Assembly: GCA_016839915.1 (NCBI GenBank)
Contig: JAEOTH010000218.1
Coordinates: 1-51,502, forward strand
Length of the DNA stretch: 51,502 nt
Reading direction: 5' to 3'
Source of the DNA: Promethearchaeota archaeon
GTDB lineage: Archaea > Asgardarchaeota > Lokiarchaeia > Sigyniarchaeales > SOKP01
The notes under the pieces are model-generated. The model had not been told where the DNA came from, ran no database searches, and was given only the letters and a program-made list of their open reading frames with translations. The position numbers were made by a program, and so were the translations under genes. Shown one piece after another: positions 1-51,502 of this stretch (position 1 is the stretch's first letter; each line of letters begins with the position of its first letter).

Positions 1-278
1 CATATGGAGATTTCCATAGAGACTTTCTAAAGCAGAAATCGATAGCAATTGCTTGTCCAAAACTCGATCAAGGTAAAGAAGTTTACATAGAAAAAATTAA
101 ATCTTTAATTGATGACGCAAAAATAAATACACTTACAGTTGCTATTATGGAAGTGCCTTGCTGTTCTGGGTTATTAGCTTTGGCTCAAGAAGGAGCTAAA
201 CAAGCAACCAGAAAAGTTCCAATAAAATTTGTTGTCGTGGGCGTACAAGGAAATATTGTAAAAGAAGAATGGGTATAA
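1..278 (+). CDS. 4Fe-4S ferredoxin-like protein, C-terminal part (5' end outside window)
   Basis: The frame is open from the left edge and ends with TAA at 276-278, so only about 91 C-terminal residues are visible. They contain the segment ACPKLD, then YIEKIKSLI, then MEVPCCSGLLALAQE and end in an alternating hydrophobic strand (KFVVVGVQGNI). This CPKLD...VPCC pattern is, from memory, the C-terminal module of small ferredoxin-like proteins in anaerobes that carry an N-terminal pair of 4Fe-4S motifs; that N-terminal part is not in the window. The protein is probably a cytoplasmic electron carrier or redox-associated factor. It lies upstream of a convergent HTH gene and close to the flavoprotein and glutaredoxin genes, which fits a redox neighbourhood. 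The exact reaction cannot be read from this fragment. Confidence 0.7.
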   Translation, partial: YGDFHRDFLKQKSIAIACPKLDQGKEVYIEKIKSLIDDAKINTLTVAIMEVPCCSGLLALAQEGAKQATRKVPIKFVVVGVQGNIVKEEWV

Positions 279-301
279 TTTTTCTTTATATTTTTTATTT
301 A

Positions 302-955
302 TTATTTTTCGAATAAGACTTTCTTTTTAATTATTTTTCTAAGCCTTACGGATAATGCTGATTTAGATTTGCCCATTTCGTTAGCTAATACTTCTAATGA
401 AATTTTCCTTGGAATTTCAAAAAATCCTAAAGATATAGCCTTATCAAGGATATTAGATTCACCGTAGGTTAATTTACTTTTATCATCTTCAATAGTGTAT
501 GGAGATAATCCAATTCTTAATAACTCAAAATTAATATTTTTTTCTTCAAAAAGGGTTAATAAATCATCTATCCGTTCTCTACTCGATATCAACCTCCAAT
601 AAGCAAATCCATTCTCAACTCTTACTGGGAAGTCAATAAGGACTCCACATTTTATTATCGCATATAATAAATAAGGATCTTTTGTTTTCACGTTAAATTT
701 AACTTTGTTTTGTTCCTTCTCTAATACACTTAATTCGAAAACAGAAGGATGATTCCTAATTTCTTCTATAATAGAATCGATATCGTAATGTAAAATCTCA
801 ATTAGACTATTTCCGATGGACTTCTCAAGATCGTAAGGCAGAAAATAGGAAATTTCCATTTTTATATCAGGAAAGTTCTTAAAAATTTCAGAAATCCATA
901 TCTGGTCTGGAAATTTTATCTTAATTCTTGCTAAACTCGACCTATTTGCATCCAT
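302..955 (-). CDS. HTH_10 (Bat-type) helix-turn-helix transcriptional regulator
   Basis: This 217-residue protein ends in a helix-turn-helix with the pattern IPRKISLEVLANEMGKSKSA followed by SVRLRKIIKK, which matches the archaeal bacterio-opsin-activator-type HTH_10 domain at residues about 180-217. Residues 1-175 form an alpha/beta sensory-type region without a recognisable ligand motif, as is usual for this archaeal family. It should be a soluble DNA-binding regulator. It is transcribed divergently from the iron-sulfur flavoprotein gene at 1042, with 86 bases between the starts, so it may control that gene and itself; this is inferred from layout only. The ATG start at 953-955 is the only sensible start. 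The effector is unknown. Confidence 0.75.
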   Translation of the reverse strand: MDANRSSLARIKIKFPDQIWISEIFKNFPDIKMEISYFLPYDLEKSIGNSLIEILHYDIDSIIEEIRNHPSVFELSVLEKEQNKVKFNVKTKDPYLLYAIIKCGVLIDFPVRVENGFAYWRLISSRERIDDLLTLFEEKNINFELLRIGLSPYTIEDDKSKLTYGESNILDKAISLGFFEIPRKISLEVLANEMGKSKSALSVRLRKIIKKKVLFEK

Positions 956-1041
956 CTTTTAATATCAGGATTTTGAATTTAAAACTTTTATTTTATACAA
1001 TAATGATTAATTATTAATAAAAGCAAGTTAAATGCATTATT

Positions 1042-1641
1042 ATGGTCGAAAAGAAGAATCTACTTTTGGGGATATGTGGAAGTCCCAGAAAGCAGGGAAC
1101 CGAATATGCTATCGAGTACGCCTTAAACTATGCTGCTGAAAAATATGGATTTGACATAGAGTTTTGGAGTGTTAGAAATAAAAAAATTAATTTTTGCCTT
1201 CATTGCGATTATTGCATTCGAGAGAAAAAAGGATGCATCAATAAAGACGATATGGAAGAAATTTATTCTAAATTGGAAGAAGCTAAATTTTATTTCTTCG
1301 GTACTCCAATATTTCAAGGGAATTTATCAGGTCAACTAAAAACGGTAATGGATCGGTGTCGTGCTATGGTTGCTAAAAATCCTAATGTGTTTAAAGATAA
1401 AATTGGAGCCGCATTAGCAGTTGGGGGAGATCGAAGTGGAGGACAAGAGATTGCTATAAGAAGTATTTTAGATTTTTATCAGCAAAATCTTATTATACCT
1501 GTATCTGGTGGCGCTTTTGGAGCGAATCTGGGTGCTGGTTTATGGAGTAGAGACATGGGAAAAGAAGGCATCGAAAAAGATGAAGAAGGTTTGAGAACAA
1601 TCCGAAAAGTAATAAAAAGAATGGTAGAATTTAAAAAATAA
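1042..1641 (+). CDS. Iron-sulfur flavoprotein (NAD(P)H-dependent FMN reductase family, Isf-like)
   Basis: A 199-residue flavodoxin-fold protein. The N-terminal strand LLLGICGSPRKQGTEYA is the FMN phosphate-binding loop of the NADPH-dependent FMN reductase family. It is followed by a compact cysteine motif, C52-x2-C55-x2-C58-x6-C65, which in archaeal iron-sulfur flavoproteins holds a 4Fe-4S cluster next to FMN. The segment GTPIFQGNLSGQLKTVMDR is the typical flavin-contacting loop. Isf proteins pass electrons from ferredoxin to acceptors such as oxygen, peroxide or quinones; the acceptor here is unknown. It is soluble and stands alone, divergent from the HTH_10 regulator. The ATG start at 1042 places the FMN loop at the expected distance from the N terminus. 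Confidence 0.85.
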   Translation: MVEKKNLLLGICGSPRKQGTEYAIEYALNYAAEKYGFDIEFWSVRNKKINFCLHCDYCIREKKGCINKDDMEEIYSKLEEAKFYFFGTPIFQGNLSGQLKTVMDRCRAMVAKNPNVFKDKIGAALAVGGDRSGGQEIAIRSILDFYQQNLIIPVSGGAFGANLGAGLWSRDMGKEGIEKDEEGLRTIRKVIKRMVEFKK

Positions 1642-1656
1642 TTAAATTAAAGAAAT

Positions 1657-1959
1657 TTATTTAACTCCAAATAATTTCTTGGCTTCCTTCTCTCTAAGGC
1701 CAGAAATACCCCAGAGCTCTTTAAACCAATACTTTCCTTTATGAATTACTACAGGTGTATTTACAATACAACCATCAGCATCACAGAACGTTGTTAAAAA
1801 ATTGTCATCATGTAATAACTCGTGAACAAATTCTTCATCATTTATATCTCGTTCAACATATCTAACGTCATTTTCCTTTAACCATTCCTTTAATTCATGG
1901 CAACGATGACAGTCTTCTTTTGTTATAACTATTGGTGTTTTTGATTCCATAGTATACAA
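1657..1959 (-). CDS. Glutaredoxin-like protein (CxxC thioredoxin fold)
   Basis: A 100-residue thioredoxin-fold protein. The redox site is C17-H-R-C20 in the context TKEDCHRCHELKEWL, followed by VRYVERDINDEE, a glutaredoxin-type beta-alpha-beta. NTPVV supplies the cis-proline opposite the active site. A second cysteine pair (FCDADGC) sits just before the cis-Pro strand and is unusual for a plain glutaredoxin; it could be structural or a resolving pair. The start is either the first Met or the Met four codons later. It is convergent with the flavoprotein gene and divergent from the HEAT-repeat gene at 2179. It probably acts as a small cytoplasmic dithiol carrier; the electron donor could be the FTR-like subunit at 2982, by inference. 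Confidence 0.75.
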   Translation of the reverse strand: MYTMESKTPIVITKEDCHRCHELKEWLKENDVRYVERDINDEEFVHELLHDDNFLTTFCDADGCIVNTPVVIHKGKYWFKELWGISGLREKEAKKLFGVK

Positions 1960-2018
1960 ATAAACATAATTGTTAAAAAAGCTTTATCTTCTATATTATA
2001 ATTTTTATAAGAATTGAA

Positions 2019-2127
2019 TAAGAAATACTTATTAATCATATATAAAAATGGTAATCGATAACTATTAAAAATACAAATAAAACATGGATTTTCGCTTTAT
2101 TTTTCATATCTTAATCAGTATTTCTTA
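2019..2127. repeat. Inverted repeat in a divergent intergenic region
   Basis: TAAGAAATACT at 2019-2029 is matched by its exact reverse complement AGTATTTCTTA at 2117-2127, 87 bases apart. Both arms lie between the glutaredoxin gene (start 1959, minus) and the HEAT-repeat gene (start 2179, plus). They could be two half-sites for a regulator of both promoters. The region is very AT-rich, so chance is a real alternative. Confidence 0.3.
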
Positions 2128-2178
2128 ATAATTTATTATGATCAGATTCTTATTTCTTATTCTTATTCTAAACTTATA

Positions 2179-2628
2179 ATGGATCAAAAAACTCGAAATG
2201 AAGCTTTTAATGAATACATTAAAACACTATTTAATAACTCCAGTTTTAAAGAGCGGGCGATCGCTGCGCAAAACCTTGGTCAATTAAAAGAAGGGAGAGC
2301 AATCAATATGTTAGCTAGAGCTTTAAAATCTGAAAAAGACGATGTGGTTATTAATCGAATTATTGAAGCAATGGGGGAAATTGGAGATCCTAAGGCTACA
2401 ATGTTAATTATAGAGTTTTTAAAACAAGAAATAGAAAAATCTGAAGTAGATCAAGATAAAACAAGATTATTTATAATTATAGAAAGCCTAATGAAAATTG
2501 GAGATAAGAGAGCACTTGAGCATTTAGGTATATTATTAGATTCTTGTTATAGTGATATTAGAAAATTAACGGAAGAAGCTTTTGAGTGTATTGATCCTGA
2601 ATGGAAACTAAATATAAAATCCATTTAA
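2179..2628 (+). CDS. HEAT-repeat protein
   Basis: A 149-residue all-helical protein. At least two helix-pair repeats are visible: FKERAIAAQNLGQLKEGRAI and NRIIEAMGEIGDPKATMLII, with a third weaker one near MKIGDKRALEHLGILL. The pattern of A-x2-LG-x(3)-G/D-x-RA is that of PBS-lyase-type HEAT repeats, which form protein-binding solenoids. No catalytic motif is present. It is followed 40 bases later by a glutaredoxin and an FTR-like subunit in the same direction, so it may be part of that transcript and act as a scaffold or partner; this is inferred from position. It is likely soluble and cytoplasmic. No closer family name can be given. Confidence 0.7.
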   Translation: MDQKTRNEAFNEYIKTLFNNSSFKERAIAAQNLGQLKEGRAINMLARALKSEKDDVVINRIIEAMGEIGDPKATMLIIEFLKQEIEKSEVDQDKTRLFIIIESLMKIGDKRALEHLGILLDSCYSDIRKLTEEAFECIDPEWKLNIKSI

Positions 2629-2668
2629 ATTAAAAAGATTTTTATAATAATGAGGAAGAAATACAATT

Positions 2669-2980
2669 ATGGCTGAAATTATTGAAAACTTGGCACAAAC
2701 TGTGGAGGGATCCAAAAAAAGAAGAGATATTACTCTTTTAACATTGTCTACATGTATGTGGTGTAAGAAATGTAAAACTTGGTTAAAAGAACGTGATATA
2801 CAATATAGATATGTGGATGTTGATAATATTGATTTCGAAGAAAAATCGAAAATACTTGCTTACTTAAGAGAGAAATACCAATCGAGAATTTCATATCCGT
2901 TTATGATATGTGATGATGAGCATGTTGTAGGTTATAACCCTGGTAAGTATGAAGAATTAATGAAATCTGGAGGAGATTAA
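2669..2980 (+). CDS. Glutaredoxin-like protein paired with FTR-like reductase
   Basis: A 103-residue thioredoxin-fold protein with the active site C29-M-W-C32 in LSTCMWCKKCKTWLKERDI; a third cysteine, C35, is close by. RISYPFMI supplies the cis-proline. The stop codon is one base before the ATG of the FTR-like catalytic subunit, so the two are almost certainly co-transcribed and translationally linked. In some methanogens a glutaredoxin/NrdH-like protein is the electron acceptor of ferredoxin:disulfide reductase, which makes this protein the probable direct partner of the downstream gene. The N-terminal 20 residues are a short polar extension outside the fold. It resembles the glutaredoxin at 1657-1959 in active-site context (CxxC..KEWL/KTWL), consistent with an old duplication. 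Confidence 0.8.
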   Translation: MAEIIENLAQTVEGSKKRRDITLLTLSTCMWCKKCKTWLKERDIQYRYVDVDNIDFEEKSKILAYLREKYQSRISYPFMICDDEHVVGYNPGKYEELMKSGGD

Positions 2981-2981
2981 A

Positions 2982-3347
2982 ATGGATATGGAGACTAAGG
3001 AAGGTATGATTAAATATGTTGAACAGGTAAGTAAGACAAATAATTGGATTTTAAATATGGATAGTAATACCTTTAACGATTTGATTGATGGATTAGTAGA
3101 GAATAAGAGACGATTGGGTTACCAATCGTGCCCTTGCCGTTTAGCTTCGGGAAAGAGAGATGTTGACAGGGATTTAATCTGTCCTTGCGATTATGCTTCT
3201 CTAGATATACAAGAATATGGCGCTTGTTATTGTAATTTGTATATGCGCGAAGATTTCTATGAAACAATAAAAAAAGATTACGTACTTGTTCCAGAGCGTA
3301 GACCTGCAGAAAAAGAAAAAGCAGTTTTAGAATTTTTTGAGAAATAA
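2982..3347 (+). CDS. Ferredoxin:thioredoxin reductase-like catalytic (beta) subunit
   Basis: A 121-residue protein with the three Cys-x-Cys motifs that define FTR catalytic chains: C50-P-C52, C67-P-C69 and C82-Y-C84. In this family four cysteines bind a 4Fe-4S cluster and two form the redox-active disulfide, allowing two one-electron steps from ferredoxin to reduce a disulfide. The spacing (14 and 12 residues between motifs) differs from the plant form (16 and 8) and fits the archaeal ferredoxin:disulfide reductase type. No FTR alpha (variable) subunit is encoded nearby, as is usual for archaeal forms. A strong GGAGGAG ribosome-binding site overlaps the end of the upstream glutaredoxin gene, one base apart. 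The substrate is inferred to be that glutaredoxin. Confidence 0.88.
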   Translation: MDMETKEGMIKYVEQVSKTNNWILNMDSNTFNDLIDGLVENKRRLGYQSCPCRLASGKRDVDRDLICPCDYASLDIQEYGACYCNLYMREDFYETIKKDYVLVPERRPAEKEKAVLEFFEK

Positions 3348-3456
3348 ATCATTTTTTAATTTCCATTTTTTTCTGTTTATTAAATTTTATGAATTGCTAA
3401 TCAATTTTTTATCTATAAATAAAATCCTTAAATATAACAGTTTCCCTTTATTATAC

Positions 3457-3612
3457 ATGCCAGATAAAGAAATAACTGATGAAGAATTAGAAGATGAACT
3501 TGATAAAGCATTTAAAGAAAGTGAAAGATTAAGAGATCATTGTGGAAGTGCTTTACCCACTAACAAAGAAGTCGGAATTCAACGAACTGATGTTAAACTA
3601 AAAAAGAAATAA
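3457..3612 (+). CDS. Small charged hypothetical protein (51 aa)
   Basis: The open frame begins further left at 3337, but its first 40 residues are translated from AT-rich non-coding-like sequence overlapping the FTR-like gene. The ATG at 3457 gives a coherent protein starting MPDKEITDEELEDELDKAF. The N-terminal half is strongly acidic and helical, the C-terminal half is basic (VKLKKK), and a single Cys lies in DHCGSALP. No family is recognised. It follows the FTR-like gene by about 110 bases in the same direction and could be a small partner of that operon. Coding status is moderately supported by the sharp change in composition at the chosen start. Confidence 0.5.
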   Translation: MPDKEITDEELEDELDKAFKESERLRDHCGSALPTNKEVGIQRTDVKLKKK

Positions 3613-3657
3613 TATTTAAAAAATTCTTTTTATTATTTTTAATCTTAAAAAAAAAGA

Positions 3658-4692
3658 TTAATCCAATAGTGTAAGCCTAGTAATAGCACCAATCTCATTA
3701 AATTCAGAAGCTTCCATTCTTAACTCTTTTCCAGTTATTTTATTTGCAACTGAAGCTGCAAAAATAGCCCAAGGACAAATAGCATTTGTTAACTCTTCTT
3801 TAGTCATAACACTTCTTACTTGAGCTGTTGAACAATTTACAGTTTCAATTGTAAAAGCTTTTTCTGACTCCCATTTGATTTTAATCTTCTCTGCCATGCC
3901 TATTTTCTCAGACATTTTCATAAATTCCTTTAAAGCATCAGAGAGACTTAATTTTTCAAGTTTTTTCATATTTAATCCCGACATAGTCATCATCTTCTCA
4001 ATAAATTCATAAGTTCTCGGTACAACATATTTAAAAAGTGTAGGAGTGCCAAGTAACTCTTTAGCTGATTTTTCATAACCAAAAGTTACTCCATGAAGCA
4101 GAAATGCGATTTGATTAAAAGCAAAACGTGTTTTTTCTTTCATGGATCTCCCTCTTTTAAAAAGTACTAAAAGAAAAAGTACAATACCTCCTAAAAATGG
4201 TATTATAGCAGCCCATAAAAATGATTTAGGTACAATAATCGACGAAATTCCTGTCACAAAATAGAAGTTGTAAAGACTTGTCCAATGTGATAAACTCCAA
4301 CCTAAAAATGCTATTGGTCCGATATATTTTCCATATCTATAAATACTATCTTTTTTAAATCTAGCGATTATAAATTTTACAGTTACTAATAAGGTAGCAA
4401 TCAAACCGCCAATCCAAGTATGAGACCAAAGACTAGAAGGGATGAGTAAATATGGATCAGAGCCTGCGATATGTTGGGCAAGCATATACATACACTGAGC
4501 AAACAAAGCATAGAAAATTGTAACTTCAATCCAACCAAATCTTTTATGATATTTTACTATGGTAAAATCTCCTTTCATTAAGTTTAAGTCTTTTATATTA
4601 TATAATCCAATGAATTCATTCGCTAAAACAAAACAATAACCTATAATAGTTTGTAGTATCATTAATTCAATCCATAATTCCATAGCTGACAT
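3658..4692 (-). CDS. Multi-helix membrane protein with possible haem-binding histidines and a C-terminal soluble domain
   Basis: A 344-residue protein. About five hydrophobic helices lie between residues 5 and 180, then a soluble domain of roughly 145 residues. Histidines occur in or beside the helices (KYHKRFGW, LAQHIAG, LWSHTWIG, SLSHWTSLYNFYF), a pattern that resembles b-type haem membrane proteins, although no exact cytochrome b561 signature was matched. The soluble tail has helices followed by ITVET-like strands and a conserved-looking NAICPWAIFAASVANK, reminiscent of small-molecule-binding V4R or related domains; this is a weak resemblance. It is convergent with the small gene at 3457 and stands before the longin-like gene on the same strand. 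Function is unknown; a membrane redox or sensor role is a guess. Confidence 0.55.
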   Translation of the reverse strand: MSAMELWIELMILQTIIGYCFVLANEFIGLYNIKDLNLMKGDFTIVKYHKRFGWIEVTIFYALFAQCMYMLAQHIAGSDPYLLIPSSLWSHTWIGGLIATLLVTVKFIIARFKKDSIYRYGKYIGPIAFLGWSLSHWTSLYNFYFVTGISSIIVPKSFLWAAIIPFLGGIVLFLLVLFKRGRSMKEKTRFAFNQIAFLLHGVTFGYEKSAKELLGTPTLFKYVVPRTYEFIEKMMTMSGLNMKKLEKLSLSDALKEFMKMSEKIGMAEKIKIKWESEKAFTIETVNCSTAQVRSVMTKEELTNAICPWAIFAASVANKITGKELRMEASEFNEIGAITRLTLLD

Positions 4693-4811
4693 TTAACAAT
4701 TCTCCTAATTCTATCTCTTATTTAATTGAAATTAAAATCTTTATAATTTTACATTAATATATGAATCTTTCATTTATAATTTAAATGGGTTATTGATAAA
4801 TACAGTTTAGT

Positions 4812-5918
4812 TTATTTAAGCTTTTTATAAATATCAGAACAAGTTGATTGAATTATTGTATAATCAGAAAAATCTTGAATTTTTCCTATTAATGTTAAAG
4901 CAAAATTATTAAAGTTGATACATATAGTGGCTAATTTTTCTCCGCCTATACTAGCATTAAATAAGGTTCGATTATATATTTCTTCACTTACTTTCTTTGA
5001 AGATGTCAAAAAACTTATAGTTTCTGGAATGTAATCCAAACAATCGTAAGTCTTATCAAAAATTTCTGAATAAAATATTTTTCCTACCATGTCTACTAGA
5101 TAGATTTGTTTGATATTTGGGTCCCAATTTAAACGTTCAAATTTTTCGATTAATTTTTTGGGTTTTTTGATATACTTGTCTTTATCTTTGAAAAACTCTA
5201 ATTCTAAATATTCATTATCAAAAATTTCTGATAATTGATACTGTTTTACAATCAAGATGTTACTCCGAGGCTCAACTATTAGATTCTCATTACGTACTGT
5301 ATTAAGAAGTATCCAATATAATTTTTCATTAAGATTATTTTGGTACAAAAACTTCGCAGAATTCATGATCAGAGGAACAAGAAAACTTATTTTGTCTTTA
5401 TTTACATATTGTTTAGCATGAATATAGTAGACATTACCTCCTTTAGGTTCGAGGAACATAATAGCCTTTAAAGATGTGTCATTATCGATATTCTTTATTG
5501 CCTCATTTAATATATCCAAACCATGTGCTTTTATTATCTGCTTCACATATTTATCAAATATTTGATATTGAGATACTAATCCATTAAATTCTTTATTTAG
5601 ATATTCATTAAATAGTTTTGTAAACCTGTCCATAATATCATGAATAACAGCATGCAATAATTCAATTAATTCATCATTTTTTGTGGTTATTACAAAGGTT
5701 AATTTTTGATATAACTCTTCATACTTTTCAAATATAATTTGGGTTTCTTTCAATTTTAGAGCTTTTATATCTTCACCCCTTTCTACAGTGGCAAAGCTGT
5801 TCATTGCAGTCAAAAATCCACTAAGCAAATCATCATTCCCATTACCTTTATAACTTTCTGGATGCCAATTATATAAAAGCGCTCCTGATTCATTAATTAT
5901 TAATAGATCTTCAATCAT
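4812..5918 (-). CDS. Longin-like domain protein (Asgard eukaryotic-signature type)
   Basis: A 368-residue soluble protein. It opens with EDLLIINESGALLYNWHPES, the first beta hairpin typical of longin/roadblock-like domains that sense or scaffold small GTPases, and continues with strand and helix pattern through FVITTKND and a long amphipathic helix (residues about 80-125). A second similar module appears at residues about 270-368, opening with QIYLVDMVGKIFYSEIF. Longin domains in eukaryotes occur in trafficking and GTPase-exchange complexes, and Asgard genomes carry many. No catalytic motif is visible. It is not adjacent to a GTPase here; the nearest is at 16819. The double-longin reading is inferred from secondary-structure pattern, so the fold rather than a function is proposed. 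Confidence 0.6.
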   Translation of the reverse strand: MIEDLLIINESGALLYNWHPESYKGNGNDDLLSGFLTAMNSFATVERGEDIKALKLKETQIIFEKYEELYQKLTFVITTKNDELIELLHAVIHDIMDRFTKLFNEYLNKEFNGLVSQYQIFDKYVKQIIKAHGLDILNEAIKNIDNDTSLKAIMFLEPKGGNVYYIHAKQYVNKDKISFLVPLIMNSAKFLYQNNLNEKLYWILLNTVRNENLIVEPRSNILIVKQYQLSEIFDNEYLELEFFKDKDKYIKKPKKLIEKFERLNWDPNIKQIYLVDMVGKIFYSEIFDKTYDCLDYIPETISFLTSSKKVSEEIYNRTLFNASIGGEKLATICINFNNFALTLIGKIQDFSDYTIIQSTCSDIYKKLK

Positions 5919-6086
5919 TATTATTTGGTGCTATTATTGTATAATAATTGTATGATATCAATTCTCAAATCACTTTCAGAGTCATATAAACTATCTCTTT
6001 AGAATTTAGATTTCTTTATAAATCTTATAATCTTTAATGTAAATCTTTAATTAAAAACTTAAATTTGGTATTCTTAGGTAGGTACA

Positions 6087-7067
6087 ATGAAAGAACGAAT
6101 AAAAGGAAGGAAAAACTATCCTACGGATGAGGTAGATCCTGAGAATTTCTTAAGTGATGAATCAGTAAGGGAATTAATTAACACTAAAGAGACAATTAAG
6201 TTTAAGTCAGAGGATTACTATAAACTCTTTAATTGCGTTCATTGTGGAGAATGTGATACTGAAAGTGAACGTATCTCATTAAAACAAAAATATGTTGAAG
6301 ATGGGAACTCATTTGAAGGAATTAATGAGATGGTGGAATATTTTGAGAAATTTAGATCTCCTTACCCAACAAATAAAATGCGAATAAAAAAATCTAAAGA
6401 CATTTCAAGGGAATCTGATACTCTACTTTTCATGGGTTGTCTTTCTACGATAAGAATCCCTAAATATACTCAACATGCACTTCAATATTTAATCCAGCAA
6501 GAAATAGATTTCACTATTTTAGACACAGAAATTTGTTGTGGATGGCATCTGAAAATCAATGGTTTAAATAAAGAATATGAAATATGTAAAAACGAGAATA
6601 GAGAGATTTTTAATTCAAAAAAATTTAAAGAAATAATATGTTTATGCCCTGCATGCTATTACCTTTTTAAAAATGAAATGAATGGATTAAATGCTGAGGT
6701 GAAATATATTTCTGATTACTTAAATCCTTCAAAAATACTCAAATCAGGTAGAGTAGGTGTACAACACTTATGCCAATTAATGAACAGAGGTAAAGAAGGA
6801 GTAGAGAGCCTTATTGATAATATTCTTAGAGAAACAGGGTATGAAGTTATAGATGTTCCACATTGGTGTTGCGGAGGTGGGTCTGGTTGGATGGGGAGAA
6901 CCAATGTGATAGAAGAAATTGCTCGTAAGAGAATGTCTGATTTTAATCGAGAAGATCTTGATTATGTGACAACATATTGCCCTTCCTGTTGGTGGATTCT
7001 ACGTCGATTTAGTAAACAATGCAAAATTCATCCAAAAGCGGTAGATTTATTTGAATTATTGTTATAA
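6087..7067 (+). CDS. HdrD/GlpC-like Fe-S oxidoreductase with two CCG domains
   Basis: A 326-residue protein. Near the N terminus is C50-x2-C53-x2-C56 (NCVHCGEC), probably one Fe-S cluster with a missing or distant fourth ligand. Two cysteine-rich CCG domains follow: the first has FMGCLS, EICCGWH and CLCPACYYL; the second has QHLCQLMN, HWCCGGGSGW and TYCPSCWWIL. Such tandem CCG domains hold unusual 4Fe-4S clusters in heterodisulfide reductase HdrB/HdrD, GlpC and LutA-type proteins and act on disulfides or as electron conduits. It is soluble, stands alone with no HdrE or HdrA homologue nearby, and its acceptor is not known. The N-terminal ferredoxin region has one cluster motif rather than the usual two. 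Confidence 0.8.
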   Translation: MKERIKGRKNYPTDEVDPENFLSDESVRELINTKETIKFKSEDYYKLFNCVHCGECDTESERISLKQKYVEDGNSFEGINEMVEYFEKFRSPYPTNKMRIKKSKDISRESDTLLFMGCLSTIRIPKYTQHALQYLIQQEIDFTILDTEICCGWHLKINGLNKEYEICKNENREIFNSKKFKEIICLCPACYYLFKNEMNGLNAEVKYISDYLNPSKILKSGRVGVQHLCQLMNRGKEGVESLIDNILRETGYEVIDVPHWCCGGGSGWMGRTNVIEEIARKRMSDFNREDLDYVTTYCPSCWWILRRFSKQCKIHPKAVDLFELLL

Positions 7068-7110
7068 AAATAATTGATTGATGAATTCTTAACCCATTGA
7101 AATCTAAGAC

Positions 7111-8751
7111 TTAAATTGCTTCAGGGATTTCTACTACAAAATTACTTCCTTGACTAAAATCGTTATTTATACGATTTTCAACCCAAATTTTACCATTATA
7201 GCTTTCAATAATCTTTTTTACGAGTGAGAGTCCAATTCCCATTCCTCTCACATGATTGTCTTGCTTATGTCCTTTTTGGAATATTAATTCTTTTTTATTA
7301 TCAGGAATACCTATACCATTATCCTTAAATTCCATTTTAATATAATTGTTTTTATCATTTACCACTTTGCTAATATTAATTTGAATTTTAATAGGTTGAT
7401 TTTGGTTATATTTTATTGCATTATGAAAGATATTTTCAAATACATCCAAGAGAAATTCATTAGCTCTTACTAACACATAACTGATTTTTCTATCAATTTT
7501 TATATCTAATTCCTTCTCTTGAGCACTTTTATATGCAAATTGTATTGCTTCATCTAACACTTTATAGACATCGACATCTCTCAATGTAATTTCTGATTCT
7601 TCAAGTTTAGAAAGTTTCTGCACATTATTAATTAGTTTTACTCCTCTCTCAATTTGATTATCTATAATTTGAAAAAATTCCTCTAAATTTTCTAAACTTT
7701 CTGCTTTTGTTTTCAATATTGAAATTAATTCAGCAGAAGATTTTATATTATGAAATATGTTATTAATATCGTGTGTAAAAATATCTTTAAAGAGTTCCGC
7801 TCTTTCATAGGCCTCTCGATATAGGGTCTCAGATCTTCTTAATTCTTGCTCTGCATGTTGGTGTTCAGTAACATCTTTAAAACTCCACACACGTCCTACC
7901 TTTTCCCCATCTTGAACCAGCGGACAAGAATATTGTTCAAAAATTCGTCCATCATTAAAAAAAATCATGTCATAAGCATCCTTTGAAGTTTTTTCAAGAT
8001 CAGTTAATTTTAATAAAAAAGCATCTGGATTTTTAAGTTGATTAAGCATGTAATTTAATACATTGTTGAAATCCTTTTGATCAACAATTTTTTCTGGTAT
8101 ACGCCACATATAAATGAATCTTTCATTCAAATGGGTAATTGTACCATAATTATCTATAGCAATGATACCATCAGCAGTAGCTTCGAATGTAGCTCGTAGC
8201 AATTCTTGACTTTCTTTTAATGCTTTCTCGGCGTTTAACCGTTCAATAGTATCGCTTAAAGTTTGCCCAAATATTCGCAAGATCACGAAATCTTTACCTT
8301 TCCATTGAATTTTTTCTGTGATTTTATTAAAACATACAAATCCTGCGATTGTTCCACTAACATAGATAGGAAACGCTAAAAAAGACTGGATATTTTGAAT
8401 TTCCATAAATTTCTTTACTGATTGAGCTCCGTTCGGCAGATCAGAAACATCTCTGATGTTAACGAAACTAATTTTCTCAACTTGGGCAATCCACCAAGAA
8501 ATTATTCCTACATCTACTCTTTGAAGATTACTTTGTTGGGAATTAATCCCCTCAGCACACCATTCATGGGTATTTTTAAAGAATTTGTTATTTTCATCGA
8601 ATAGAAATAAACTAACGCGATCTGCTTTTGATAAAATCCCCATGTCTTCAAAAGATGAATTAATTACTTTATCAAGATCGACCTTTCCCACAAATCGAGA
8701 AGATAAACTTGAAATAACCTTCTCAAAGTTTAATCTACTTTCAAGTGACAC
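7111..8751 (-). CDS. GAF-PAS sensor histidine kinase
   Basis: A 546-residue soluble histidine kinase with no membrane segment. Domains in order: GAF (about 1-170), PAS (about 185-300, ending with VGRVWSFKDVTEHQ), a dimerisation helix with the phospho-acceptor H327 in FTHDINNIFHNIK, and a HATPase_c domain with N-box NAIKYNQ, G1 box DNGIGIPDNK and G2 box GMGIGLSLVKKI. The HDINN form of the H-box occurs in several archaeal kinases. A small-molecule or redox signal is expected to act through GAF and PAS. No response regulator is adjacent; the only one in the window is at 13865. The gene is convergent with the CCG protein and divergent from the MOT1 transporter, with 166 bases between those starts. 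Confidence 0.9.
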   Translation of the reverse strand: MSLESRLNFEKVISSLSSRFVGKVDLDKVINSSFEDMGILSKADRVSLFLFDENNKFFKNTHEWCAEGINSQQSNLQRVDVGIISWWIAQVEKISFVNIRDVSDLPNGAQSVKKFMEIQNIQSFLAFPIYVSGTIAGFVCFNKITEKIQWKGKDFVILRIFGQTLSDTIERLNAEKALKESQELLRATFEATADGIIAIDNYGTITHLNERFIYMWRIPEKIVDQKDFNNVLNYMLNQLKNPDAFLLKLTDLEKTSKDAYDMIFFNDGRIFEQYSCPLVQDGEKVGRVWSFKDVTEHQHAEQELRRSETLYREAYERAELFKDIFTHDINNIFHNIKSSAELISILKTKAESLENLEEFFQIIDNQIERGVKLINNVQKLSKLEESEITLRDVDVYKVLDEAIQFAYKSAQEKELDIKIDRKISYVLVRANEFLLDVFENIFHNAIKYNQNQPIKIQINISKVVNDKNNYIKMEFKDNGIGIPDNKKELIFQKGHKQDNHVRGMGIGLSLVKKIIESYNGKIWVENRINNDFSQGSNFVVEIPEAI

Positions 8752-8917
8752 GCAAATACTCCTTTATCAAAAGAAAGGAACCAAGATTCCTTGCCTAATT
8801 AAGATTTATTAGATAAATCTGAATCTGCAAATATGATAAATTGAATATTTTTAAATTTATGGAAAGGGAAAATGTTGATTTTAAATGATTATTTGAAAAT
8901 AAAAGCGTTCTAATAAA

Positions 8918-10117
8918 TTGAGAAATTTAATATATTTGTTATTTTTAATATATTTGATTTATTTGGAATCTAATAATATTCCCTTTGAAAATCAAACTGA
9001 AAAGAATAACCGTAAATTTACTTTAAGAGAATTTGGTGGAGCATTTGGGGATTGGGGCACATTAATTCCATTCATCATTGGATATATCTCAATAGTTGGA
9101 TTAAACCCAGCAGGAATTTTCTTTACTTTAGGGATAACAAACATCGTTCTAGGTATAAAATTTAACCTCCCACTTCCTGTACAACCACAGAAGACGATTG
9201 GCACTGTAGCTATATCAAAAAGTTGGAATCCTAATATGGTTATTTCTACTGGGTTTGGCACTGGAGTTATTTGGTTCGTTCTTGGATTTACAAAAAGACT
9301 AAATAAAATAGTAAGTAAAGTTCCTATTATTGCAGTTAGAGGAATCCAACTTGGTTTAGCTCTGATATTAGGAGGGACAGGAATTGTATTATTTACTGAT
9401 AATCTATTACTTGGTTTTATCTCAATTGTAATAATATTAATTTTAATAAAGAATAAACCAATTCCTTCTGCAATTATTCTTACATTGGGTGGAATTTTAG
9501 TATTACTTTTTACGGGGACTATTAATATTTCAGAATTAAAATTTGGACTTCCTTCATTTACTTCATTTACGTTTCAATTTCCAACATGGGAGAACTTCTT
9601 ATTAGGGATGTTATATGCCGGATTTGCACAATTATTTCTAACGTTAACAAACGTTATGATTGCTACTATTGTACTTATCAAAGAACTCTTTCCAGAGAAA
9701 AAGAATATTGATGCAAATACTCTAGCTTTTAATATGGGTTTAATGAATTTAATTAACCCTTTTTTCTTAGGGATGCCTTTATGTCATGGATCTGGAGGAT
9801 TAATGGCGCAATATGCTTTTGGTGCTAGGACTGGGGGTTCAATGATATTAGAGGGAATAATGGAATTATTTCTTGGCTTTTTTTTCTCTGAATCATTATT
9901 TTTACTTTTTTCAGCCTTTCCAATGGCGATCTTAGGTGCCATGCTCATGTACACTGCCTTTCTATTGGGAAAAATATCTTTCAAAGATTTTAACGCTAAA
10001 TCATTCCCAATAATATTGATCTCCGCAATTATCTGCTACTTTCTTAATATAGCAATTGGTTTCTTGATTGGATTAACACTCTATTTCATTTTTAAAAAAT
10101 TAATTGAAGAATCATAA
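8918..10117 (+). CDS. MOT1-family molybdate/sulfate transporter
   Basis: A membrane protein of about 399 residues with some ten to eleven hydrophobic helices. Two family-defining stretches are clear: GGAFGDWGTLIPF near the N terminus and LPVQPQKTIGTVAI after it, and later LCHGSGGLMAQYAFGARTG. These match the MFS_MOT1 (sulfate-transporter-like) family, which imports molybdate at high affinity. Molybdate or tungstate uptake would feed pterin-cofactor enzymes. The start is uncertain: the frame opens with TTG at 8918 and has no ATG before the first conserved motif; other TTG codons occur within the next 16 codons. It is divergent from the histidine kinase at 7111-8751. Confidence 0.85.
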   Translation: MRNLIYLLFLIYLIYLESNNIPFENQTEKNNRKFTLREFGGAFGDWGTLIPFIIGYISIVGLNPAGIFFTLGITNIVLGIKFNLPLPVQPQKTIGTVAISKSWNPNMVISTGFGTGVIWFVLGFTKRLNKIVSKVPIIAVRGIQLGLALILGGTGIVLFTDNLLLGFISIVIILILIKNKPIPSAIILTLGGILVLLFTGTINISELKFGLPSFTSFTFQFPTWENFLLGMLYAGFAQLFLTLTNVMIATIVLIKELFPEKKNIDANTLAFNMGLMNLINPFFLGMPLCHGSGGLMAQYAFGARTGGSMILEGIMELFLGFFFSESLFLLFSAFPMAILGAMLMYTAFLLGKISFKDFNAKSFPIILISAIICYFLNIAIGFLIGLTLYFIFKKLIEES

Positions 10118-10257
10118 AGCTGATCTAAATTTATTTTGAATTATTAATGTAATTCCATAAGATTTTATCCTATAATAATTCTAAACTGATTTTTTTTATA
10201 ATTTAAATGAAAAATTCTTTTAAGTATGAAAGCAAATATTCATATTAGAATGAACAA

Positions 10258-10962
10258 ATGGGTGATTTTATGTTATTTTCCGAAAATGAAATGAATAATA
10301 TAAAAAGAGAAATGGCTAAACTAAAAGAAAAAGTTGTACTTAAACTATTTACTGATTTTAAAATTAAAGAAGATGGAACAAAAATAAGAAAGTGTATGGC
10401 TTGTGAGGGTACATATGAGTTATTAAAAATTTTAGCAGATCATTCTAATGGAAAGCTAGAAATTGAGGAAATATCTACTGAAGAAAATGAAGAAAAAGCA
10501 AAGAAATTCAATGTTAATAAAATACCCGCTATCCTATTTGTTGATGACAATGATAAAGAAATTATTCGATATTTAGCACACCCAATAGGATCCGAATTTG
10601 TACCCTTTCTCAATAGTATACAATATTTTTCAGGAGTGAGGCCTTATTACGCGGATCAAATTCTTACACACCTTAAAAAAATAAATAATGCAAAAATGAA
10701 AATTTTTATAACTCCAACCTGTCCTTACTGTCCAGCAACAGTGCCTGTCTTAACTCTCTTTGCAATTGTTTCCAAGGGAAAAATTACAGTTGAGGTAATT
10801 GATGTTAACATGAATCCTGATTTAGGAATGAAATACCAAGTACAAGGAGTACCCCATACTGTCGTCAATGAAAAAGACCATATATATGGAATGTTCACTC
10901 CCCAAGATTTATTGGATAAATTAACTAAAGGTCAGAGAGATTTTGGAGGAATGTATGCATAA
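10258..10962 (+). CDS. Protein disulfide oxidoreductase (PDO, tandem thioredoxin folds), paralogue 1
   Basis: A protein of about 234 residues built of two thioredoxin folds, like the glutaredoxin-like PDO of hyperthermophilic archaea. The N-terminal unit has C46-M-A-C49, the C-terminal unit C155-P-Y-C158 in TPTCPYCPATV. Both units carry cis-prolines (NKIPAIL, GVPHTV). PDOs oxidise, reduce or isomerise disulfides in the cytoplasm, with the C-terminal CPYC usually being the site reduced by thioredoxin reductase. It is the first of three tandem paralogues followed by a TrxR-like gene. The ATG at 10258 is followed by GGTGA and a second ATG at 10270, so translation may begin at the later Met. Confidence 0.9.
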   Translation: MGDFMLFSENEMNNIKREMAKLKEKVVLKLFTDFKIKEDGTKIRKCMACEGTYELLKILADHSNGKLEIEEISTEENEEKAKKFNVNKIPAILFVDDNDKEIIRYLAHPIGSEFVPFLNSIQYFSGVRPYYADQILTHLKKINNAKMKIFITPTCPYCPATVPVLTLFAIVSKGKITVEVIDVNMNPDLGMKYQVQGVPHTVVNEKDHIYGMFTPQDLLDKLTKGQRDFGGMYA

Positions 10963-10983
10963 TATAAATATGGTGATATAGAA

Positions 10984-11667
10984 GTGTCTCAAGATGCAAA
11001 ATATAGAGAAATAATAAAGAGAGAAATAGCTAAATTAAAGAAACCTGTTAAATTAAAGGTTTTTACATGTAAAGAAAAACCTACTTCGGGGAGTTTAATA
11101 AGAGAATGTATGGATTGTAATCAATTTATGGCATTATTGAGGATATATGAAGAAAATTCCAATGGGATGCTAACAATTGAGGAATTTTGTATTGATGAGA
11201 ACCCTGAAATTGCTAAAACGTATGATATTTCGAGAGTACCTACAATCCTATTTATCGATGAGATGGGAAGAGAAATTATACGATATTTAGCAGCCCCTCA
11301 AGGTGGCGAAATTCAACCATTTATCCAAGCTATATTTGCTTTTGCTGGAGCACCAAACTATTATGAAGCTACAATAAAACAAAATTTAGACAGGATTCAA
11401 CCTTCTACAATAAAGGTAATGATAACAGAAACTTGTCCTTATTGTCCACAGGTTTGTACAATTGTCAATAATTTCGCAATTGCATCCGAAGGTAAGATTA
11501 GAACAATTGTGATTGATATCGTTGCAAATCCGGATATTGGTCAATATTATGACGCAGCGGGTGTTCCTTACACTATAATAAATGATCAAAAAACCTTAGT
11601 TGGAATGGTTGGACCCAATGAAATACTAAGAGCTTTAATTGGAGGGAATATTCGCGTTCAATATTAA
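10984..11667 (+). CDS. Protein disulfide oxidoreductase (PDO), paralogue 2
   Basis: A 227-residue tandem thioredoxin-fold protein starting with GTG; the motif GGTGA at 10974-10978 lies seven bases before it, which supports this start. Redox sites are C42-M-D-C45 (IRECMDCNQF) and C151-P-Y-C154 (TETCPYCPQV). Extra cysteines at C29 and C69 and one just after the second site distinguish it from paralogue 1. The cis-Pro segments SRVPTIL and GVPYTI are present. It is closer in sequence to paralogue 3 than to paralogue 1 (shared RYLAAPQG and ANYYE-type segments). It lies 21 bases after paralogue 1 and is probably co-transcribed. Role: cytoplasmic disulfide exchange with the TrxR-like protein downstream. 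Confidence 0.9.
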   Translation: MSQDAKYREIIKREIAKLKKPVKLKVFTCKEKPTSGSLIRECMDCNQFMALLRIYEENSNGMLTIEEFCIDENPEIAKTYDISRVPTILFIDEMGREIIRYLAAPQGGEIQPFIQAIFAFAGAPNYYEATIKQNLDRIQPSTIKVMITETCPYCPQVCTIVNNFAIASEGKIRTIVIDIVANPDIGQYYDAAGVPYTIINDQKTLVGMVGPNEILRALIGGNIRVQY

Positions 11668-11751
11668 TACAAATTTAAGTATTTATGATTAAATCTAAAT
11701 AATTATACATAAGAGGAGAGGAAATTACCAGCATCATATATATTTAAAAAA

Positions 11752-12381
11752 ATGATACGTGAGGAGATGAAGAAACTTACAAAACCTGTTAAACTAACTG
11801 TGTTTGTAAATAAAAATAGGAATCCCCAAAATTACGAGTATACTATGTCAATACTAAAACTCTATGAAGAAAACTCTGAAGGAATGCTTAAATTTGAAGA
11901 ACTAGAAATAGGAAAGAACCCAGATTTAGAGAAAAAATACAAAATTGAACGAGCACCCACAATATTATTCATCGATAATGATGGAAATGAGCTAATTCGT
12001 TATTTAGCAGCTCCGCAGGGTAGCGAGGTCCAGCCTTTTATTCAAGCTTTATTAATATTGGCAGGAGCTTCGAATTATTATGAACTTACTGTTAAAGAGA
12101 ATCTTAATAAAATAGTTTCTTCAACAATTAAAGTGTTGATAACAAATTCATGCGCTTACTGTCCTCAGATGGTAAGTATAGCTTCTCAATTTGCGCTAGC
12201 ATCGGAAGGAAAAATTAGAGCTGTGATAATAGATATTATGGAAAATTCTGATATTGGAAAGCTATATGATACCTCCAGTGTTCCTTATACTATAATAAAC
12301 GAAAAAGAGCCTTTAGTTGGTTGTTATAGCCCTAATGAATTACTAAAAGCACTTTTTGAAGAGAATGAGGTACTTTTATAG
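11752..12381 (+). CDS. PDO paralogue 3 lacking the N-terminal CxxC
   Basis: A 209-residue tandem thioredoxin-fold protein of the same family. The C-terminal site is kept as C134-A-Y-C137 (TNSCAYCPQM), although the usual Pro is replaced by Ala. In the N-terminal unit the stretch aligned to ECMDCNQF of paralogue 2 reads NPQNYEYT, so both active-site cysteines are gone, while the cis-Pro (ERAPTIL) and the rest of the fold remain. It is therefore likely a single-site oxidoreductase or a subunit that pairs with paralogues 1 and 2. An 84-base gap containing GAGGAGAGG separates it from paralogue 2. The loss is an in-frame divergence, not a frameshift, so the gene looks functional. Confidence 0.85.
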   Translation: MIREEMKKLTKPVKLTVFVNKNRNPQNYEYTMSILKLYEENSEGMLKFEELEIGKNPDLEKKYKIERAPTILFIDNDGNELIRYLAAPQGSEVQPFIQALLILAGASNYYELTVKENLNKIVSSTIKVLITNSCAYCPQMVSIASQFALASEGKIRAVIIDIMENSDIGKLYDTSSVPYTIINEKEPLVGCYSPNELLKALFEENEVLL

Positions 12382-12415
12382 AATAAAATAAAAAAATAAA
12401 TAATGTGGCAAAAAA

Positions 12416-13360
12416 ATGTTTAATATTGATATAGAAGGTATTGATTTTGATAAGACCTATGATTTAATCGTATTAGGAGGCGGGCCAACAGCAATTGGAT
12501 GTGCAATATATGCCGCTCGATTTGCTATGGATGTGTTAGTAGTTGGTAAAACTTTTGGAGGTTTAATTGCGACTACTCATATTGTTGAGAATTATCCTGG
12601 AATCACATCAATAAGTGGCCAAGGGTTAATTGATATGTTCAGGGATCATATGAATTCTCTTAGCATCCCTTATATATCAGATGAAATACGGAGTATTGAG
12701 AAGGTTGATGATCACTTTGAACTTCGTTCTTTTTTTCAAAAATTTAAAGCCTATTCAGTTTGTATCTCAACTGGATCAGAAAGGAAGAAATTAGGCATTC
12801 CTGGGGAAGAGGAATTTGCTGGGAGAGGTGTATCATATTGTGCGACTTGTGATGGACCATTTTATAAGGATAAAAATGTTTGTGTAATTGGAGGAAGCGA
12901 TTCTGCTGCAAAAGAAGCATTATTTTTATCACAGAATACCAAAAAAGTATACATTATTTATAGAGGAGAAGAAATTAGAGCAGAGCCAATTAATAAAAAG
13001 CGTGTCCATGATAATGAAAAAATAGAAATAATCTACAATACTAATATAACTAAAATCAATGGGGATACTACAGTAAAATCTGTAGTTTTCGATAATGGAA
13101 AAGAATTTAAAATTGATGGAGTATTTATTGAAATCGGTTCAGTTCCTAATTCTGATTTAGCAAAACGTATTGGTGTTGAAATAAACGAAAAAGGTGAAAT
13201 TAAAATTAACCGTAAATCAGAAACGAATATTCCTGGAATCTTTGCTGCGGGAGATGTAGCTGATGCTCCTTTTAAACAAGCTATCACTGGAGTCTCTGAA
13301 GGAGTTATTGCCGCTTATTCTGCTTTTGATTACGTTAAGGAAATGAATATCGAGTATTAA
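12416..13360 (+). CDS. Thioredoxin reductase-like flavoprotein (partner of PDOs)
   Basis: A 314-residue low-molecular-weight thioredoxin reductase type protein. The FAD-binding motif is at residues 19-28 (VLGGGPTAIG), the redox pair is C142-A-T-C145, the pyridine-nucleotide Rossmann motif is VIGGSDSAAKEA at about 157, and the second FAD motif is GIFAAGDVADAPFKQ near the C terminus. It would transfer electrons from NAD(P)H through FAD to the disulfide of PDO. The usual NADPH-specific HRR motif is replaced by YRGEEIR, so coenzyme preference is uncertain and could be NADH. It follows PDO paralogue 3 by 34 bases and appears to be the reductase of the PDO set. Confidence 0.9.
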   Translation: MFNIDIEGIDFDKTYDLIVLGGGPTAIGCAIYAARFAMDVLVVGKTFGGLIATTHIVENYPGITSISGQGLIDMFRDHMNSLSIPYISDEIRSIEKVDDHFELRSFFQKFKAYSVCISTGSERKKLGIPGEEEFAGRGVSYCATCDGPFYKDKNVCVIGGSDSAAKEALFLSQNTKKVYIIYRGEEIRAEPINKKRVHDNEKIEIIYNTNITKINGDTTVKSVVFDNGKEFKIDGVFIEIGSVPNSDLAKRIGVEINEKGEIKINRKSETNIPGIFAAGDVADAPFKQAITGVSEGVIAAYSAFDYVKEMNIEY

Positions 13361-13388
13361 ACTTTAAAAAAAAATAAAAAAAAATAAT

Positions 13389-13703
13389 TTATTCGATATT
13401 AATCTCTATACTGTGAAACTCGGGCTCTTTAAACGGAACATCAATTTTTAAAAGACCATTTTTATAAACTGCTTTTGCTTCTTCTGGTTTTACTGGACAA
13501 CAAACCGTATAGGAACCAATATAGATAGTGTCCTCGGTCTCTCCTTTAATGAAAAAGCTATCGTCATGCATTTTAAGTTTAATTGTATCCTTCTCTACGC
13601 CAGGTAATCGTATCTCAATCTTGTAAATATTATCTTCGTCATCAGCCCAAGAACACACATCTGGAGACATTAAAAATTTTTCTGATTCTTTTACTTCAGA
13701 CAT
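13389..13703 (-). CDS. Small heat-shock protein (Hsp20/alpha-crystallin)
   Basis: A short Hsp20-family chaperone of about 104 residues. The alpha-crystallin core is seen from YKIEIRLPGVEKDTIKLKM through the strand FFIKGE and the C-terminal KNGLLKIDVPF. Members hold unfolding proteins in large oligomers. The N-terminal arm is very short and the C-terminal I-x-I-type tail is ISIEINIE-like (HSIEINIE), so it may form smaller assemblies. The frame also opens with GTG at 13710-13712, but that GTG is part of a GGTGA ribosome-binding motif placed five bases before the ATG at 13701-13703, which is the better start. It is convergent with the TrxR-like gene, so it is not part of the PDO operon. Confidence 0.85.
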   Translation of the reverse strand: MSEVKESEKFLMSPDVCSWADDEDNIYKIEIRLPGVEKDTIKLKMHDDSFFIKGETEDTIYIGSYTVCCPVKPEEAKAVYKNGLLKIDVPFKEPEFHSIEINIE

Positions 13704-13864
13704 ATTTTTCACCTTAAAAATTATAGTTTTATTTATTGATAACCCTATTCAAAAGAGCTGATTTAAATGTTATTTCTAGAAATTATTAAAAGAAGAGATC
13801 TTTCTCGCTTAATTATTAGACTCAAAATCAAATCTATTTTTAATTTATAACTATAAATACAGAA

Positions 13865-14776
13865 TCAACTTTGTAGTAAAAATGAGTCTGCTGATAAAAT
13901 TTCTAAAATTTTTCCCCAATATTCTTTTATATCCCAATCCTCATTCGTTTTTAACTTTTCAGAGATTTTTTTCAAAATATTTCTAATTTTAAGCGAATTA
14001 AAATAAGATAAATTTGGTGTGATTACTGATAACATATATTGTTTTTCTCCATATCTCTCATTATCATCTGGAAAAGAATCAAAAAATAAATAACCTTTAT
14101 TCTTAATATTTTCGATGTTTAATAAAATACCTTGAGATTTTGTTATTCTATCATGCCCATAAATGGAAGTTGCAGCATGAAATAATTGCTTACCGATAGC
14201 TTTAATCGAGAAAGGCAAATTTTTGTCAGAGGGATAACTTTCCTTGACAGTAGGGCCAGTACTATCATGCCAATAGACAATTAATAAACATAACAGTTGC
14301 TGATCTTTTTCAAGAAGGGGAGATTGTATTTGAATATTTGATGAGGAGAGTAATTGTTTAATCTCCTTATCAAGAAGATTAGATTTATTATTTCGTGCAA
14401 TCTTCCCTGAGATTGATGCAATTAAATCTTCTTTATTAAAGGGTTTGGTTATATAATCGTCTACTCCCAACATTTTACCTAATCGAATATCTTCAGGAGT
14501 AGATTTAGCAGTTAGAAATAGAAATGGAATTCGATACCATAGAGGGGTGTTAGATACTGTCGCAAAAAAATTGTACCCATTCATTCCTGGCATCATAATA
14601 TCACTAATGATTAAATCTGGAAGGCTTTTTATTTCAGATAAAAGTTTTATTGCATCTTTACCATTTACAGCGGTTTTAACTGTATAGTCATTTTCTTCCA
14701 ATAAGAGTTTTAAATGAAATAAGATATCTTCATTATCATCAACAATGAGTATAACAGATTGAGACTCAACTTGCAT
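13865..14776 (-). CDS. Response regulator receiver fused to a longin-like domain
   Basis: A 303-residue protein. Residues 1-125 are a complete receiver domain: acidic pair D13-D14 (ILIVDDNED), phospho-acceptor D59 (IISDIMMPGMNG), T89 and K111 (YITKPF). Residues about 160-303 form a different domain opening with LLCLLIVYWHDSTGPTVKES, then ATSIYGH, GILLNIENI and KGYLFFDSF, a hairpin-rich pattern like longin/roadblock-type domains, which interact with small GTPases. No DNA-binding domain is present. It follows the MASE3 histidine kinase by 49 bases on the same strand, so that kinase is its probable phosphodonor, and a GTPase lies upstream in the same block. The longin reading of the C-terminal domain is inference from pattern; the receiver is certain. 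Confidence 0.85.
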   Translation of the reverse strand: MQVESQSVILIVDDNEDILFHLKLLLEENDYTVKTAVNGKDAIKLLSEIKSLPDLIISDIMMPGMNGYNFFATVSNTPLWYRIPFLFLTAKSTPEDIRLGKMLGVDDYITKPFNKEDLIASISGKIARNNKSNLLDKEIKQLLSSSNIQIQSPLLEKDQQLLCLLIVYWHDSTGPTVKESYPSDKNLPFSIKAIGKQLFHAATSIYGHDRITKSQGILLNIENIKNKGYLFFDSFPDDNERYGEKQYMLSVITPNLSYFNSLKIRNILKKISEKLKTNEDWDIKEYWGKILEILSADSFLLQS

Positions 14777-14825
14777 GGTGATTCGCTTAACACTCTTATG
14801 GTGAAAATATCAATTAAAATTATAT

Positions 14826-16703
14826 TTAAATGTTATTAGCTATCCTTGGGAAAAATATTGAAAAAGTAGTTTTTTCGCCTAATTCACTTTCGAGGTAAAT
14901 GCATCCTTGATGAATCTCTATTAAATCTTTTGCAATTGACAGACCTAAACCCGTTCCGGAAGTTCCGCTTACATTTGAAGCTCGATAGAACCTTTCAAAA
15001 ATATGAGGAAGGTCTCTTTTACTAATTCCGATACCATGATTTTTGAATTGAAAAAGTACACCGTCAACTCTTTTAGGATTATATTCACCTTGATAATTAT
15101 TAAAAGTAGAAATCTCTATTATCGTATTTTCATATGAATATTTAATTGCATTATCTAAAATGATGCGAAAGATTTGATCAATTCTTTTAATATCCCCTTT
15201 CACATTTATATTTTCATCTATATTAAGTCTGAACCTCACATTTTTTTCTTGAGTGAACGGTTCTAAAAATATTACTATGTTTTCTAACAATTTGAATGGA
15301 TTATACTCACTTAACTCCAGCTTTAACCTTTTTTCATCAATTTGTGAGACTAAAAGAAGATCTTCTGATAAATCTTTTAAAAGTAAAACATTTCTTTCTT
15401 CAGTTTCTATGATACTATTTAGCACTTCAGGGTTGAGTGAATCTCTTTTTTGCTTGTAGAGATCTATTGACATCATTAAAACAGTGATTGGAGTCCTTAA
15501 TTCATGAGATACTGTTGAAATTAAATTTTTTAATCGCTGTTCAGCTTTTTTTCTTTCACTAATATTATGAAAAATTCCTTGAATAATTGGATGTTTACCG
15601 ATCATAATATTCGAAGCCGTAATTGTCACTGGTATAATTTTTCCTGATTTGCTAATTAGCTCTGCCTCATGTGAAAGAATTTCTTCAGTACTTAAGTGTT
15701 TTCTAAACATATCTTTATAATATTCACTTTTTTCATGAGGATGAATTTCTGTCTGATTCATCCCAATAATTTCTTTTTTTTCGTATTCCAGAAGGATTTC
15801 CGCTGCATTATTACAGTTAATTATATCTCCTGTTACTGTATCAGCCCAGATTATCGCATCTGAAGCGTTTTCAAAGGTTAATCGAAATTTTCTTTCTGAT
15901 TCTTTTAAAGTTTCTTCACTTTGTTTTAATCTTGTGAACAATGTATTTAGGGGATCCTCAAGTCCTTTTTGGAGAATTGCTAAATATATAAGATAAAAAG
16001 AAATTATTTTGAAGATATGCCCTATTAAATTAGAAAGATCATATACGCCAATATAGAAAGTAAAAGCTAACTCTGCTATCATAGTTGATAAAATCGAAAA
16101 GACTATAAGATAGAGCATCGCTAAATTGAACTCTTTTCTATTTTTATAGATAACAAATATAGAAACTGCTAAAATTCCAATAATAATATATTCGCTGATA
16201 ATTTTAAAGGGTGTAAGGCTTTCAGTATAACAAACCGGAAAAATCTCGGTAAAGATTAATACAACTAAAAGGGTAGTTAGAAGAGTATATCCAATTACTA
16301 AATGATTTGGATTAATCTTTTTATACATTAAAAGAAATGCCAAGAGAAATGAGCCTGCTTGAAGATACCTAGCAGCGATCCATAATTGAGTAGGTAAATT
16401 TGCATCATATCCTACAAAAATATTCATCCCACTATATGCTAAAGTATGGATTAAATCAATTGAGCCGATATATAATAAACTAACTCCAAGTATCAAAAAT
16501 AAAGAACTTTCTATATTCTTTCGAGTATTCCATCCAATTGCAAATATCCCAAATGCAATTACTACACTAAATAATTCAGATATGGTATGGAATAAGAGGT
16601 AACTATAGAAATTAGTTATATAAATAAACAATATTATTATGCTAAAAATAATTATAGATGATCTATATTTCACTCGACTTGATAAATCCGTTTTTCCTTG
16701 CAT
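14826..16703 (-). CDS. MASE3-PAS membrane sensor histidine kinase
   Basis: A 625-residue kinase. Residues about 17-245 contain seven to eight hydrophobic helices with the MASE3 signature (AIGWNTRK, LGVSLLYIGSIDLIHTLAY, LWIAARYLQAGSFL). A PAS domain follows (about 268-390), then the HisKA helix with H400 in STVSHELRTPI, and HATPase_c with N-box LDNAIKYS, G1-like NHGIGISKRD (NHG replaces the usual DNG), and G2 GTSGTGLGLSIAKDL. MASE3 is a membrane sensory domain of unknown ligand. The kinase should autophosphorylate and pass phosphate to the response regulator directly downstream. The small GTPase gene is 115 bases upstream on the same strand. Confidence 0.92.
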   Translation of the reverse strand: MQGKTDLSSRVKYRSSIIIFSIIILFIYITNFYSYLLFHTISELFSVVIAFGIFAIGWNTRKNIESSLFLILGVSLLYIGSIDLIHTLAYSGMNIFVGYDANLPTQLWIAARYLQAGSFLLAFLLMYKKINPNHLVIGYTLLTTLLVVLIFTEIFPVCYTESLTPFKIISEYIIIGILAVSIFVIYKNRKEFNLAMLYLIVFSILSTMIAELAFTFYIGVYDLSNLIGHIFKIISFYLIYLAILQKGLEDPLNTLFTRLKQSEETLKESERKFRLTFENASDAIIWADTVTGDIINCNNAAEILLEYEKKEIIGMNQTEIHPHEKSEYYKDMFRKHLSTEEILSHEAELISKSGKIIPVTITASNIMIGKHPIIQGIFHNISERKKAEQRLKNLISTVSHELRTPITVLMMSIDLYKQKRDSLNPEVLNSIIETEERNVLLLKDLSEDLLLVSQIDEKRLKLELSEYNPFKLLENIVIFLEPFTQEKNVRFRLNIDENINVKGDIKRIDQIFRIILDNAIKYSYENTIIEISTFNNYQGEYNPKRVDGVLFQFKNHGIGISKRDLPHIFERFYRASNVSGTSGTGLGLSIAKDLIEIHQGCIYLESELGEKTTFSIFFPRIANNI

Positions 16704-16818
16704 AAATACTTAAGAGAAGTTGATACTTTTTTCTTTGATGTTATTTAGTTTTATTTTCTAATATATTTTATAGTATTCATATTATTTAAAATCGTTAAAT
16801 TGTCAGATCTAAAATCGT

Positions 16819-17367
16819 TTATCTGATTGGATTTTTTTCAAAAATTGCATATATCGTTGTCTTATATATTGAATATGCAGATTTTGGAGGAAAAATCTCT
16901 TTTATTTTTTTAATAAGCTCATTGATTCTCTTTTCATTTAAATCATGATTGAATACTAAATCTGGATCAAATTTATGTAAAAAAACAGAAAAATCAATTT
17001 TATTTTGTTTCTCAATTGAGAACATTACTCTTTTCAGATATAAAAGGGCAGTTTCATAGCGTTTAATATCTTGAATATCAATTACATAAATGATTTTATT
17101 CGTCTCATTCATATATTTTTTAAAATCAATAAAATACTCATCTCGGTATGCTTGTTGACCGCCAAGATCCCAGATTGCATATTTTGAATTTAATGCTTCA
17201 AATTCTTGTACATCAGCACCTTTGGTGGGCATTGGATTACTAAAAGCAGAAATACGCTTGATACTTTTCAAACAGTTTAATATTGATGTTTTCCCACTAT
17301 TGTCTAATCCAATAAGTACAATTTTTATTGATTCTTCATCTTTTTTAGGTTTTTTTGAAGGTTTCAA
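16819..17367 (-). CDS. Small GTPase of the Arf/Rag-like type
   Basis: A 182-residue Ras-superfamily GTPase. The P-loop is GLDNSGKT at residues 20-27, as in Arf/Arl proteins; a Thr suitable for switch I is T48 (PTKGAD); switch II is WDLGGQ at 66-71, again Arf-like; and the base-recognition motif is H131-K-F-D134 (FLHKFDPD) rather than NKxD, as found in Rag/Gtr GTPases. The N terminus is lysine-rich with no Gly2 for myristoylation, and no C-terminal prenylation Cys is present, so it is probably soluble. The start is TTG at 17365-17367. It lies 21 bases after an ArsR-type regulator gene and upstream of a histidine kinase and response regulator in the same direction. Its effector is unknown; the longin-like domain of the response regulator is a candidate. 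Confidence 0.88.
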   Translation of the reverse strand: MKPSKKPKKDEESIKIVLIGLDNSGKTSILNCLKSIKRISAFSNPMPTKGADVQEFEALNSKYAIWDLGGQQAYRDEYFIDFKKYMNETNKIIYVIDIQDIKRYETALLYLKRVMFSIEKQNKIDFSVFLHKFDPDLVFNHDLNEKRINELIKKIKEIFPPKSAYSIYKTTIYAIFEKNPIR

Positions 17368-17388
17368 ATTTTCACTATTTCCAAAAGG

Positions 17389-17724
17389 CTAAGATAATGT
17401 ATCATATACATCAACATCTCTTAAATCTTTAAATTTTTCTTTGTTAATTGTCGTTACTATTAAGTTTATACTTGAGATAAGAGTAAAGATTTCATTATTT
17501 TTTATTTTGTAGTATTTTATATTATCTTTTTTCTCAAATTTTATTAAGTTATTATCAATGAGCAAATTCAAATGTTTAGAAATTGTTGATTGAGATCTCC
17601 TCAGTTCTTTTTGAATTTCTGAAGAGCTTTTCTCGCTATTTTTTAATTGATCTAAGATTACTAGTCTTGTTGGATCTGCTAATACCTTTAAAAACTCTAC
17701 GGTGTATTTTCTTAATTCACTCAT
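17389..17724 (-). CDS. ArsR-type winged-helix transcriptional regulator
   Basis: A 111-residue winged-helix protein. The ArsR/HTH_5 pattern is clear: FLKVLADPTRLVILDQL, then SSSEIQKELRRSQSTISKHL as the recognition helix region, and a wing ending in KYYKIKN. No cysteine metal-binding motif is present (the DNA-recognition helix lacks the ELCVCD-type site), so metal sensing of the classic kind is unlikely. It is the first gene of the block that continues with the GTPase, histidine kinase and response regulator, and it faces the Lrp-type gene at 17918 across a 193-base region holding a GC-rich palindrome. It may regulate this block. Confidence 0.82.
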   Translation of the reverse strand: MSELRKYTVEFLKVLADPTRLVILDQLKNSEKSSSEIQKELRRSQSTISKHLNLLIDNNLIKFEKKDNIKYYKIKNNEIFTLISSINLIVTTINKEKFKDLRDVDVYDTLS

Positions 17725-17845
17725 CGATTTAATAGAGTATATTTTTTTTCTAGTTTTTAAAGCTTGTTTTAATGGATTATTAATGTTAATTTATTTATGC
17801 TAAAAACACAAAGATTTAAATATGATTATATCGTAATATTTTATT

Positions 17846-17861
17846 ATCGCGATATCGCGAT
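17846..17861. promoter_or_regulatory. Perfect 16-bp palindrome, probable operator
   Basis: ATCGCGATATCGCGAT is a perfect palindrome and also a direct repeat of ATCGCGAT. Its CG content stands out in an AT-rich intergenic region. It lies 57 bases before the Lrp-type start at 17918 and about 25 bases downstream of a TATA-like TTTAAATA (17815-17822), that is, where the transcription start would be. Binding there would block transcription, as in Lrp autoregulation. The divergent ArsR-type gene starts at 17724. Confidence 0.5.
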
Positions 17862-17917
17862 TAGCGAATATTAATTAATTCTTTTTTAATCGATTTTAAC
17901 GAATTTAGTGAATATAT

Positions 17918-18430
17918 ATGATAAGTGAAAAGATAGGAATTGATGATATTGATTGTAAAATCATGGATTTAATTCAGAGAGAACCAAACCTCACACATAC
18001 TCAAATTGCCGAACATGTTAATCGTAGTCAACCTACGGTTGGTATGAGAATAAAAAAACTTGAAAAATTGGGGGTCTTAAAATATCAGGCAGGTATAAAT
18101 ATTCGAGTTGCTGACCTATATTTTGCTCGTGCTGAAATTCAAACTAAAAATCCTAAAAAGATTTTTAATATTGTAAGAAACTGTCCTTTCATGTTAACCG
18201 CCTTTAGATTAAGTGGAGATGCAAATATAAGCATTTTGATAGCGGGTTTATCCTTAAAGGATCTTGATCATGTCGTAAATCATCATCTTCGAGGTAATCC
18301 AGAAGTTTATAATGTTCATATGGATATTATAGAAGATGTTGTTAGTGATTTTGTTTTACCAATTGACTTAAACTTCGATTATACTAAGATTGATCTAGAA
18401 AAAGATTGTTGTGGAGTATGTGAAATTTAA
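17918..18430 (+). CDS. Lrp/AsnC-family regulator with C-terminal cysteine motif, paralogue 1
   Basis: A 170-residue regulator. Residues about 8-65 are the Lrp-type winged helix (DCKIMDLIQREPNLTHTQIA, then RSQPTVGMRIKKLEKLGVL). Residues 70-150 form the RAM/ACT-like ligand-binding fold. Unlike standard Lrp proteins it has C83-like NCPF in the RAM domain and a tail with C164-C165-x2-C168 (DCCGVC). Two paralogues nearby share NCPF or HCPF and a C-x3-C tail, so these cysteines may bind a metal or Fe-S cluster or form a redox switch; this is inference. A palindromic operator candidate lies just upstream. Targets are unknown, but the adjacent ferredoxin is a candidate. Confidence 0.88.
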   Translation: MISEKIGIDDIDCKIMDLIQREPNLTHTQIAEHVNRSQPTVGMRIKKLEKLGVLKYQAGINIRVADLYFARAEIQTKNPKKIFNIVRNCPFMLTAFRLSGDANISILIAGLSLKDLDHVVNHHLRGNPEVYNVHMDIIEDVVSDFVLPIDLNFDYTKIDLEKDCCGVCEI

Positions 18431-18479
18431 TTCCCCTTAGTTTTATATTATCTATATTATTAATCTTCAATAAGATCTC

Positions 18480-18719
18480 TTAATCTATAGTTATGGCTTT
18501 ACTTTTACATGCAGTTGTGCAAATATGGCATTTAACACACCTGTCTTCACGATCTTCCACCACTATACATTTAGGTACAGATTCTTTAGTTATAACCTTA
18601 TAAATCCCTCTAAAGCATGCTTCTTCGCAAGAAAATTCGGTGCAGTGCTTACATTTGGAGGTGTCTATATGATGAAATTTATAATTTACAATAATAGCGT
18701 GATCCTCTGACTCACTCAT
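18480..18719 (-). CDS. Two-cluster 4Fe-4S ferredoxin
   Basis: A 79-residue ferredoxin. Cluster I ligands: C23-x2-C26-x4-C31-x3-C35, a slightly widened spacing. Cluster II ligands: C61-x2-C64-x2-C67-x3-C71. An additional Cys (C51) lies between them. Such small proteins carry low-potential electrons in anaerobic metabolism. The cross-over of final ligands expected for 2[4Fe-4S] ferredoxins is compatible with this layout. It lies between two Lrp-type genes with cysteine tails and convergent to the first. It could supply electrons to the FTR-like or CCG proteins elsewhere in the window, but that is only a possibility. Confidence 0.88.
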   Translation of the reverse strand: MSESEDHAIIVNYKFHHIDTSKCKHCTEFSCEEACFRGIYKVITKESVPKCIVVEDREDRCVKCHICTTACKSKAITID

Positions 18720-18834
18720 TATGATTATTCAAATAAAAAACTCTTTTTATCTATTAAGGTTATATTCTATAATAAAATAAATTTCAAAAATTATTACTTA
18801 ATTAGAAAAGAAAAAAATAATTAAAGAGATTATA

Positions 18835-19380
18835 ATGATTTCCGAAAAATTAAAGCTTGATGATATTGATAGACAAATAATATCTCTTGTCCAAGAAGAT
18901 CCTAACCTTACTCACACGGAGATAGCAACAAAAATTAATAGATCACAACCAACAGTTGGTATGCGAATAAAAAAGTTAGAAAAAAATGGAATATTGCAAT
19001 TTCAACCAGGAATCAACTTTAGACGAGTTGATTTGCATCTAGCAACAGTAGAATTAAAAACGAAGGATCCTAAGGATATAATGGATATGGCTAAACATTG
19101 CCCTTTTATGCTGAATGCATTTCGTTTGAGTGGAGAGCATAACGTATGTATTTTGCTTGCAAGTTCAAATCTTCAAAAGCTTGATAACATCATCAATTAT
19201 CATTTTCGAAATAATCCTGAAATAATAAATGTCTCTATGGAGATAGTAATTGATATCGCTAAAGACTTTATTCTACCGATTGATTTCGATTCCGAAGAAC
19301 ATAATCCCACATTGGAAGACGGTTGTGGAGAGAAATGCAAATATAGAATAGCAAAAGCAAAAGGTTTGGTCAAGTCATGA
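18835..19380 (+). CDS. Lrp/AsnC-family regulator with C-terminal cysteine motif, paralogue 2
   Basis: A 181-residue close paralogue of the regulator at 17918; the winged helix (DRQIISLVQEDPNLTHTEIA, RSQPTVGMRIKKLEKNGIL) and the RAM domain (HCPFMLNAFRLSG) align without gaps. The tail carries C164-G-E-K-C168, in the same position as C164/C168 of paralogue 1, followed by a basic extension KYRIAKAKGLVKS. The near-identical recognition helices suggest overlapping DNA targets and possible heteromers. It starts with ATG at 18835, divergent from the ferredoxin at 18719 across 115 bases. The effector is unknown; a thiol or Fe-S signal is proposed because of the shared cysteines. Confidence 0.88.
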   Translation: MISEKLKLDDIDRQIISLVQEDPNLTHTEIATKINRSQPTVGMRIKKLEKNGILQFQPGINFRRVDLHLATVELKTKDPKDIMDMAKHCPFMLNAFRLSGEHNVCILLASSNLQKLDNIINYHFRNNPEIINVSMEIVIDIAKDFILPIDFDSEEHNPTLEDGCGEKCKYRIAKAKGLVKS

Positions 19381-19462
19381 GAAAGTTAAATTATTCTCAA
19401 GTATTAATTCTCTTTTTTTAACTGATAGTTAATATAACTCCTAAAAATAACAAGGTTAAAAT

Positions 19463-20032
19463 CTATTTAATCTCATCTTTTTGATGGAATTTAAACTTTG
19501 GGAGATCTTCAGCCATGTTACAATCTGGTCCACAATATCTTCCATCAAAATTCTCAATCTGAAAATCAATTGGGACAACAAAGTCATGAATTGATTCAAT
19601 AAGTATATTTGTTTTGACATTTATTACATTTTTATCCCTTCTAAAACATAAATCCACGAGTTTTTCAATCGTTTGCAGGTCTGAGGCAGAAATAAAGCAT
19701 AATACGTTAAATTCTCCAGAGATTTTAAATGCATGGTTTATAAATGGGCAATTCTCAATCTTGTGAACGATTTTATCTACATCTTTTGTAGACATATAAA
19801 CGATAGCAACTTTTATATCAACTTTCTTAATATTGAATCCAACTTGTTTAGTTAAAAGATTCTTTCGTTCTAATTTAATAATTCGGGCACCCACAGCAGG
19901 TTGTGACTTTTCAATCTCTTTGGCTATATCGCTATGGGTGATATCAGGATCTTTTTCAATCATTTCGATGATCTTTTTATCATCATCATCAATACTTAAT
20001 AATTCATTAAAACTCTTTTTTTTCATATCCAT
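19463..20032 (-). CDS. Lrp/AsnC-family regulator with C-terminal cysteine motif, paralogue 3
   Basis: A 189-residue Lrp-type regulator, more diverged than the other two. The winged helix reads DKKIIEMIEKDPDITHSDIA and KSQPAVGARIIKLERKNLL; the RAM domain contains NCPFINHAFKISG; and the tail has C167-G-P-D-C171. The cysteine positions are conserved among all three paralogues although the intervening residues differ, which argues that the cysteines matter. It is convergent with paralogue 2 and divergent from nothing close; the ZIP-like gene lies downstream of its promoter region on the same strand. Likely a DNA-binding octamer or dimer in the cytoplasm, as is usual for the family. Confidence 0.88.
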   Translation of the reverse strand: MDMKKKSFNELLSIDDDDKKIIEMIEKDPDITHSDIAKEIEKSQPAVGARIIKLERKNLLTKQVGFNIKKVDIKVAIVYMSTKDVDKIVHKIENCPFINHAFKISGEFNVLCFISASDLQTIEKLVDLCFRRDKNVINVKTNILIESIHDFVVPIDFQIENFDGRYCGPDCNMAEDLPKFKFHQKDEIK

Positions 20033-20191
20033 TTTATTTCATAACCTCACATTAATTTAAACTTGATTTTAATGAATTTAAATCTTTATAAAGAGTATAG
20101 TTATAGAAATTAAAAGATAATTGTTAAAATATTCTAAGTTATAAGATAAATACTAATTTTGTATGCTATCGCTAAAAATTAGAATATCAGC

Positions 20192-21154
20192 TTATAAGAC
20201 AGCTGAATATATATTAATGATGATTATTACTACAGCGAAACCTACTAGGCCAATCATGAATTTCAATGGGTTTCCTTTTTCTTTTTCTGGTATAACTTCT
20301 CTTACAATGACATATAAGATCACACCCGAGATGAAGGAATAGAAAATAAATAAGAGTTCTAAATTACCTGGTAAGAATAAATTAATAATTAATCCAATTA
20401 TTATCCCTGTTAGGGCAGAAGCGCATGAGATATACTTGATAATTAGTTTTACTTCATATTTTTGCTCTTCATAGATTTCTAAATCAGAAAATATGAGATG
20501 CGCCTCAGATCGTTTTGTTACAACAGTTCTAAAAAAGGCATATACGAAAAAGAGAATACCGCCTACTAATTCAATCCTCAATAAGCCTATCAAAATTATT
20601 CCTACAAGAAAGTGATAAATATAATCTGTGACAAGTCGGAAGTTCGTTAGCTCTTTATTAAGCTTATTTTGAATCTTAATTTTATAGTTATTTATCTCTA
20701 TTTTTGTTCTCTCTTCTTCTTCATTTAATTCAGACACTGTCCGAGCTATTTCTCTTAGTGCAACTTCATCCAGATTTTCATGTGTTATTTCTTTTGTAAG
20801 AATTTTTTCCATATTATGCTCAACACTTTCTAAAATTTTCTCTTTTTTGATTAATTTTCTCATCTTTTTTTGAGTCTTTATCTCAACTTTCTGTAAAATT
20901 AATTTTTCGGATACATGAATAAATGAAAAACCGATGAGTACAAAAAGATATTCAAATATTGTTAAATGAAAAGGAAATTCTGGTAATCTTTCAGCAATTT
21001 CAGGAAGTACTATTAGGAAGAAGTAAGATACTGATATTCCCGCTATTAATGAAGCATGTAGTTGAATAATTTTATGTTCAAAATAATTTGCGATAAAAAA
21101 TAAAACTCCAAAGGGTATAGCAATTATTAGAACTATTATTAAATCAATACTCAT
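20192..21154 (-). CDS. ZIP-like membrane protein, divergent
   Basis: A 320-residue protein with about seven hydrophobic helices split by a long charged helical region (residues about 95-165), which is in the place of the variable loop of ZIP transporters. LHASLIAGISVSYFFLIVLP resembles ZIP helix II, and FISGVILYVIVREVIPEKEK resembles the last helices of ZIP proteins. The canonical metal-site motifs (HNxxD in helix IV and HExxE-type in helix V) are not present; only DYIYHF is found near the expected place. It may be a ZIP-fold protein with altered metal binding or a non-transporting member. No adjacent metal gene helps. The family link is moderate at best. Confidence 0.55.
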   Translation of the reverse strand: MSIDLIIVLIIAIPFGVLFFIANYFEHKIIQLHASLIAGISVSYFFLIVLPEIAERLPEFPFHLTIFEYLFVLIGFSFIHVSEKLILQKVEIKTQKKMRKLIKKEKILESVEHNMEKILTKEITHENLDEVALREIARTVSELNEEEERTKIEINNYKIKIQNKLNKELTNFRLVTDYIYHFLVGIILIGLLRIELVGGILFFVYAFFRTVVTKRSEAHLIFSDLEIYEEQKYEVKLIIKYISCASALTGIIIGLIINLFLPGNLELLFIFYSFISGVILYVIVREVIPEKEKGNPLKFMIGLVGFAVVIIIINIYSAVL

Positions 21155-21309
21155 TAATATTGAAAATAGATTTAAAATTAATTAAAGTTCTAGTAATAAA
21201 CTAGAATTATAAAATTTTTATTGCGTCTGATAAAGAAATTGTTAAAAAAACTCTTAGGTGAAATTTAATAGAGTTTCTAATCATAACATCAACCGAAGAC
21301 AGAGCCTCA

Positions 21310-22143
21310 ATGAATATAAGAGAAAAGTTTTTAAGGTCTAAAGTTTTTAATTTCGAAGAGACAAATTCCATTTGGCATGAAAATCCAGTTTTTAAATTAA
21401 GGACCGAATCTACTGAAAATGAAATACTTTTAGGACTTACTAAAGATCCATTAATTTTTTTGAATGAGTTAAAATTAGAAAAATCGGAGTTAAGCCCTGA
21501 TTTCCTTATTTTTGCAAGTCGTCATACGTCAAAAACTGCTCGACCAGCCTTTTTAGTCCATACTACTGGTAATTGGAGTAAAGACGCTGATTTTGGTGGA
21601 GATCCTCAAGATTTATCAAAAACAAGTGCAATACTTCATAAAGCGGGATTTATCTCGTTGACTGAACAAGAATTTCCCTCTTCATTAACAGAATTCTCAC
21701 TTGATATTGAAGTTACTCATCATGGACCTACAATTTTAGATATTCCTCTAATATTCATGGAATTAGGGAGTAGTAAGGTAGAATGGAAAATAGATGATGG
21801 AGGGGTGATATTAACAAATTCCATCTTAAATACTATTCAGAAATATAGTGAATATAAGGAATTGGGAGATCAAAAAATAGGTTTAGGTTTTGGAGGTACT
21901 CACTATGCTCCCAATTTTCATAGATTAATCAGGAATAAAAATATTGCTATGTCATTTATATGTCCAAAGTATTTTATTCAAGGATTAGATATAGATTTAA
22001 TCAAGAAAATGATTGATAATACATCTGAAAAGGTTGATTATTTTATAGTAGATTGGAAAGGAACGAATTCAGAAGATAAAAAGCATTTAATTCCACTCTT
22101 AGAAGAATTTAATATCCCAATAAAGAAAACAAAAGATTTTTAG
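21310..22143 (+). CDS. dtdA: D-aminoacyl-tRNA deacylase, archaeal type (DTD2)
   Basis: A 277-residue protein matching the archaeal and plant D-aminoacyl-tRNA deacylase. It removes D-amino acids wrongly attached to tRNA. Characteristic segments: FASRHTSKTARPAFLVHTTG near residue 75, the metal or catalytic-site stretch VTHHGPTILDIPLIFMELGS, and GFGGTHYAPNFHRL toward the C terminus. Length is in the normal range. It is a soluble cytoplasmic quality-control enzyme. It stands alone, divergent from the ZIP-like gene, and is followed by a convergent wHTH-like gene. The ATG at 21310 is the first Met of the frame. Confidence 0.93.
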   Translation: MNIREKFLRSKVFNFEETNSIWHENPVFKLRTESTENEILLGLTKDPLIFLNELKLEKSELSPDFLIFASRHTSKTARPAFLVHTTGNWSKDADFGGDPQDLSKTSAILHKAGFISLTEQEFPSSLTEFSLDIEVTHHGPTILDIPLIFMELGSSKVEWKIDDGGVILTNSILNTIQKYSEYKELGDQKIGLGFGGTHYAPNFHRLIRNKNIAMSFICPKYFIQGLDIDLIKKMIDNTSEKVDYFIVDWKGTNSEDKKHLIPLLEEFNIPIKKTKDF

Positions 22144-22164
22144 TATAATTAATTTTAATTGGAA

Positions 22165-23034
22165 CTATTTAGAATCTTCTTTAATCTTTTCATAATATTT
22201 TATTAAATTCTTAAACACATAATTGGTTGGGGAGAATCCTTGTGTAGCAGTTTTTAATAGGATTTTCTGAAGAAAATCATAAAATTTAATGTCTTTATCC
22301 AAAGTAACATTTAATTCTCTGATATTGAAAAAGCTACGAAAAAATAATGTCGGAAAATCAACCAGTGGTTGGAGGACTTGACTATAATAATTTTTTCCTT
22401 CTTTACTTAATTCTAATACCTTATTTAATTCAAAAAAATAGTTTTTCCCTTTTTTTTTAATATTAATAATTCCATCTGATTCTATCTCCTTCATTATATT
22501 ATATATATCAGTTAACTTTACATCTGTTATATTTAATTTTTTCAAGCTATCGAGTATTTCGGTATTCATCTGACCTTTTAATTTAATTAAGGTGTAATTT
22601 CTAGCAATTATATTATATTTTAATGGAACTGATTCATGATCTAATTTATTATATTGTATTAAATTCCCTAAAATTTCTTTTGCAACAAAATATTTCAATA
22701 TTATTTGATCATCATCAGAAAAATCATTTTTGAATAACTCTGAATCAAAATATGAATTGTAGAAGGTTATTAATAATGTTTTTACTAAATGAAATCCATC
22801 AAGAGTTGCTTGTTCAACATTTTTTAAAACTATAATTCTATAATTAATATTTTTTAAAAACTTATTTTTATCAAGTGGTATTTGGCGGATTAGATGAGGT
22901 TTTTCATTAAGAGGTTTTAAGTAACCATCCCACTTTTTCTTGAAACGAGGAGATTGGGTTTTTACTATGTTTGAGAGCTTATAAACAACATCTAAAAGTT
23001 TATTTAGAAATTCTTTTTCTGAAACTTTAGTCAT
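22165..23034 (-). CDS. Uncharacterised protein with a probable winged-helix segment
   Basis: A 289-residue, lysine- and leucine-rich soluble protein with no recognised family. Residues about 170-215 (LDSLKKLNITDVKLTDIYNI, then SDGIINIKKKGKNYFFELN) look like a winged helix with its wing, a common arrangement in Asgard regulators. The N-terminal half is helical, with FKKKWDGYLKPLNEKPHLIR as a distinctive stretch. No cysteine or catalytic motif is visible. It is convergent with dtdA and follows a small membrane-protein gene divergently arranged further downstream. A DNA-binding or adaptor role is possible but unsupported beyond the fold guess. Confidence 0.5.
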   Translation of the reverse strand: MTKVSEKEFLNKLLDVVYKLSNIVKTQSPRFKKKWDGYLKPLNEKPHLIRQIPLDKNKFLKNINYRIIVLKNVEQATLDGFHLVKTLLITFYNSYFDSELFKNDFSDDDQIILKYFVAKEILGNLIQYNKLDHESVPLKYNIIARNYTLIKLKGQMNTEILDSLKKLNITDVKLTDIYNIMKEIESDGIINIKKKGKNYFFELNKVLELSKEGKNYYSQVLQPLVDFPTLFFRSFFNIRELNVTLDKDIKFYDFLQKILLKTATQGFSPTNYVFKNLIKYYEKIKEDSK

Positions 23035-23166
23035 CCAATGAATACCTTAACCTTATTCCATTTTTTATGATATATTAATAATATTATGTCCTAAAAATTT
23101 TTAAGTTTTAGAAAAGACTTCTTTAAAAGTTCTTAATTAAATTAAAAAAAATTGAAAATTTTTAAG

Positions 23167-23637
23167 TTAAACTGGATTGGACCCTTCTTTTCTGATTTTT
23201 ATATATGATACTACACAGATCGAGAAAATTGCGATGTAAATTATCAGGAATATAGTCAGTAAAATGTTGAATAACCCAAAAATTGTGTATATATAAATAG
23301 CTCGAATACATAATATAATACTTATAGCTGATATAATATTACACCCAAGAGTTATTATTTTAAGTTTTCTCCCTGCAATTATTATTCCACCTGAAATAAG
23401 ATAAATAAAAAATGCTATACCAGTACCTCCTATTGTAAGCACAATTCCTATAATTGTCTCCCCTATTGCCTCCACAAAAGTTACATATTCACCCCAAGGG
23501 ATATTAATAGCAGAATAAACAAATGCTCCGTTAAGATCAAAAAAGAATTGAAGTACTCGCAAGACTGCTACTAAAATACATAAAATTCCTGCTACAATTC
23601 TTAATTTTTCACGTAATTCCATTATAGATTCCCCCAA
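23167..23637 (-). CDS. Small four-helix membrane protein, unknown
   Basis: A 156-residue protein with about four hydrophobic helices (residues about 12-30, 55-85, 92-115 and 120-148), short loops and a basic C-terminal tail (KIRKEG). It has no recognisable motif, signal peptide or metal-binding residues. Start may be the first Met or the Met six codons in. It probably sits in the cytoplasmic membrane. It is divergent from the VOC gene at 23742 and lies upstream of the unknown wHTH-like gene on the same strand, 132 bases away. Coding status is supported by its continuous hydrophobic pattern and by clean spacing from its neighbours. Confidence 0.5.
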   Translation of the reverse strand: MGESIMELREKLRIVAGILCILVAVLRVLQFFFDLNGAFVYSAINIPWGEYVTFVEAIGETIIGIVLTIGGTGIAFFIYLISGGIIIAGRKLKIITLGCNIISAISIILCIRAIYIYTIFGLFNILLTIFLIIYIAIFSICVVSYIKIRKEGSNPV

Positions 23638-23741
23638 AATTTTTTAAAGCTATTATAAAAAAGGATATATATAATTAATTAAGATACTAAATAAATCTAT
23701 ACTAAATAAATCCTTATTAACAAGTATCAAAAGAGAAAAAA

Positions 23742-24131
23742 ATGAAAATTGAACATTTAGCGTTAGGATATAATTCTGAAAAAGAAGCTGATAGGTTTTT
23801 TATTAATTTACTCGGTTTAAAAAAAATACGGTCCAAATCTGTTTCACCTGATTTGATGAAAAATTTTTTTAATATGAATAGATCATACAACTTTATCACA
23901 TATGGAAATCAATACTTAAATTTTGAGGTCTTTATAACTGATGATATGAGTAAAGCAAATGATATCTTTACTCATACCTGTCTAATGATCGAAAATCGTG
24001 ATAAATTTATTGAAAAGGCCGTCTCGATGGGTTTTGAAGTGATTAAGGTTCCAAGAAAGGAAGGTATTGGGTATTATCTATTTATTAAAGATTCATTTCA
24101 TAATCTCTATGAAATTACAGAAAAATCTTAG
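23742..24131 (+). CDS. VOC (glyoxalase/bleomycin-resistance) superfamily protein
   Basis: A 129-residue protein with the two beta-alpha-beta-beta-beta units of the vicinal-oxygen-chelate fold: MKIEHLALGY with a first metal His (H5), then the central THTCLMIENRDKFIEKAVSM containing a second His, and the final FIKDSFHNLYEI with His and Glu of the C-terminal site. Family members include glyoxalase I, methylmalonyl-CoA epimerase and dioxygenases; nothing here chooses among them. It is a soluble metal-dependent enzyme by family. It is convergent with the Nudix gene, five bases apart. Confidence 0.75.
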   Translation: MKIEHLALGYNSEKEADRFFINLLGLKKIRSKSVSPDLMKNFFNMNRSYNFITYGNQYLNFEVFITDDMSKANDIFTHTCLMIENRDKFIEKAVSMGFEVIKVPRKEGIGYYLFIKDSFHNLYEITEKS

Positions 24132-24136
24132 TTAAG

Positions 24137-24595
24137 TCATTCTAGGCCATTTAGAGTTCCTGAACTTTTAATAATATTCATATGATCAAAAGCTAATTTT
24201 AAAGAAGAAATTTTTGATAGCGATACAATTTCTATTGCAGCTGCGTCATCTTTTGCTTTTGGTTTTTCTTTTTTTGTTTGAGGTTCACATAAGTAAGCAA
24301 CAGAAACAGTATGGCCTCTAGGATCCCTTTTTGGCTGAGAAAAAACTCCAACTAATTTAATAATCTTCACATTGATATTAGTTTCTTCATATGCTTCCCT
24401 AATACATGCTTCTTCCACAGTTTCTCCTACATCAACAAATCCTCCGGGTAATGCTAATTCCCCTTGGAAGGGAGGGTTTTTTCGGCGAATTAAAACTAAA
24501 TCATTTTTATTATTTATCAGAATAACCGCATCAACTGTAAGAAGAGGAGTAATAGGTTTGGGCATAAGATTATTCATCCCATACTTTTGATGCAA
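24137..24595 (-). CDS. Nudix hydrolase (ADP-ribose pyrophosphatase-like)
   Basis: A 152-residue Nudix enzyme. The Nudix box is present as GGFVDVGETVEEACIREAYE followed by ETNI; the catalytic REAYEE glutamates are intact, and only the usual Gly near the end of the box is Asn. It hydrolyses nucleoside diphosphates linked to another moiety; the sequence around FSQPKRDPRGHTVSVAYLC, just after the box, is typical of ADP-ribose pyrophosphatase-like members. The frame overlaps the upstream phosphoesterase gene by 26 bases if the first Met is used; the Met at residue 11 (24563-24565) removes the overlap. The two are probably co-transcribed. Confidence 0.87.
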   Translation of the reverse strand: MHQKYGMNNLMPKPITPLLTVDAVILINNKNDLVLIRRKNPPFQGELALPGGFVDVGETVEEACIREAYEETNINVKIIKLVGVFSQPKRDPRGHTVSVAYLCEPQTKKEKPKAKDDAAAIEIVSLSKISSLKLAFDHMNIIKSSGTLNGLE

Positions 24596-25391
24596 GCAAA
24601 TGTTCGATTCTAGTTTTCCGTGGTCTTATAAATTCTGTATGCTGTTCCTTTCGTTCCAGCAATAAACTCTTCTTAAGATTGGCAGAATTAACTATGTAAA
24701 CTTCTAAATTACCTCCATTAAGAAAAATATGATTAAAACTAGGGGAATCGTCAGCACGCACTTTATTTGACGTTGAAGTACCACAGTAAAGAAAAGTTGT
24801 ACTTGATGAATTCCTCCAAGAAATTGTATAAGCATGAGGAACATGGCGATGACCCATTAATACTAAGTCTATTTCGAATAAATTAGTAAACTCTAAAATT
24901 TCTCCCGCATCTCGAACAGTCGTAAATTTTTGTCCAGACATTGGAATTGGAATTAAATGATGATGTAGTGCTATTACTCTATCTTCTAAATTTCTATCAA
25001 ATTGGCGACCCATCCAATCCAATTGTTCGTCTCCAATCATTCCTTCCGCCATATCATCTCTCGCAGAGCAGATACCTACAATAATAGAGTCTTTATCCTC
25101 GAGAACTAATCTTGAGCGTCTTGGACCTATCAATTTTTCAAAAAAAATTATACCTGAATTTTTTGCGTCGTGGTTGCCTGGTACCGCTATAAAATTAGAT
25201 AATTCTTTTATTCTATTAATATATTGAACTACATTTTTAAATTGAATTACTCTTCCTTTGTGAACTATATCTCCAGTGCAAATGACTAAATCAGGATGAA
25301 TCTTTTTAATATAACTAATAATATTTTCTATTAAATCTTCTCGGAACTCACTTCCATAATGTAGATCGCTAATTTGTATAATTTCTATCAT
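24570..25391 (-). CDS. Calcineurin-like metallophosphoesterase
   Basis: A 273-residue metallophosphoesterase. The metal-binding motifs appear in order: SDLHYG (D-x-H), TGDIVHKG (GD), PGNHD, ALHHH and MGHRHVPH (GHxH). These form the two-metal centre of the calcineurin-like family, which includes 3',5'-cAMP phosphodiesterase CpdA-like and Icc-like enzymes. The GNHDAKN and overall length fit the CpdA/Icc group, but the substrate is not determinable. A C-terminal extension of about 40 basic residues (from LERKEQ) lies outside the core. It is the first gene of a two-gene unit with the Nudix hydrolase. Confidence 0.87.
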   Translation of the reverse strand: MIEIIQISDLHYGSEFREDLIENIISYIKKIHPDLVICTGDIVHKGRVIQFKNVVQYINRIKELSNFIAVPGNHDAKNSGIIFFEKLIGPRRSRLVLEDKDSIIVGICSARDDMAEGMIGDEQLDWMGRQFDRNLEDRVIALHHHLIPIPMSGQKFTTVRDAGEILEFTNLFEIDLVLMGHRHVPHAYTISWRNSSSTTFLYCGTSTSNKVRADDSPSFNHIFLNGGNLEVYIVNSANLKKSLLLERKEQHTEFIRPRKTRIEHLLASKVWDE

Positions 25392-25556
25392 TTTTTTAGC
25401 ATCTCTTCAGATTGAGATTATTTTATAAGAGAGAATTTCTATAATTTATAAGTTTAATAATTAGTACTACACTTAAAATGTTTTTGATGAGATATAAATC
25501 TTAAATAAAAAAGAGTAGTTTGTAAAAATTTGAGTTAAATAAATAATAAAAGGAAT

Positions 25557-25739
25557 TTAGTTAAAACTCTCTATACTAATAGAATGATTTATTATTTCGA
25601 GTTTTTGCTGTAACTTACGCTTTTCTGCTAATGTGTTAAGAGTTTTTTGATTATTACAATCAAAACAGATACCATTAACATTTATATTACGTAATTCTCC
25701 ACATTGTGGACAGCAAAACTCTTTATATACAGTTTTCAT
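25557..25739 (-). CDS. Small zinc-ribbon protein (60 aa)
   Basis: A 60-residue protein with two cysteine pairs, CPQCG at residues about 10-14 and CFDC at about 25-28, forming a likely zinc ribbon, followed by a basic amphipathic helix (LAEKRKLQQKLEIINH). Proteins of this size and shape often bind nucleic acids or partner proteins. No family name is recognised. It stands alone between the phosphoesterase and the AlaRS gene, with a short tandem repeat in the region upstream. Coding is supported by the cysteine pattern and by a usable ATG start. Confidence 0.6.
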   Translation of the reverse strand: MKTVYKEFCCPQCGELRNINVNGICFDCNNQKTLNTLAEKRKLQQKLEIINHSISIESFN

Positions 25740-25846
25740 ATTTTTTTCCTCTAAATTTGTATGTTTATTATATATAGTTTCTTTTTTTCCTCTTTAATAA
25801 ATATTAAAAAATTTAGAGTTTTAAATAAAATCGATATATTATATAA

Positions 25847-25866
25847 AGTCTATATAGTCTATATAG
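25847..25866. repeat. Short tandem repeat of AGTCTATAT
   Basis: The nine-base unit AGTCTATAT occurs twice in a row and is followed by AG. It lies about 110 bases before the zinc-ribbon start and after the AlaRS stop, in a 270-base gap with no gene. It could contain promoter or operator elements; AT-rich chance is possible. Nothing else notable was seen in the gap. Confidence 0.4.
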
Positions 25867-26009
25867 ATAGAATTATTGGTATAAATAATTGATAATTTTT
25901 AAGAAATATTTTAGGATTGTTAGGTTTGTTTTCTAATATTCTTTAAGGTTCTGAAACTTATATTTTTCTAAGGCTTAAGAAACGATTTTACTATGAGTAG
26001 ATTAGTTAC

Positions 26010-29000
26010 TTACTTTTTTTTCTTCTCAGACTTTTTTTTAATGTATTTATTGAAGCTAGTTTTAAAATGATTTTCTACAGTGTTCGTATTTCCTTCTTCG
26101 CTGCTTACATATCCAGATACAAATATATCTTTTCCACCTCCTCTGAATCCATAATCTCGTAGTTCTTCTGTTATAAAGTTATTTAATCTGATATCAGAGT
26201 TTTCTGCAATTTTCGGAGACATCATTCCAATAACATAAGTTCCTGTTCCAATGTCATCAAAAAACCAATTAATAGCATTATCCACATACTTTTGAACGTT
26301 TGAGCTTACATTTTTTAAATCATTTTGATCAATATCACTAAAGGTGTGATATATTAAAGTAAATTGCTTATGCTTCGTAGCATTCTCATTTAATCTCTCT
26401 GCAAATGATTTGCTTAAATAGGTACTGATTTCATTCTGATCCAATTTCTTTTTATTATCTTCCCATTCCTCCAATAATTTATGAACTTTAGAAGGTATAT
26501 CAAATTTTTTAGTTCCAAGTATTTGAGAAAGCTCTGATAATACATCACCCTGAAATATTATATTCGAGTTAAGCTTTAAATCTTCTCTATTTACATTCCC
26601 TGTTTTAAGTGATTTATTAATGTTTTTCCACTTTTCTAATAATTCTCCTACACGCCCTACGAGCTGCTTCCGTTCAACTTTCAATATATCTTTTAATTCC
26701 TCAAGAATTTTTTTATGTTTTTGCTTTAGCTTATCTGTAGCATTTCCCGCCGTAAACGTAAGCCTTACTATACCATCCTGAATTTTTTGCGATTTTGTAA
26801 TATGAATATAACCTGTTTCTGAGGTGTTATTTAAATGTGTACCTCCACAAGCCTCGACATCAACTCCAGGTATCTCAACAATTCTTAAATTTTTCCCTGG
26901 TACGGCTCCTCCCTGATATATAGTCATACCATATTTCTTTTCTGCTTCTGAACGTGGGATGAAACTTAAATTAAGATCAATACCTTTCTCTACTATTTCA
27001 TTTGTTTTTTTTTCAATTTCTAATAGTTTATCCCTAGGAATTTGTTCATAGTGTGTAAGATCAAGATGGGAGTTCTTAAGTGTTTTTTTTGCACCTGCTT
27101 GGTTAATATGACTACCTAAGACCTCTCGAGCAGCAGCATTTACAATATGTGTAGCAGTATGATGTTGGGAGAGTTGTTTCCTCCATTCCTTGTCCACTTC
27201 GATTTTTACATTATCTCCCTCCTTGAATTTTGGTTCTTCATCGAGAAAGTGAACAATATAATTACCTTGCTTAAATACATCATTGAATTCTTGACCATTT
27301 ATCTTCCCTACATCATGTAATTGCCCACCAGAAGTTGGGTAGGCAACAGATTTATCCAAAACAACCATATTATCACTAATGTTCAAAACCTTCGCTTCAT
27401 TAGAAGTCTCGGTATAATCATAATAAAAAAGAGATTTTGTTTCAGGGATTCCTACTAAATCCAATTCAATTTCTTTTCCTGTCGCATGAATTTGCTCAGG
27501 TATTTCATGTCTTTCAACTACTAATTTATAAAAATTGTCAGGAATGTTTACTTTTACACCATAATTTTTAGCTGCTGTTTTTACCATGTCAGGACTTATA
27601 CCATTAGAATCATACAATTCTATAAGAGTTTTAGTAGAAATTTCTCTCTTTTTCAGGATTTTTTCTAAAATGTTACCCGCTTTTTTCTTAGTGGCATAAA
27701 ATTTCTCTCTTTCAACATCCAAGATTTCTCTTATTTCATGTAAATGTTCTGAAACTTCAGGAAAAATGCCTTTTAATTCTTTAGCATGCCAAGCACATAC
27801 ATCTGCCATATCAATATCCCAATCGAACTTATCGATAAAACTTATAGCACGTCGAAATATCACCCGTAAATTATATCCTCCTCCAACATTTGAGGGCAGC
27901 TTTCCATCATTTATAGCGAAAAGTAAGCTACGTGCATGTTCAGCAATTGAATACAGTGCTGTCATTGGCAAAATTTTATGTTTTAATTCTTTTACACCAA
28001 CCTTTATTTCTTTAGCAACGCGATTCCAAGCTTCATCCATATTGTCTACTTCATCCACATTTAGATAAGCAGAATATTGTGAAAAGCGATTATATAGATC
28101 TAAATCTAACTCAATTTTAGTTATTTCTCTTAATTTTAATAATACTAACGGAAATATGGCTTCATACATATTAGGTGTGCCTTGAGAGAACCATGCAACA
28201 CGGTCTTGACCAAGTCCCATATCAAGAACCTTAAGTTTAAGCTCACGTGGTCCTTCAGGAGTTTGTTCAAACATAGTATAAACTTGATTAAAAAGTTCTA
28301 CGCCTCTACTGAAAAATTCAAGACTACAACCAAAAGAACCCCCACCGGCCCATGAATCTTCATGTATTGTTATTTCTTCTTTTGGTAGACCTACACTTTC
28401 ATGAATAAAATCATGTATATCCATAAAAAGTTCTCCCTGATTCCATTCTTCAGGAGTTACAAAAGCATGTTGCCCGATCATAACGAAACCAGTGTTATGA
28501 GAACCTGTTATTCCGACATTTTCAATATCATTGAACCTTAAACAAAATTGAGGAATTATCAGCTTTTTAGCAGGAGGTTCTACTTCTCCCGTAATTACAT
28601 ATGGTTGGAACGCCGATATGGACGCGATTGTAAATTCAGAAGTTGGATTCCATCTAGCTACACAAGGATACCTTTTAATTGGAGTGTATCCTCTAGGTTC
28701 TAGGATCTCAACGATTTTTTCCCAAACTCCAATAAAGGATAATTTGACTTTTGAAGGATTATCAATCACTACTTGAAATCCTCCTGAGCACACAGGATCT
28801 CCACAGACTTCCCTATCTTTGAGTGTAGTCCAAAAAAATGTTCCACAACATTCACAATTTTTTCTCATGTAACCTAATTTTCCAAGCTCCTTTGTAGGAA
28901 AATAAGCATCTGGATTTCTTGAGGCAACTTTTTTAAATACTTGTTTTAATTCCTTATCAGTGTGAGCATCCTTTAATTCCAACTGTTCTTTATCTGAGAG

Positions 29001-29012
29001 CACTTTAATCAA
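26010..29012 (-). CDS. alaS: Alanyl-tRNA synthetase, archaeal type
   Basis: A 1000-residue class II synthetase that attaches alanine to tRNA-Ala. It has the archaeal N-terminal insertion with cysteine pairs (NCECCGTFF, EVCGDPVCSGGF) for zinc, then the catalytic core (VARWNPTSEFTIASISAFQP, GSHNTGFVMIGQHAF, GLGQDRVAWFSQG), the tRNA-binding region, and the editing domain with SQHHTATHIVNAAAREV and VEACGGTH, the two zinc-binding motifs that clear mischarged Ser and Gly. A C-terminal coiled and DHHA1-like region ends in FRGGGKDIFVSGYV and a lysine-rich tail. It is somewhat longer than most archaeal AlaRS (about 900). The start is TTG at 29010-29012, or GTG three codons later. Confidence 0.96.
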   Translation of the reverse strand: MIKVLSDKEQLELKDAHTDKELKQVFKKVASRNPDAYFPTKELGKLGYMRKNCECCGTFFWTTLKDREVCGDPVCSGGFQVVIDNPSKVKLSFIGVWEKIVEILEPRGYTPIKRYPCVARWNPTSEFTIASISAFQPYVITGEVEPPAKKLIIPQFCLRFNDIENVGITGSHNTGFVMIGQHAFVTPEEWNQGELFMDIHDFIHESVGLPKEEITIHEDSWAGGGSFGCSLEFFSRGVELFNQVYTMFEQTPEGPRELKLKVLDMGLGQDRVAWFSQGTPNMYEAIFPLVLLKLREITKIELDLDLYNRFSQYSAYLNVDEVDNMDEAWNRVAKEIKVGVKELKHKILPMTALYSIAEHARSLLFAINDGKLPSNVGGGYNLRVIFRRAISFIDKFDWDIDMADVCAWHAKELKGIFPEVSEHLHEIREILDVEREKFYATKKKAGNILEKILKKREISTKTLIELYDSNGISPDMVKTAAKNYGVKVNIPDNFYKLVVERHEIPEQIHATGKEIELDLVGIPETKSLFYYDYTETSNEAKVLNISDNMVVLDKSVAYPTSGGQLHDVGKINGQEFNDVFKQGNYIVHFLDEEPKFKEGDNVKIEVDKEWRKQLSQHHTATHIVNAAAREVLGSHINQAGAKKTLKNSHLDLTHYEQIPRDKLLEIEKKTNEIVEKGIDLNLSFIPRSEAEKKYGMTIYQGGAVPGKNLRIVEIPGVDVEACGGTHLNNTSETGYIHITKSQKIQDGIVRLTFTAGNATDKLKQKHKKILEELKDILKVERKQLVGRVGELLEKWKNINKSLKTGNVNREDLKLNSNIIFQGDVLSELSQILGTKKFDIPSKVHKLLEEWEDNKKKLDQNEISTYLSKSFAERLNENATKHKQFTLIYHTFSDIDQNDLKNVSSNVQKYVDNAINWFFDDIGTGTYVIGMMSPKIAENSDIRLNNFITEELRDYGFRGGGKDIFVSGYVSSEEGNTNTVENHFKTSFNKYIKKKSEKKKK

Positions 29013-29248
29013 ATTATGATAATCAAAACTATTTTATAAAATAATTAAGAAAATTATGATTCTCATGTAATAATTTCATTTAATATTTTACTTCTTAACA
29101 ATTTTATTATAGGTTTTCTTAATTAAGCTTCTAATAAAAAATAGTAATGTTATTAGTTGTTATTTCCTGATAAAGCTTTTAAATAATAGAAATAATTTTA
29201 GCATACAAAAAATTCTAATTTTGAATTAAAAGTAGAGGTAGAATTCAA

Positions 29249-29551
29249 ATGGCTCATATGTTAGTTACAGGTTGGTACCCCCCGAATAAGGCTCAAGAAT
29301 TATTAAAAGTGTATATGTCAAAAGATAAACCAGTATATCCCGATTTCGTAAAAAAAATTCATCACTGGACAGTAATATCTTCAGATGGCCATTATAAAAC
29401 ATATGCGGTGTATGAGTTTCCAGATGATAAAGTAAAGGAAACAATGAAGGCAATTGGGAGAAGATATATTTTATATGCTACAGTGGAGGGCTACAGATAC
29501 TATCCTGAATTATTAATGGATGCTGAAGAAATGATCAAACTATTTCTTTAA
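29249..29551 (+). CDS. Small uncharacterised protein, likely ferredoxin-like fold
   Basis: A 100-residue protein without recognised family. Strand-helix pattern: HMLVTGWYPP, helix NKAQELLKVYMSK, strands HHWTVISSDGHYKTYAVYEF, helix VKETMKAIGRRY and a final strand ILYATVEGYRYYPEL. This beta-alpha-beta-beta-alpha-beta order suits a dimeric alpha/beta-barrel or ferredoxin-like fold, as in stress-responsive or muconolactone-isomerase-like small proteins. Histidines H39-H40 could be functional. The gene has a GAGGT ribosome-binding motif before the ATG and is followed by a T-run, so it looks like an independent transcription unit upstream of the transporter. Confidence 0.55.
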   Translation: MAHMLVTGWYPPNKAQELLKVYMSKDKPVYPDFVKKIHHWTVISSDGHYKTYAVYEFPDDKVKETMKAIGRRYILYATVEGYRYYPELLMDAEEMIKLFL

Positions 29552-29560
29552 TTTTAATCA

Positions 29561-29569
29561 TTTTTTTTT
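29561..29569 (+). terminator. T-rich terminator after the small gene
   Basis: A run of nine T residues ten bases after the stop codon of the 29249-29551 gene. Oligo-T tracts without a hairpin terminate archaeal transcription. It would separate this gene from the transporter, which starts at 29631. Confidence 0.4.
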
Positions 29570-29630
29570 ATAATTAATTTATATTTTTGATTCTAAGATT
29601 TTTAAGATAAAGACCATTTTTTTTTATTGA

Positions 29631-30923
29631 ATGAACGTACCTTTAATAGTATTAAATCTGGTTTTATTTGCCATTTTGATGGCTTTTTTTTCTCAAGGTA
29701 AGTTCGATTATTTCCCTATTGCATTAATCATTGGAACCATCGCAGTGGTTACAATGCTCACAATTGGTATTGAAGAGAAAGATATTCTTGGATTTATCAA
29801 TTTTAACACATTGATCTTCATATTTGCAATGCAAATAATTATATATTTTGCAACTCGTGACCGTGTTTTAGAATATATCGCGATCAAAGTGATTCATATT
29901 ACAAAAGGGAATAACCGACTATTTTTCTATATTATTTGCCTTTTTACAGGTATTATGGTTGCCTTTATCGAGGACTTAACCCTCTCGTTAATTTTGGTTC
30001 CATTGATCTTCAGGACATGCCGAATTTTAGAGATACGTGCTGGCACCTACATGATGGGTATGACCATTACTATAAACATCGGCGCTATACTCACACCTGT
30101 CTCTAGTTTAAAAAATCTGATAATCGGTAAAGAATTTGGGTGGGGTTTTGGTGAGTATCTTGCCAATATGGGTATTCTATTCTTGATTACGTTAATATCC
30201 ACTATTTTCTTGATTGATCGGTTCATATTGAAAAAAGAAGAAAAACCCACTGAAAGAAACAAGAAGATTCTATTATCAATGCTCGATCCTGGGATTGTAA
30301 TCGAGAATAAAAAGTATTTTTTATCGACAATTATCATTGTTCTAGCCACTTTCGTGTTCATGTTCATAGGATTCGAACCTGCTCTCGTCGCAATCATATC
30401 TGCTGCTATTCTTCTTCTTATTCATTATAAGCATTCAAATTTCTCGGATATCAAGAACGAGATCGCGTGGAAAATCATCATAATTTTTGCGATCTTGTTC
30501 ATTCTTTCGAATTCCTTATCACAATTTGGCTTTTCAGAGTTGATTTCTACAAATTTAGTAAGTTTATCAAATAACAACATTTATCTCGCTGTGTTGATAA
30601 CATTAGGCATTTCTACTCTCTTATCCGCATTCCTTGCGGGTACTCCCGTCACTATCATTCTTCTCCCGATTTTTTCGTCACTCGCAGGACAATTTTTCTT
30701 TCCTAACCCGATCATCATTGCTTTCATAAGCGGTGTTAATATGGCAGGTAATTTTTTACCGCAAGGTTCTGCTTGTGATCTTCTCACACTGTCATTGGCA
30801 AAAAAATACAAAGTGGCGAATTTAGATTATAAACGTTTGCTAAAAAATGGAGCTTTTTTCGCAATGATGCATCTCTTCTTTACGTTGGGATATACAATGC
30901 TATACACTTTAATTTTAAGTTAA
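29631..30923 (+). CDS. ArsB/NhaD/SLC13-type ion transporter (IT superfamily)
   Basis: A 430-residue protein with ten to eleven membrane helices. The pair of re-entrant signatures of this superfamily are seen: FINFNTLIFIFAMQIIIYF, then VAFIEDLTLSLILVPLIFR (with an acidic residue and the position of the usual NDxxxL loop), and a second half with LSAFLAGTPVTIILLPIFSS and ISGVNMAGNFLPQGSACDLL. Members export arsenite or exchange Na+/H+ or transport dicarboxylates and cannot be told apart here; the GNFLPQGS motif resembles the ArsB/CitM GNxTPxGS pattern. Parts of the gene are richer in GC than surrounding genes. No arsenic gene is adjacent. Confidence 0.82.
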   Translation: MNVPLIVLNLVLFAILMAFFSQGKFDYFPIALIIGTIAVVTMLTIGIEEKDILGFINFNTLIFIFAMQIIIYFATRDRVLEYIAIKVIHITKGNNRLFFYIICLFTGIMVAFIEDLTLSLILVPLIFRTCRILEIRAGTYMMGMTITINIGAILTPVSSLKNLIIGKEFGWGFGEYLANMGILFLITLISTIFLIDRFILKKEEKPTERNKKILLSMLDPGIVIENKKYFLSTIIIVLATFVFMFIGFEPALVAIISAAILLLIHYKHSNFSDIKNEIAWKIIIIFAILFILSNSLSQFGFSELISTNLVSLSNNNIYLAVLITLGISTLLSAFLAGTPVTIILLPIFSSLAGQFFFPNPIIIAFISGVNMAGNFLPQGSACDLLTLSLAKKYKVANLDYKRLLKNGAFFAMMHLFFTLGYTMLYTLILS

Positions 30924-30955
30924 GAAATTTACCACTAAAAATATAGTGATTTTTT

Positions 30956-31402
30956 TTATAAATCCATAATCTGTAATCTAGAATATCCTTGGTTAATAAA
31001 AGAATAATCTAGAAGTTCGATTCTTTCAGGTATTATCTTTAAAATCAATTTTCTTTTTCCTCGAACAATTTTCTGAGCTTTTTCAAATTCTTTATCTCCT
31101 TCTTTTAAAAATATCAATTTCTCTTTACCTGAAGCTGTAATTTGCATACCTTGTATTTTTCCTTCAGATATAGGTGTATATATACCAATACTAATATTTG
31201 GATTTTCCTCGATATTTTTTACTTTCCTTCCTGGAGCTGGGCCTACATAAATATTAAAATTTTGCTTATTGATATAAAAATCCATTGGTGTTGCTCGAGG
31301 AATATCTTGATTACAAGTACAGAGAACCAACACCTTCCTCTTATCTAAAAAGCTTCGTATCTCTTTTTTGAGTTCTTCAATCGGCATTTCTTTCTTATTC
31401 AT
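30956..31402 (-). CDS. FMN-binding split-barrel protein (pyridoxamine 5'-phosphate oxidase family)
   Basis: A protein of about 148 residues of the FMN-binding split-barrel fold. Segments KVLVLCTCNQDIPRATPMDF, FNIYVGPAPGRKVKNIEENP and ISIGIYTP follow the order of PPOX-type proteins, in which FMN or a deazaflavin (F420) is bound at a dimer interface. Since the window also encodes F420 synthesis, F420 is a possible cofactor, but no F420-specific motif is visible. The frame opens with GTG at 31412-31414; the ATG at 31400-31402 is preferred. It is convergent with the transporter and lies downstream of the FtsZ gene on the same strand. Confidence 0.8.
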   Translation of the reverse strand: MNKKEMPIEELKKEIRSFLDKRKVLVLCTCNQDIPRATPMDFYINKQNFNIYVGPAPGRKVKNIEENPNISIGIYTPISEGKIQGMQITASGKEKLIFLKEGDKEFEKAQKIVRGKRKLILKIIPERIELLDYSFINQGYSRLQIMDL

Positions 31403-31499
31403 ACTAAATATCACTTATTTAAATAAAATTGAATACATTTTAATTTGGATAAATGAAGATTATTCTAAAAAGAGTTCTAAAAAATTTTTGATTTTAATT

Positions 31500-32651
31500 T
31501 TAAATTCCTACTATATTCGTTGGTGTAAAATCAATATCTGAATCTACAGCAGCTCGTACATATGGTGATACAGGACCATTTGCTAAAACCATTATTTTTA
31601 TTTTTGATCCTAAGTCAGGTTTATTTTGAACTCCAAATTTTAATTGAGCGTCTTCAGGAATCTCTTGGGAAATTGTAGATACTACTTTATCAACTTTAGA
31701 TAGTGTCAATGTATGATCACCTGTAACAGATACTAAGCATCTATTTACTTGGCTAGGATCTGGCTTTAAAAGAGGATTATTTAACGCTAATTTTGCTTTT
31801 TCAATTAAATCTGATTCATCACCTATACATTCGGCTATTCCAACTAAACCAGAAGGATATTTTTCATTTGGGTTTTCCATAAGGGTTTTTTTCACATCTG
31901 CAAAATCAATATTGACTAGACCACAATTATTAATTAAATTTACAACTTCACCGATATTTCTTATTAAAATTTCATCCATAATTTTAAAACCAGTTATCAT
32001 TGGGATTTTTCCAACAATTCCTAGAAGATTATCATTTGGAATTGGAATTAAAAAATCAGAATATGTAGCAAGATTTTTTAAACCTAATTGAGCTCTTGCT
32101 GATCTTTGTTTACCTTCCGAATTAAATGGAAGTGAACAAAAAGTTACAACGATAGCATTGTTTTTTTTCGCTTCTTCAGCAATTATAGGAGCAGCTCCGG
32201 TACCAGTACCACCACCTAAACCACATGTTAAAAAAATGATATCAGCGTTTAATGTTTGACTTAATCTTTCACGATCTTCTGCAGCAGCTTTAGCACCGAT
32301 TATGGGATCATTTCCTGAACCTAATCCGTTACATTGCTCTTTTCCAATTAATATTTTATGTTTAGAACTTGAATAATAGAGATCATGAGCATCAGTATTA
32401 ATATTTATAGTTTCTGCATGATTGATACCCATATCTTCTAAACGAGATACTGTATTATTTCCTGCGCCCCCCACGCCAACCACGAATGTTTTAATTTTTA
32501 AAACTTTTAATAAATCTGCTAAAAATTTATCATCATCACAATTAGGATTAGAATTAGGATTTTGGTTATTTTGCGCGATCTCATTAAATCTTTCTCTTAC
32601 TGATGATCGTTTTTTAGCTAATTCAACCAAATCAAATATATCATCACTCAT
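31500..32651 (-). CDS. ftsZ: Cell-division GTPase FtsZ
   Basis: A 383-residue tubulin-superfamily GTPase. GTP-binding motifs: VVGVGGAGNNTVSRL at residues about 57-70, the tubulin signature GGGTGTGA at 146-153, and the T7-loop stretch VNIDFADVKKTL, whose Asp activates GTP hydrolysis in the neighbouring subunit. FtsZ forms the contractile ring at mid-cell. An unstructured Asn/Pro-rich N-terminal stretch (residues 25-42) precedes the fold. The C terminus is short (FTPTNIVGI) and carries no obvious membrane-tether motif, so a partner such as SepF would be needed. It is divergent from the zinc-ribbon gene at 32899 across 247 bases. Confidence 0.95.
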   Translation of the reverse strand: MSDDIFDLVELAKKRSSVRERFNEIAQNNQNPNSNPNCDDDKFLADLLKVLKIKTFVVGVGGAGNNTVSRLEDMGINHAETININTDAHDLYYSSSKHKILIGKEQCNGLGSGNDPIIGAKAAAEDRERLSQTLNADIIFLTCGLGGGTGTGAAPIIAEEAKKNNAIVVTFCSLPFNSEGKQRSARAQLGLKNLATYSDFLIPIPNDNLLGIVGKIPMITGFKIMDEILIRNIGEVVNLINNCGLVNIDFADVKKTLMENPNEKYPSGLVGIAECIGDESDLIEKAKLALNNPLLKPDPSQVNRCLVSVTGDHTLTLSKVDKVVSTISQEIPEDAQLKFGVQNKPDLGSKIKIMVLANGPVSPYVRAAVDSDIDFTPTNIVGI

Positions 32652-32898
32652 AAAATATCATCAAAAAAAATGAGTTATATGCTTTATAATACGAGAACGA
32701 TATCAGTATAATATATGAAAGTAATATGAAGATAATACCAAATAGATCTACTCTACGTTCTCAAAATTTGTTTTAAAACCATCAGCTACTCATTTTATAA
32801 TTAAATCATTTTTTTCGTTTGAAAAAGAAGAAAAAACCTTATAGAGAATAAATTTATAAACCCAAATTTCCATGAATATCATGCTTGGGGGTTAAAAT

Positions 32899-33138
32899 AT
32901 GGAAATTGATAATACTAAAAATAGAAGCGATAAAGCTGTTGGTGCTTCAGGTGACAGTGATTTAATTCAGGTAAGAGCGATAATTAGCTGTCCAAATTGT
33001 GGTTATAAAAAGAAATTCAAAAATCAATTTCCTCGAAAAGATCTTGAATTACTCACCGTTGCAGTTAAAGTCTTTGAATTTATTACTTGTAATAAGTGTG
33101 GAGATCTTATAAAATTAGATTTAGAATTCAATATTTAA
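32899..33138 (+). CDS. Small zinc-ribbon protein (79 aa)
   Basis: A 79-residue protein with CPNCG (residues about 33-37) and CNKCG (about 66-70), the ligands of one zinc ribbon separated by a basic region (KKKFKNQFPRKDLELLTVAV). The N-terminal 30 residues are polar and probably disordered. It may bind RNA, DNA or a protein partner. No specific family is recognised. A GGGGGT motif precedes the ATG. It is divergent from ftsZ and convergent with EndoQ. Its closeness to ftsZ may be coincidental. Confidence 0.65.
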   Translation: MEIDNTKNRSDKAVGASGDSDLIQVRAIISCPNCGYKKKFKNQFPRKDLELLTVAVKVFEFITCNKCGDLIKLDLEFNI

Positions 33139-33191
33139 TGTGTAAAAATTATTTTTTCTGAGTGGAAATCACTTTTCAAATTAAATTATAT

Positions 33192-34502
33192 TTAAACATC
33201 AATATTTATTTGCCCATATGTGCCGCCTCCTCCAGGAGTATACTCAATCTCATCATTCCTAAGAGCATTAATAATTAAAGCCAAATTTTTATTAAATTTC
33301 TCAAGTTTAGTAATAGGAGTATCAATTAGTATCTCAAATTCGGTTCCCAAATCTCGTATCATTTTATTATAATCATTTAGAACTGTTTTACTTGTTTTAC
33401 TTTTGATACCTTTTACAGATCGAATAATATCTATCAAAGGCACAACATTAATATAGGGAGGTCTGTGATCTGGGTGTTTAGGTTCTATAGATGTAGAAAT
33501 TTTTTCAATTCTTTCACTAACTCCTAATTTAACCTTAAAATTTTTATTTAATTCTTCTTTACATGATAAACAATTCATCTTATTTTTAGAAACTTGTTCC
33601 AAATAATCTAATCTTGAAGAAATAGGATCATTAGAGTAGTATATAATAAAATTCTCAGTTATTGAGTATTGGTTAAAGATATTATTTGCTTGTTTTTTCA
33701 CTTTCTTAAATAAAATCCTTCTCCTACATCTATTACAAAACATGTTGTAATATTTACCAAGTTTAGGATGTAAACCAACATTAAGAGTTATCCCTCTTCC
33801 ATTTTTCCTCTTTAAAGCTAATAAAATTTCATCAAAAGAGGGGTTATCAATGTCAAATCTGTTAAATTCTCGTCCTAAAGAACGTGGATCTTGTGAATGA
33901 GCGTCACTATTGCTTAAAAATGATATGTTTTTTAATGATTCTAGTCGATCCGCTAAATCAGTATTAGCAGAAAGACCTAATTCAATAAACCCTATTTTTT
34001 TTGTTACTCCTTCATAACAATCTTCGAGAGATTCAAATTTATTTTGTCTGAAGATAGCTTTAAAAGGAGTAAAGGCATGAGCAGGACCAATTATCCCCCC
34101 AGAGTCTGTTATTATCTCAACCAATGCAGGGGGTGATAGATTGACACGAGGCCTCCCACCCCATTCACCTAAAATATTTTTGGAGGCTGATTTTAATTTG
34201 CTCTGAATTTCTTTAACTGAGTTGAAATCAGGAAACAAAACTACATGGTGTATATTTTCTAAATCTTCAATTTCTGTCTGAAGGATAAAAAAAATGCCTT
34301 TATATGAAAATGAACCATCGTTTTCCTTTTCTAAATTACTTTCCATGTATTTTAACCATTCTGGTTGTAAGATATCTCCAGTTCCAAGAATGGTTAGACC
34401 TTTCTTCTTACAAGTCTCTAGCATCGTATCTAAATTCAACGATTTCGATACTGCAATTGAATGGGGGCTATGAATATGAAGATCAGCGTTAAAATTATCC
34501 AT
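33192..34502 (-). CDS. Endonuclease Q (PHP-domain DNA-repair nuclease)
   Basis: A 436-residue PHP-type endonuclease matching EndoQ. The PHP metal site includes DLHIHSPHS at the N terminus, GTGDILQPEWL, LQTEIED, GGIIGPAHAF and SNSDAHS. A zinc finger lies between CNRCRRR and CLSCKE, and a C-terminal region with HRPPYINVVPLIDIIRSV and the end GGGGTYGQI completes the family pattern. EndoQ cuts DNA 5' of deaminated bases (uracil, hypoxanthine) and at abasic sites, starting an alternative excision repair route. It shares strand with the nucleotidyltransferase gene 59 bases upstream, perhaps as a unit. Length is normal for the family. Confidence 0.9.
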   Translation of the reverse strand: MDNFNADLHIHSPHSIAVSKSLNLDTMLETCKKKGLTILGTGDILQPEWLKYMESNLEKENDGSFSYKGIFFILQTEIEDLENIHHVVLFPDFNSVKEIQSKLKSASKNILGEWGGRPRVNLSPPALVEIITDSGGIIGPAHAFTPFKAIFRQNKFESLEDCYEGVTKKIGFIELGLSANTDLADRLESLKNISFLSNSDAHSQDPRSLGREFNRFDIDNPSFDEILLALKRKNGRGITLNVGLHPKLGKYYNMFCNRCRRRILFKKVKKQANNIFNQYSITENFIIYYSNDPISSRLDYLEQVSKNKMNCLSCKEELNKNFKVKLGVSERIEKISTSIEPKHPDHRPPYINVVPLIDIIRSVKGIKSKTSKTVLNDYNKMIRDLGTEFEILIDTPITKLEKFNKNLALIINALRNDEIEYTPGGGGTYGQINIDV

Positions 34503-34561
34503 TAGTTATTAAAAATCATACTTCAATAAAAAGATTTTAATAATGTGTTAATTATGTGAAT

Positions 34562-35602
34562 TTAATTTAAAATGAGCATCTTGTCCTTTGTTTGATCAGT
34601 TAATATTATTCGATTATACTCTAATTCATTTTTGTAATTAACATTTTCTAAATTTCCTTCAACAAATACAGTTTCTCCATCCTTAGCATGCTCACAAAAG
34701 CGACCTCTAAATGAAAATATCTCAATAATTTCTCTAATGTTAATACTGTTTGTGTTATTACTGGTTTCGAGAATTTTTAGAGGATTAATTTTATAAGAAC
34801 AGGGAGTAAAAATTGAATCTTTGGAATCTAGGACCTCTGCTTTAAGTTTAATCCTTCCAAAATTTTTAAACTGATAATCATAAAAATTTCCTTTCCAATC
34901 TTTAGGACTTTTAATATACCTAATAAAAAAATCATGGTTCATAAATTTGCCTTGATGTTGCTTCCTTTGCTCAATTTTCAAAAAATCTTCAAATGGAATA
35001 TTAGAACCACCAACTCTCCAATCATAATGATCCCCATATTCATCAATATCATACTTCCGTAAAATTTTTGATTTTTTGAATAATTCCTCTAATTTCTCTT
35101 GAAATTTCAAACCGGTTTCTGTACCGTATATTATTAGGTCAATATCAGAATTTTCGGTATCTAATCCAATCATTGTTGATCCAGTAATCCCTATAGAACT
35201 CTCAGAAAGATTTCCTTCATTAATTATTAATTTACACAAATCTTTTGAAAGTTTTTCGTTCTTAGTTAACTGTTTTTTTTCTAATAAGTTATTGAAGAAA
35301 TCCCTTGGAGTATAAATTTTTTTAATTTCTTTTTTTTTAACCCCTTGAACCTCCAAATCGAGTTCTTTAGAATAGAAAAGATGTCTAGGATATTTATCTC
35401 TCAAAAAGGCATATCGTTCATTTAAATTGTACACCTTTTTAAAAGTGATACCATTTCTTATACGTTCTCCATCTGAATGCGGAAAAAATCGTAAAAAGCA
35501 TATTATATAGTCATTTGGATGGAGAAGACCTTTTACGTCAAAAAACAAGTTATTATCTTTTGTCTCTATATAATCTCCTTCAATACCTTCAATAATTTTC
35601 AT
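34562..35602 (-). CDS. Archaeal minimal nucleotidyltransferase-domain protein
   Basis: A protein of about 346 residues. A polymerase-beta-type nucleotidyltransferase core is centred on TGSTMIGLDTENSDIDLIIYG-like residues (G144-S145 and metal ligands D156-x-D158, numbered from the GTG start). The N-terminal part (DNNLFFDVKGLLHPNDYIIC) and the C-terminal part with FSFRGRFCEHAKDGETVFVEG match, from memory, the archaeal predicted nucleotidyltransferase group COG1665. It would transfer a nucleotide to RNA, protein or a small molecule; substrate unknown. GTG at 35609 or the better-placed ATG at 35600-35602 starts it. It overlaps nothing and is followed by EndoQ. Confidence 0.72.
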   Translation of the reverse strand: MKIIEGIEGDYIETKDNNLFFDVKGLLHPNDYIICFLRFFPHSDGERIRNGITFKKVYNLNERYAFLRDKYPRHLFYSKELDLEVQGVKKKEIKKIYTPRDFFNNLLEKKQLTKNEKLSKDLCKLIINEGNLSESSIGITGSTMIGLDTENSDIDLIIYGTETGLKFQEKLEELFKKSKILRKYDIDEYGDHYDWRVGGSNIPFEDFLKIEQRKQHQGKFMNHDFFIRYIKSPKDWKGNFYDYQFKNFGRIKLKAEVLDSKDSIFTPCSYKINPLKILETSNNTNSINIREIIEIFSFRGRFCEHAKDGETVFVEGNLENVNYKNELEYNRIILTDQTKDKMLILN

Positions 35603-35622
35603 GAATTTCACATTACTATTAA

Positions 35623-36777
35623 TCAGTACCTTGAAGGAGTCTTTGTTTTAATTGAGGGTGTTTTTGTTTTAATTGAGGGAGTTTTTGTTTTAATCTTTTT
35701 CAATTCTCTTTCAAATTGTCTTTTTTCATTTAAAAATCGTTGCTTATCCTTTTCCAACTTTTCTCTTTCACGTTTAATAATATTTTTTTCGTTCTCTAGG
35801 TTCGATTTATGTTTTTCTAATTGTCTATATTCACTATTAAGTCTTTTAAATTTCTCCTCTAAATTTGGAATTTTCCGGTTTAAGGAATGGAACTTACTTT
35901 CTGCTGCAGGAATTTTTCTTTCCAATTCTTTTAATCTAGCTTCTTGTTGTCGTCTTCTTTTTGCCAAATTATCAACATCTCGTTCCACTTTATCCCTGCT
36001 CTTTTTTAAATCTACTCTTTTCTTATCAATCTCACGAGTTTTTAGATCTAAATCCTGTTTTCTGTAACGAGTTTTTTCTCTTTCTTCTTTAAGTTTACTC
36101 TTTTCATCTGAAATTCGATTTTTTTCATCTGAAATCTCTCTCTTTAAGTTATGAATTTCCCTATTTAAGGTATCTCTTTCTTTAGTTAAATTTTTAATTT
36201 CATTTCTTAAATCCATTAATTTATTTTCTAAATCAGTAATAGTTCTTTCTAAAGCACTTTCTCTTCTCTCCATACCTGGAATTTTTGTTTTAATTTCCCT
36301 AACACGTTTTTCTGTTCTTTCTTTTTCCCATTCTAAATTCTTTTTTTGATTAGCAATATCCTCTCTTAATTTATCTAATTTTCCTTGAAATCTTTCTAAT
36401 TCAGCATTTTTTTGATCTAATTCCTTATTTTTTGTTCTAATTTTTTCTCTAAATTGCCGTTCTTTATTAATTAAGTCATTTTTTTGTTGTTCTATTTGAT
36501 TCTCCATTTTTCCTAACTCGCTACGTAGATTATCCCGTTGTTCAACAAGGTTTCTTATTTTAAATTCTTTATTTTTTCTTTTTCGTTCAAGATCCTCAAT
36601 ACTTTCTTTGTAATCCTCGATTTGATTAACAACCTTTTCCCATTCACTTTTTTCTTTATCTAGTTTTATTCTTTCCTTTTTTAATTTTTTAGCTAATCGT
36701 TTCTCCGAAATTGTATCTGGTTCTTCATCTGGAGTTTTTTCTCGAATTTGATATTTAGGAATTGGTTTCTCATCCAT
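35623..36777 (-). CDS. Long coiled-coil protein with KTKTPSI tail repeats
   Basis: A 384-residue, highly charged coiled-coil protein: almost the whole of residues 20-360 is a continuous heptad-like helix of Glu, Lys, Arg and Leu (for example LERTITDLENKLMDLRNE). No ATPase head, transmembrane helix or hinge is present, so it is not an SMC protein; it looks like a structural or tethering rod, as found in several Asgard loci. The N terminus has an EKTPDEEP segment, and the C terminus repeats TPSIKTK two to three times, ending KTPSRY. Those repeats correspond to a 21-base DNA tandem repeat. It lies beside the ubiquitin-like locus, divergent from the first ubiquitin-like gene (178 bases apart); a role there is suggested by position only. 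Confidence 0.75.
   Translation of the reverse strand: MDEKPIPKYQIREKTPDEEPDTISEKRLAKKLKKERIKLDKEKSEWEKVVNQIEDYKESIEDLERKRKNKEFKIRNLVEQRDNLRSELGKMENQIEQQKNDLINKERQFREKIRTKNKELDQKNAELERFQGKLDKLREDIANQKKNLEWEKERTEKRVREIKTKIPGMERRESALERTITDLENKLMDLRNEIKNLTKERDTLNREIHNLKREISDEKNRISDEKSKLKEEREKTRYRKQDLDLKTREIDKKRVDLKKSRDKVERDVDNLAKRRRQQEARLKELERKIPAAESKFHSLNRKIPNLEEKFKRLNSEYRQLEKHKSNLENEKNIIKREREKLEKDKQRFLNEKRQFERELKKIKTKTPSIKTKTPSIKTKTPSRY
35639..35701. repeat. 21-base tandem repeat (about three copies) encoding the TPSIKTK tail
   Basis: Three near-identical 21-base units, each containing GTTTTAATTGAGGG or its start, occupy 35639-35659, 35660-35680 and 35681-35701. On the minus strand they encode the heptapeptide repeat at the C terminus of the coiled-coil protein. 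The third unit diverges at its end. Copy number probably varies between strains. Confidence 0.8.
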
Positions 36778-36954
36778 AATGGTTCACTTTTTTTAATTCC
36801 TCAATTAATAAAAACATATGAATATTGACTCTAAAGTGTTTGTATATAAAACACTTAATTCTATTTATATAGCTTAGTTTCTATTATTTTCATATAATCA
36901 TAGTAAAAACAATATTGTTATAAGATCTAAATTAATATTATAGGGGTCTATTTT

Positions 36955-37380
36955 ATGAGCTTTGATAATGAGTTTGATGACGAGTTTGATGAACAAGAAT
37001 TTGATGAAGATTTAGAAGATTTAGAGGAAGAATTTGAAGACGAAATGGATGGAGATATAGAAGAACCTTTTGAAAAGATTCCTGAGGAGGTACTTGAATC
37101 CAAAACTCCTACTACTAAGATTATTACAGGAGGAAAAAAGATTTCAATATATTTCATGTCTACTATTGGTCCGGGTGAGAAAAAGCAAAAGTTAACTGTT
37201 AATGATGGGAATCTTGTTGGTGATATTAAAGAAACCGTAGCAAATTTATTTGGTTTAGATCCTGCTGATTTTCACTTATCATCTGGTGGAATAACAATGG
37301 ATGAGATTAACCCTTTAAATGACTATAATGTTTCTGACGGAGAGGATATACTTTTAATTCCAGCAAGTATTGCTGGCTAA
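36955..37380 (+). CDS. Ubiquitin-like protein 1 with acidic N-terminal extension, ends in Ala-Gly
   Basis: A 141-residue protein. Residues 1-50 are strongly acidic (EFDDEFDEQEFDEDLEDLEE), residues about 51-60 form a SKTPTTK linker, and residues about 62-141 are a beta-grasp ubiquitin-like domain: ISIYFMSTIGPGEKK, helix GDIKETVANLFGLDP, and SSGGITMDEINPLNDYNV followed by LLIPASIAG. The protein ends exactly at Ala-Gly, with no Gly-Gly and no tail to be trimmed. The core of the fold and the terminal IPxxxxG resemble UFM1 as much as ubiquitin. It is the first gene of the E1-E2-JAMM locus, on the plus strand, and is about three quarters identical in its core to the paralogue at 39247. It would be activated by the E1 at 39659. 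Confidence 0.9.
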   Translation: MSFDNEFDDEFDEQEFDEDLEDLEEEFEDEMDGDIEEPFEKIPEEVLESKTPTTKIITGGKKISIYFMSTIGPGEKKQKLTVNDGNLVGDIKETVANLFGLDPADFHLSSGGITMDEINPLNDYNVSDGEDILLIPASIAG

Positions 37381-37415
37381 GTACTTCAAATTAAATTGAA
37401 TGTTTTTAATTTATC

Positions 37416-37427
37416 TTTTTTTTTTTT
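37416..37427 (+). terminator. T12 terminator after ubiquitin-like gene 1
   Basis: A run of twelve T residues begins 36 bases after the stop codon, a typical archaeal oligo-T termination signal. It lies at the convergent junction with the membrane-anchored ubiquitin-like gene on the minus strand. Confidence 0.55.
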
Positions 37428-38217
37428 AATCCCTTTCTTTTCTTGTAGGAATTAAAGCTATTTCATCATCATCATCAATTTCATAATCATTTATTAGAGA
37501 ATTCTCTTGTAATAATATACCTCCGGAGGATAATAGAAAATCCTCTAGTTCATAATCAAATAAAATTGCTACGGTTTCTTTAATTATACTTACTAATTCA
37601 TTTGTACCAACAATAATTATTTTCGTTTTCTCACCTGGCTCGACTAAAGATCTTACATATACACGAATCTGGTCTTCTATTTCAATAGGATCCATTGGTG
37701 GTGTATAAGTTATCTTATCTTCAGTTTTATTTCTGTTCTTTAACATATTTTCAATTAACTTTTTTCTCTCGTTTGGATTAAAATATAACATTTCTCTTAT
37801 AAATATTATCTTGTCCATTTTTGGTAATTCTAAGAGATCTATTTTATTTAGTTCTTCTTCACTAAACATTGAAAAGATGTATTTATCCATAATAGGCATA
37901 TCCTTATAGGACTCCTCTGATTCAATGTAATCTACTAGTGATGGTATGACATCAATATATTCTTCAATTATAGCAATTTTTGCCTCTTGAACCGATTTGA
38001 TTTTTGCAGGGTATTTTTTTTCTTTTATAGTTTTCTCTTGACTATTTTTTGACTGTACAAAATAAATAGTACTAGTGGATAATACAGCTACACTACCAAT
38101 AGTTAGGACGAGAAATAAAGATGCATTTTCAATGCGAAATAGGAAAAAAAAAACATAAAACAATATACAAACAGCATAAAGTGCGACAACACTAAAAATT
38201 CTATAATTCTTTTTCAT
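37426..38217 (-). CDS. Membrane-anchored ubiquitin-like domain protein without C-terminal glycine
   Basis: A 263-residue protein. Two hydrophobic helices lie at residues about 7-28 and 33-55, then a basic linker, a helical region (residues about 70-170) and a C-terminal ubiquitin-like domain at about 180-258. That domain shares the paralogues' pattern: IRVYVRSLVEPGEKTKIIIV, IIKETVAILFDYELEDFLLS, SGGILLQENSLINDYEI and DEIALIP. It ends in TRKERD, so no C-terminal glycine is available for conjugation. It is convergent with ubiquitin-like gene 1. By inference it is a built-in ubiquitin-like module at the membrane that could recruit E2, the JAMM protein or a ubiquitin-like-binding partner. No catalytic motif is visible. 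Confidence 0.85.
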   Translation of the reverse strand: MKKNYRIFSVVALYAVCILFYVFFFLFRIENASLFLVLTIGSVAVLSTSTIYFVQSKNSQEKTIKEKKYPAKIKSVQEAKIAIIEEYIDVIPSLVDYIESEESYKDMPIMDKYIFSMFSEEELNKIDLLELPKMDKIIFIREMLYFNPNERKKLIENMLKNRNKTEDKITYTPPMDPIEIEDQIRVYVRSLVEPGEKTKIIIVGTNELVSIIKETVAILFDYELEDFLLSSGGILLQENSLINDYEIDDDDEIALIPTRKERD

Positions 38218-38296
38218 GATTTTTTGATTAGATTATTTTCTAAATTTAAAATATATAATTTAAAATTTAAATGGGATTGGAATAAATTTGGAGTTT

Positions 38297-38974
38297 TTAA
38301 TTTTTTGCACCTTTTATTGAATTTCGAGCCTTAGAATATTTATCTAAATCTAATTTGAAAATATTTCTACTTTTTTCTTTTTCAATTATAATTAATTCCA
38401 GATCAGTTAGAATCTCTAAATATTTTTTAACAGTGCTATGATTTTTTTTTAAGCCAGATGCTATTTCTGTAATTTTAAATGGTTTATTTTTGTTTTTCAT
38501 AAAATTAATTATTTTTTGAACGATCTCTTTTTTCAAATAATAGTATAACGGATCAAGCTTTGGATTAGAATCAAATTTGAAGAAAATTTTATGATTGTTA
38601 ATTTGTTTTGATCTTACGAATCTGAATTTTTCTAGACAAGACAAATGCCATAATGCTTGATTACTACCAATATTTAGAGCTCTCATGATTTCATTAATAT
38701 TTGAGGGATTTTTTTTGATATAATTAAAGATCTCGTTTCTTTTTGGATGTTCAATAATATTATTTTTCATTAAGCGAGTCCCTGGAATAATTACATGTCT
38801 TTTTATTAAATCTTTTAAGATTAATTCTATTCTGTTCTCATTTATATTAGGATTGTATCTCACTCTATTACTTATATAGGAGATTATTTCTCTAATTGAG
38901 AAGAAGGTTTTCTTATTCAAATACTCTTCTAATAATTCAAGAACAATAGATTCTGCTTTATCCAGAGAACTCAT
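38297..38974 (-). CDS. Multi-winged-helix transcriptional regulator
   Basis: A 225-residue protein with two clear winged-helix units: residues about 70-130 (IFNYIKKNPSNINEIMRALN, then ALWHLSCLEKFRFV) and about 145-205 (KIINFMKNKNKPFKITEIA, then HSTVKKYLEILTDLELIIIE). A further helix-rich segment at residues 1-65 may be a third unit. Tandem winged helices are common in archaeal regulators of unknown ligand. It is divergent from ubiquitin-like gene 2 (272 bases between starts) and follows the membrane-anchored ubiquitin-like gene, so it may regulate the locus; this is inferred from position. Start at ATG near 38972-38974. Confidence 0.75.
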   Translation of the reverse strand: MSSLDKAESIVLELLEEYLNKKTFFSIREIISYISNRVRYNPNINENRIELILKDLIKRHVIIPGTRLMKNNIIEHPKRNEIFNYIKKNPSNINEIMRALNIGSNQALWHLSCLEKFRFVRSKQINNHKIFFKFDSNPKLDPLYYYLKKEIVQKIINFMKNKNKPFKITEIASGLKKNHSTVKKYLEILTDLELIIIEKEKSRNIFKLDLDKYSKARNSIKGAKN

Positions 38975-39162
38975 GAGCCCATACTTAATTTTCGTTGAAA
39001 TTTTTTGTTTTTATATTTATATCTTCTCTCTAAAACAATATTTATTGTCTTATAAATATTGATAGGCATTCATACAATATATAATATAATTTCTTTAAAA
39101 TCAGAATTTTCTCACTTTTGCTTTTGATTATAATTCAAAAACTTCAAAATCATGCCAAAGGG

Positions 39163-39172
39163 TTTTATAATA
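39163..39172 (+). promoter_or_regulatory. TATA-like box upstream of ubiquitin-like gene 2
   Basis: TTTTATAATA, preceded by AAAGGG as a possible BRE, lies about 75 bases before the ATG at 39247. With a start of transcription about 25 bases downstream this leaves a leader of some 50 bases. AT-rich background makes the call weak. Confidence 0.3.
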
Positions 39173-39246
39173 CCTTTTTAATGCCATTTTATTAAGTATA
39201 ACAAAATTACAGATTGTAAAATAAAAAAAAATTGGAAGTGATGTGA

Positions 39247-39579
39247 ATGAGTTTTGATGAATTTGATGAGGATTTAGGAGGAGAAGAACCAGTAAAATCT
39301 AAAACTCCTGCTGGTAAAACTCCTGCTGGAGGAAAGAAATTGACTTTATATTTCATGTCAACTATTGGACCTGGGGAAAAGAAAGAAAAATTAACTGTAA
39401 ATGACAGCAATCAAGTAAGTGATATTAAACAAACCTTAGGTAACTTGTATGGATTGGATCCCAATGATTTTCATTTATCTTCAGGTGGAGTTACAATGGA
39501 TGAAAATAGCAATTTAAGAGACTATGATGTAAATGATGGCGATGATATTCTTTTAATCCCAGCTAGTACAGCTGGGTAG
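39247..39579 (+). CDS. Ubiquitin-like protein 2, ends in Ala-Gly
   Basis: A 110-residue paralogue of ubiquitin-like protein 1 with a shorter acidic N terminus (MSFDEFDEDLGGEEP), a KSKTPAGKTPAGGKK linker and a beta-grasp domain (residues about 31-110): LTLYFMSTIGPGEKKEKL, DIKQTLGNLYGLDP, SSGGVTMDENSNLRDYDV, and LLIPASTAG at the end. The last residues are Ala-Gly, again with no trailing peptide. It is the closer ubiquitin-like gene to the E1 (79 bases). An AGTGATGTGA leader supports the ATG at 39247. The mature protein would be activated at its C-terminal glycine by the E1. The acidic N terminus could act in partner recognition and distinguishes it from eukaryotic ubiquitin. Confidence 0.92.
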   Translation: MSFDEFDEDLGGEEPVKSKTPAGKTPAGGKKLTLYFMSTIGPGEKKEKLTVNDSNQVSDIKQTLGNLYGLDPNDFHLSSGGVTMDENSNLRDYDVNDGDDILLIPASTAG

Positions 39580-39631
39580 ACTTATAAAACTTTCTTCATG
39601 AATTATAATATAAGGGCTTTAAGCTCTTTAA

Positions 39632-39650
39632 TTTTTTTTATTTTTTTTTT
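39632..39650 (+). terminator. T-rich terminator between ubiquitin-like gene 2 and E1
   Basis: A run of eight T, an A, and ten T follows a weak inverted element (AGGGCTTTAAGCTCT). It lies 52 bases after the ubiquitin-like stop and immediately before the E1 start. Partial termination here would give more ubiquitin-like than E1 transcript. Confidence 0.5.
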
Positions 39651-39658
39651 AAAAATAT

Positions 39659-40918
39659 ATGGTGATAATATTGGATAAGGATTCAGATTTTTTTGCAAAA
39701 GAATTATCAGCGGAAGAGAGAGGCTTGTATGACCGCCAATTTCGTTTGGAAGGTTGGTCTCAGAAATTAGTAAAGGCCTCAAGGGTGTTGATAGTTGGTG
39801 TTGGAGGTTTAGGTTGTGAAATTGCAAAAAATTTAGCCATGTTAGGTGTTGGTCATTTAGATCTTATTGATTTAGATATTATTGAACATTCTAATTTAAA
39901 CCGTCAAGTTCTTTTTACTGGAGCAAAGATTGGAGAACCTAAGGCAGTTGTGGCGGCGAGAAAGCTCAAAGAAATTAATCCCAATATTATAGTTAAGGGA
40001 TATCATACCTCTTTAGAGCGATTGAATCCTGTATTATATCAAGCTGCTGATGTTGTTGTTGGAGGACTTGATTCGATGAATGCTCGTCTAAATTTAAATG
40101 CACAATGTATAAGATTTAAAAAACCACTAGTAGATGGTGGAGTTTCCGGTTATCATGGTCATGTTTATACAATATTTCCCTACAAAAATGCTTGTTATGA
40201 ATGTAATCCATTACCAGTAGGTGAGAATGATGAGATGGCAGCCTGTACGGTAGTTGGAGTGCCCCGAAAAAGGATTCATTGCGTTTTTAAAGGAGATATG
40301 GCATTTAAAGAAAAGTTTGATCGTGATCCGAATCCAAAAGACATAAATGATATTAAATTCATTCAAAAGGTTACAAATGAGCTAGTAAATACACATGATT
40401 TCTTGCCTGAATATACGGAAGATGATATTGTAAAAATTATTGATAGGCATGATCCTGGCATAATAACTATAAATGCTGTTATTTCAGCTTTACAGTCACA
40501 TGAAACAATTAAAATACTTCATTGGAGAAAAGGTCATAAAGGATTAGGTGAGCCTATAAGAAATTATGTGATCTATAATGCAATTACAATGAGATTCTAT
40601 CATATCGAAAAACCAAGAAACCCAGAATGCTCTCAATGTAGTAAAAAAGTTCGCCGAGTATCAATAAAATTGAGAGCCCAATCACCTTGTCTAAACATAA
40701 TTAAAATATTAACGAAAAATGGATTTAAACTAGATCCAGATTCTGAGCCAATTTTGACTTTACTGGATTTTAATGATGTTAAGATAGTCGAATTAGAAAA
40801 GAATCCAATTGAAAATGAATTAAGAAATTACGAACTTATGACAGCTGCAGGGTTTAAAGATGGTGAAATTTTTGTAACCTTAAAATTAAAACAAGATTTA
40901 AATCAAAAAAGGTTTTAA
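39659..40918 (+). CDS. E1-like ubiquitin-activating enzyme (UBA3-like)
   Basis: A 419-residue E1. Residues about 20-300 are the ThiF/E1 adenylation fold: ATP loop GVGGLGCE (47-54), NLNRQ (79-83) and D138. A zinc site is formed by C179/C182 (ACYEC) and C324/C327 (CSQC). C196 in EMAACTVVGVPRK aligns with the catalytic Cys of UBA3/UBA1-type E1s (CTI..PR). TINAVISALQSHETIKIL is the conserved E1 dimer or core helix. Residues about 332-419 look like a ubiquitin-fold domain that recruits E2. It adenylates the C-terminal Gly of the ubiquitin-like protein and passes it to the E2. The ATG at 39659 is followed by GGTGA and a TTG five codons in, which may be the real start. Confidence 0.94.
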   Translation: MVIILDKDSDFFAKELSAEERGLYDRQFRLEGWSQKLVKASRVLIVGVGGLGCEIAKNLAMLGVGHLDLIDLDIIEHSNLNRQVLFTGAKIGEPKAVVAARKLKEINPNIIVKGYHTSLERLNPVLYQAADVVVGGLDSMNARLNLNAQCIRFKKPLVDGGVSGYHGHVYTIFPYKNACYECNPLPVGENDEMAACTVVGVPRKRIHCVFKGDMAFKEKFDRDPNPKDINDIKFIQKVTNELVNTHDFLPEYTEDDIVKIIDRHDPGIITINAVISALQSHETIKILHWRKGHKGLGEPIRNYVIYNAITMRFYHIEKPRNPECSQCSKKVRRVSIKLRAQSPCLNIIKILTKNGFKLDPDSEPILTLLDFNDVKIVELEKNPIENELRNYELMTAAGFKDGEIFVTLKLKQDLNQKRF

Positions 40919-40989
40919 CTTAAAATTATAAAAAAATATATAATAATATTTTCAATATAAAATTAAAGATAATAAAAAGGGTTGAGAAA

Positions 40990-41517
40990 ATGAGTATAAG
41001 AAGTAGTCGTATTTCCCGAGATTTTGCAGGATTAAAAAAAATGCTTAAAGAAGGTAGTATTGTTCAATTAAAACCATTTAATCCAAAAAGGAAAAGTATT
41101 GATCATCTAGCAATCTCATTTAAAGGACCTAAAGGTACTGTTTATGCAGGTGGTCTTTTTAGATTAGAAATGAAATTCCCTGGTCAATACCCTAAAAAAC
41201 CTCCTTTTGTAAGATTGCATACTCCTATTTGGCATCCAAATTTCTGGCCAAAACCATCAGAATATAAAGGACAGAGAAATATTTGTCTTGCTTTAGTAGA
41301 TCCCTCATTGGTTGGTAAAAAAGGTGGATGGAGTCCTTCAAAAACAGCAGTGACTGTCGTTCAAGCTATAATTGCTATGTTTAATACACGTGGTAAATAT
41401 GTAAATCCAACAGATGTTTTTAACAAAAAAGCCGCGATAGAAATGATGAAAAATCAAAAGTTTTTTGAGAAAAAAGTAAAGAACCTTGTTAAGAAGTATG
41501 CAAATAAAAAATGGTGA
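40990..41517 (+). CDS. E2-like ubiquitin-conjugating enzyme
   Basis: A 175-residue UBC-fold protein. The diagnostic HPN tripeptide is at residues 82-84 (IWHPNFW), and the catalytic cysteine is C99 in QRNICLALV, 15 residues after the Asn of HPN, as in eukaryotic E2 enzymes. GWSPSKT after it matches the WSP segment of E2s, and MKFPGQYPKKPPFVRL matches the conserved YPxxPP stretch. It would accept the ubiquitin-like protein from the E1 by a thioester and transfer it to lysines with a RING-type partner. A seven-residue insertion (PSLVGKK) lies after the catalytic cysteine. It is 71 bases after E1 and seven bases before the JAMM gene. Confidence 0.94.
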   Translation: MSIRSSRISRDFAGLKKMLKEGSIVQLKPFNPKRKSIDHLAISFKGPKGTVYAGGLFRLEMKFPGQYPKKPPFVRLHTPIWHPNFWPKPSEYKGQRNICLALVDPSLVGKKGGWSPSKTAVTVVQAIIAMFNTRGKYVNPTDVFNKKAAIEMMKNQKFFEKKVKNLVKKYANKKW

Positions 41518-41524
41518 TTTTTAC

Positions 41525-42337
41525 ATGGAAAATAATGATCTAGCTAATAATTCAATCAAAGATGTAATTAAGAGGAAAATAAAAGAAAAAATAAAACAAG
41601 AACTTTTAGATGAAATTTGCGAAGAACTTAAATTAGAGGAAGATGAATTAACTGAAGAAATTTCTTCAATGCTTACAAAAAAACCGTCTGCTAAACCAAT
41701 TATCAAACTTACTAAGATTCCTACAGCTAAAATCATAGAAAATAAAAAAGGTGAAACTCGAAAAGGGGAGGAACTCCAAAAAGAGATTTATATTTCAGTA
41801 AAAGCTATCCTTAAGATAGCGAGTCATGCACTTAAATATGCTAATTCTAAGATCCCAAGAGAAAAATGGGTGGAGGTTATAGGGCTTCTTGCAGGAAAAG
41901 TAGATAGAAATAACATAATTCACATTGAAGATTCTTATCCAATGGGACATGGTACAGCAGTTTATGCAGAAATTAAAGACTATAAAAATTATGTAAGAGC
42001 TTTTAAAGATATTAAAAGGCAGAGTTTTTTTATATGTGGATGGTATCATTCACATCCATCTTATGGATGCTTCATGTCGAATGAAGATATGGGGACCCAA
42101 GCGAGATATCAAAAACTCTGGGATAAAGCCGTTGCTCTTGTTATCGATCCCTATCAAATTGATGGTAAATCTACGGGATTTGAAATATACAAGGCAAATA
42201 TTAAATCAAATACATGGTATCCTTTGATATATGGCATTAAAGGATCATTAGATGTAAAAATGCTCCCCGAAGTATTAAAATTTATAAATCCTATAACTGA
42301 AGGGAAAGCTATATATCTCGAATATGATGAAGATTAA
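41525..42337 (+). CDS. Rpn11-like JAMM deubiquitinase
   Basis: A protein of about 270 residues starting at the ATG at 41525, preceded by GGTGA that overlaps the E2 stop; an earlier Met at 41486 would overlap E2. The MPN+/JAMM zinc site is complete: E117 (VEVIGLLAGK), then H175-S-H177-P (GWYHSHPSYGCFMSNED) with S185 and D188. This block is very close to that of Rpn11/CSN5. The N-terminal 60 residues are an acidic helical extension (EICEELKLEEDELTEEIS) and a linker with IPTAK. It would cut the isopeptide bond after the conjugated ubiquitin-like glycine. Because the ubiquitin-like proteins end exactly at Gly, precursor processing is not needed, so removal from targets is the probable role. Confidence 0.94.
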   Translation: MENNDLANNSIKDVIKRKIKEKIKQELLDEICEELKLEEDELTEEISSMLTKKPSAKPIIKLTKIPTAKIIENKKGETRKGEELQKEIYISVKAILKIASHALKYANSKIPREKWVEVIGLLAGKVDRNNIIHIEDSYPMGHGTAVYAEIKDYKNYVRAFKDIKRQSFFICGWYHSHPSYGCFMSNEDMGTQARYQKLWDKAVALVIDPYQIDGKSTGFEIYKANIKSNTWYPLIYGIKGSLDVKMLPEVLKFINPITEGKAIYLEYDED

Positions 42338-42363
42338 AAGAGGAGTGTGGTGATTACTAAACT

Positions 42364-43536
42364 ATGGCCAAAGTTAAATCTGTTGCATTTACATTGGTGC
42401 CTTTTTCCTTAATAGGTATAATACATGGTGCTATCATAAATTCCTTTAATATATTTGTCAGCTGGCTATTGATAGGAATCTGGTTAATTTTTTCTTTCAA
42501 AGTATTAAAAAATATTAAAAAATATCGAGAATATCGAAGTCCTCACAATACTGCATTCTTTACAGTTGGTCCTGTTTTTATTGGAATTTTTTATTCAATT
42601 TGGGGAAATTTTACAGATTTATTAGGAGAAGATCTTCTAGGAAGTTCAGATTTATATTTAAGTTTATGGAGTATTCTCTTTGGGTTACCTTATGTAATAT
42701 ATGGTTCATTTTCTTTATATCGATGTTTTAAAAAATATAGAGTAATTTATTTTGGAACGAAATCAGTAAATGCACGCAAATTTGGTTATATTTTAGGTAT
42801 CTCAATTCTTTTTTTCATAATAATTTATTGGGCAAGTTTTTATTCACTTGCAGAAACCTATGGATCTTTATTATTAATTGATCTTAATCTTTTAATATTA
42901 CTTATTGGTACTATACTAATATTGATTATTCCAGGCTTATTCGGATCTCGATCACAATTACCCCAATTGACAAGAGATTATATCACAAGACGTACAAGAA
43001 GATTAAGCGATTTAACTTCACCTAATAGGCATAGAGAAAGTATTCGTACTACAACAAGGTCATCTCCAACACAGTCAAACAGATCTATTACTCGTACTTC
43101 GAGATCAGTTCCTAATTCTTCAAGATCAACACCAAGAGGTCAAGGACAATCTAGGAGTTCTAGAGTTAAGACAACCACTCGAACTACAAGTACAAATAAA
43201 ACAGGAAAGCCAATAAGAAGGAGTCAAAGTACTATAAAGCAAGTAAATTACAAATTATACAGGCCAAAGGCTGGAAATTTGTCATTAGATGATTTTAAAT
43301 GCATTTTTTGTTTTAAATTGCCAGAATTTCCCAAAGATAATGGTAGAGGAATAATTATATGTCCAAATTGTAGATACCCTGCTCACGCAGATGAATTTAA
43401 GGATTGGCTTAGAACTTCTGGTATTTGTTCTCGATGCAATGCTACTATTCCGTTAATTTATAGGAGAAATCCTAAAATTATAAGTGTAAAAAATTATACA
43501 AAAATCTATAAGAGTATTCTAAATAAAAGACAATAA
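42364..43536 (+). CDS. Membrane protein with C-terminal RING-like zinc domain (candidate E3)
   Basis: A 390-residue protein. Residues 1-205 contain four to five membrane helices. Residues about 206-305 are a Ser/Thr/Arg-rich, probably disordered linker. Residues about 312-360 form a zinc domain: C313-x2-C316-x16-C333-x2-C336-x4-H341-x13-C355-x2-C358, seven of the eight ligands expected of a RING, the remaining one not obvious. In the Caldiarchaeum ubiquitin operon a small RING-finger protein accompanies E1, E2 and Rpn11; this protein occupies the same place, 26 bases after the JAMM gene, but is membrane-bound. It is a candidate E3 or E2-docking factor. RING versus another treble-clef fold cannot be settled from sequence alone. 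Confidence 0.8.
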   Translation: MAKVKSVAFTLVPFSLIGIIHGAIINSFNIFVSWLLIGIWLIFSFKVLKNIKKYREYRSPHNTAFFTVGPVFIGIFYSIWGNFTDLLGEDLLGSSDLYLSLWSILFGLPYVIYGSFSLYRCFKKYRVIYFGTKSVNARKFGYILGISILFFIIIYWASFYSLAETYGSLLLIDLNLLILLIGTILILIIPGLFGSRSQLPQLTRDYITRRTRRLSDLTSPNRHRESIRTTTRSSPTQSNRSITRTSRSVPNSSRSTPRGQGQSRSSRVKTTTRTTSTNKTGKPIRRSQSTIKQVNYKLYRPKAGNLSLDDFKCIFCFKLPEFPKDNGRGIIICPNCRYPAHADEFKDWLRTSGICSRCNATIPLIYRRNPKIISVKNYTKIYKSILNKRQ

Positions 43537-43571
43537 GTTCTTTTTAATTCTTCTTAATAATTCTTTAAAAC

Positions 43572-44531
43572 TTAAGTTGAAAATTTTATTTTTTTCTTTA
43601 GTTCCCCTACAGTAGTCTTTAGTTCAGCGTAGACATTGTGGGGATGGATAGATTCAAGACTTTCAATTTTAAATTTAACTATGAAATTGTCTTCTAGATT
43701 TGGAAAGTCTCTTAAAATGAAGTTTTTTGCCATTTCTCTTATAACATCTTCAGAAAAAAGAGGTTTTAAGTGTGCACTTCTTACTAATTCGGCTTCTTCG
43801 GGTCTTTTTAAAACAGATTGAATTTTACCACTCATAGATTGCTCTATAACATCTATAATATCTAAAACATCTACGTTATGGTTAGTTAAATCCTTAATTT
43901 GAATAATAATAGTACCAATTGATCTTTGATTATGTGAAGAAAAGGGAAGGATATTTAATAACTTCTTAAGGTCTTCTTCAGAAACGTCAATATCTTTTCT
44001 AGATTTAACAACTTCTTCGGCATATTCCAAAGAAAGTTCTTTGGCGCAAGGACAAACTGTCATTCCAACGGCGCTAGCACCAATAAAATAATTATAATCT
44101 ATATAACCTGAAATACCTCGACTAGCTTTTACAAAAGAACTAATATCATATGATTTTTGAATAATCCTTTCATCATTTTCTCTGACTTGCACTACAATTT
44201 TGCCTTCTAATTTAACTTCTGCCTTTGAAGTATATGGATGGCGTTCTAATAATTTTTTTACAATTCTATCTCCAACAAGCTCAATAGTTGGTGTAGGTTT
44301 GAAAATGACTTCATTAATGACTTCTTCGATTGTTTCTGAAGTCCGAGACATATGGATTCCCCGCTGTTCAGCAGGAAGATTGATTAGCGCAGAAATTTTA
44401 GGGTAGAAGGAATATTTTTTATTCTCTTGGACTATTTCAACTTTTTTTTCCAATTCAACAATACCAACCTTATCAATTGGAATATTTATTCCAGAGCCAG
44501 AATCTTGTAAATCTGTTTTAAATTTAGTAAT
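43572..44531 (-). CDS. mptA: GTP cyclohydrolase MptA/FolE2 (type IV), likely ATT start
   Basis: GTP cyclohydrolase of the MptA/FolE2 type, making a pterin precursor for tetrahydromethanopterin, folate or deazaguanine compounds. The metal/active-site segments AEQRGIHMSR, TVCPCAKEL and SSHNQRS are present. The first TTG of the reading frame is at 44451-44453, but 26 further codons upstream, back to a TAA at 44532-44534, encode a family-like N terminus containing TDLQDSGSGINIPIDKVGIV. No ATG, GTG or TTG occurs in that extension. The only start-like codon is ATT at 44529-44531, preceded by GGTGA six bases away. The gene is divergent from the F420 operon, 93 bases apart. Confidence 0.88.
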   Translation of the reverse strand: MTKFKTDLQDSGSGINIPIDKVGIVELEKKVEIVQENKKYSFYPKISALINLPAEQRGIHMSRTSETIEEVINEVIFKPTPTIELVGDRIVKKLLERHPYTSKAEVKLEGKIVVQVRENDERIIQKSYDISSFVKASRGISGYIDYNYFIGASAVGMTVCPCAKELSLEYAEEVVKSRKDIDVSEEDLKKLLNILPFSSHNQRSIGTIIIQIKDLTNHNVDVLDIIDVIEQSMSGKIQSVLKRPEEAELVRSAHLKPLFSEDVIREMAKNFILRDFPNLEDNFIVKFKIESLESIHPHNVYAELKTTVGELKKKIKFST

Positions 44532-44624
44532 TTATAGTCACCAGTATCAAAACTTAATTTTTTAAAGTTCTATTTTTTAAAAGGATTAGAAATATTTAAA
44601 ATGATTTACATTGTTTAAGAATTT

Positions 44625-45794
44625 ATGGCTAAAAAATACTTATTTAGCAATTATGCTTTAATTGGGGATAATTTAGATTTAAAGCAGAATGTAAATATAG
44701 AAATAGACCAAAATGGAAGAATTACCAATATTTCCTTTGATGAAATTAGTGGAAAAATCGAAATTCTACCTAACCATCAGACATCCTTAATGATTCCAGG
44801 TCTTTTAAACTCACATGTCCATATTGGGGATAATTTTGCAAAAGAATTGGGCTTTAATAAAGAGTTGGGGGAAATCGTTGCCCCGCCATTTGGTCTTAAA
44901 CATAAATTATTAAGACAAACGCCTGAAGATATTAAAATTAATGGAATTCAAAATGCGGTTCTAGAAATGCTCTCAAATGGTATTACATTTTTCATTGATT
45001 TTCGAGAGGAAGGGGTAGAGGGGGTCAAACTTTTAAAAAAGGCTCTTGCTGACAGCTCAATTAATTTTTTAGTATTAGGACGATTTATGGATGAAAGTGA
45101 AATAGATCCTATATTTAATATGGCAGACGGAGTTGGATTATCCAGTTATAAACAAATTAATTCATCAAATAAAAAATTAGTCATATCTGCTAAACATAAA
45201 TTTAAAAAAATTATAGTTTGCCATTGCGCGGAAAAGATTCGTAATTCTAATTTAATAAATGAAATATTTAATGATAATTTTGTTGATGTTATCATTCATG
45301 GAACAAAATTTATCAAAAAGGATTTAGAAAAAATAAAAAGATATAATAAATCTCTTGTTTTATGTCCTCGTTGTAATGGATATTTTGGAACTGGTTTTCC
45401 TCCTATCAATGAAATTTTAAACTTAAGAATTCCTGTTTCCTTAGGAACAGATAATTTAATGGTAAATAATACTGATTTATTTGAAGAGCTACGATATCTT
45501 TATAGAATTTCGAGAGTTTTATGTAATTATAACAAAGAGCTTCAATTTTCCTCCAAAGAATTATTGAAAATGGTAACTATTAATGCAGCAAAAAATTTTA
45601 ATCTTGAAGATGAGTTTGGTTCAATTTCAAAAGGAAAATTTGCTGATCTTTTTTTAATCGATCTTGGCTCTCCAAATCTATTTTCTTCTAGATTAGATTC
45701 TAATAATATATATGATTTAATTACTCAAAGAACAAAATCAGAAAATATAATAAAGACATTTATTAAAGGAGGATTAGTATTTGAAAAAAAATAA
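44625..45794 (+). CDS. Amidohydrolase-superfamily deaminase-like enzyme
   Basis: A 389-residue TIM-barrel amidohydrolase. Metal ligands: H64-x-H66 (LLNSHVHIG), H200 and E203 (VCHCAEK), H225 (IIHGTKF) and D276 (SLGTDN). HCAE and the segment LVLCPRCNGYFGTG resemble those of SAH/MTA/5'-deoxyadenosine deaminases and related ATZ/TRZ enzymes. Its stop overlaps the next gene by 14 bases, so it belongs to the RibD-CofG-CofH operon. The two radical-SAM enzymes downstream release 5'-deoxyadenosine, so a 5'-deoxyadenosine deaminase role would fit; a hydrolase or deaminase step in the flavin/F420 precursor pathway is another choice. Both are inference. Confidence 0.82.
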   Translation: MAKKYLFSNYALIGDNLDLKQNVNIEIDQNGRITNISFDEISGKIEILPNHQTSLMIPGLLNSHVHIGDNFAKELGFNKELGEIVAPPFGLKHKLLRQTPEDIKINGIQNAVLEMLSNGITFFIDFREEGVEGVKLLKKALADSSINFLVLGRFMDESEIDPIFNMADGVGLSSYKQINSSNKKLVISAKHKFKKIIVCHCAEKIRNSNLINEIFNDNFVDVIIHGTKFIKKDLEKIKRYNKSLVLCPRCNGYFGTGFPPINEILNLRIPVSLGTDNLMVNNTDLFEELRYLYRISRVLCNYNKELQFSSKELLKMVTINAAKNFNLEDEFGSISKGKFADLFLIDLGSPNLFSSRLDSNNIYDLITQRTKSENIIKTFIKGGLVFEKK

Positions 45795-46449
45795 CAAACC
45801 CTATATCATTTTAAGCGCTGCGATGACTATAGATGGTAAAATCGCGACTAAAGAGGGTGATTCAGAATTATCAGATAAAGTTGACTGGAAAGAGGTACAT
45901 AAACTTCGAACTCAAGTTGATGCAATAATGGTAGGAAAGGATACAATTTTAAAAGACAATCCAAAATTGCATATTAAATATTATAATCACAAGGGATATT
46001 ATAGAATAGTTTTAGATAGCAATTTAACAATACCACTAGAATCGAATGTAATTTCCTTTCGATCAGAAATTTATCCAACAATAATTTGCACTACTGAAAA
46101 TGTTCCATTGTCTAAGCAAAGAAATTATGAAGAAAGAGGTGTTAAAATAATTAAAGCAGGGGATGGTAAGCGTGTGGATTTAATAAAACTCTTACCGATC
46201 CTAAAAAGTGTTGGAATAAACACTATCTTACTGGAAGGTGGTGGTAATTTGAATTGGAGTTTTATAGAAAATAATTTAATTGATGATTTAAGAATAACTA
46301 TAGCACCCTGGATTGTAGGTGGAAAGGAAGCGACAAGTTTGGTAGAAGGCCTAGGATTTGAAGAGATAAAAAATTCACCTAGATTTGACCTTTTTGATGT
46401 TAAAATCAGAACTTATTATATTACATTAAGTTATAAAAAGAGAAGATGA
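45781..46449 (+). CDS. RibD C-terminal-type reductase (diamino-ribosylaminopyrimidinone phosphate reductase, ArfC-like)
   Basis: A 222-residue RibD C-terminal/dihydrofolate-reductase-like enzyme without the deaminase domain, as in archaeal ArfC. Motifs: SAAMTIDGKIATKEGDSELS, VDAIMVGKDTILKDNP, and ILLEGGGNLNWSFI near the C terminus, which form the substrate and NADPH sites. It reduces the ribosylamino to a ribitylamino pyrimidine in riboflavin and Fo synthesis, whose product is one of the two substrates joined by CofG and CofH. The start is TTG at 45781, preceded by GGAGG and overlapping the amidohydrolase gene by 14 bases. CofG starts four bases before its stop. Confidence 0.88.
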   Translation: MKKNNKPYIILSAAMTIDGKIATKEGDSELSDKVDWKEVHKLRTQVDAIMVGKDTILKDNPKLHIKYYNHKGYYRIVLDSNLTIPLESNVISFRSEIYPTIICTTENVPLSKQRNYEERGVKIIKAGDGKRVDLIKLLPILKSVGINTILLEGGGNLNWSFIENNLIDDLRITIAPWIVGGKEATSLVEGLGFEEIKNSPRFDLFDVKIRTYYITLSYKKRR

Positions 46450-47567
46450 ATGAAAAGAAAATCCAACAGTTAATAAGCTTAACTATTAAGAAATTGAGAA
46501 TCAAGGTTAAGGATATAAAAGCTCAATTACCTGAGGAGGAACGCAATGTTATTACATATTCTAAGAATTTTACACTTTCTCTTTCAAACTATTGTGTTAA
46601 TCAGTGTGGGTACTGCTTTTATAACTATAAAATTCCGAAATTAAATAGTGAAAGCAATGTAATTTTGCTTGGTAATGATCAAATGGTAAACTTAATTCAG
46701 AAAGCGCTTCAAAATAATTGTAAAGAAGCCCTTATAATGTCTGGAGAACGTCCAGGAAGTTTTCTTGAGGTTCAAAATGAATTAGAAAAAAGAAATTGTT
46801 TAGATTTTATTGAGTTTGTAAAAGATATTAGCACTTATCTACTAGATTTTAACATTTTACCACATACAAATTTAGGTTATTTAACATTTGATGAAATTAA
46901 GGCTTTAAGAAATTGTAATGCTAGTATGGGATTGATGCTTGAAAGCACTAGCATGAAACTTTTTAAAAAAGGTAAGGTGCATGAACATTCTCCTGGAAAA
47001 CTGCCAAAAAAACGAGTAGAACATATAGTTAATGCAGGAAAATTAAAAATTCCATTTACTACAGGTTTATTATTGGGTATTGGAGAAACTATTGAAAATA
47101 TCATTGGAGATTTATTTCTAATTAAGGAGATCAATAATGAATACCAACACATTCAAGAAGTAATTATTCAGAATTTTGTAAATAAACAAAATATCCCTTA
47201 TCAGCCTAAAAAGTTAATTACTATTGAGAAAATGCTTAAAGTAGTAGGATTTGCTCGAATTATTTTTGAAAATGATATCGCTATTCAAGTTCCGCCGAAT
47301 CTTATAACAGGTTTTGAAAGAGAGTTTATCGATATGGGTATTAAAGATTTTGGTGGAATTTCACCTTTAACATTAGACTATATAAATCCTGAAAATCAGT
47401 GGCCTCAAATAGAGGATTTATATAATATTTGTAAAAGTGTGGGATATAACCTCAAAGAAAGACTCCCCATCTATAAAAAATTTATAAAAAAAGAAGGTTT
47501 TTGTCCAGAAAATATTAAAAAAGTAATAGATAATATAAACTTAGATGAAAACTACTCAGTTTTTTGA
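46446..47567 (+). CDS. cofG: CofG, FO synthase subunit (radical SAM)
   Basis: A 373-residue radical-SAM protein matching FO synthase subunit 1. The iron-sulfur motif is C50-x3-C54-x2-C57 (LSNYCVNQCGYCFYN). It continues with MSGERPGSFLEVQ and LPHTNLGYLTFDEI, and MGLMLESTS, typical of CofG. With CofH it makes 7,8-didemethyl-8-hydroxy-5-deazariboflavin, the chromophore of F420, from tyrosine and the ribitylamino-uracil compound. The gene overlaps the reductase by four bases and CofH by 23 bases, so the four genes form one operon. The region after the barrel (NPENQWPQIEDL) is also usual for the family. Confidence 0.93.
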   Translation: MNEKKIQQLISLTIKKLRIKVKDIKAQLPEEERNVITYSKNFTLSLSNYCVNQCGYCFYNYKIPKLNSESNVILLGNDQMVNLIQKALQNNCKEALIMSGERPGSFLEVQNELEKRNCLDFIEFVKDISTYLLDFNILPHTNLGYLTFDEIKALRNCNASMGLMLESTSMKLFKKGKVHEHSPGKLPKKRVEHIVNAGKLKIPFTTGLLLGIGETIENIIGDLFLIKEINNEYQHIQEVIIQNFVNKQNIPYQPKKLITIEKMLKVVGFARIIFENDIAIQVPPNLITGFEREFIDMGIKDFGGISPLTLDYINPENQWPQIEDLYNICKSVGYNLKERLPIYKKFIKKEGFCPENIKKVIDNINLDENYSVF

Positions 47568-48675
47568 AGATATCAGTCCAAATATAAAGAAGATTCTACA
47601 GAAGTCTTTAGATTCGGAAGAAATAAGTTCAGAAGAAGCCTTAGAGATTTTAAAGGTAAAGGGAAAAGAATTTTTTGCCTTACAATACATAGCTGATCAG
47701 ATCTGCTTTGAAAAAAAGCAAAATATTGTTACTTTTGTGATAAATAGAAATATAAATTTTACTAATATTTGTTATCAACGTTGTAAATTCTGTTCTTTCA
47801 GTCTACCAGCAACAGATCCTAATGCATTCTTACTTACTATTGATCAGATTAGAGAAAAAGTAATTGAAGCTAAAAATTTTGGATGTACGGAAGTTTGTGT
47901 TCAAGGAGGCATAAATCCCGAGTTAAAGTTCGATTTTTATTTAGACATTCTTAAAACGGTTAAAAAAGTTGATCCAAGGATCCATACGCATGCATTTTCT
48001 CCACAGGAAATATTTTATATGTCCAAATTATATGAACATTCGATAGTAGATACACTTAGAGAATTAAAAAAAGCAGGATTAGATTCAATTCCAGGAACAG
48101 CCGCAGAGATATTAGTTGATGAAATAAGAAAAGTTATTTGTCCGAATAAGGTAAGCACGTCTCTATGGAAGGAAATTATAACTACTGCTCACAAGTTAAA
48201 GATTCCAACGACTTCTACCATGATGTATGGCCATATTGAAAGACTAAATGATAGAGTTAAGCATTTGGAAATATTAAGAGATATACAAAGGGAAACTCAT
48301 GGTTTCACTGAATTTGTACCATTACCGTTTGTTAAAGAAAATCCTATTTTATCTCAGCTTGAAAAATTTCCTTTAAAACCAAACTATGGAGTGGATGATT
48401 TAAAACTATTTTGTGTGGCAAGACTATTCTTAAATAATTACATTGATAATATCCAATGTAGTTGGGTAAAATTAGGACCAAATTTTGCGCAAGTTTCTTT
48501 AAATTACGGGGTTAATGACTTCTCAGGAACATTAATGGAAGAAAATATTTCAAAAAGTGCTGGTGCTGAATTTGGTGAATATTTATCTCCAGTTGACATA
48601 GTGAAAATAATAAATAACGCAGGAAAAATACCGGCACAAAGAGATACTATTTATAATATTATGAAATACTATTAA
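47545..48675 (+). CDS. cofH: CofH, FO synthase subunit (radical SAM)
   Basis: A 376-residue radical-SAM enzyme matching FO synthase subunit 2. The iron-sulfur motif is C76-x3-C80-x2-C83 (TNICYQRCKFCSFS). Other CofH/MqnC-family segments: TEVCVQGGINPELKFDFYLD, HTHAFSPQEI, PGTAAEILVDEIR, TTSTMMYGHIE and FVPLPFV. It builds the intermediate from tyrosine and the ribityl-diaminouracil that CofG completes to FO. Length is normal. It overlaps cofG by 23 bases, is the last gene of the operon, and is convergent with the glutamate-dehydrogenase gene. Confidence 0.94.
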   Translation: MKTTQFFEDISPNIKKILQKSLDSEEISSEEALEILKVKGKEFFALQYIADQICFEKKQNIVTFVINRNINFTNICYQRCKFCSFSLPATDPNAFLLTIDQIREKVIEAKNFGCTEVCVQGGINPELKFDFYLDILKTVKKVDPRIHTHAFSPQEIFYMSKLYEHSIVDTLRELKKAGLDSIPGTAAEILVDEIRKVICPNKVSTSLWKEIITTAHKLKIPTTSTMMYGHIERLNDRVKHLEILRDIQRETHGFTEFVPLPFVKENPILSQLEKFPLKPNYGVDDLKLFCVARLFLNNYIDNIQCSWVKLGPNFAQVSLNYGVNDFSGTLMEENISKSAGAEFGEYLSPVDIVKIINNAGKIPAQRDTIYNIMKYY

Positions 48676-48717
48676 GATCTTTATCTTTTTATTAAATTAT
48701 ATTTGAAATTTTAATTA

Positions 48718-50583
48718 TTAATGGGGTTTTTGGGACTGGAGTAAGTCTAAAACATAGCGTTGGGCAATTAGATCTGAGTTAACTTTTCCTAAAACAATAC
48801 CTTCTTCTACGACAGGCATTGCTGAGATTTTAAATTGTTCTAATTCACGTACAATATCTACAATTGTAAAATTTGGATGAGAAGTTATAACATCTTTAGT
48901 CATTATTCTATCAAGAGTAGCATCTTTGCTTCCCTCCGCCATAGCTTTAGTAATATCCCAATCAGTTACAACACCTACAAGTTTACCACTCGAAACAACA
49001 GCTATAATATCACTTACTTCTTTAATAATTAATGATGCGGCTTCTTGAATTGTACTTTTAACGTCGATAGTTGGTATTGGTATCATAATATCTTTAGCTG
49101 TACGCTGTCTTTCTTTTGCTGTAAGGCGTTGAAGGCTTATTTGTTCAGCAGCAGTGCAGGGTAACATATCTGGAGATTTTGTTAACATTTCAACTAATTC
49201 AATCATGTTATTATGAATAACTTTTTCTCTGTATTCTTCACCTGCTATTAAGCGTTGTTTTGATAATTCTGTATATTCATTTGTATGATCTTTTAACCAT
49301 TTTTGTACTGCTTCACGATTGCCTAAAATTTCTTCTGGAATTTGTAAGTGATCTGGTGTTTTTACAATATGTTCTTGTGCAGCAAATATAACTCCACCTG
49401 AATTAACTAAATAATCATTTGCAATCATAACTCCCTTTTCTCGATATACAATTTGTTCCATCCTAATTCTGGCAGTTTTTCTATTTGGATCAGGAGAATA
49501 GGTATTAGCACCTTCAATAATCACTGACCATTTTCCCATTCGATCAACAGTTATCGAAGGATTTTCAGAACTTCTAACACACAAGTAATTAAAAATAGGA
49601 GCAGCAGGGATGAAACAAAATGCATTTTCTAAGAGCAAATTATCTGCATTTGTAGAAAATTTAGTTGGATGTTTATATCCTTCTGAGATTATTTGATTTT
49701 TAAAATATATATTAGTTACCAATTTATTTTCTTTCCATAATATAAATAATTCTCCAATAGGTAATCCAGATTCATTATATAAATATCCCTCCAAATCACT
49801 AATACCTATAACTTTTGCTTCAGGTAATCTTTCTTTCAATATACGAGCTGCATGTGCACCAACAGCCCCAAAACCTTGAATCAGTATATTAAGATCTTTT
49901 ATATTAGGAATTTCCAAATTAGCGAACTGAGTTAGTATTCTTAATCTCGGCATAATTTCTAACAGAGTTTGTAAAGCAATTATAACTCCTCCAGCGGCAG
50001 CTCCAAGTTCATCAATACGATTCCCTCCCATATCAGCAGGCTTAGAGAGAGCATTATCTAATCCATTTTCAATAGCAATTGTCTTCATATCTGCATCATT
50101 CGTTCCGACATCAGGTCCGGGAAGGTAGATCTCTTTATATCTTCGAATTAATTGAGCGAACCCACGGACAACTTCAGTATGTTTTTCGGGAGAAAGGTCC
50201 CTTTCTGCAACAATTCCTGCTTTTCCACCGCCATAAGGAAGATTAGCAGCAGCATTTTTTAACGTCATACCTCGTGCTAGATTATAGATATCGGATGGAG
50301 TTATATTTGGTAACATTCTAATTCCCCCCATTGAAGGGCGACCTCCCGCAAGAGAATCCACAACTACATATCCTCCGATTTCTAGTGGTGAATCTTCATC
50401 CCATATAAGTGCAACGAGGTGAGGACCAACTTTATCACTAATAATCCCTAAATGTGATAGAAGATGGACATCTAAGTTGCTAAATTCTAGATAACATTTT
50501 CCTTGAACTTTTTTAAGCCGAGCCTTAAAAGTAGCTTTAGGGAGATATTCACTAAGAAATGATTCCATATTTTTTGGGATCAT
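48718..50583 (-). CDS. Glutamate-type dehydrogenase fused to a CBS pair
   Basis: A 621-residue fusion. Residues 1-480 are a Glu/Leu/Phe/Val dehydrogenase: substrate-binding GGIRMLPNITPSDIY, catalytic K121 in LPYGGGKAGIV, Rossmann motif IQGFGAVGAHAARIL and NDYLVNSGGVIFAAQEH. It would interconvert an amino acid and 2-oxo acid with NAD(P)H, probably glutamate. Residues about 495-621 are two CBS motifs (TAKDIMIPIPTIDV...GVVTDWDITKAM and RIMTKDVITSHPNF...), which bind adenine nucleotides and often set enzyme activity to energy state. GDHs are usually about 420 residues; this CBS tail is unusual. A further insertion near residues 285-330 (YFKNQIISEGYKHP) extends the core. ATG start. Confidence 0.9.
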   Translation of the reverse strand: MIPKNMESFLSEYLPKATFKARLKKVQGKCYLEFSNLDVHLLSHLGIISDKVGPHLVALIWDEDSPLEIGGYVVVDSLAGGRPSMGGIRMLPNITPSDIYNLARGMTLKNAAANLPYGGGKAGIVAERDLSPEKHTEVVRGFAQLIRRYKEIYLPGPDVGTNDADMKTIAIENGLDNALSKPADMGGNRIDELGAAAGGVIIALQTLLEIMPRLRILTQFANLEIPNIKDLNILIQGFGAVGAHAARILKERLPEAKVIGISDLEGYLYNESGLPIGELFILWKENKLVTNIYFKNQIISEGYKHPTKFSTNADNLLLENAFCFIPAAPIFNYLCVRSSENPSITVDRMGKWSVIIEGANTYSPDPNRKTARIRMEQIVYREKGVMIANDYLVNSGGVIFAAQEHIVKTPDHLQIPEEILGNREAVQKWLKDHTNEYTELSKQRLIAGEEYREKVIHNNMIELVEMLTKSPDMLPCTAAEQISLQRLTAKERQRTAKDIMIPIPTIDVKSTIQEAASLIIKEVSDIIAVVSSGKLVGVVTDWDITKAMAEGSKDATLDRIMTKDVITSHPNFTIVDIVRELEQFKISAMPVVEEGIVLGKVNSDLIAQRYVLDLLQSQKPH

Positions 50584-50755
50584 AATATTAGACCATTTGA
50601 GGTTATTTAGTTCGTAAGCGTATGCTATATAAGTATATTAATTATATAAATTTCTACTCATGAATTTATTATAAAAGCAATTTTTTATAGAAGTCACATT
50701 TTTATTAAATATCTTTTTAAAAATAAAAAGAAATATTAAAATTATAAATAATGAA

Positions 50756-51055
50756 TTGGTGGTTGATATCTCAATATCATTAATTGCAACTGTTCGAGTG
50801 AAAAAGGGAAATATGGAAAAGGCAATTGAAGCCTTAAAAGAAATTGTACCTAAAATAAAAGAATCAGAGCCAGGATGTTTACAATACATTCCTCATACAA
50901 TAAAGGGAGAAGAAAATTCAATTATTTTTTATGAAGTTTATGCTGATTCTGATGCATTGAAACAACATAATAAAAATTTAGGTAGGAACATGGCAAAACT
51001 AGATCCACTTTTAGAACCTGGAATCGATGCAAAGATATGTCATGAAATTGTTTAA
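50756..51055 (+). CDS. ABM-domain (antibiotic biosynthesis monooxygenase-like) protein
   Basis: A protein of about 99 residues with a ferredoxin-like beta-alpha-beta ABM fold: LIATVRVKKGNMEKAIEAL, then IKESEPGCLQYIPHTI and IIFYEVYADSDALKQHN, the order found in YgiN-type quinol monooxygenases and related small dimeric proteins. No specific catalytic residue is known from the sequence. The start is TTG at 50756, or GTG in the next codon; an ATG at 50751 is out of frame. It is divergent from the dehydrogenase gene by 172 bases and convergent with the DUF4346 gene, 15 bases apart. Confidence 0.75.
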   Translation: MVVDISISLIATVRVKKGNMEKAIEALKEIVPKIKESEPGCLQYIPHTIKGEENSIIFYEVYADSDALKQHNKNLGRNMAKLDPLLEPGIDAKICHEIV

Positions 51056-51070
51056 TATATAATTTTTTTT

Positions 51071-51502
51071 TTATTCATCTTGGATATAAGGTTTTCCAAA
51101 AAATAGGCAAATTTCTGCTTTTTTCAATTCTCTACCTAAATAATTTAAATGATATATATCTTTAGTAAGGTCATTTTGAATTATCTTTTTACTTAAAGCT
51201 TCAGCATTTTCCCCCATAAAAGTTTGAAGTAATTTATTATCATAAGAATAGAAAAGAACAAATAATTTTTTAGAATAGTTATCTGTATAAATTCTAAAAT
51301 ATCCATTTATATCGGGGATATAATCTTGCACGGTTTTATCTACTACTATCATTTTAACTCGATTTATAGGAGGTAATTCTTGACTTGTTTTACCTTTAGC
51401 CTTTAATATTGAGATTCCTTGGTTTATTGGGGGAGTTTTATTATATTTGGCAATATAATTTAATTTTACACTTTCTTTTAATTCTCTTACCCCTCCCATT
51501 AA
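51071..51502 (-). CDS. DUF4346 protein, C-terminal part (5' end runs off window)
   Basis: About 142 visible residues on the minus strand; the frame stays open to the right edge, so the N terminus is probably outside, and the Met at 51497-51499 may be internal. The stretch from VQDYIPDINGYFRIYTDN through MGENAEALSKKIIQNDL and YHLNYLGRELKKAEICLFFG and a final PYIQDE matches DUF4346, a domain found, from memory, beside pterin- or methyltransferase-related domains such as tetrahydromethanopterin S-methyltransferase subunit A-like proteins. No function can be assigned, though a link to C1 or pterin metabolism would suit the mptA gene nearby. Confidence 0.6.
   Translation of the reverse strand, partial: LMGGVRELKESVKLNYIAKYNKTPPINQGISILKAKGKTSQELPPINRVKMIVVDKTVQDYIPDINGYFRIYTDNYSKKLFVLFYSYDNKLLQTFMGENAEALSKKIIQNDLTKDIYHLNYLGRELKKAEICLFFGKPYIQDE

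Follow-up and report, generated by a model that had tools for sequence, protein, structure and literature searches.

A Lokiarchaeia ubiquitin-like conjugation locus encoding two predicted membrane proteins

By its gene content, the region between positions 36955 and 43536 of a Lokiarchaeia contig is a ubiquitin-like conjugation locus, and two of its genes encode predicted membrane proteins. Positions are those of the window, the whole 51,502-nucleotide stretch of DNA that was analysed. Checking the ORFs and their translations placed eight genes at the coordinates given below: two ubiquitin-like modifiers (Ub1 and Ub2), a transmembrane ubiquitin-like protein (mUbl), a winged-helix protein (wHTH), E1, E2, an Rpn11-type JAMM isopeptidase and a membrane protein with a C-terminal RING-like domain (mRING). 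Coordinates and gene content confirm the eight-gene locus of about 6.6 kb announced in a preliminary description, and both membrane genes are real, with homologues in related loci and in genomes of the phylum.

Gene identities, catalytic motifs, protein architecture, conserved linkage and the contrast between modifier tails can be read from the sequence; from these we infer every transfer step and the identity of the E3. Conjugation of a ubiquitin-like protein by the Ub1/Ub2-E1-E2 system is almost certain. With moderate confidence, we propose that the locus encodes a membrane-directed ubiquitylation cascade in which mUbl serves as tether or regulator, and its substrates are quite probably membrane proteins.

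Modifiers and the membrane ubiquitin-like protein

Ub1 (36955..37380, forward strand; 141 aa) carries an N-terminal acidic extension and ends in I-P-A-S-I-A-G, while Ub2 (39247..39579, forward strand; 110 aa) ends in I-P-A-S-T-A-G. Both match the Pfam ubiquitin family, Ub2 above the cut-off (2.7e-7) and Ub1 below it (1.8e-4). Their common S-x-A-G end, unremarked in the preliminary description, is not the C-terminal diglycine by which the modifier of the archaeal ubiquitylation operon is recognised. It is conserved: 100 of 104 modifier ORFs have a P-x-S-x-A-G tail, and a GG within eight residues of the end occurs in a single one, there as S-T-A-G-G. Such conservation suggests that modifiers of the Ub1/Ub2 type may not need a diglycine.

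The tail of mUbl (37426..38217, reverse strand) is different. This protein has two N-terminal hydrophobic segments, a helical middle and a C-terminal ubiquitin fold. Residues 3-46 (38080..38211, reverse strand) form a predicted transmembrane hairpin according to hydropathy and to AlphaFold helices at 3-26 and 32-46, the model being of low confidence beyond residue 40. Residues 183-257 (37447..37671, reverse strand) were assigned to a ubiquitin-like domain by Pfam (ubiquitin, 6e-4, below cut-off), AlphaFold, Foldseek (best match Caldiarchaeum ubiquitin 6fno_D, E 1e-5, TMt 0.82) and the positions held in common with the modifiers (G-E-K, D-x-F, L-S, G, Y and I-P). The C-terminus, I-P-T-R-K-E-R-D, has no conjugatable glycine, and none of 27 mUbl relatives has AG or GG within eight residues of the end. 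Nor was a cysteine found near the end of these 27 C-termini, so that they carry no CaaX-type signal.

Found in 40 of 227 phylum genomes, mUbl belongs to one family and four genera. In this set, which was collected with mUbl itself, a wHTH gene and at least one Ub gene each lie nearby in 39 of the 40 genomes, an E1 or a piece of one in 32 and a RING gene in 28; on the flank where Ub1 stands, 35 have a Ub gene. A second locus type combines mUbl with Ub and a RING protein devoid of any transmembrane segment, leaving mUbl as the only membrane member. By hand count, 55 of the 92 genomes bearing a near-full-length mRING show no full-length mUbl, which is therefore not required for the core cascade.

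On balance, we lean towards mUbl being a non-conjugated membrane cofactor or regulator, and by analogy a tether or regulator resembling MUB/UBL3 would be the best reading. The E2 as its partner is a tentative assignment. Non-conjugated ubiquitin-like domains often recruit downstream readers, and those of HERP and TMUB1 act in ERAD. Instead of partnering the conjugation enzymes, mUbl might accordingly serve to dock factors of the proteasome, Cdc48 or ESCRT at the membrane, a role with which the proteasome and AAA ATPase genes of this genome and the dispensability of mUbl would agree. We hold this to be rather unlikely: the genes counted around mUbl are those for wHTH, Ub, E1 and RING, with Ub and wHTH as its neighbours, and one locus type pairs it with Ub and RING only.

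The membrane RING-like protein

The 390-aa mRING (42364..43536, forward strand) begins with six predicted transmembrane helices (residues 2-192; 42367..42939, forward strand), a count based on AlphaFold helices (2-25, 28-56, 64-80, 101-123, 137-166 and 174-192), whereas hydropathy alone gives four segments for the window protein. Over 50 homologues, the mean charge is +1.8 at the N-terminus, +2.0 in loop 2, +5.0 in loop 4 and +3.7 after helix 6, against -0.3, -1.9 and -1.6 in loops 1, 3 and 5; both termini and the RING are thus predicted to be cytosolic. Searches by profile, Pfam and Foldseek found no relative of the transmembrane domain, the HRD1-like one included, and the window mRING matched no Pfam family.

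Residues 305-360 (43276..43443, forward strand) constitute a RING-like zinc domain of the pattern C-I-x-C...C-P-x-C-x4-H-x2-E...W...C-x-R-C. Seven of the eight cross-brace zinc ligands are conserved, and ligand 6 is changed to E. Among five srfp-like proteins, the small soluble RING proteins found near E1-E2 genes of distant relatives, four have H at this position and the fifth (L131) has A. A profile of these five proteins aligns with the mRING domain at an hhalign probability of 98.4% (E 1e-14), compared with at most 1% for four column-shuffled control profiles. Given this homology to small soluble RING proteins, the E3 appears to have moved onto the membrane. The small soluble RING of the archaeal operon is replaced here by a zinc domain fused to six predicted transmembrane helices.

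Two residues, I314 and W348, are invariant in 50 of 50 mRINGs and fall at the Ile and Trp positions through which a RING contacts its E2, as assigned from the motif, the Caldiarchaeum srfp being left unaligned. According to the accessible text of PMC5654768, that srfp is a demonstrated E3, ubiquitylation is stopped or impaired when its I30 or W58 is mutated (sites whose equivalence we infer from the motif), and R69, at the position after its last Cys, is required. In mRING this position holds N, S, D, G or A, and the basic linchpin is absent; R357, within the last Cys pair, is invariant in the 50 mRINGs.

On the whole, it is quite probable that mRING is the E3 of the locus. Alternatively, its zinc domain could be purely structural and the protein an adaptor or receptor at the membrane, with conjugation driven by E1 and E2 alone or by another RING, such as a 546-aa protein on contig 117 of the same genome whose UBC/RWD-like part is joined to a RING-like Cys cluster recognised by eye. 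The altered ligand 6 and the missing basic residue speak for it, as does the weak RING likeness of mRING taken alone. When its zinc profile was run against the PDB, the best RING E3, RNF24, came out at E 0.0034, so that none passed 0.001; the closest match was the IFT144 zinc finger (4e-4), and clear RING matches appear only after the five srfp-like proteins are added. The full-length profile met no RING E3 at E <=1, the Pfam family zf-RING_16 is reached at E <=0.01 by 7 of 50 mRINGs, and Foldseek returned nothing at E <=0.001, with RING and U-box domains among the weak best matches. We nevertheless regard the adaptor as improbable, in view of the homology to srfp-like proteins, of the invariant Ile and Trp, and of gene order: in 71 of 80 named loci, a JAMM gene directly precedes, within 300 bp, an mRING of at least 300 aa. 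Ubl, E1, E2, JAMM and mRING are contiguous in 56 of these 80 loci, which were found with mRING and are biased accordingly; their genomes overlap with the set found with E1.

By hand count, 92 of the 227 phylum genomes, spread over nine families, contain a near-full-length mRING. The earlier impression that the two membrane members were new holds only within the accessible literature searched, but mRING is not peculiar to this locus and is widespread in Asgard archaea, while mUbl is limited to one family.

Core enzymes, accessory genes and conservation of the cluster

The three core enzymes bear the catalytic motifs that had been described. In the E2-like enzyme (40990..41517, forward strand; 175 aa; Pfam UQ_con 2.4e-24; best match in a further search 3.2e-14), HPN lies at 82-84 and C99 is present, and HPN..C recurs in all 64 named relatives of at least 170 aa. 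The JAMM isopeptidase (41525..42337, forward strand) counts 270 aa from the ATG at 41525, a more likely start than the listed TTG at 41486; it matches Pfam JAB (1.1e-17), RPN11 (6.3e-17) and the N11-like protein 6fjv (2.7e-15). Its H-S-H-P...S-x2-D motif starts at H175 and is accompanied by E117, and the motif is kept in 70 of 70 named relatives of at least 230 aa.

Forty loci were fetched around E1 homologues, 37 of them (L033-L069) with an E1 identity of at least 54%. E1, E2 and JAMM are matched in every one of the 37, and mRING is matched within the fetched stretch in 34; given these counts, in a set found with E1, the clustering is not due to chance. Among the exceptions, L034 and L038 are contig ends and L058 has mRING further along its contig. 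No mRING match was found in L070-L072, where E1 identity is 40-44%, and L074, a second E1 copy (54%) in one of the same genomes, is accompanied neither by mRING nor by any of the other genes. Absence of the membrane genes from related loci would have refuted the preliminary description; the search found both, mRING as above and mUbl in its 40 genomes.

On the other side of the locus, wHTH (38297..38974, reverse strand) comprises two winged-helix domains (Pfam HTH_5 8.4e-11 and HrcA_DNA-bdg 8.5e-7) and is a probable regulator of divergent promoters. The wHTH-Ub2 intergenic region (38975..39246, no strand assigned) is a probable regulatory region on the basis of gene layout. The Ub1-mUbl-wHTH half could be seen as a decaying accessory duplicate devoid of a specific role, considering the restriction of mUbl to 40 of 227 genomes and two individual cases. 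In G004 the mUbl half lies about 100 kb away from an intact cascade, accompanied only by a 136-aa E1 piece; in G009 the surroundings are fragmentary, the fetched 12 kb containing, besides mUbl, only a wHTH piece of 77 aa, whereas Ubl, E1 and RING are all without a match there. Against decay, which we find very improbable, mUbl retains 43-72% identity to the window copy in 26 of 27 relatives (35% in the other), the conjugatable tail is absent from all 27, and linkage to wHTH and Ub is kept over four genera, wHTH adjoining mUbl in 39 of 40 genomes, in some as fragments.

The E1-like enzyme (39659..40918, forward strand; 419 aa) belongs to the ThiF superfamily (Pfam ThiF 2.6e-61) and has Cys pairs C179/C182 and C324/C327. 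Its catalytic Cys is probably C196, located inside C-T-x4-P-x4-H-C; all 62 named relatives with a length of 380 aa or more have this motif and the G.GG.G of the ATP loop. None of the eight ORFs has an NCBIfam match above cut-off; for E1, MoeB (151 bits, cut-off 266) scores better than Ube1 (117 bits, cut-off 750). This ranking and the ThiF membership are what would make Ub1 and Ub2 sulphur carriers of the ThiS/MoaD kind, which is scarcely credible beside co-encoded E2, JAMM and RING-like genes and an E1 whose best PDB relatives are UBA2 (4e-39) and UBA3 (6.4e-37 over residues 35-362), SUMO, NEDD8 and ubiquitin E1s ranking ahead of MoeB and ThiF.

The proposed cascade and known systems

In the cascade that we favour, E1 would adenylate either modifier, Ub1 or Ub2, at its C-terminal glycine, the A-G ends needing no trimming here, and the modifier would be handed from C196 of E1 to C99 of E2. 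The cytosolic RING-like domain of mRING would then capture the charged E2 and, since mRING has six transmembrane helices, the tag would be placed on membrane or membrane-bound proteins. The JAMM enzyme would take the tag off and, in relatives, also trim one to six residues beyond A-G. mUbl could not itself be attached, having lost the conjugatable tail and kept the modifier body on a membrane hairpin; most likely it would act in the manner of plant MUB and dock or restrain the E2 (or else E1/JAMM) at the membrane, and the winged-helix protein of the locus would control it. ESCRT or the proteasome may receive the tagged proteins: the genome has two ESCRT-III matches, one sharing a contig with an AAA ATPase, and five proteasome matches.

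In the accessible part of a study of Asgard ubiquitin gene clusters (Hatano 2022, PMC9192718), the E3 entry is a single InterPro number, IPR018611 (which we take to be UFL1), and a survey with it would miss mRING. Neither a membrane RING nor a membrane Ubl is mentioned there. That Ub genes of Loki form clusters separate from those for ESCRT had already been described in this study, which also gives an Asgard ubiquitin-ESCRT link known from binding studies. The ubiquitylation operon of Caldiarchaeum subterraneum, as given in the accessible text of PMC5654768, encodes Ub, E1, E2, srfp and Rpn11. It has these five functions in common with our locus, as well as canonical motifs in E1, E2 and JAMM, and the mRING zinc domain is homologous to small RING proteins of the srfp-like kind. 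Here, however, the RING is fused to predicted transmembrane helices, the modifiers end in A-G rather than diglycine, and the locus additionally encodes mUbl, wHTH and a further modifier.

Eukaryotic ligases offer a second comparison. The multi-TM RING-H2 ligases HRD1 and gp78/AMFR share with mRING an N-terminal multi-TM domain, a linker and a C-terminal cytosolic RING. HRD1 and AMFR are among the profile matches of the srfp-supplemented RING alignment, but their E-values with the mRING-only profile are 3.6 and 3.4, and no link in sequence or fold was found between their transmembrane domain and that of mRING. A membrane-bound RING-like protein beside JAMM, occurring near full length in nine families of the phylum, predicts that tagging takes place at the membrane. 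Membrane proteins may have been tagged in this way before there were eukaryotic cells.

In the accessible literature, MUB acts on E2 in two ways, anchoring it at the plasma membrane and inhibiting its charging, and the effect of UBL3 on MARCH1 substrates depends on its membrane anchor. Like mUbl, both place a ubiquitin fold at the membrane that lacks a conjugatable Gly-Gly end; they act on the ubiquitylation cascade, an action that we propose for mUbl by analogy. They differ in being prenylated, through a CaaX signal, where mUbl has an N-terminal transmembrane hairpin. A broader and more speculative scenario, which we put forward tentatively, casts mUbl as the archaeal counterpart of MUB/UBL3: an operon-encoded multi-TM ligase would exist in much of Asgard, pre-eukaryotic ubiquitylation would largely have marked membrane proteins for ESCRT or the proteasome, and Lokiarchaeia would have added a tail-less membrane ubiquitin that tethers or restrains E2 and replaces the anchor where the RING is soluble. 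HRD1-type ligases may find a pre-eukaryotic parallel in mRING, as MUB/UBL3 may in mUbl.

Gene content and conservation of the locus

ORF calls and translations of the window bear out all eight gene positions that the preliminary description had placed at 36955-43536: in order, a modifier (Ub1), a membrane ubiquitin-like (Ubl) protein (mUbl), a winged-helix regulator (wHTH), a second modifier (Ub2), E1, E2, a JAMM protease and a membrane protein with a RING-like zinc domain (mRING). Among the window proteins, Pfam found ubiquitin above cut-off in Ub2 and below it in Ub1 and mUbl, winged-helix domains in wHTH, ThiF in E1, UQ_con in E2 and JAB in JAMM, and assigned mRING to no family. In the PDB, E2 is matched best by the putative ubiquitin-conjugating enzyme 2onu (3.2e-14), and for JAMM the nearest relative is RPN11 (6.3e-17), the N11-like protein 6fjv following at 2.7e-15. 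The closest PDB relative of E1 is the SUMO E1 UBA2 (4e-39); E1 also aligns to the NEDD8 E1 UBA3 across residues 35-362 (6.4e-37), MoeB being weaker (2.6e-33). For E1, the top NCBIfam model is MoeB and Ube1 comes fifth, all below cut-off; a sulphur-carrier role of the modifiers was rejected on the presence of E2, JAMM and RING. A bacterial-type Ubl defence system was rejected because the best PDB relatives of E1 are eukaryotic SUMO, NEDD8 and ubiquitin E1s; against the anti-phage cap2_3 model of NCBIfam, E1 scores 44 bits, far under the cut-off of 320.

The source assembly measures 3.65 Mb (93.9% complete, 6.9% contamination), the window being a 51.5-kb contig, and the nearest named loci carry the title Candidatus Lokiarchaeia or Lokiarchaeota. 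Forty stretches were fetched around E1 homologues. In the close set with E1 identity of at least 54% (L033-L069), E1, E2 and JAMM were matched in 37/37 loci and mRING, by hand count, in 34/37; two of the three misses are contig ends, and in L058 mRING lies further along the contig. The more distant E1 loci (L070-L072) gave no mRING match (0/3), L070 holding E1, E2 and JAMM only and the other two E1 only. L074, a second E1 copy (54%), has none of the other locus genes around it.

Scanning named genomes with the mRING alignment returned 91 relatives. Among the best 80, a set biased by mRING as bait and sharing some genomes with the 40 E1-found loci, so that the two are not independent, mRING reaches at least 300 aa in 73, JAMM lies at most 300 bp upstream of it in 71, the order Ubl-E1-E2-JAMM-mRING is contiguous in 56, and all eight genes follow the window order in 22. 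These best 80 of 91 include records titled Lokiarchaeota/-eia, Helarchaeota, Sifarchaeum, Sigynarchaeota, Prometheoarchaeum, Borrarchaeum, Hodarchaeota and Heimdallarchaeota. Across the phylum, the mRING profile is matched by 139/227 genomes. By hand count, at least 92/227 hold a near-full-length copy (at least 330/390 positions), from nine families among the matches listed; the remaining listed matches are partial, many covering the zinc domain only. The idea that mRING is peculiar to the window was rejected on this distribution.

Other features were also noted. A long coiled-coil protein adjoins the locus (window 35623-36777), and inspection by eye shows a similar ORF flanking the block on the corresponding side in L173 (5851-7008). 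Also by eye, a thioredoxin-reductase-like ORF follows a tandem run of three thioredoxin/glutaredoxin-like ORFs (window 10258-13360), the last of which seems to have lost a Cys pair. Elsewhere in the genome, contig 117 encodes a protein of 546 aa that combines UBC/RWD-like domains with a RING-like Cys cluster, recognised by eye, at its C-terminus (L176:172-1812), another possible E3 or ubiquitin receptor. Contig 53 carries a second E2 (L175, L073) in which HPN and Cys are present and the frame contains a stop; in relatives (L081, L084) an E2 of 171-172 aa lies near an E1-like protein of about 530 aa, a second conjugation system.

The membrane RING-like protein

The product of mRING (window 42364-43536, + strand) was modelled by AlphaFold from 50 alignment rows, namely the window copy and 49 of 73 ORFs longer than 250 aa (excluded were the partial L132, L151 with a masked stretch, and 22 others, mostly close relatives). 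The model (mean pLDDT 78.9, pTM 0.58) shows six helices compatible with transmembrane segments, then a linker (222-292) predicted to be disordered and, at the C-terminus, a zinc-finger-like domain whose local confidence is good. Over the 50 homologues, mean charge is positive for the N-terminus, loops 2 and 4 and the segment that follows helix 6, and negative for loops 1 (barely), 3 and 5; by the positive-inside rule, the RING-like domain is therefore predicted to be cytosolic. Foldseek, profile and Pfam searches for relatives of the transmembrane domain returned only weak, single-member or low-complexity matches.

The zinc domain follows the pattern C-I-x-C...C-P-x-C-x4-H-x2-E...W...C-x-R-C. 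Alone against Pfam, its best match is a non-RING family (E 0.034), zf-RING_2 standing at 0.64. Small RING proteins of 75-87 aa, resembling the soluble srfp of the Caldiarchaeum operon, are encoded in distant genomes close to E1/E2 genes (L079, L080, L083, L087, L088), and two of these five, L088 and L080, exceed the Pfam cut-off for zf-RING_2. The mRING domain matched this set by hhalign at 98.4% (E 1e-14), as against 1% or less for four column-shuffled controls, and is homologous to these proteins. Two alignments were built from selected zinc domains, one of 16 and one of 13. A PDB search with the zinc profile supplemented by the five proteins led to RNF24 (8.7e-8), EL5, RNF38 and Arkadia, with HRD1 (1.3e-4) and AMFR (1.1e-3) lower. 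The mRING-only profile was weak, with IFT144 (4e-4) and RNF24 (0.0034) at the top and HRD1 at 3.6, so that it is mainly the srfp link that carries the RING assignment.

In Caldiarchaeum srfp, the reaction is abolished by I30Q and impaired by W58A and R69A (PMC5654768). I314 and W348 of mRING, invariant in 50/50 copies, match srfp I30 and W58 by motif alone, Caldiarchaeum srfp itself lying outside the alignments; with positions so assigned, they provide evidence for probable E2 binding. The residue at the R69 position is not basic, which would speak against a standard linchpin mechanism.

The best match of the mRING-only profile corresponds to the C-terminal zinc finger of IFT144/WDR19, and GATOR2 chains figure among the weak Foldseek matches of mRING.

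The membrane ubiquitin-like protein and the modifiers

Two N-terminal hydrophobic segments were found in 12/15 tested copies of mUbl (window 37426..38217, - strand) and one in 3/15; a conserved helical region comes next, and the C-terminus adopts a predicted ubiquitin fold. Its AlphaFold model is of moderate confidence (mean pLDDT 65.8; 79-91 in the Ubl part), and Foldseek places Caldiarchaeum ubiquitin first (E 1e-5, TMt 0.82); Pfam ubiquitin is matched at 0.01 or better in 24/28 members (the window copy and all 27 aligned ORFs). Within the fold's body, mUbl and the modifiers have conserved positions in common; the tail is not shared. Neither AG nor GG occurs within eight residues of the mUbl end (0/27), and mUbl as a conjugated modifier was rejected on this absence in 27/27.

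By hand count, mUbl occurs in 40/227 phylum genomes (39 full-length; G036 cut by a contig end), confined to one family (17/19, 18/24, 3/5 and 2/3 genomes of four genera), and full-length mUbl is absent from 55 of the 92 listed genomes with near-full-length mRING. In these 40 genomes, a set found with mUbl itself, wHTH adjoins it in 39 (the miss is a contig end; the G009 copy is a 77-aa piece), and the stretches hold at least one Ub gene in 39/40, E1, whole or as a fragment, in 32/40 and a RING gene in 28/40. In G004, a single contig, the Ub1-mUbl-wHTH-Ub2 block terminates with an E1 fragment of 136 aa, and about 100 kb separate it from the intact cascade; an actin-like ORF, noted by eye, lies close to this block (L173:11351-12472).

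Among 104 Ubl ORFs of the named loci, 100 carry P-x-S-x-A-G within eight residues of the end, exactly terminal in 57 and followed by 1-6 residues in 43; the four exceptions are S-R-V-A-G (two), S-R-V-A-E (one) and a contig-end cut. Diglycine is not the rule for these modifiers. Single-glycine C-termini have precedents in UFM1, ATG8 and ATG12. A natural guess is that the tailed modifiers would be trimmed by JAMM, as was demonstrated for Caldiarchaeum pro-ubiquitin (PMC5654768).

Several further Ubl proteins were observed. Five loci carry, 0.9-2.3 kb downstream of mRING, a 260-296-aa protein that has a Cys pair near its N-terminus and a Ubl at its C-terminus (L124:6432-7271, L125:11763-12653, L126:10266-11048, L127:11047-11829, L128:12436-13218), ending in S-T-A-G plus two residues (two), S-R-V-A-G (two) or V-A-E (one). 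Proteins of 565-583 aa in two Sigynarchaea and one Lokiarchaeota record (L139:10461-12191, L141:3403-5154, L143:2542-4239) combine a VWA-like domain, for which Pfam was run on L139 alone and scored just under cut-off, with a Ubl at the C-terminus that ends in S-T-A-G and a few further residues; they may be conjugatable fusions. In two Borrarchaeum records, a HerA-like ATPase fused to a C-terminal Ubl with an A-G end lies near the ubiquitin locus (L147:1309-3117, L148:2658-4400; Pfam on L147 only). In records titled Hodarchaeota, Hodarchaeum and Heimdallarchaeota (L156-L158, L160), E1 is preceded by a tandem pair of Ubl genes (115-117 and 145-158 aa), all ending in S-T-A-G with or without a short tail. 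A third 110-aa modifier copy lies on contig 163 of the window's genome (L169:1558-1890), the other locus genes being absent from the 8 kb covered, and comparable lone copies occur in L170, L171 and L172.

A proposed membrane-directed cascade and its precedents

The best reading is a membrane-directed cascade, with mRING as predicted E3 and mUbl as non-conjugated partner. A standard E1-E2-E3-JAMM cycle would be brought to the membrane by mRING, and mUbl would act as a membrane-held, non-conjugated modifier copy engaging the same enzymes. If mUbl has such a tethering role, a RING protein without transmembrane segments would be expected beside it. A second locus type matches this expectation: mUbl and wHTH stand divergent from Ub and from a RING of 222-229 aa that lacks transmembrane segments in G140, G035 and G030 (L152:5182-8128, L153:6504-9483, L155:6376-9318), E1 and E2 being absent within the fetched stretch; L154:1-1813 is of the same type, its mUbl past the contig end. 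The L152-L155 records share isolate names with main-cascade loci L124-L127.

In the window's genome, ESCRT-III is matched twice, once on a contig that also encodes an AAA ATPase, and there are five proteasome matches, of which two are short. Hatano et al. report ubiquitin binding by Asgard UEV proteins (PMC9192718); a search for the UEV family returned no match, its control being equally silent.

Neither a membrane RING nor a membrane Ubl was found in the portions covered of PMC5654768, PMC9192718, PMC10936438, PMC6043591 and PMC11354881. The same holds for titles and abstracts among the matches listed, supplements, bioRxiv and most subscription journals being outside the scope, and both proteins are new only relative to the literature covered. 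IPR018611 is the InterPro number of UFL1. Hatano's catalogue gives this number as its E3 entry (PMC9192718). The ubiquitylation cascade itself is known in Caldiarchaeum (PMC5654768), and Asgard ubiquitin gene clusters have been catalogued (PMC9192718). Among eukaryotic membrane-anchored ubiquitin-fold proteins, UBL3 needs its plasma-membrane anchor for its effect on MARCH1 substrates (PMC9001657), and MUB, the closest biochemical precedent for mUbl, anchors E2 at the plasma membrane and inhibits its charging (PMC4996978).
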